A stretch of DNA of 15,883 nucleotides from Maribacter sp. (lineage in GTDB: Bacteria; Bacteroidota; Bacteroidia; Flavobacteriales; Flavobacteriaceae). The DNA is taken from positions 1 through 15,883 of the forward strand of contig JANQUX010000445.1 of the NCBI GenBank assembly GCA_030730545.1. Reading direction: 5' to 3'. A model generated the notes under the pieces. The model worked only from the letters and a program-made list of their open reading frames with translations. It did no database searches and was not told the DNA's origin. Every line of letters starts with the position of its first letter. Within the stretch, counting starts at the first letter, position 1. Shown one piece after another: positions 1 through 15,883 of this stretch. The position numbers and the translations under genes are program-made.

Positions 1-1
1 T

Positions 2-799
2 GGCGGTAATTTGATTTTAGCGGATAACCAGAATTTAGAAATTGGTATTGCCGGCACTTATTATGCAGAAGCAAATGCCACTGAAATTGAATGCGCATCT
101 ACTACTAGGACCGCAGTCACTTTAACCGTAAACCCCTTACCTGTAGTACCTGATGACTTAAGCACGTTTTTATGCGAAGATTCTTTTACCACTTTAGATG
201 CCGAAGTTATAAATGTCACGTATCAATGGTCTACTGGTGCGACCACCCAAATAATAGACGTCATCGAACCAGGCGATTACGAAGTCATCATCACCAATAT
301 AAATGGATGCTCTGCTACACGCAAGTTTACAGTTGACCAAATAGATTTACCACGAATTGATAAAATTAGATCTGACGGTCCGTCAATTATTGTAACTACT
401 TTAAATCAAGGAGATTTTGAATACTCCCTAAATGGTTTTAGTTTTCAAAAAAGCCCTGTATTTGAAGCCGTTGAAGGAGGATTTTATACTATTTACGTAC
501 AAGACAATACAGATTGCGGCGTAGTAACTCAAGATTTTTATCACTTAGTCATCCAAAAATTCTTTACGCCGAACGGAGATTCTTTCAATGATATTTTTAA
601 ACCTGACGGATTAGAGATTTTTAATACTGTTACGATTTCAATTTTTGATCGCTACGGAAAGCTCATCAAATACGGAAATACAAATTCATCTTCGTGGGAT
701 GGCACTTTTCAAGGTGAACGATTACCAGATGATGATTATTGGTATCTTATTACCGCTGATTCTCTACAATTTAAGGGACACTTCAGTTTAAAACGTTAA
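2..799 (+). CDS. T9SS type B sorting-domain surface protein, C-terminal part (5' end outside window)
   Basis: The frame is open to the left edge (codons GGC GGT AAT precede the first possible start, TTG at 11), so this is the 3' end of a larger gene. About 265 residues are visible. The first part reads as Ig-like/PKD-like beta repeats with paired cysteines (for example the stretch ending LTVNPLPVVP, then FLCEDSF and NGCSATRKF). The last ~80 residues are a typical gliding-motility-associated C-terminal domain: FFTPNGDSFNDIFKPDG, then SIFDRYGKLI, SSSWDGTFQGERLPDDDYWY, ending KGHFSLKR. In this family the tail directs export through the type IX secretion system and attachment to, or release from, the cell surface. 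The ligand or role cannot be told from the fragment; adhesin or large surface repeat protein is most likely. It ends 63 bases before ftsX and is probably a separate transcription unit. Confidence 0.9.
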   Translation, partial: GGNLILADNQNLEIGIAGTYYAEANATEIECASTTRTAVTLTVNPLPVVPDDLSTFLCEDSFTTLDAEVINVTYQWSTGATTQIIDVIEPGDYEVIITNINGCSATRKFTVDQIDLPRIDKIRSDGPSIIVTTLNQGDFEYSLNGFSFQKSPVFEAVEGGFYTIYVQDNTDCGVVTQDFYHLVIQKFFTPNGDSFNDIFKPDGLEIFNTVTISIFDRYGKLIKYGNTNSSSWDGTFQGERLPDDDYWYLITADSLQFKGHFSLKR

Positions 800-829
800 C
801 AGCTAAACTTTTTAGGTTCCATTTAACAA

Positions 830-837
830 TACTTTGC
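830..837 (+). promoter_or_regulatory. possible -7 promoter box for the ftsX cluster (near match)
   Basis: TACTTTGC lies 25 bases before the ftsX ATG. It resembles the Bacteroidota -7 element TAnnTTTG but is one base short in spacing, and no clear TTG -33 element precedes it. The 63-base gap (800-862) is the only space where a promoter for the cluster could sit after the upstream gene. Weak evidence. Confidence 0.25.
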
Positions 838-862
838 TATTTTTACTGCACTTTTAAGTACT

Positions 863-1741
863 ATGGCGAACTCTTTCGAAAATTATCAAAGACGCAAACT
901 CATCTCCTCTTATTTTTCTGTGGTGCTAAGTATTGCATTAGTCTTATTCCTACTAGGAATTTTAGGGTTACTGGTTTTAAATACCAAAAAAATGGCTGAT
1001 CGCTCTAAAGAACAAATCACCATTTCTGTCTTTTTAAAAGAAAATACCAAAGAAATTGAGATTGAACAGCTTCAAAAGACATTGGCTATGTCTGAATACA
1101 CAAAATCTTCTACCTACGTATCTAAAGAGGAAGCTGCAGAACAGCATAGCGAAGAAATCGGCGAGGACTTTGTTGACTACTTAGGTTACAACCCGCTAAA
1201 GAATTCTATCGACGTAAAGTTAAATGCAGATTTTGTTACAGCAGAGAAAGTACAAGAAATTGCAGACACCCTATCAGAAAAGAGTTTTGTCGATGAAGTT
1301 AGTTATGATAAGGTATTAGTAAGTATGGTCGCCAAAAGTGTGGAACAAATAGGTTTCTGGATCTTAGTAGCTAGCGCTATTTTCACTTTTATCGCTGTAT
1401 TATTGATTAACAGTTCTATCAGATTATCTATCTATTCGAAAAGATTTATCATCAAAACCATGCAAATGGTCGGGGCGACAAAGACCTTTATTAGAAGACC
1501 ATTTATATGGCAAAATATTAAACTAGGTATGATCGGAGCTGCAATTGCTTTATTGGCTATTGGTGGGGTCGTATATTATGTAAATACTAATTTTCAAGAT
1601 TTAGGGTTATTCGATGAACCTTATATTTTAGTCATTTTATTTGTTAGTGTTTTTCTATTGGGCATACTTATTTCGTTCATTAGCACCTATTTCGCGACCC
1701 AACGCTTCTTAAATCTTAGAACGGACGAATTATATTATTAA
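863..1741 (+). CDS. ftsX: cell division protein FtsX (ABC transporter-like permease)
   Basis: 292 residues, usual for FtsX. FtsX pairs with the ATPase FtsE in the inner membrane at the division site and relays ATP hydrolysis to periplasmic peptidoglycan hydrolases. Visible layout: short cytoplasmic N-terminus (ENYQRRKL), first membrane helix ~18-40, an extracytoplasmic domain ~41-165 with ITISVFLKE and a VDEVSYDKV strand near its end, then three helices at ~165-187, ~218-240 and ~252-278. The loop KTMQMVGATKTFIRRPF between helices 2 and 3 is the characteristic FtsX motif (MxLVGAxxxFIRxPF). ftsE is not in the window, as is common in flavobacteria where ftsX sits apart from it. DUF3098 follows after 9 bases, so the two are probably co-transcribed and co-translated. 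Confidence 0.95.
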   Translation: MANSFENYQRRKLISSYFSVVLSIALVLFLLGILGLLVLNTKKMADRSKEQITISVFLKENTKEIEIEQLQKTLAMSEYTKSSTYVSKEEAAEQHSEEIGEDFVDYLGYNPLKNSIDVKLNADFVTAEKVQEIADTLSEKSFVDEVSYDKVLVSMVAKSVEQIGFWILVASAIFTFIAVLLINSSIRLSIYSKRFIIKTMQMVGATKTFIRRPFIWQNIKLGMIGAAIALLAIGGVVYYVNTNFQDLGLFDEPYILVILFVSVFLLGILISFISTYFATQRFLNLRTDELYY

Positions 1742-1750
1742 ATTTGCGGC

Positions 1751-2014
1751 ATGAGTAAAAACAACAAAGTGGAACAGCACACTAAACAAGAATTTATTTT
1801 TCAGAAGAAAAATTACATGTTCATGTTCATTGGTCTTGCCTGTATTGCAATAGGTTTTATTTTAATGAGCGGTGGCGGTAGCGATGACCCCAACGTATTT
1901 AACCCTGAAATTTATAATTTCAGAAGAATAAGACTAGCACCAACTTTAGTGCTTATAGGCTTAGGTATAGAAATTTATGCCATTTTATTAAACCCTCACA
2001 AAAAGAAAGATTAA
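1751..2014 (+). CDS. DUF3098 family small membrane protein
   Basis: 87 residues. A polar N-terminus (FIFQKKNYMFMFIGL) leads into a first membrane helix ~24-40 ending in a Gly-rich turn (MSGGGSDDPNVFNPEIYNFRRI), then a second helix ~63-81 and a basic tail (NPHKKKD). This is the DUF3098 pattern, a Bacteroidota family usually found between ftsX and uppP. The function is unknown; the location suggests a role linked to division or cell-wall lipid recycling, which is inference only. The stop codon is immediately followed by the uppP start with no intervening base, so translation of the two is likely coupled. Confidence 0.88.
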   Translation: MSKNNKVEQHTKQEFIFQKKNYMFMFIGLACIAIGFILMSGGGSDDPNVFNPEIYNFRRIRLAPTLVLIGLGIEIYAILLNPHKKKD

Positions 2015-2812
2015 TTGGATACTTTAGACGCTATTATACTCGGCATTATTCAAGGATTAACCGAGTTTCTACCCGTTTCTTCAAGTGGTCATTTAGAATT
2101 GGGCAAAGCCATTTTAGGAGACAATTCTGTACAAGAAGAAAGTTTGTTATTTACCGTAGTACTTCATTTTGCTACCGCTCTTAGCACCATCGTTGTTTTT
2201 AGAAAAGATATTTGGGAAATTTTAAGCGGCTTGTTTCAATTTAAATGGAACGAAGAAAGTCAGTTTTCTGCGAAGATTATTATCTCTATGTTACCTGCTG
2301 TATTTGTAGGTTTATTTTTTGAAGAACAACTTGAATCGTTTTTTGGTGGTAATATTCGCTTTGTTGGGTTTATGCTTATCATAACGGCAGTACTTCTATA
2401 TTTTGCAGATAAAGCCAAGGATACCGATAAAAAAGTAAGCTTTAAGAATGCTTTTATAGTTGGTATCTCTCAAGCAATTGCAATGCTACCTGGCATTTCT
2501 CGTAGTGGAGCTACCATTTCTACTTCTGTTCTTTTAGGTGTAGACAAATCGAAAGCTGCCAGATTTTCTTTCTTAATGGTCGTACCATTAATTTTTGGTA
2601 AAATTGCCAAGGATCTGATGAGTGGCGATTTAACTTTTGACGGTGAAAATAATGTAGCTATGGGCGCAGGTTTTATCGCAGCCTTTCTTGCTGGTCTTGC
2701 CGCATGTACTTGGATGATTAAATTGGTACGAAAAAGTAAGCTTTCGTATTTCGCTATCTACTGTCTTGTTGTTGGATTGATTGCCGTTATATACGGATTC
2801 ACTAATCCGTAG
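2015..2812 (+). CDS. uppP: undecaprenyl-diphosphatase UppP/BacA
   Basis: 265 residues, typical length. The enzyme removes phosphate from undecaprenyl pyrophosphate at the outer face of the inner membrane, recycling the lipid carrier for peptidoglycan and O-antigen synthesis; overproduction gives bacitracin resistance in known cases. Both signature motifs are present: QGLTEFLPVSSSGHL (13-27, the (E/Q)xxxE motif with E17 and the conserved H26) and PGISRSGAT (159-167, with R163 matching the conserved catalytic Arg). The rest is a series of hydrophobic helices. The start is TTG at 2015, directly abutting the TAA of the DUF3098 gene. No in-frame ATG lies before the first motif, and the N-terminus MDTLDAIILGIIQG fits the family, so TTG is preferred. 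Confidence 0.96.
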   Translation: MDTLDAIILGIIQGLTEFLPVSSSGHLELGKAILGDNSVQEESLLFTVVLHFATALSTIVVFRKDIWEILSGLFQFKWNEESQFSAKIIISMLPAVFVGLFFEEQLESFFGGNIRFVGFMLIITAVLLYFADKAKDTDKKVSFKNAFIVGISQAIAMLPGISRSGATISTSVLLGVDKSKAARFSFLMVVPLIFGKIAKDLMSGDLTFDGENNVAMGAGFIAAFLAGLAACTWMIKLVRKSKLSYFAIYCLVVGLIAVIYGFTNP

Positions 2813-2835
2813 AACTCCTTTAAACACCCAAATTC

Positions 2836-3549
2836 ATGAAAGATTTGACCAAAGAAGACTATTTAAACGGTCAAGTATTATTGATCGATAAACCACTAGA
2901 ATGGTCGTCTTTTCAGGCAGTCAATAAATTGAAATGGGCAATCAGAAAAAAATTCAGTTTAAAAAAATTTAAAATTGGGCACGCAGGTACTTTAGATCCT
3001 TTAGCAACGGGACTACTTATTATTTGCACCGGAAAATTCACTAAGAAAATCACCGAATACCAAGGGCAAGAAAAAGAATACACAGGTGTTTTTACCTTAG
3101 GTGGCACAACTGCTTCTTACGATCTTGAAACTGAAATAAACGAAACCTTTGCTACGGATCATATTACACCTGATCTTATAAATACCACTACCCAACAATT
3201 TATAGGTGACATTGAACAGGCACCACCTGTTTTCTCTGCATTAAAGCAAGATGGTAAGCGACTTTATGAACTGGCCCGTGAAGGAAAAACAGTTGTTATA
3301 CCAAAGCGAAAAGTAAATGTAAGTGCATTTGATATTACCGCTATCGATGGTTTGAACGTTCACTTTAGAATCACTTGTAGTAAAGGAACCTATATAAGAT
3401 CTATTGCACATGATTTTGGTAAAGCACTAAATTCTGGCGCACATTTAACAGCACTAAGAAGAACCAAAATAGGTGATTTTAACGTAGATAATGCTCAAGA
3501 CCCTTTGGTCTTTGCCGATATATTACTGGGACCCGAAAATAACAGGTAA
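2836..3549 (+). CDS. truB: tRNA pseudouridine(55) synthase TruB
   Basis: 237 residues, short because it lacks a C-terminal PUA domain, as in many Bacteroidota. It converts U55 in the T-loop of tRNAs to pseudouridine in the cytoplasm. Motifs: GQVLLIDKPLEWSSF (12-26, motif KPxGxxS-like), GHAGTLDPLATGLL (48-61, catalytic Asp54), the Tyr-containing EKEYTGVFTLG segment, and CSKGTYIRSIAHDFG (YIRSL-type motif), followed by GAHLTALRRTKIG. It starts 23 bases after uppP and probably belongs to the same transcript; linkage of truB with uppP and ftsX is common in flavobacteria. Nothing unusual in the sequence. Confidence 0.96.
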   Translation: MKDLTKEDYLNGQVLLIDKPLEWSSFQAVNKLKWAIRKKFSLKKFKIGHAGTLDPLATGLLIICTGKFTKKITEYQGQEKEYTGVFTLGGTTASYDLETEINETFATDHITPDLINTTTQQFIGDIEQAPPVFSALKQDGKRLYELAREGKTVVIPKRKVNVSAFDITAIDGLNVHFRITCSKGTYIRSIAHDFGKALNSGAHLTALRRTKIGDFNVDNAQDPLVFADILLGPENNR

Positions 3550-3560
3550 CAAACAATTGA

Positions 3561-3591
3561 TTGCCTTTTGTCGATTACTTAAAATATTTTG
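3561..3591 (+). promoter_or_regulatory. possible promoter before the TonB-like gene
   Basis: TTG at 3561-3563 and TATTTTG at 3585-3591 are separated by 21 bases and end 22 bases before the ATG at 3614. The arrangement resembles a Bacteroidota -33/-7 promoter, but the -7 box is one base short of TAnnTTTG. It lies in the 64-base gap after truB, the longest gap in this cluster. Confidence 0.3.
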
Positions 3592-3601
3592 GTATTATTA
3601 A

Positions 3602-3613
3602 GGTTATATAACC
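3602..3613. repeat. perfect 12-base palindrome abutting a start codon
   Basis: GGTTATATAACC is a perfect self-complementary sequence ending directly at the ATG of the TonB-like gene. It occupies the position of the ribosome-binding region, just downstream of the possible promoter. It may be an operator or chance; it is too AT-rich to act as a terminator stem. Confidence 0.5.
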
Positions 3614-4342
3614 ATGAATCTAAACCGAAAACAATTATCATTACTTGCCACTATCTTTAGCTTGTCTATTGTAGTGTTGGTACTATATGGTATTCAGTTT
3701 GGAGGTCAAGAAGAATCTCAGGAAGATTATGTTGTTGAAATGGTTTTAGATCCCGAAGTTTTAGAAGAAATTTTAAAAGAAGAGGAATTACAAGAAGACC
3801 AAGCCAACGCAGATCCTATAAAAAGTCATTTAGCCTTTAACGAAACAGCAAAGCCTAGTTATGGCAACCCAGAGCCGTTACAAACTTTAGAAGAGTTGAT
3901 GGAGGAGCGCAGTGAAATGAGCGATGGCGACCCTAATGAAGATATTATTTCTGACACGGGTTATTCTGAAAGAGTAAAAGCCCTAGCAAAAAAGAGAGAA
4001 GAGAAAAAACAACTTCTAGGCGAAAAGGAAGCTCAAAAGAAAGAGTTTACCAATAACTTAGCTGCAAGAAAAACTTCGGTATCATATTCTTTAGTAGACA
4101 GAAATAATTACAAATTACCCCCACCAATATACACTTGTATAGAAGGTGGCAAAGTCGTTATTAATATTGAGGTAGATGCATTAGGCTATGTTACCGAAGC
4201 AGATTATAACGAAAAAAGTTCTGGCACCTCTAACGGTTGTCTTGTTGACAATGCGATAAATTACGCTCTAAAAGCAAGATTTAATTCATCTGATAAAGAG
4301 TCTCAAAAAGGCACTATTACCTATTTATTTCAAGGGAAGTAA
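3614..4342 (+). CDS. inner-membrane protein with TonB-like C-terminal domain (hypothetical)
   Basis: 242 residues. One N-terminal membrane helix (~8-28, SLLATIFSLSIVVLVLYGI) anchors the protein with the rest in the periplasm. Residues ~32-60 are very acidic (EESQEDYVVEMVLDPEVLEE...). A charged stretch ~115-150 (KALAKKREEKKQLL) looks like a coiled coil. The last ~75 residues have a TonB/TolA-type pattern: LPPPIYTCIEGGKVVINIEVDALGYV, then CLVDNAINYALKARFN and GTITYLF. TonB-like proteins link inner-membrane energy to outer-membrane receptors, but here the usual Pro-rich linker is missing, so a structural envelope role is as likely. Two cysteines in the C-terminal domain could pair. It follows truB on the same strand with a 64-base gap and may have its own promoter. 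The next gene is convergent. Confidence 0.75.
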   Translation: MNLNRKQLSLLATIFSLSIVVLVLYGIQFGGQEESQEDYVVEMVLDPEVLEEILKEEELQEDQANADPIKSHLAFNETAKPSYGNPEPLQTLEELMEERSEMSDGDPNEDIISDTGYSERVKALAKKREEKKQLLGEKEAQKKEFTNNLAARKTSVSYSLVDRNNYKLPPPIYTCIEGGKVVINIEVDALGYVTEADYNEKSSGTSNGCLVDNAINYALKARFNSSDKESQKGTITYLFQGK

Positions 4343-4402
4343 ACAAGCGCAAGAAATACGCTAGTTATTCTTAAAATACCTACTGTAGTTCTAAGTATAG
4401 TT

Positions 4403-5026
4403 TTAAACCTTTTTTACTCTAATGGCTAGCAATAGTAGTAAATCTTCTAAAATACTTTGACCCTTATCTTTATTATAAAATACTTGTAAATCTTGTTTAA
4501 ACTCTGGTGTTAACGAACCATGTGCTGTCTTATAATCTTCTACAAGCTTTGTCGCCTTTATTGATCTAGGGCCCCAAGTAGCTACTACGGTATCATCCTT
4601 CTTATCAATCGCAATTAATTTAGGTATCGACATGCCACCGTTTGTTAAAAACTGATTCATAATATCTAAATTCTCATCACGAAGGATAATAGATAGTGAT
4701 ATATTCGGATTTATATCAGCGATTTTGTTCATTACAGGTAATGCAGGTGAAGCATCGCCACACCAACTTTCTGACAAAACTAACCATGAGATTTTCTGAT
4801 CGATAGATTTTATCTTAGCTACAACCTCGTCGCTAAACTTCAAGGTTTTATCCCAACGGCGCATACGGCTATTGTTAAGCTGAGTATACTGCGATAAAGC
4901 TTCTGATTGTTCAGGACCGGTGGATTCATTTTTTTCTGCAAGTTCAGAAACCAACGCCCTATATTCTGCATAGCTATAACTCTTCTCTAATCCTTTTTTA
5001 ATCAAATCTTCAACAACTAATTCCAT
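4403..5026 (-). CDS. thioredoxin-fold family protein (Thioredoxin_9-like)
   Basis: 207 residues from the ATG at 5026; a TTG codon directly before it would add one residue, and ATG is preferred. The N-terminal ~75 residues are helical and polar. Then comes a thioredoxin-like fold: WLVLSESWCGDASPALPVM (81-99), the NISLSIILRDENLDIMNQF strand/helix, and the cis-Pro segment MSIPKLIAID, followed by WGPRS. The active-site position reads W-C-G-D-A, with Cys89 but no second cysteine, so classic CxxC dithiol exchange is not possible; this resembles the Thioredoxin_9 family. There is no signal peptide, so it is probably cytoplasmic. It lies 62 bases downstream of the TolC-like gene on the same strand. 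It may be read through from the efflux operon or from its own promoter near a palindrome at 5065-5077. Confidence 0.85.
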   Translation of the reverse strand: MELVVEDLIKKGLEKSYSYAEYRALVSELAEKNESTGPEQSEALSQYTQLNNSRMRRWDKTLKFSDEVVAKIKSIDQKISWLVLSESWCGDASPALPVMNKIADINPNISLSIILRDENLDIMNQFLTNGGMSIPKLIAIDKKDDTVVATWGPRSIKATKLVEDYKTAHGSLTPEFKQDLQVFYNKDKGQSILEDLLLLLAIRVKKV

Positions 5027-5064
5027 CAAGCTTACTTTTTAATTATACACCCTAATCGAACCCA

Positions 5065-5077
5065 TTAGTAGTACTAA
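5065..5077. promoter_or_regulatory. 13-base palindrome upstream of the thioredoxin-like gene, candidate operator
   Basis: TTAGTA-G-TACTAA is a perfect inverted repeat with one central base, in the 62-base gap between the TolC-like gene and the thioredoxin-like gene. Its core TAGTA-N-TACTA is the same as in the palindrome upstream of the tetR-type gene (10234-10244). On the minus strand a TATAAT (5042-5047) lies 17 bases further downstream, so the palindrome would sit in the -35 area if that box were used. Confidence 0.45.
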
Positions 5078-5088
5078 ATTTAAATTGC

Positions 5089-6492
5089 TTACAAATTCTC
5101 TGGGATTACCGCTAAACTGTTGAACAACTTCGCTTTGGCCGTAAAGAATTTATTCTCAACCTGATTTTGTTTTAAAACGGCATCGATCAACTTGGTTTCT
5201 CTAGAATTAATTAAGAAAAGTGAACTTTCGCCAAAGCTGAACTTTCGTTCTTCGGCTGCCAATAGCGCTTCATAACTTGTTACTATATCAGCTATTAATA
5301 TATTCTGATTTTCAAAAGAATCTAACTCGTTATAGATGGCGGTTATTTTGTTCAGAATCTGAACCTCAGCATTATCAAACTCGAATTGGGCATCTCTTAA
5401 TTTCAATTTTGCCAATTTCAAATCTCCTCTTTCTTTTCTAAGAAATAGCGGAAGTTCAAAATTCAATCCGCCTTTATAATTTTGAGTTTCAAATGAATTC
5501 AAGTACTCTGGCTGATCGGTTATAAACTTATATTCCACATCTATTCTAGGCAATAGCTTATTCGTTTTTAAACGTTTATCTACCACTAAACCATCAATTT
5601 TATAGCCTAATGATTTTAACTTCGGATGATTCTCTAACACAAAACTATCCAAAGGTTTACCTAAAATTTCAAGAGCTTGGTCTATTTCTGTATCTAACGA
5701 AGTTTCTGGTATAACGTTCGGCTGTAATTCCATCGGTATATTTTCACCCATCCACAGGTAATTAGAAAGTTCTAATCTTGCATTTCGTAAAACAACACTC
5801 GCCTGCTCCATTTCTAAAGCTCTATTCTGCACCGAAATTTTCGCCTCAACAGTATCAATAGCAGCAATTTCACCCGATTGTGCACTTCGGTTAACACCTT
5901 TCAACCTTACTTTGGCGTTCAATAAAAAATCATTGAATACCAAACTATTACGGTATGCCTGCAGCCAATCGAAATAAGCCAAAGAGGCATCGAACAAAAT
6001 CTGATTGACCAATAAATCTCTATCTGCCTTTGACTGCTCTCTAAAAAACTTTGCCTTTTTTACGGTAGCCATTCGCTCGTTGATCCAAGAACCACGACCC
6101 AGAGAAAGCGCTACTCCGGCACTATAGAGTCCGTCATCGGGCACATTTCTTTCGGCATTTAAAAATTCGCCCGAATACTGCTCAAACTCCCCTTTTAATT
6201 CTATACCATACCAAGTAGGTACTTTAAAGGTAGAATTCAATAAATCGTAATACTCGGTGCCTTTAAACTCTTTCGTTGAATAATCGACAGATATCTTAGG
6301 ATCGAAACCACCACGTGCTTTCATTAGATTTGCCTGACCTACGCTCATAACCATCTCTGCCTGCTTCGCTATTGGATGATATTTTTTTACATAACCCAAG
6401 TACTCTCTAAAATTTAGCTGTACAGAATCTGCAGTCTGAGCATTCGAGAATAACCCAGCAATTAGATATAAAAAGACAACAATTCTCTTCAT
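5089..6492 (-). CDS. TolC family outer-membrane efflux channel
   Basis: 467 residues with a signal peptide (MKRIVVFLYLIAGLFSNAQT, cleavage near residue 18, no lipobox). The mature part has the two-fold repeat of outer-membrane efflux proteins (OEP). Long amphipathic helices such as QILFDASLAYFDWLQAYRNS and ILNKITAIYNELDSFENQN alternate with beta-strand segments (GLYSAGVALSLGRGSWINERM; YKGGLNFELPLFLRKERGDL). TolC-type trimers form the outer-membrane barrel and periplasmic tunnel of tripartite exporters. It starts 2 bases after the stop of the HlyD-type adaptor gene and closes the operon tetR - ABC - adaptor - channel. This order implies a dedicated channel rather than a shared one. Substrate unknown. 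Confidence 0.92.
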   Translation of the reverse strand: MKRIVVFLYLIAGLFSNAQTADSVQLNFREYLGYVKKYHPIAKQAEMVMSVGQANLMKARGGFDPKISVDYSTKEFKGTEYYDLLNSTFKVPTWYGIELKGEFEQYSGEFLNAERNVPDDGLYSAGVALSLGRGSWINERMATVKKAKFFREQSKADRDLLVNQILFDASLAYFDWLQAYRNSLVFNDFLLNAKVRLKGVNRSAQSGEIAAIDTVEAKISVQNRALEMEQASVVLRNARLELSNYLWMGENIPMELQPNVIPETSLDTEIDQALEILGKPLDSFVLENHPKLKSLGYKIDGLVVDKRLKTNKLLPRIDVEYKFITDQPEYLNSFETQNYKGGLNFELPLFLRKERGDLKLAKLKLRDAQFEFDNAEVQILNKITAIYNELDSFENQNILIADIVTSYEALLAAEERKFSFGESSLFLINSRETKLIDAVLKQNQVENKFFTAKAKLFNSLAVIPENL

Positions 6493-6494
6493 CG

Positions 6495-7847
6495 TTATTT
6501 TTTTACAGGTTTATCTTGAGCCCCATCTGGTTGATAATAATTGGCAGGGAAGCCGTTTAATTGTCGCCATAGTTCGTACCAAATAGGAACATCTTCTAAC
6601 AATGCAATGGTATTTGCACCAGAACCTACACGCAAGGCATTTGGCCATGGTTGATCTTCTTTATCTGGCGACAACAACACCCTATATTTTCCATTAGGGT
6701 TTATAAAAGTTTCAATAGCCACTACCCTGCCTGCATACGTACCGTAAGATGCATTTGGCCAACCACTAAATACAATTGCAGGCCAACCGTCGAACTGAAT
6801 TCGTACCGATTCATCTAAATGAATTAACGGCAAATCTATAGGGTCTACAAACGTTTCTACAGCCATATCATAATCTGCCGGCATAATACCCACTAACGGC
6901 GTACCTTCTTTAAAAGTCTCACCGATACCTGCGGTAAGAACTTTATTAATATACCCATTTTGGGGTGCTCGAATATAGCGTAATGCATTTCGCATTTGAT
7001 AATTGGTATAATCGTTCTCTAATTTACTTACCTGCGCCTCAGAATCGAATTGGTTCGACATCGCCGTAAATTTATCGCTCTGTGCCTTTGAAATTTTATC
7101 GGTATACGAAGCTTGCACACTATTGATCTCTACTTCGGCATTGATTATTTCATTTTTAGCAGCCAACAGCTTATTCTCTTGAGAAAGTAATTTTGCTTGT
7201 GTTTCTTGCAGCTTTAGTCGCTTTTCTTCAACATCGGTTACCGCTTTTAAACCTTCACTCTCTAATTGAGCTGTACGCTCATATTGGCGCTCTGCAATTT
7301 GAATATTGGTTTTAGCAGCCTCAAAGTCTATACTGTCACTTTGTGCTTTTAATTTCGATTGCAATAATTTATTCTTGGCTTGCTCTAGCTTTAATCTTCT
7401 TTCATTAATAAGTGCGCCAACTTGATTATCTAATGACTTTACTTTATCGCCATAAGAGGTAACCGATGAACTTTTAGACTTTAATTGTTCTCCTGTTCTT
7501 TCTACTAAATCTGGATCGAAATATTCTGATTTTACTTCTGATATAAACAGAATAGTATCTCCCTTTTTTACATAATCGCCTTCTTGCACATACCACTCTT
7601 CGATTCTACCCGGAATTTGAGATTGAATAGTTTGCGGTCTTTGACCAGGAGTCAATGTCGTTAAAAACCCTCTAGCATTTATAGTTTGTGTCCATGGTAA
7701 AAACAATACAATTACACCTACTACCGCAAAAGCGAATAGAAATCTATTGAAGTGCTTATAGTATTTTTTATGGTCTACTTTTTGAACGGATTTAAAACGC
7801 TCAATTGAAACTCTCTCGTTTAGTTTATTATGAGATATGTTAAGCAT
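6495..7847 (-). CDS. HlyD family membrane-fusion (adaptor) protein
   Basis: 450 residues. Cytoplasmic N-terminus of ~34 residues, one membrane helix at 35-51, then a periplasmic body. A biotinyl-lipoyl-like half motif lies at ~80-105 (GRIEEWYVQEGDYVKKGDTI). A long coiled-coil hairpin of ~170 residues follows (rich in Lys, Gln, Glu, Ala), then the second lipoyl half (YIRAPQNGYINKVLTAGIGE) and a beta-barrel domain (VRIQFDGWPAIVFSGWP). Adaptors of this type join an inner-membrane ABC transporter to a TolC channel. Its ATG overlaps the end of the ABC gene by 8 bases (ATGCTTAA) and is preceded by AGGAA, one of the few good Shine-Dalgarno-like sites here. The coiled coil is long for a small-drug pump and would fit type I secretion or large-substrate export, but the substrate is unknown. 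Confidence 0.92.
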   Translation of the reverse strand: MLNISHNKLNERVSIERFKSVQKVDHKKYYKHFNRFLFAFAVVGVIVLFLPWTQTINARGFLTTLTPGQRPQTIQSQIPGRIEEWYVQEGDYVKKGDTILFISEVKSEYFDPDLVERTGEQLKSKSSSVTSYGDKVKSLDNQVGALINERRLKLEQAKNKLLQSKLKAQSDSIDFEAAKTNIQIAERQYERTAQLESEGLKAVTDVEEKRLKLQETQAKLLSQENKLLAAKNEIINAEVEINSVQASYTDKISKAQSDKFTAMSNQFDSEAQVSKLENDYTNYQMRNALRYIRAPQNGYINKVLTAGIGETFKEGTPLVGIMPADYDMAVETFVDPIDLPLIHLDESVRIQFDGWPAIVFSGWPNASYGTYAGRVVAIETFINPNGKYRVLLSPDKEDQPWPNALRVGSGANTIALLEDVPIWYELWRQLNGFPANYYQPDGAQDKPVKK

Positions 7848-9522
7848 TTTTTCCTGAGATTTCGTTAATAATCTGTCCTTTATCCATAGTAATTATACGC
7901 GAACATTTTTTGATCCACTTGTCATTTTCACTTACAACAAGCAATGCCCAACCATTTGCCGGGTCGCTTAGAAAGCTTAAAATTCGATCAGCTTCTTCAC
8001 TATTGAACTGATCTAATGGATCTTTTAGAATAAGTAATTTTGGTTTACGAACGATACTTCTTGCCAGTACAATCTTTTTGGACACCGTATGCGGTATCTG
8101 TTTACCTTCTGGGTAGAGTACTGTGTTAAGACCATCTGGTTGCTTCTTTACAAAATCTGTCAAACCTACTTTATCAAGCGCCCAATAGACCTGCTCACTT
8201 GTGGTCTCTTTATCACCAAATGTGATGTTATTTAGAATAGTACCCTCAAAAGGTGATTCTTCTGGTAATGACTGACCAAGATGAGAGCGGTAGTAATTTA
8301 AATTCATCCCCTTTAAAGAAACTCCGTTTACATATACCCCACCACTATCTGGCTCTAGAATGCCAGCTATAATGCGTAACAACGTATTTTTACCAGAACC
8401 ACTGTTGCCTCGCAATAAAATAGTACAGGTAGGCGAAATGGTTAAACTTAGGTTTTTAATTATATCTCGCTTTTGCTGCGGTACACTATAAGAAATATCG
8501 CTCAGCTCAATGGTAAAGGATTGGTTCTCTAAAAATGGCTTTTCTCCTTCTTGCGGTTCTAATTCTTTATCTACCACCTGCCCCATTTTTTCTAAAGATG
8601 TCAATAGATCATAGAAAGTTTCCAAACCTAGAATCAACTTCTCTACAGAACTGATTACCAAAAGAATAATAATCTCTGCTGCAACAAATTGACCAATATT
8701 CATTTCTTGATTCAATACCAATAAACCACCGATCAACAAAAGACCACCGGTTACCAGAACCTTAAAACCGATCATTTGTATAAATTGTATCACTATTACC
8801 TTAAAATGACTTTCTCTTGCATTTAAATACTCTACTACCAGCGTATCATTTTTATCTAATGCATGAGAAGTTTTACCCGAAAGTTTGAAACTAACTATTG
8901 AACGGGCTATTTCCTGTAACCAGTGCGCCACTTTATACTTACTCTTCGACTCATCTAAACTAGTATCGAAACCTCTTTGTGCCGTAAACTTGAATACGAT
9001 ATAGATCAATAGCATTAGCAACAGACCATACACGATAAAAAACGGATGATAAAATGATAACAATAATAAACCGAAAATGATTTGTAATAACGCCGCAGGA
9101 AAATCAATCAATACTTTTGATAATGACTTTTGAATGGTCAACGTATCAAAAAATCGATTCGCTAATTCTGGCGGATAGTAGTTATGTAATTCACTCATTT
9201 TTATCTTAGGAAATCGATATGCAAACTCAAATGAGGCCCTGGTAAATATTTTTTGCTGTACGTTTTCAATAATTCGTATCTGCATTAGTTGAAGTATACC
9301 TACAAAGGCAACACCTAGGGTTACCAAAATTACCAATACCACCCATGATGAACTTATCTGGGCACCTTGCATAAGGTTAATAATCGCCTGTATACCTAAA
9401 GGCAAAGACAGGTTTACCACACCAGCGAATATGGCATAATAAAATACCTGAAACACATCTTTCTTATCAAGCTTTAACAGACCTAGAAAGCGTTGCCAAG
9501 CGGTTAGTATATTTTTATTCAT
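7840..9522 (-). CDS. ABC exporter half-transporter with degenerate ATPase domain
   Basis: 560 residues. The N-terminal ~310 form an exporter transmembrane domain (ABC type 1) with about six hydrophobic helices and no N-terminal C39 peptidase. Residues ~335-555 form the nucleotide-binding domain. The fold is clear, but key motifs deviate. Walker A is GNSGSGKNT: K378 is kept and N379 stands where Ser/Thr coordinates Mg. The Q-loop region (SLPEESPFEGTI) lacks Gln. The LSGGQ signature region reads IPHTV before SKKIVLARSIV (481-491). Walker B/catalytic site is LLILKDPLDQ, with K500 for Asp and D501 for Glu. The H-loop is VVSEN with E532 for His. The frame is intact, so this is not a pseudogene. 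It could be an ATPase-dead subunit, a nucleotide-binding sensor, or need an active partner encoded elsewhere. It overlaps the regulator and adaptor genes by 8 bases each. Confidence 0.9.
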   Translation of the reverse strand: MNKNILTAWQRFLGLLKLDKKDVFQVFYYAIFAGVVNLSLPLGIQAIINLMQGAQISSSWVVLVILVTLGVAFVGILQLMQIRIIENVQQKIFTRASFEFAYRFPKIKMSELHNYYPPELANRFFDTLTIQKSLSKVLIDFPAALLQIIFGLLLLSFYHPFFIVYGLLLMLLIYIVFKFTAQRGFDTSLDESKSKYKVAHWLQEIARSIVSFKLSGKTSHALDKNDTLVVEYLNARESHFKVIVIQFIQMIGFKVLVTGGLLLIGGLLVLNQEMNIGQFVAAEIIILLVISSVEKLILGLETFYDLLTSLEKMGQVVDKELEPQEGEKPFLENQSFTIELSDISYSVPQQKRDIIKNLSLTISPTCTILLRGNSGSGKNTLLRIIAGILEPDSGGVYVNGVSLKGMNLNYYRSHLGQSLPEESPFEGTILNNITFGDKETTSEQVYWALDKVGLTDFVKKQPDGLNTVLYPEGKQIPHTVSKKIVLARSIVRKPKLLILKDPLDQFNSEEADRILSFLSDPANGWALLVVSENDKWIKKCSRIITMDKGQIINEISGKNA

Positions 9523-10201
9523 CTATTCTTTGATTTAATGTATTAGAAACAAGATGCGTCAAAAATTGTGTTGGCGTAACTTGGTCATTACAATCTGTTA
9601 GTGATGGAAAATGTTCTTTTAAAAAATGCTGATGTAAACCGTTTTCGAGAATGGTACTTGCTAAACTGGCAGGGTATTGATAGTCTGCATCTACTAAAGA
9701 TATCATCTCACCCAATCTACCCACCAATCTTTTATAAATACTATAAAAGCCTTCTTTGTTCTCCAAGTCGACCTCTTTGGTCAAATATGATTTAGAATAT
9801 TCGTTGACTACAATGTTGCTCAAAAGTACTTCATTGATGTGTGAAAAATCAGAATCTTCCTTTATTGTTTTAGTCATAATAAAAATGGCCTGCACTAATT
9901 TTTCTTTCGGATCTTTAATACTATTGGTAGCAAACACCAACTGATACTCCATCCACCCCCAATACCACGATGTCAGATACAGAAGAAGTTTATGTTTATT
10001 TTCAAAATAACGGTATATGGAACTTTCATTTGAACCTATTTTTACCCCAAGCTTCTTAAAAGTAAAACATTCGAAACCTATTTCATCGATCATTTGAATA
10101 CTAGTTTCTATTATTTTTTTACCTAGACCAGAAGACTCTGGATCTTTTAAAAAAAGCTTCTCATTTATTCTAATCTGTACACTTTGCAATAGCCGATCCA
10201 T
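9515..10201 (-). CDS. TetR/AcrR family transcriptional regulator
   Basis: 228 residues from the ATG at 10201; an in-frame TTG at 10216 would add five residues (MNKIT), but it would sit within a few bases of the predicted transcription start, so ATG is chosen. TetR-type helix-turn-helix at ~47-66: FTFKKLGVKIGSNESSIYRYF, followed by ENKHKLLLYLTSWYW, the usual end of the DNA-binding domain. Residues ~80-228 form the helical ligand-binding domain, with no strong similarity I can name. An arm of ~25 residues precedes helix 1, longer than usual. It is the first gene of the exporter operon and its stop overlaps the ABC start by 8 bases (ATGAATAA). It probably represses its own operon by binding the 17-base palindrome at 10231-10247 and is released by an unknown, likely exported, ligand. 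Confidence 0.9.
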   Translation of the reverse strand: MDRLLQSVQIRINEKLFLKDPESSGLGKKIIETSIQMIDEIGFECFTFKKLGVKIGSNESSIYRYFENKHKLLLYLTSWYWGWMEYQLVFATNSIKDPKEKLVQAIFIMTKTIKEDSDFSHINEVLLSNIVVNEYSKSYLTKEVDLENKEGFYSIYKRLVGRLGEMISLVDADYQYPASLASTILENGLHQHFLKEHFPSLTDCNDQVTPTQFLTHLVSNTLNQRIDE

Positions 10202-10224
10202 AGTAATTTTATTCAATAAAAACG

Positions 10225-10232
10225 CAAATATA
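10225..10232 (-). promoter_or_regulatory. -7 promoter box of the tetR-exporter operon
   Basis: On the minus strand this reads TATATTTG, an exact match to the Bacteroidota -7 consensus TAnnTTTG. It ends 23 bases before the ATG at 10201, which would give a leader of roughly 15-20 bases. No convincing TTG -33 element is seen at the usual distance. The box overlaps the first two bases of a perfect palindrome, consistent with repression by steric block. Confidence 0.55.
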
Positions 10233-10247
10233 ATAGTATTACTATTA
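10231..10247. promoter_or_regulatory. 17-base perfect palindrome, candidate operator for the TetR-type regulator
   Basis: TAATAGTA-T-TACTATTA is a perfect inverted repeat with one central base, 30 bases upstream of the regulator ATG and overlapping the -7 box. TetR-family dimers typically bind such palindromes at their own promoters. The core TAGTA-N-TACTA recurs at 5066-5076. Confidence 0.6.
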
Positions 10248-10584
10248 AATATTAAAAGTTTAACATTTATTTATAAAAGTAATACCCTGTCTCGTGATGG
10301 CGTAACAGAAAAAAAGTAAGATTTTAACACTCAAGCGCCTATTTTAGCCCCTTCAAATAATCTCCTAATTTGCTGTAAGATGGTACATGGTTAATTTTTT
10401 ATGAAAAGCAATATCAAATTAGAGCAAAAAAACCAGACTGATCATAAATAAAAAGTTGGATTCTCTAGTAGTCAAAAAGTTTTTTTGGTAAATCATAAGA
10501 GAAAAATGTATTTCATCGAAACAAAGTGTATAGAAATAATTTTACCCTAAAAGTGGCGTTTTAAAATAGTTAAAAACCTACTTA
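10248..10584. other. AT-rich intergenic region between divergent units
   Basis: About 340 bases lie between the operator of the exporter operon and the start of the large secreted protein. The region is AT-rich, with several A and T runs. I see no exact TAnnTTTG box on the plus strand, no strong hairpin and no credible ORF. A promoter for the large gene must lie here but cannot be placed with confidence. The long leader leaves room for regulatory sites of a substrate-induced gene. Confidence 0.6.
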
Positions 10585-13500
10585 ATGCATATTACTTTAT
10601 ATCAGAAAATCTCGAAATATTTTTATTGCGTTCTAAGCACTATTTTCGAGCGAAAATTTCTCTTTATCCTTTTAAACATTCTGTTTTACAATTCAATTGT
10701 AACAGGGCAAAATTGTAGTTCTTTTGATGTCTCCACCGCATCCAAAACAGAACTTCTTCTAAATCAATCCAATAATTTTCTTATTAATTCTATAAGAACG
10801 GCCAATTGGACTAAAAATACCAATGACGAGTTCAGTTATAATGATAATGGTACAAACTTTAATAATAGAGCCTTGTTTTATTCGGAACGTTCTTTTCAAT
10901 CCGAGTTCGGCTTTAGGTTAACGGTGGAATATACCACCGGATCCGTAGCGGATGATGGGGCACATAATCTCTCTTTTGGTTTAATAAGTGATGTAGACGA
11001 CCTTTCGCAATATAATGGCTTTAATCCGTTCAAATCGGACAACAGTTTATACGGTATAGGGGTTAATTTAACCGCGGACGATGATGCGACTTCCAGAGGA
11101 TTGAATTTTACTAACGGCAATGAGCGTATTACACTCCATACCTCAGGCCTAAGACATCAATTTGTGGCAGGGGAAAAGACCAAAATTTTTATAGAAGTCG
11201 GTATCGGAGGTTTTTGGTCCTTATATATTAATGACCAATATGAGCAATCTGGTGTTTTTTCGGAAGGTTTTGATCTTAGCAAAAGCTACCATGTTGCTGT
11301 TTATGGACAGGACGATAACGGAGCCGGTAAATCGATACAATCCATAAAATTGGAAAGACAGTATTTTCCAGGGGAACGTGCCATAGGTATTAGGGGACAT
11401 TGGTCCGGTGGCGAAGGAGACATAGAAAGTGTAAAGGATTTTAAAACCCTTTATACCATGCGAGCCACGTTTACTTCGGGAGCCGTAGAATCGGCACAAC
11501 AAAGGGCACCGAATAAATTATTGGAACAGATTGCAATTGATGCAGGTGTTGCATCCGTAGTGCCAACTTGGGGCGATCTGAGCTTAGATGAACCACTAAC
11601 AGACCCTTACCGTACCATTCTTAATGAAATTCGCGCAGCGGGCTTTAAGGTCAAGGCTTACGTTAATAGTGAAAATTTTGTTGGCACCAATACAGATGCA
11701 CTTCAATCTTTTACAGATGCCTGGTTTGCATGGTGTGATACAAACCCCGAAGCGCAAGCCTTTATTAACAGTCAGCCCTATCATACGGGTATTTGGAACA
11801 GGGATACCCAACAATACGAAGATGCTACTGCGACTTTTCCGAAGAGAAAATACATGTTCTGTTACGCGGAATACGTGATCAAAGATTACTCGTTACGCTA
11901 TGGAGCGGATATCAACAATTGGATTTTTGATGATGGATCCACCATGGAAGATAATGGCGACAATGCCACTAGTGGTATCTTAGAGGAGCAACGAATATAT
12001 CAAGCCTTCTCCAATGCCGCCCGTGCTGGAAATACCAGTATACCTACTGCCTTTCAAAACGGTAGAAGTACATCAAATTACAGAGATTTTCCTTTTGCGC
12101 ATGCCGTATGGTTCGAAGATTTTAAATTCGGCCATGCTTTTGGTGGCAACAATGATCATGCCAGCAAAACCGGGGGCCAGTTTAATTTAAATTACAGGCA
12201 TGTAACACGAATGACCGAAACCAATGCCTACGTTCACGATGGTGGCGCATGGACCTGGGATGACGGGATAATCGGGAATTTTCATTCTAAACTGGCGACA
12301 ACAGCTTGGAAATATGGTCCTACCCAAGCATGGGAGCAAGATGATTTTAATCAATGGAACTATGAGGCGCTTAAAGCCGGTGGTCATATGACTTGGGGTG
12401 GATCAACGCCCAGAAGCAGTAACACGCTCCGTGACTGGGCTTATGAACTTTTAAAGAACATGGACGATTATTTAAGTGAAAACTTAAATCCTGAAGAGCC
12501 TAAATGGGCACGAGCTTATACCATATTACCAGAGGCGACCACCTGCGACCCGTATTATCATGTATTAGTAGACGGCAAAGACTTTTGGGACCCTAAAGGA
12601 GATGCTATGAGCCTAAGCCTTTGGTCTTGCGCGCCTTCGTGGCTAACGATAACTAAAGATGAGGATAATCCTGGGCAGTGGATTTTAAGCGGAATACCCA
12701 ATGATAGTGAGGACACAGTTCTTGAATTTGGAATAGATGCTACGGACGGTGAAGGATTTGTAGGTGCGAGAGCATTAGAATTAAAGGTAAACGGTGGTGC
12801 CACCACAATCACGAATCCTGGTAATGGAATGCCTATGTGGGCATCGGATATCAATACCATAGCGGCCTTTACGTATCAAGAATTCAAATTTGACCTTAAA
12901 AGATGTCAAAATTTTGAAGATTTTGACGGAGACAGCTTATCGGTTACTATTGAAAATGCACCGGATTGGTTGAGTTTAACATCTGAATTCAAAGATATTT
13001 ATCAATTGCAGGGCACACCAACCTGTGCAGGTGATTATACGGTTAGACTAGCTTTAAGTGACGGCACTAACACTGTTTACAAAGATGTTGAGATAATGGT
13101 TGCGGACGACGAATTTATTGCTATGACCAGTAATTCCATAAACGGTGGCGCTTCTTGGAATCTACCCGACTTAACATCAAATACCCCTCAATATTCTTAT
13201 AACAATAGAAGTAATAATTACGATTATAGGGCGCTATTATATTCCGACCGGACCTTTCAATCCGATACCGGACTTCGATTAACGATCAAATATACTACAG
13301 GTAGTATAGAGGATACAGGAGGGCATAATTTTTCCTTTGGTCTTATAAGTAGTGATACCGATTTAGCAACTTATAACGGCGTAAACCCTTTTAAAACTGA
13401 CACTTCGGTGTACGCCATAGGAACAAACTTGACAGCCGATGGAAACGCAGATTACAGAGGGCTTAATTTTAGTAATGCCACATCGGTAACCAACCTGGAT

Positions 13501-15027
13501 GAATCGGGCACCAATGTCCAGTTCCCTACGAACATTTCTTCTACGGTTATCATAGAGGTGACTATAGACGGGGCATGGAGTTACTCTATAAATGGTGTTC
13601 TGGAAGCATCGGGATTTATCGCCGAAGGCTTCGATTTATCTAAAAGCTATTATGTTGCCGTTTACGGGCAAGATGATAATGGAGGTCAAAAGACAATAGA
13701 AAAAATTGCCGTATCAACATGTTTTAACACCTGTACAGACAATAGTCCAACAAGTATAGATCTAGAAATATCCGAAATTACCTGCGAGAACCCCGATTCC
13801 CTTACCCTAACGGCAAACGTTACTGGTGTTGACGAAAATATACAGGAAGTGGCTTTCTATCAAGACAATATGTTGATCGGTACCTCGACCCAAGCTCCTT
13901 ACACTATCGACATTGATCAACTATCTAACGGAGAATATTCTTTTTACGCTTTAATCACTGATAATTGTGGTAACCATATTACTAGCAATGTCAAGACATT
14001 TAAGTCTTTTGAGGCATTGACTCTTGATAGTGTTACTACAAATGTCAGCGCCAACGGTAACGATGGCAGTATCATCGTTGCGGCAACAGGCGGACTAGCA
14101 CCTTATCAATACAAACTTAATGATTATGATTTAGTTGACTTGAATGTATTTGAAAACTTGCCTGAGGGAGACTATATAATTTCTGTGAACGATGCAAATG
14201 GATGTTCTCAAACCCTGACTATTTCAATTACAGGTCCCAGCTTCATCTCCGTGACCAGCGTTACGCTACAACTGTCGCAACTTGAAATGCGCATAGGCGA
14301 AACGATCCAATTAAATGCGGTAATCAATCCTGCCGATGCGACCAACCAGAATGTTTTCTGGAGCAGTAGTGATCAGAGTATAGCCACGGTAAACGACAAC
14401 GGATCGGTCACATCTCTAACCAACGGCACCGTAACGATTACAGCGAAAAGCCAAGACGGTGGTTTCGAGGCAACTGTTACCATTATAGTAACCTCGACTT
14501 TCATTTCTATAACGGATATTGAGATAGAACAATTCGAACTTGCTATGACGGTAGGTGAAACAGCACAGTTGACTATGGTCATCAATCCCACCAATGCGAC
14601 CAACCAGAATGTTTTCTGGAGCACTAGCGATAACAGTGTGGCAACCGTTGACCAGAACGGCACGGTAACGGCAAATGGCGAAGGAATGGTAACCATTACG
14701 CTAATTACACAAGATGGAGCACATATCGCACAGACGACAGTAATCGTCGAGGGATATTCGAACAGTGAAAGTTCAATGGTCTATCCCAATCCGGCAAGAG
14801 CCAGCGAGAAAATGACCGTACGCTATAATTACGGAAAGGAGACAGGACTGGCGAATATGACCTTATATGATCCAGACGGCAAAAAAATCAACTTTATGAA
14901 AGCTGACCTACAAAAAGGTATGAACGAAATTGAAATCGACACCTTTATGTTATCCACCGGTTTCTACTTCCTTTTTACGCTAGACGATACCGGGCGTTCT
15001 GAAGTTTTCAAAATTATTATAAATTAA
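10585..15027 (+). CDS. large secreted multidomain protein, putative glycoside hydrolase with T9SS type A tail
   Basis: 1480 residues. Long signal peptide (hydrophobic core ~25-41, cleavage near TGQ at 42), then: jelly-roll-like domain A (~60-257); a putative (beta/alpha)8 domain (~262-632) with IGIRGHWSGG, VKAYVNSENF, NNWIFDDGS (D449/D450), WTWDDG (D559/D560), QAWEQDDF and AGGHMTWGGSTPR (H601); two Ig-like He_PIG/cadherin-type domains (~640-735, ~745-843); jelly-roll-like domain B (~848-1044), a clear duplicate of A; an Ig-like domain (~1055-1140); a SprB-like repeat (~1146-1217); two Big_2-like domains (~1223-1305, ~1309-1391); and a T9SS type A tail (1399-1480, VYPNPARASEKMTV). The Asp after a hydrophobic strand recalls the nucleophile region of GH29 fucosidases and the related GH107 fucanases, but I cannot assign a family. 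Likely a secreted or surface enzyme acting on a polysaccharide, with A and B as possible carbohydrate-binding modules. No susCD pair is nearby. Confidence 0.8.
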   Translation: MHITLYQKISKYFYCVLSTIFERKFLFILLNILFYNSIVTGQNCSSFDVSTASKTELLLNQSNNFLINSIRTANWTKNTNDEFSYNDNGTNFNNRALFYSERSFQSEFGFRLTVEYTTGSVADDGAHNLSFGLISDVDDLSQYNGFNPFKSDNSLYGIGVNLTADDDATSRGLNFTNGNERITLHTSGLRHQFVAGEKTKIFIEVGIGGFWSLYINDQYEQSGVFSEGFDLSKSYHVAVYGQDDNGAGKSIQSIKLERQYFPGERAIGIRGHWSGGEGDIESVKDFKTLYTMRATFTSGAVESAQQRAPNKLLEQIAIDAGVASVVPTWGDLSLDEPLTDPYRTILNEIRAAGFKVKAYVNSENFVGTNTDALQSFTDAWFAWCDTNPEAQAFINSQPYHTGIWNRDTQQYEDATATFPKRKYMFCYAEYVIKDYSLRYGADINNWIFDDGSTMEDNGDNATSGILEEQRIYQAFSNAARAGNTSIPTAFQNGRSTSNYRDFPFAHAVWFEDFKFGHAFGGNNDHASKTGGQFNLNYRHVTRMTETNAYVHDGGAWTWDDGIIGNFHSKLATTAWKYGPTQAWEQDDFNQWNYEALKAGGHMTWGGSTPRSSNTLRDWAYELLKNMDDYLSENLNPEEPKWARAYTILPEATTCDPYYHVLVDGKDFWDPKGDAMSLSLWSCAPSWLTITKDEDNPGQWILSGIPNDSEDTVLEFGIDATDGEGFVGARALELKVNGGATTITNPGNGMPMWASDINTIAAFTYQEFKFDLKRCQNFEDFDGDSLSVTIENAPDWLSLTSEFKDIYQLQGTPTCAGDYTVRLALSDGTNTVYKDVEIMVADDEFIAMTSNSINGGASWNLPDLTSNTPQYSYNNRSNNYDYRALLYSDRTFQSDTGLRLTIKYTTGSIEDTGGHNFSFGLISSDTDLATYNGVNPFKTDTSVYAIGTNLTADGNADYRGLNFSNATSVTNLDESGTNVQFPTNISSTVIIEVTIDGAWSYSINGVLEASGFIAEGFDLSKSYYVAVYGQDDNGGQKTIEKIAVSTCFNTCTDNSPTSIDLEISEITCENPDSLTLTANVTGVDENIQEVAFYQDNMLIGTSTQAPYTIDIDQLSNGEYSFYALITDNCGNHITSNVKTFKSFEALTLDSVTTNVSANGNDGSIIVAATGGLAPYQYKLNDYDLVDLNVFENLPEGDYIISVNDANGCSQTLTISITGPSFISVTSVTLQLSQLEMRIGETIQLNAVINPADATNQNVFWSSSDQSIATVNDNGSVTSLTNGTVTITAKSQDGGFEATVTIIVTSTFISITDIEIEQFELAMTVGETAQLTMVINPTNATNQNVFWSTSDNSVATVDQNGTVTANGEGMVTITLITQDGAHIAQTTVIVEGYSNSESSMVYPNPARASEKMTVRYNYGKETGLANMTLYDPDGKKINFMKADLQKGMNEIEIDTFMLSTGFYFLFTLDDTGRSEVFKIIIN
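14336..14365 (+). repeat. 30-base exact direct repeat, copy 1 (in Big_2-like domain 1)
   Basis: This stretch is identical to 14594-14623 and encodes the segment ATNQNVFWS in the first of two adjacent Big_2-like domains. The offset is 258 bases (86 codons), equal to the domain length. Confidence 0.9.
14594..14623 (+). repeat. 30-base exact direct repeat, copy 2 (in Big_2-like domain 2)
   Basis: Identical to 14336-14365; the surrounding domain sequence has diverged more. It fits a tandem duplication of one Ig-like domain, or later homogenisation between the copies. Confidence 0.9.
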
Positions 15028-15267
15028 CGCTTTTATACCTACATAAATATACGATTACGGTAATTAACCAATGAAAATTAGTTCTTACGACAGCTGTAAA
15101 TTACGCCGTACTGCATCTCCTATTTGTAGTTTTGAATGATTCTGCAAGTTGTACGGCTTACGAATTATATATCAAGTATATTCTGAAGAACGATGCCTAA
15201 ACTTTGTTCTATGTATGACGTTAAAGTTAGAAACATTCTGTAATAAACACTCATTAAAAATTCAGCT
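15028..15267. other. intergenic region between convergent genes
   Basis: 240 bases separate the large secreted protein (+) from the LysR-type gene (-), whose 3' ends face each other. I see no ORF with support, no clear strong hairpin followed by T residues, and no RNA gene. Confidence 0.6.
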
Positions 15268-15882
15268 TTAATAATCGGAAATCCATTCGAAATTATCTTG
15301 AATAACTTGGTTCTTCTCTTCTTTCAAATATGCTAAAAATGCCAATGCGGTAGGTGATAGTTTTTTAGATTTAAGCCAAATAATATTCCACATTGTAAGT
15401 ATTGGCAAGCCTTTGATCTTAACTATTTGAACTTCATTATTTTTAAGCTCGTTTTTTAACCCTATAATCGGCATAATAGAAAAACCTAAACCCGCAATTA
15501 CCGCTTGTTTAACAGCTTCATTAGAAGTAAGTTCAATTTTTTTACGAACCTCAAATTTATTTTCTATTATAAAATTTTCCATGGCAGCTCTTGTGGCAGA
15601 ACCTGTCTCTCTATAGAGCAATGCCGACTCTTCAAAAATCTTTTTCTTAGATAGTTTTTTATTCGCTAATCCGTTTTTACCGGCAATTAAATATAATTTG
15701 TTCTGCATAAGTTCTACGCTATCAACACTTAATTTCGTCGGCAAAACAGATACCATTGCAAAATCTACGGTATTCAATTCTAAACTTTCAATTACCTGAG
15801 CCTTATTTGTTACATCGATAATCAGATCAACACCTTTATTTTGGCGAGAGAAATTAGAAAGTAAATAAGGCATTACGTATTT
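15268..15882 (-). CDS. LysR family transcriptional regulator, effector-binding domain (5' end outside window)
   Basis: The frame is open to the right edge (codons AAA TAC GTA precede the first Met at 15873), so only the C-terminal ~205 residues are present and the helix-turn-helix is outside the window. The visible part is a LysR substrate-binding domain (periplasmic-binding-protein fold): KYVMPYLLSNFSRQNKGVDL at the start of lobe 1, NTVDFAMVSVLPTKL, then YRETGSATRAAMENFI (the typical effector-loop position) and VKQAVIAGLGFSIMPIIGLKNEL, the classic V..GLGI..LP motif. LysR regulators sense a small effector and often control a divergent neighbour; that neighbour would lie to the right, out of view. 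There is no evidence that it controls the convergent secreted-protein gene. Effector unknown. Confidence 0.92.
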   Translation of the reverse strand, partial: KYVMPYLLSNFSRQNKGVDLIIDVTNKAQVIESLELNTVDFAMVSVLPTKLSVDSVELMQNKLYLIAGKNGLANKKLSKKKIFEESALLYRETGSATRAAMENFIIENKFEVRKKIELTSNEAVKQAVIAGLGFSIMPIIGLKNELKNNEVQIVKIKGLPILTMWNIIWLKSKKLSPTALAFLAYLKEEKNQVIQDNFEWISDY

Positions 15883-15883
15883 A

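Follow-up and report, generated by a model that had tools for sequence, protein, structure and literature searches.

A Bacteroidota Family of Tripartite ABC-Type Exporters with a Degenerate or Missing Nucleotide-Binding Domain

The window, the whole 15,883-nucleotide stretch of Maribacter sp. DNA analyzed here, carries an ABC exporter subunit with a degenerate nucleotide-binding domain (NBD) at 7840..9522 on the minus strand. We consider it probable, judging from comparison of sequences, that this intact 560 aa protein belongs to a tripartite exporter lineage freed from its own ATP hydrolysis, in which the NBD is a relic and transport is probably driven by an ion gradient. The ATP-hydrolysis motifs were mostly lost and the whole NBD was lost twice, with the rest of the machine kept, so another energy source is probable. 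The earlier note had proposed transport not driven by the protein's own ATP hydrolysis, and the HlyD/TolC-partnered relatives that independently lost the NBD on two occasions support it.

The Window Operon and Its ATPase Motifs

The window gene encodes the membrane component of a TetR-ABC-HlyD-TolC operon that occurs across Bacteroidota, and all features described here lie on the minus strand. The first gene encodes a TetR-family regulator (9515..10216; Pfam TetR_N; 233 aa as listed with a putative TTG start), which presumably represses the operon until a ligand appears. The ABC subunit follows, with Pfam ABC_membrane at residues 27–291 (above the PF00664 cut-off) and ABC_tran at 356–502. A HlyD-type periplasmic adaptor (6495..7847, 450 aa) and a TolC-type outer-membrane channel (5089..6492; Pfam OEP; 467 aa) complete the operon. 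With starts as listed mechanically, the TetR and ABC genes overlap by 8 bp, the ABC and HlyD genes by 8 bp, and the HlyD–TolC gap is 2 bp. A same-strand HlyD gene was located within 300 bp downstream in 206/210 family loci. TetR was upstream in 78 of 80 loci, the other two starting at or near a contig end, and TolC was downstream in 78/80. Direct matching also found the neighboring HlyD in 78/80 loci, against 41/80 by clustering, which splits HlyD. A Thioredoxin_9 protein (4403..5029 in the window) is a frequent next gene of uncertain membership in the system, seen downstream in 54/80 loci, some of which end before reaching it. PADLOC gave a single weak match for the window protein (E 3e-4), and its search for a defence role returned no match for either the TMD-only protein or the fusion protein scanned, one of each.

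The motif columns were fixed by alignment of the window protein with 13 ordinary ABC exporters. Walker A reads GNSGSGKNT (8383..8409, residues 372–380) with K378 and N379 in the K-S/T pair. The Q-loop region, LGQSLPEESPFEGT (8239..8280, residues 415–428), has P420 in the Gln position. IPHTV (8083..8097, I476-P477-H478-T479-V480) takes the signature position. Walker B is LLILKD (8020..8037, residues 496–501), where K500 occupies the Asp position and D501 the Glu position, and E532 (7927..7929) stands at the H-loop position. This alignment confirmed every degenerate residue named in the earlier note. Part of Walker A is all that remains of a functional NBD motif set.

The same losses were observed throughout the family. 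Among 126 degenerate representatives (the motif counts exclude row L321, truncated at a contig end), the signature S..GQ set and the Walker B D-E pair were each present in 0/126, and the H-loop His and the Q-loop Gln in 3/126 each. The P-loop K-S/T was retained in 108/126. Basal relatives were closer to canonical, with Walker B D-E in 15/18. The family forms a gradient from a near-canonical NBD to no NBD. In this series the base already lacks the Q-loop Gln, along with most of the signature. Loss of the Walker B D-E pair and of the H-loop His followed, and the P-loop persisted longest. Alignment with same-operon homologues showed that the motif losses are shared family-wide, except the Walker A K-N, which is altered beyond the family norm in the window's genus. 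The described degeneracy is therefore a family trait for the signature, Q-loop, Walker B, and H-loop, and a local change for Walker A. The motif loss across the family excludes the possibility that this copy alone decayed beside canonical homologues.

Relatives Without a Nucleotide-Binding Domain

Complete NBD loss was observed in two forms, a protein with the transmembrane domain (TMD) only, encoded beside hlyD, and a TMD-HlyD fusion. HlyD and TolC partners were retained in these relatives. The TMD-only form was found mostly in Hymenobacter, spans 5 genera and 3 families overall, and occurred in 17/41 genomes of the genus around G438. Its length was always 316–356 aa in the best 120 of 1824 matches. 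The fusions were matched at 45–100% identity in several sources, one match being named Schleiferiaceae. ABC_membrane was matched by 19/20 TMD-only proteins at E up to 0.1, and by neither of two fusions scanned. An assembly or annotation artefact was rejected, because both forms were encountered repeatedly across numerous genomes and sources, the majority of the TMD-only genes overlap with hlyD, and 16 distinct NBD-less operons contained no NBD remnant.

A careful tree of 85 of the 176 rows supported two independent NBD losses. One origin for both forms was rejected (common clade AU p 5.6e-6), although the long branch of the fusion clade calls for caution.

The coupling helices differed between these forms. 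The region of coupling helix 2 lies approximately at 8857..8928 (residues 199–222) in the window; helix boundaries were estimated from the alignment and from hydropathy. The fraction of conserved residues kept in coupling helix 2 was 0.33 in the TMD-only proteins vs 0.88 in 6 NBD-bearing sisters, and 0.10 in the fusions vs 0.71 in 3 sisters. Coupling helix 1 kept 0.81 in the TMD-only proteins, equal to the sisters, and was eroded in the fusions.

Conservation, Membrane Acids, and the Energy Source

The TMD (8557..9501, residues 8–322) was the better conserved half, with a median identity of 76.0% vs 49.5% for the NBD over 49 loci. This inverts the pattern of an ordinary exporter from the same bacterial family (TMD 59%, NBD 78%). 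Median dN/dS was 0.043–0.052 for the NBD vs 0.008–0.020 for the TMD, so the NBD evolves faster, and both values are far below 1. In Maribacter the NBD was under purifying selection (median 0.043, 9 pairs). The Walker A glycines and K378 ranked among the best conserved NBD columns. Simple decay of the gene toward a pseudogene would fit the faster NBD and the divergent Walker A of the window's genus, but it is hardly credible: the frame is open, the operon is kept, selection acts on both domains, 59/59 matches at 91–95% identity (among the matches listed) have the same length of 560 aa, and 85/149 Flavobacteriaceae genomes hold one match each. Recent decay of the window copy is ruled out by the family-wide pattern together with this selection.

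TM6 (8623..8697, about residues 276–300) carries E283 (8674–8676) and E294 (8641–8643). Both columns held an acid in all 126 degenerate, all 12 TMD-only, and all 6 fusion representatives, and the E86, E191, E283, and E294 columns were acidic in every NBD-less representative. The 13 canonical controls had acids at these columns in 0, 0, 0, and 2 cases, respectively. In the basal near-canonical relatives, the counts were 18/18 (E86), 13/18 (E191), 17/18 (E283), and 16/18 (E294). An ordinary exporter in the same test also showed conserved acids in hydrophobic stretches. Since the acids are present in basal relatives and similar ones occur in an ordinary exporter, they are not diagnostic, and we rejected them as proof of proton coupling.

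The window protein would act as the inner-membrane component of a three-part exporter resembling type I secretion systems. Its TMD homodimer may keep alternating access and pass a small molecule or peptide to the HlyD-TolC conduit. The drive would be an ion gradient, most likely of protons, acting by way of conserved, buried acidic residues, E283 and E294 among them. Where an NBD is still present, as in the window protein, it may serve as a structural or nucleotide-sensing module and not as the motor. A gated channel, also suggested earlier, and a secondary transporter are indistinguishable at the sequence level.

The strongest competing explanation, which we regard as a real possibility though short of an even chance, is ATP binding without hydrolysis, where the NBD pair gates or stabilizes the transporter via the P-loop, as in CFTR or a sensor, and the substrate moves downhill. 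The retained P-loop suggests that nucleotide binding may still matter, and the well-conserved Walker A glycines and K378 and the purifying selection on the NBD point the same way. Against this, the family lacks the signature residues with which the ATP sandwich is closed. The P-loop pair was altered in 18/157 NBD-bearing rows (controls included) through at least 12 changes on a quick tree, and the NBD-less clades retain the operon. For the NBD-bearing members, this explanation can be compatible with the ion-gradient reading. Weak hydrolysis by a residual slow ATPase with an altered Walker B (E-D, K-D) and a missing signature is improbable as the power source. D501 might serve as a weak base, Asp was found at the catalytic Glu position in 83/151 rows (6 fusion rows among the 151), and Asp at this position is known in degenerate heterodimer sites. 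However, the signature, the Q-loop Gln, and the His were lost together, K500 replaces the magnesium ligand, and members without any NBD retain the operon.

A partner ATPase in trans is unlikely, whether an NBD encoded separately or a canonical exporter subunit of the ABC type pairing with the degenerate or NBD-less protein. The earlier note had pointed to damage on both the Walker face and the signature face; this holds, and a canonical partner would therefore complete no site. The same note's suggestion of a partner elsewhere was weakened at the level of the loci: no second ABC exporter gene, and no partner subunit with complementary intact motifs, was found in 210 loci (flanks of ~1.5–6 kb), where the sole extra ABC ORF was a 254-aa stand-alone protein (L098). 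No conserved ATPase partner adjoins the TMD-only operons, and no fourth gene is conserved there (the next commonest cluster was in 4/14 loci). No exporter-type NBD lay beside the 16 NBD-less operons, the only clear NBD being a 245-aa ABC ORF ~4 kb from one of them; the fusion neighborhood was sampled in two loci, one of 3.2 kb. Both NBD-less clades show erosion of coupling helix 2, and the fusions of helix 1 as well, although the TMD-only clade keeps helix 1, which would suit a partner. Other ABC ATPases were present in the genomes looked at, and a 225-aa stand-alone NBD (L331) in the small fusion genome G273 had weak matches to ABC-F and part of CydD. In G273, the one genome covered by genome-wide sorting, 1 of 11 stand-alone NBDs was LptB (above cut-off) and nine, below cut-off, best matched LolD/MacB (3), FtsE, GldA, MlaF, WtpC, DrrA, and teichoic-acid-export types. 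A canonical exporter was present in 40/41 Flavobacteriaceae genomes, including all 16 without a window-type gene.

Comparison with Known Transporters and Significance

The type I secretion/PCAT exporters (LssB, NHLM, PrtD, HlyB) share with the window an operon of TMD, adaptor, and outer-membrane channel. The best profile matches of the family lie on this side (TIGR03796, TIGR03375), far below NCBIfam cut-offs, and the window protein did not reach a curated T1SS/PCAT cut-off (best match 178.4 bits vs 853.3). The family differs in that its NBD motifs are mostly gone or the NBD is absent, and Pfam detected no peptidase domain in the window protein. In the heterodimeric exporters TM287/288, BmrCD, TmrAB, and TAP, catalytic residues are lost and the domain is conserved, as here (available part of PMC7756269). 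These keep one full site via the partner, whereas both faces are damaged in the window family.

The available part of PMC13316013 describes SbmA as a transporter that is driven by protons and derives from ABC proteins with an NBD. The NBD-less relatives resemble this SLiPT type (SbmA/BacA) in consisting of an ABC-exporter TMD alone with an eroded coupling helix. Their conserved glutamates are partly present already in NBD-bearing relatives, as that part of PMC13316013 indicates for YddA. The absence of an NBD applies only to the TMD-only and fusion relatives, since the window protein keeps a degenerate one. SbmA is an importer from YddA-like proteins, whereas the present family belongs to a HlyD/TolC exporter operon nearer PCAT/T1SS. 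Pfam/PDB profile searches with 20 TMD-only proteins (alignment A3) gave no relation to SbmA; A3 matched ABC_membrane and ComA structures.

According to the available portion of PMC4979069, the MsbA membrane domain lacking its NBD still transports substrates under a pH gradient, and MsbA-MD and LmrA-MD show that the TMD alone can move substrate with a proton gradient; for the present family, proton-driven transport is presumed. The same portion reports that deletion of K382 in MsbA strongly inhibits ethidium efflux and that NBD removal does not abolish it, so retaining a dead NBD may do harm. MsbA-MD and LmrA-MD are laboratory truncations, whereas the truncation here is natural and happened twice.

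The wider proposal, to which we give even odds, is that evolution turned a tripartite ABC-type exporter powered by ATP into a transporter powered by an ion gradient. Living members would represent the stages of this change (near-canonical, degenerate, P-loop lost, relic, none), the whole ATPase domain would have been removed twice independently, and the family would be a second origin, besides SbmA, of secondary transport from an ABC exporter. We recognized no published description of the family, or of an NBD-less exporter with HlyD and TolC, among top-ranked results of open PubMed Central, and the terms 'Bacteroidetes' and 'lack NBD' were absent from the accessible part of the review PMC8277102. 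An ABC exporter energized without an ATPase has so far been argued from truncated laboratory constructs and SbmA. If true, the family would be nature's own version of MsbA-MD, joined to a TolC conduit. The graded natural series within one conserved operon makes the contribution of the NBD, from primary pump to secondary transporter, directly testable. The results also suggest that for many proteins annotated as exporters driven by ATP, in this family often under the name 'peptidase domain-containing ABC transporter', neither part of the label is likely to apply.

Operon context and ATPase motifs

The ABC exporter gene (9522..7840, minus strand) is a single intact gene encoding 560 aa, in which Pfam detected an ABC transmembrane domain (TMD) and an ABC ATPase domain, the nucleotide-binding domain (NBD). 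It is second of four close genes in the order TetR-ABC-HlyD-TolC and overlaps both neighbours by 8 bp each; a Thioredoxin_9 gene follows the TolC gene. Divergent from the operon lies a 1480-aa protein (10585-15027, plus strand) carrying Big_2 domains, an SprB repeat and a sorting tail for type IX secretion, and an ORF cut by the window end (15268-15882, minus strand) resembles by eye a LysR-type regulator in its effector-binding part. The closest relatives among the matches listed were Maribacter proteins (95%). Relatives of 555-560 aa are often labelled ‘peptidase domain-containing ABC transporter’ in databases; the window protein has no Pfam peptidase domain. Matches were found in 85/149 Flavobacteriaceae genomes (E ≤ 1e-100, one each), 47/148 genomes at order level (1e-60) and 62/247 at phylum level (1e-50).

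Motif columns were set by 13 ordinary exporters aligned with the 163 family representatives left after 302 sequences were thinned at 82% identity. These columns bore out the motif readings of the earlier note: the Walker A Lys and Ser/Thr places are K378 and N379, P420 stands at the Q-loop Gln place, the LSGGQ place reads I476-P477-H478-T479-V480, the Walker B Asp and catalytic Glu places hold K500 and D501, and E532 occupies the H-loop His place. The homologue alignment, which the note had proposed as a check, showed the motif loss to be family-wide. Among 126 degenerate representatives the Asp-Glu pair was kept in none, the signature Ser-Gly-Gln likewise in none, His in 3, Gln in 3 and Walker A K-S/T in 108; the most frequent Walker B pairs were E-D (37/126) and then K-D (30). 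The 18 basal relatives kept Asp-Glu in 15, His in 12, Ser-Gly-Gln in 2, Gln in 0 and Walker A K-S/T in 18, and the complete set was present in 10/13 canonical controls. Read on a quick tree, these counts suggest that the Q-loop and signature were lost first and Walker B and His next, with the P-loop persisting longest. The P-loop state changed at least 12 times on this tree (fewest possible changes; 157 NBD-bearing rows including controls), and the K-N of the window protein is repeated in those close Maribacter sequences that were displayed.

An N-terminal extension brings most of the basal members and some others (L203-L214, L194, L195, L197, L199, L200) to a length of about 690-830 aa; it had no Pfam match in the three scanned (L195, L205, L211). 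P0265, a distant TMD-bearing relative (589 aa, 24% identical), by eye seems to have a motif-free NBD too, and may be an additional example from a different lineage.

Relatives without an NBD

Some matches stop near query residue 325, and the genes themselves stop there. In the genus around genome G438, 34/41 genomes matched at 1e-40, with the TMD-only form in 17 genomes and the NBD-bearing form in 18. Genome G551 alone has both, the NBD-less L302 and L224 with a degenerate NBD, a natural comparison pair. Named relatives of the TMD-only protein were mostly Hymenobacter, the best 120 of 1824 matches being 316-356 aa long, and further TMD-only forms occur in four more genera, which lie in two further families. 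The TMD gene and hlyD share 8 bp in 11 of 14 distinct TMD-only operons, as seen directly in L215; one of the other three has a 20-bp overlap and two have gaps of 34 and 66 bp. The TolC gene lies downstream in all 14.

In a second NBD-less form the TMD is fused straight to the HlyD adaptor (L190, L191). P0241-P0248 and P0250-P0254 (45-100% identity) have this form too, one of them named Schleiferiaceae. In the two fusions scanned, Pfam detected HlyD domains and neither ABC_tran nor ABC_membrane, so the TMD assignment rests on the match to the family (36-37% across residues 8-340, E ≤ 1.4e-63). In P0255, the nearest NBD-bearing relative of the fusions, Pfam did not recognise the NBD region, and the H-loop His is the sole canonical residue among nine motif columns.

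A scan of 24 NBD-less loci (16 distinct operons) found no clear NBD in any frame, with one exception: a 245-aa ABC ORF located some 4 kb downstream in L312. Weak matches were a 411-residue frame of L215 (E 1e-4) and two other frames (E 0.3-0.7). An assembly or annotation artefact was rejected: the NBD-less forms turn up repeatedly across genomes and sources, the TMD-only gene usually overlaps hlyD, and the 16 operons contain no NBD remnant.

On a careful TMD tree the TMD-only clade (100/99) has the NBD-bearing L194 as its sister, and P0255 is sister to the fusion clade (100/100). The two groups were set by architecture before any tree; the rows were picked after the quick tree, in which the fusions were flagged as sitting on long branches. 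A single common clade was rejected (p-AU 5.6e-6).

Constraint and a possible partner ATPase

Median identity to the window genome over 49 family loci was 76.0% for the TMD and 49.5% for the NBD, with the NBD higher in 0/49. The same comparison for an ordinary exporter, made over 29 genomes of Flavobacteriaceae, gave 58.8% and 77.8%, respectively, with the NBD higher in 29/29; conservation of the two domains is thus inverted in the family. By a simple Nei-Gojobori count, limited to the few pairs with dS under 1.5, dN/dS for TMD and NBD was 0.020 (8 pairs) and 0.043 (9 pairs) in Maribacter, 0.008 and 0.052 (2 pairs each) in Croceitalea/Allomuricauda/Flagellimonas, and 0.016 (5 pairs) and 0.050 (15 pairs) in Aquimarina; TMD-only Hymenobacter gave 0.133 (33 pairs). 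The low NBD values show that this domain is under constraint, yet one some 2-6 times weaker than that on the TMD.

A separate partner protein might supply the NBD in trans, which we consider improbable. Where the NBD is gone, its contact region is expected to relax. The measure was the share retained of those residues that other family members conserve (7 and 6 columns, with estimated boundaries). In coupling helix 2 this share was 0.33 in TMD-only members vs 0.88 in their six NBD-bearing sisters, and for the fusions it was 0.10 vs 0.71 in three sisters, the largest drop among 13 segments in both NBD-less clades. This erosion counts against a trans NBD, most clearly in the fusions, where coupling helix 1 also fell (0.28 vs 0.83); its retention in TMD-only members (0.81 vs 0.81) favours such a partner. 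The gene neighbourhood speaks against it. No second ABC exporter gene lay within flanks of about 1.5-6 kb at 210 family loci (four proteins entered twice), the extra ABC ORF of L098 being a 254-aa stand-alone protein. HlyD followed within 300 bp downstream in 206/210, the rest being two contig ends and two fusions. Beside the TMD-only operons only TMD, HlyD and TolC were widely shared, the next gene recurring in 4/14 loci.

Of the 11 stand-alone NBDs in the small fusion genome G273, one scores as LptB above its cut-off and L331 has nothing better than weak matches; the best matches of the other nine are to non-exporter or other ABC types and fall below cut-off. The earlier note had also proposed a look for co-conserved ABC genes. 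The canonical exporter occurs in 40/41 Flavobacteriaceae genomes, including all 16 without the family gene, and so is not specifically co-conserved.

Energy source and affiliation

The columns of E86, E191, E283 and E294 were acidic in 126, 124, 126 and 126 of the 126 degenerate representatives, and in 12/12 TMD-only and 6/6 fusion representatives. The corresponding counts were 18, 13, 17 and 16 in the 18 basal relatives and 0, 0, 0 and 2 in the 13 canonical controls. The hydrophobic core of TM6 contains E283 and E294, with E86 and E191 falling outside hydrophobic stretches; two acids of this kind within such stretches also turned up when an ordinary exporter was tested in the same way. The family acids resemble the glutamate ladder that PMC13316013 describes for SbmA, a proton-driven transporter of ABC descent without an NBD; the same paper gives the NBD-bearing YddA a partial ladder. 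The acids are already present in most basal relatives, which makes the parallel with SbmA and YddA close but means that their appearance did not accompany NBD loss. According to PMC4979069, the MsbA membrane domain by itself moves substrates with a pH gradient, though crippling the NBD of full-length MsbA causes strong inhibition. Proton coupling of family members is thus plausible; the conserved acids were rejected as proof of it.

Among ABC exporters the window protein is nearest by profile to the PCAT/T1SS branch, with scores that fall well short of the curated cut-offs. It lacks the functional NBD that defines this branch, and its NBD-less relatives are not SbmA/BacA members by sequence. 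No description of the family was recognised among the top matches in the open PubMed Central literature. In function the system would resemble a tripartite exporter whose inner-membrane subunit is either unpowered or powered in another way. The best explanation, which we hold to be somewhat probable and weigh slightly lower because MsbA with a crippled NBD is inhibited (PMC4979069), is a tripartite exporter that may have been freed from its own ATP hydrolysis and is probably driven by an ion gradient.
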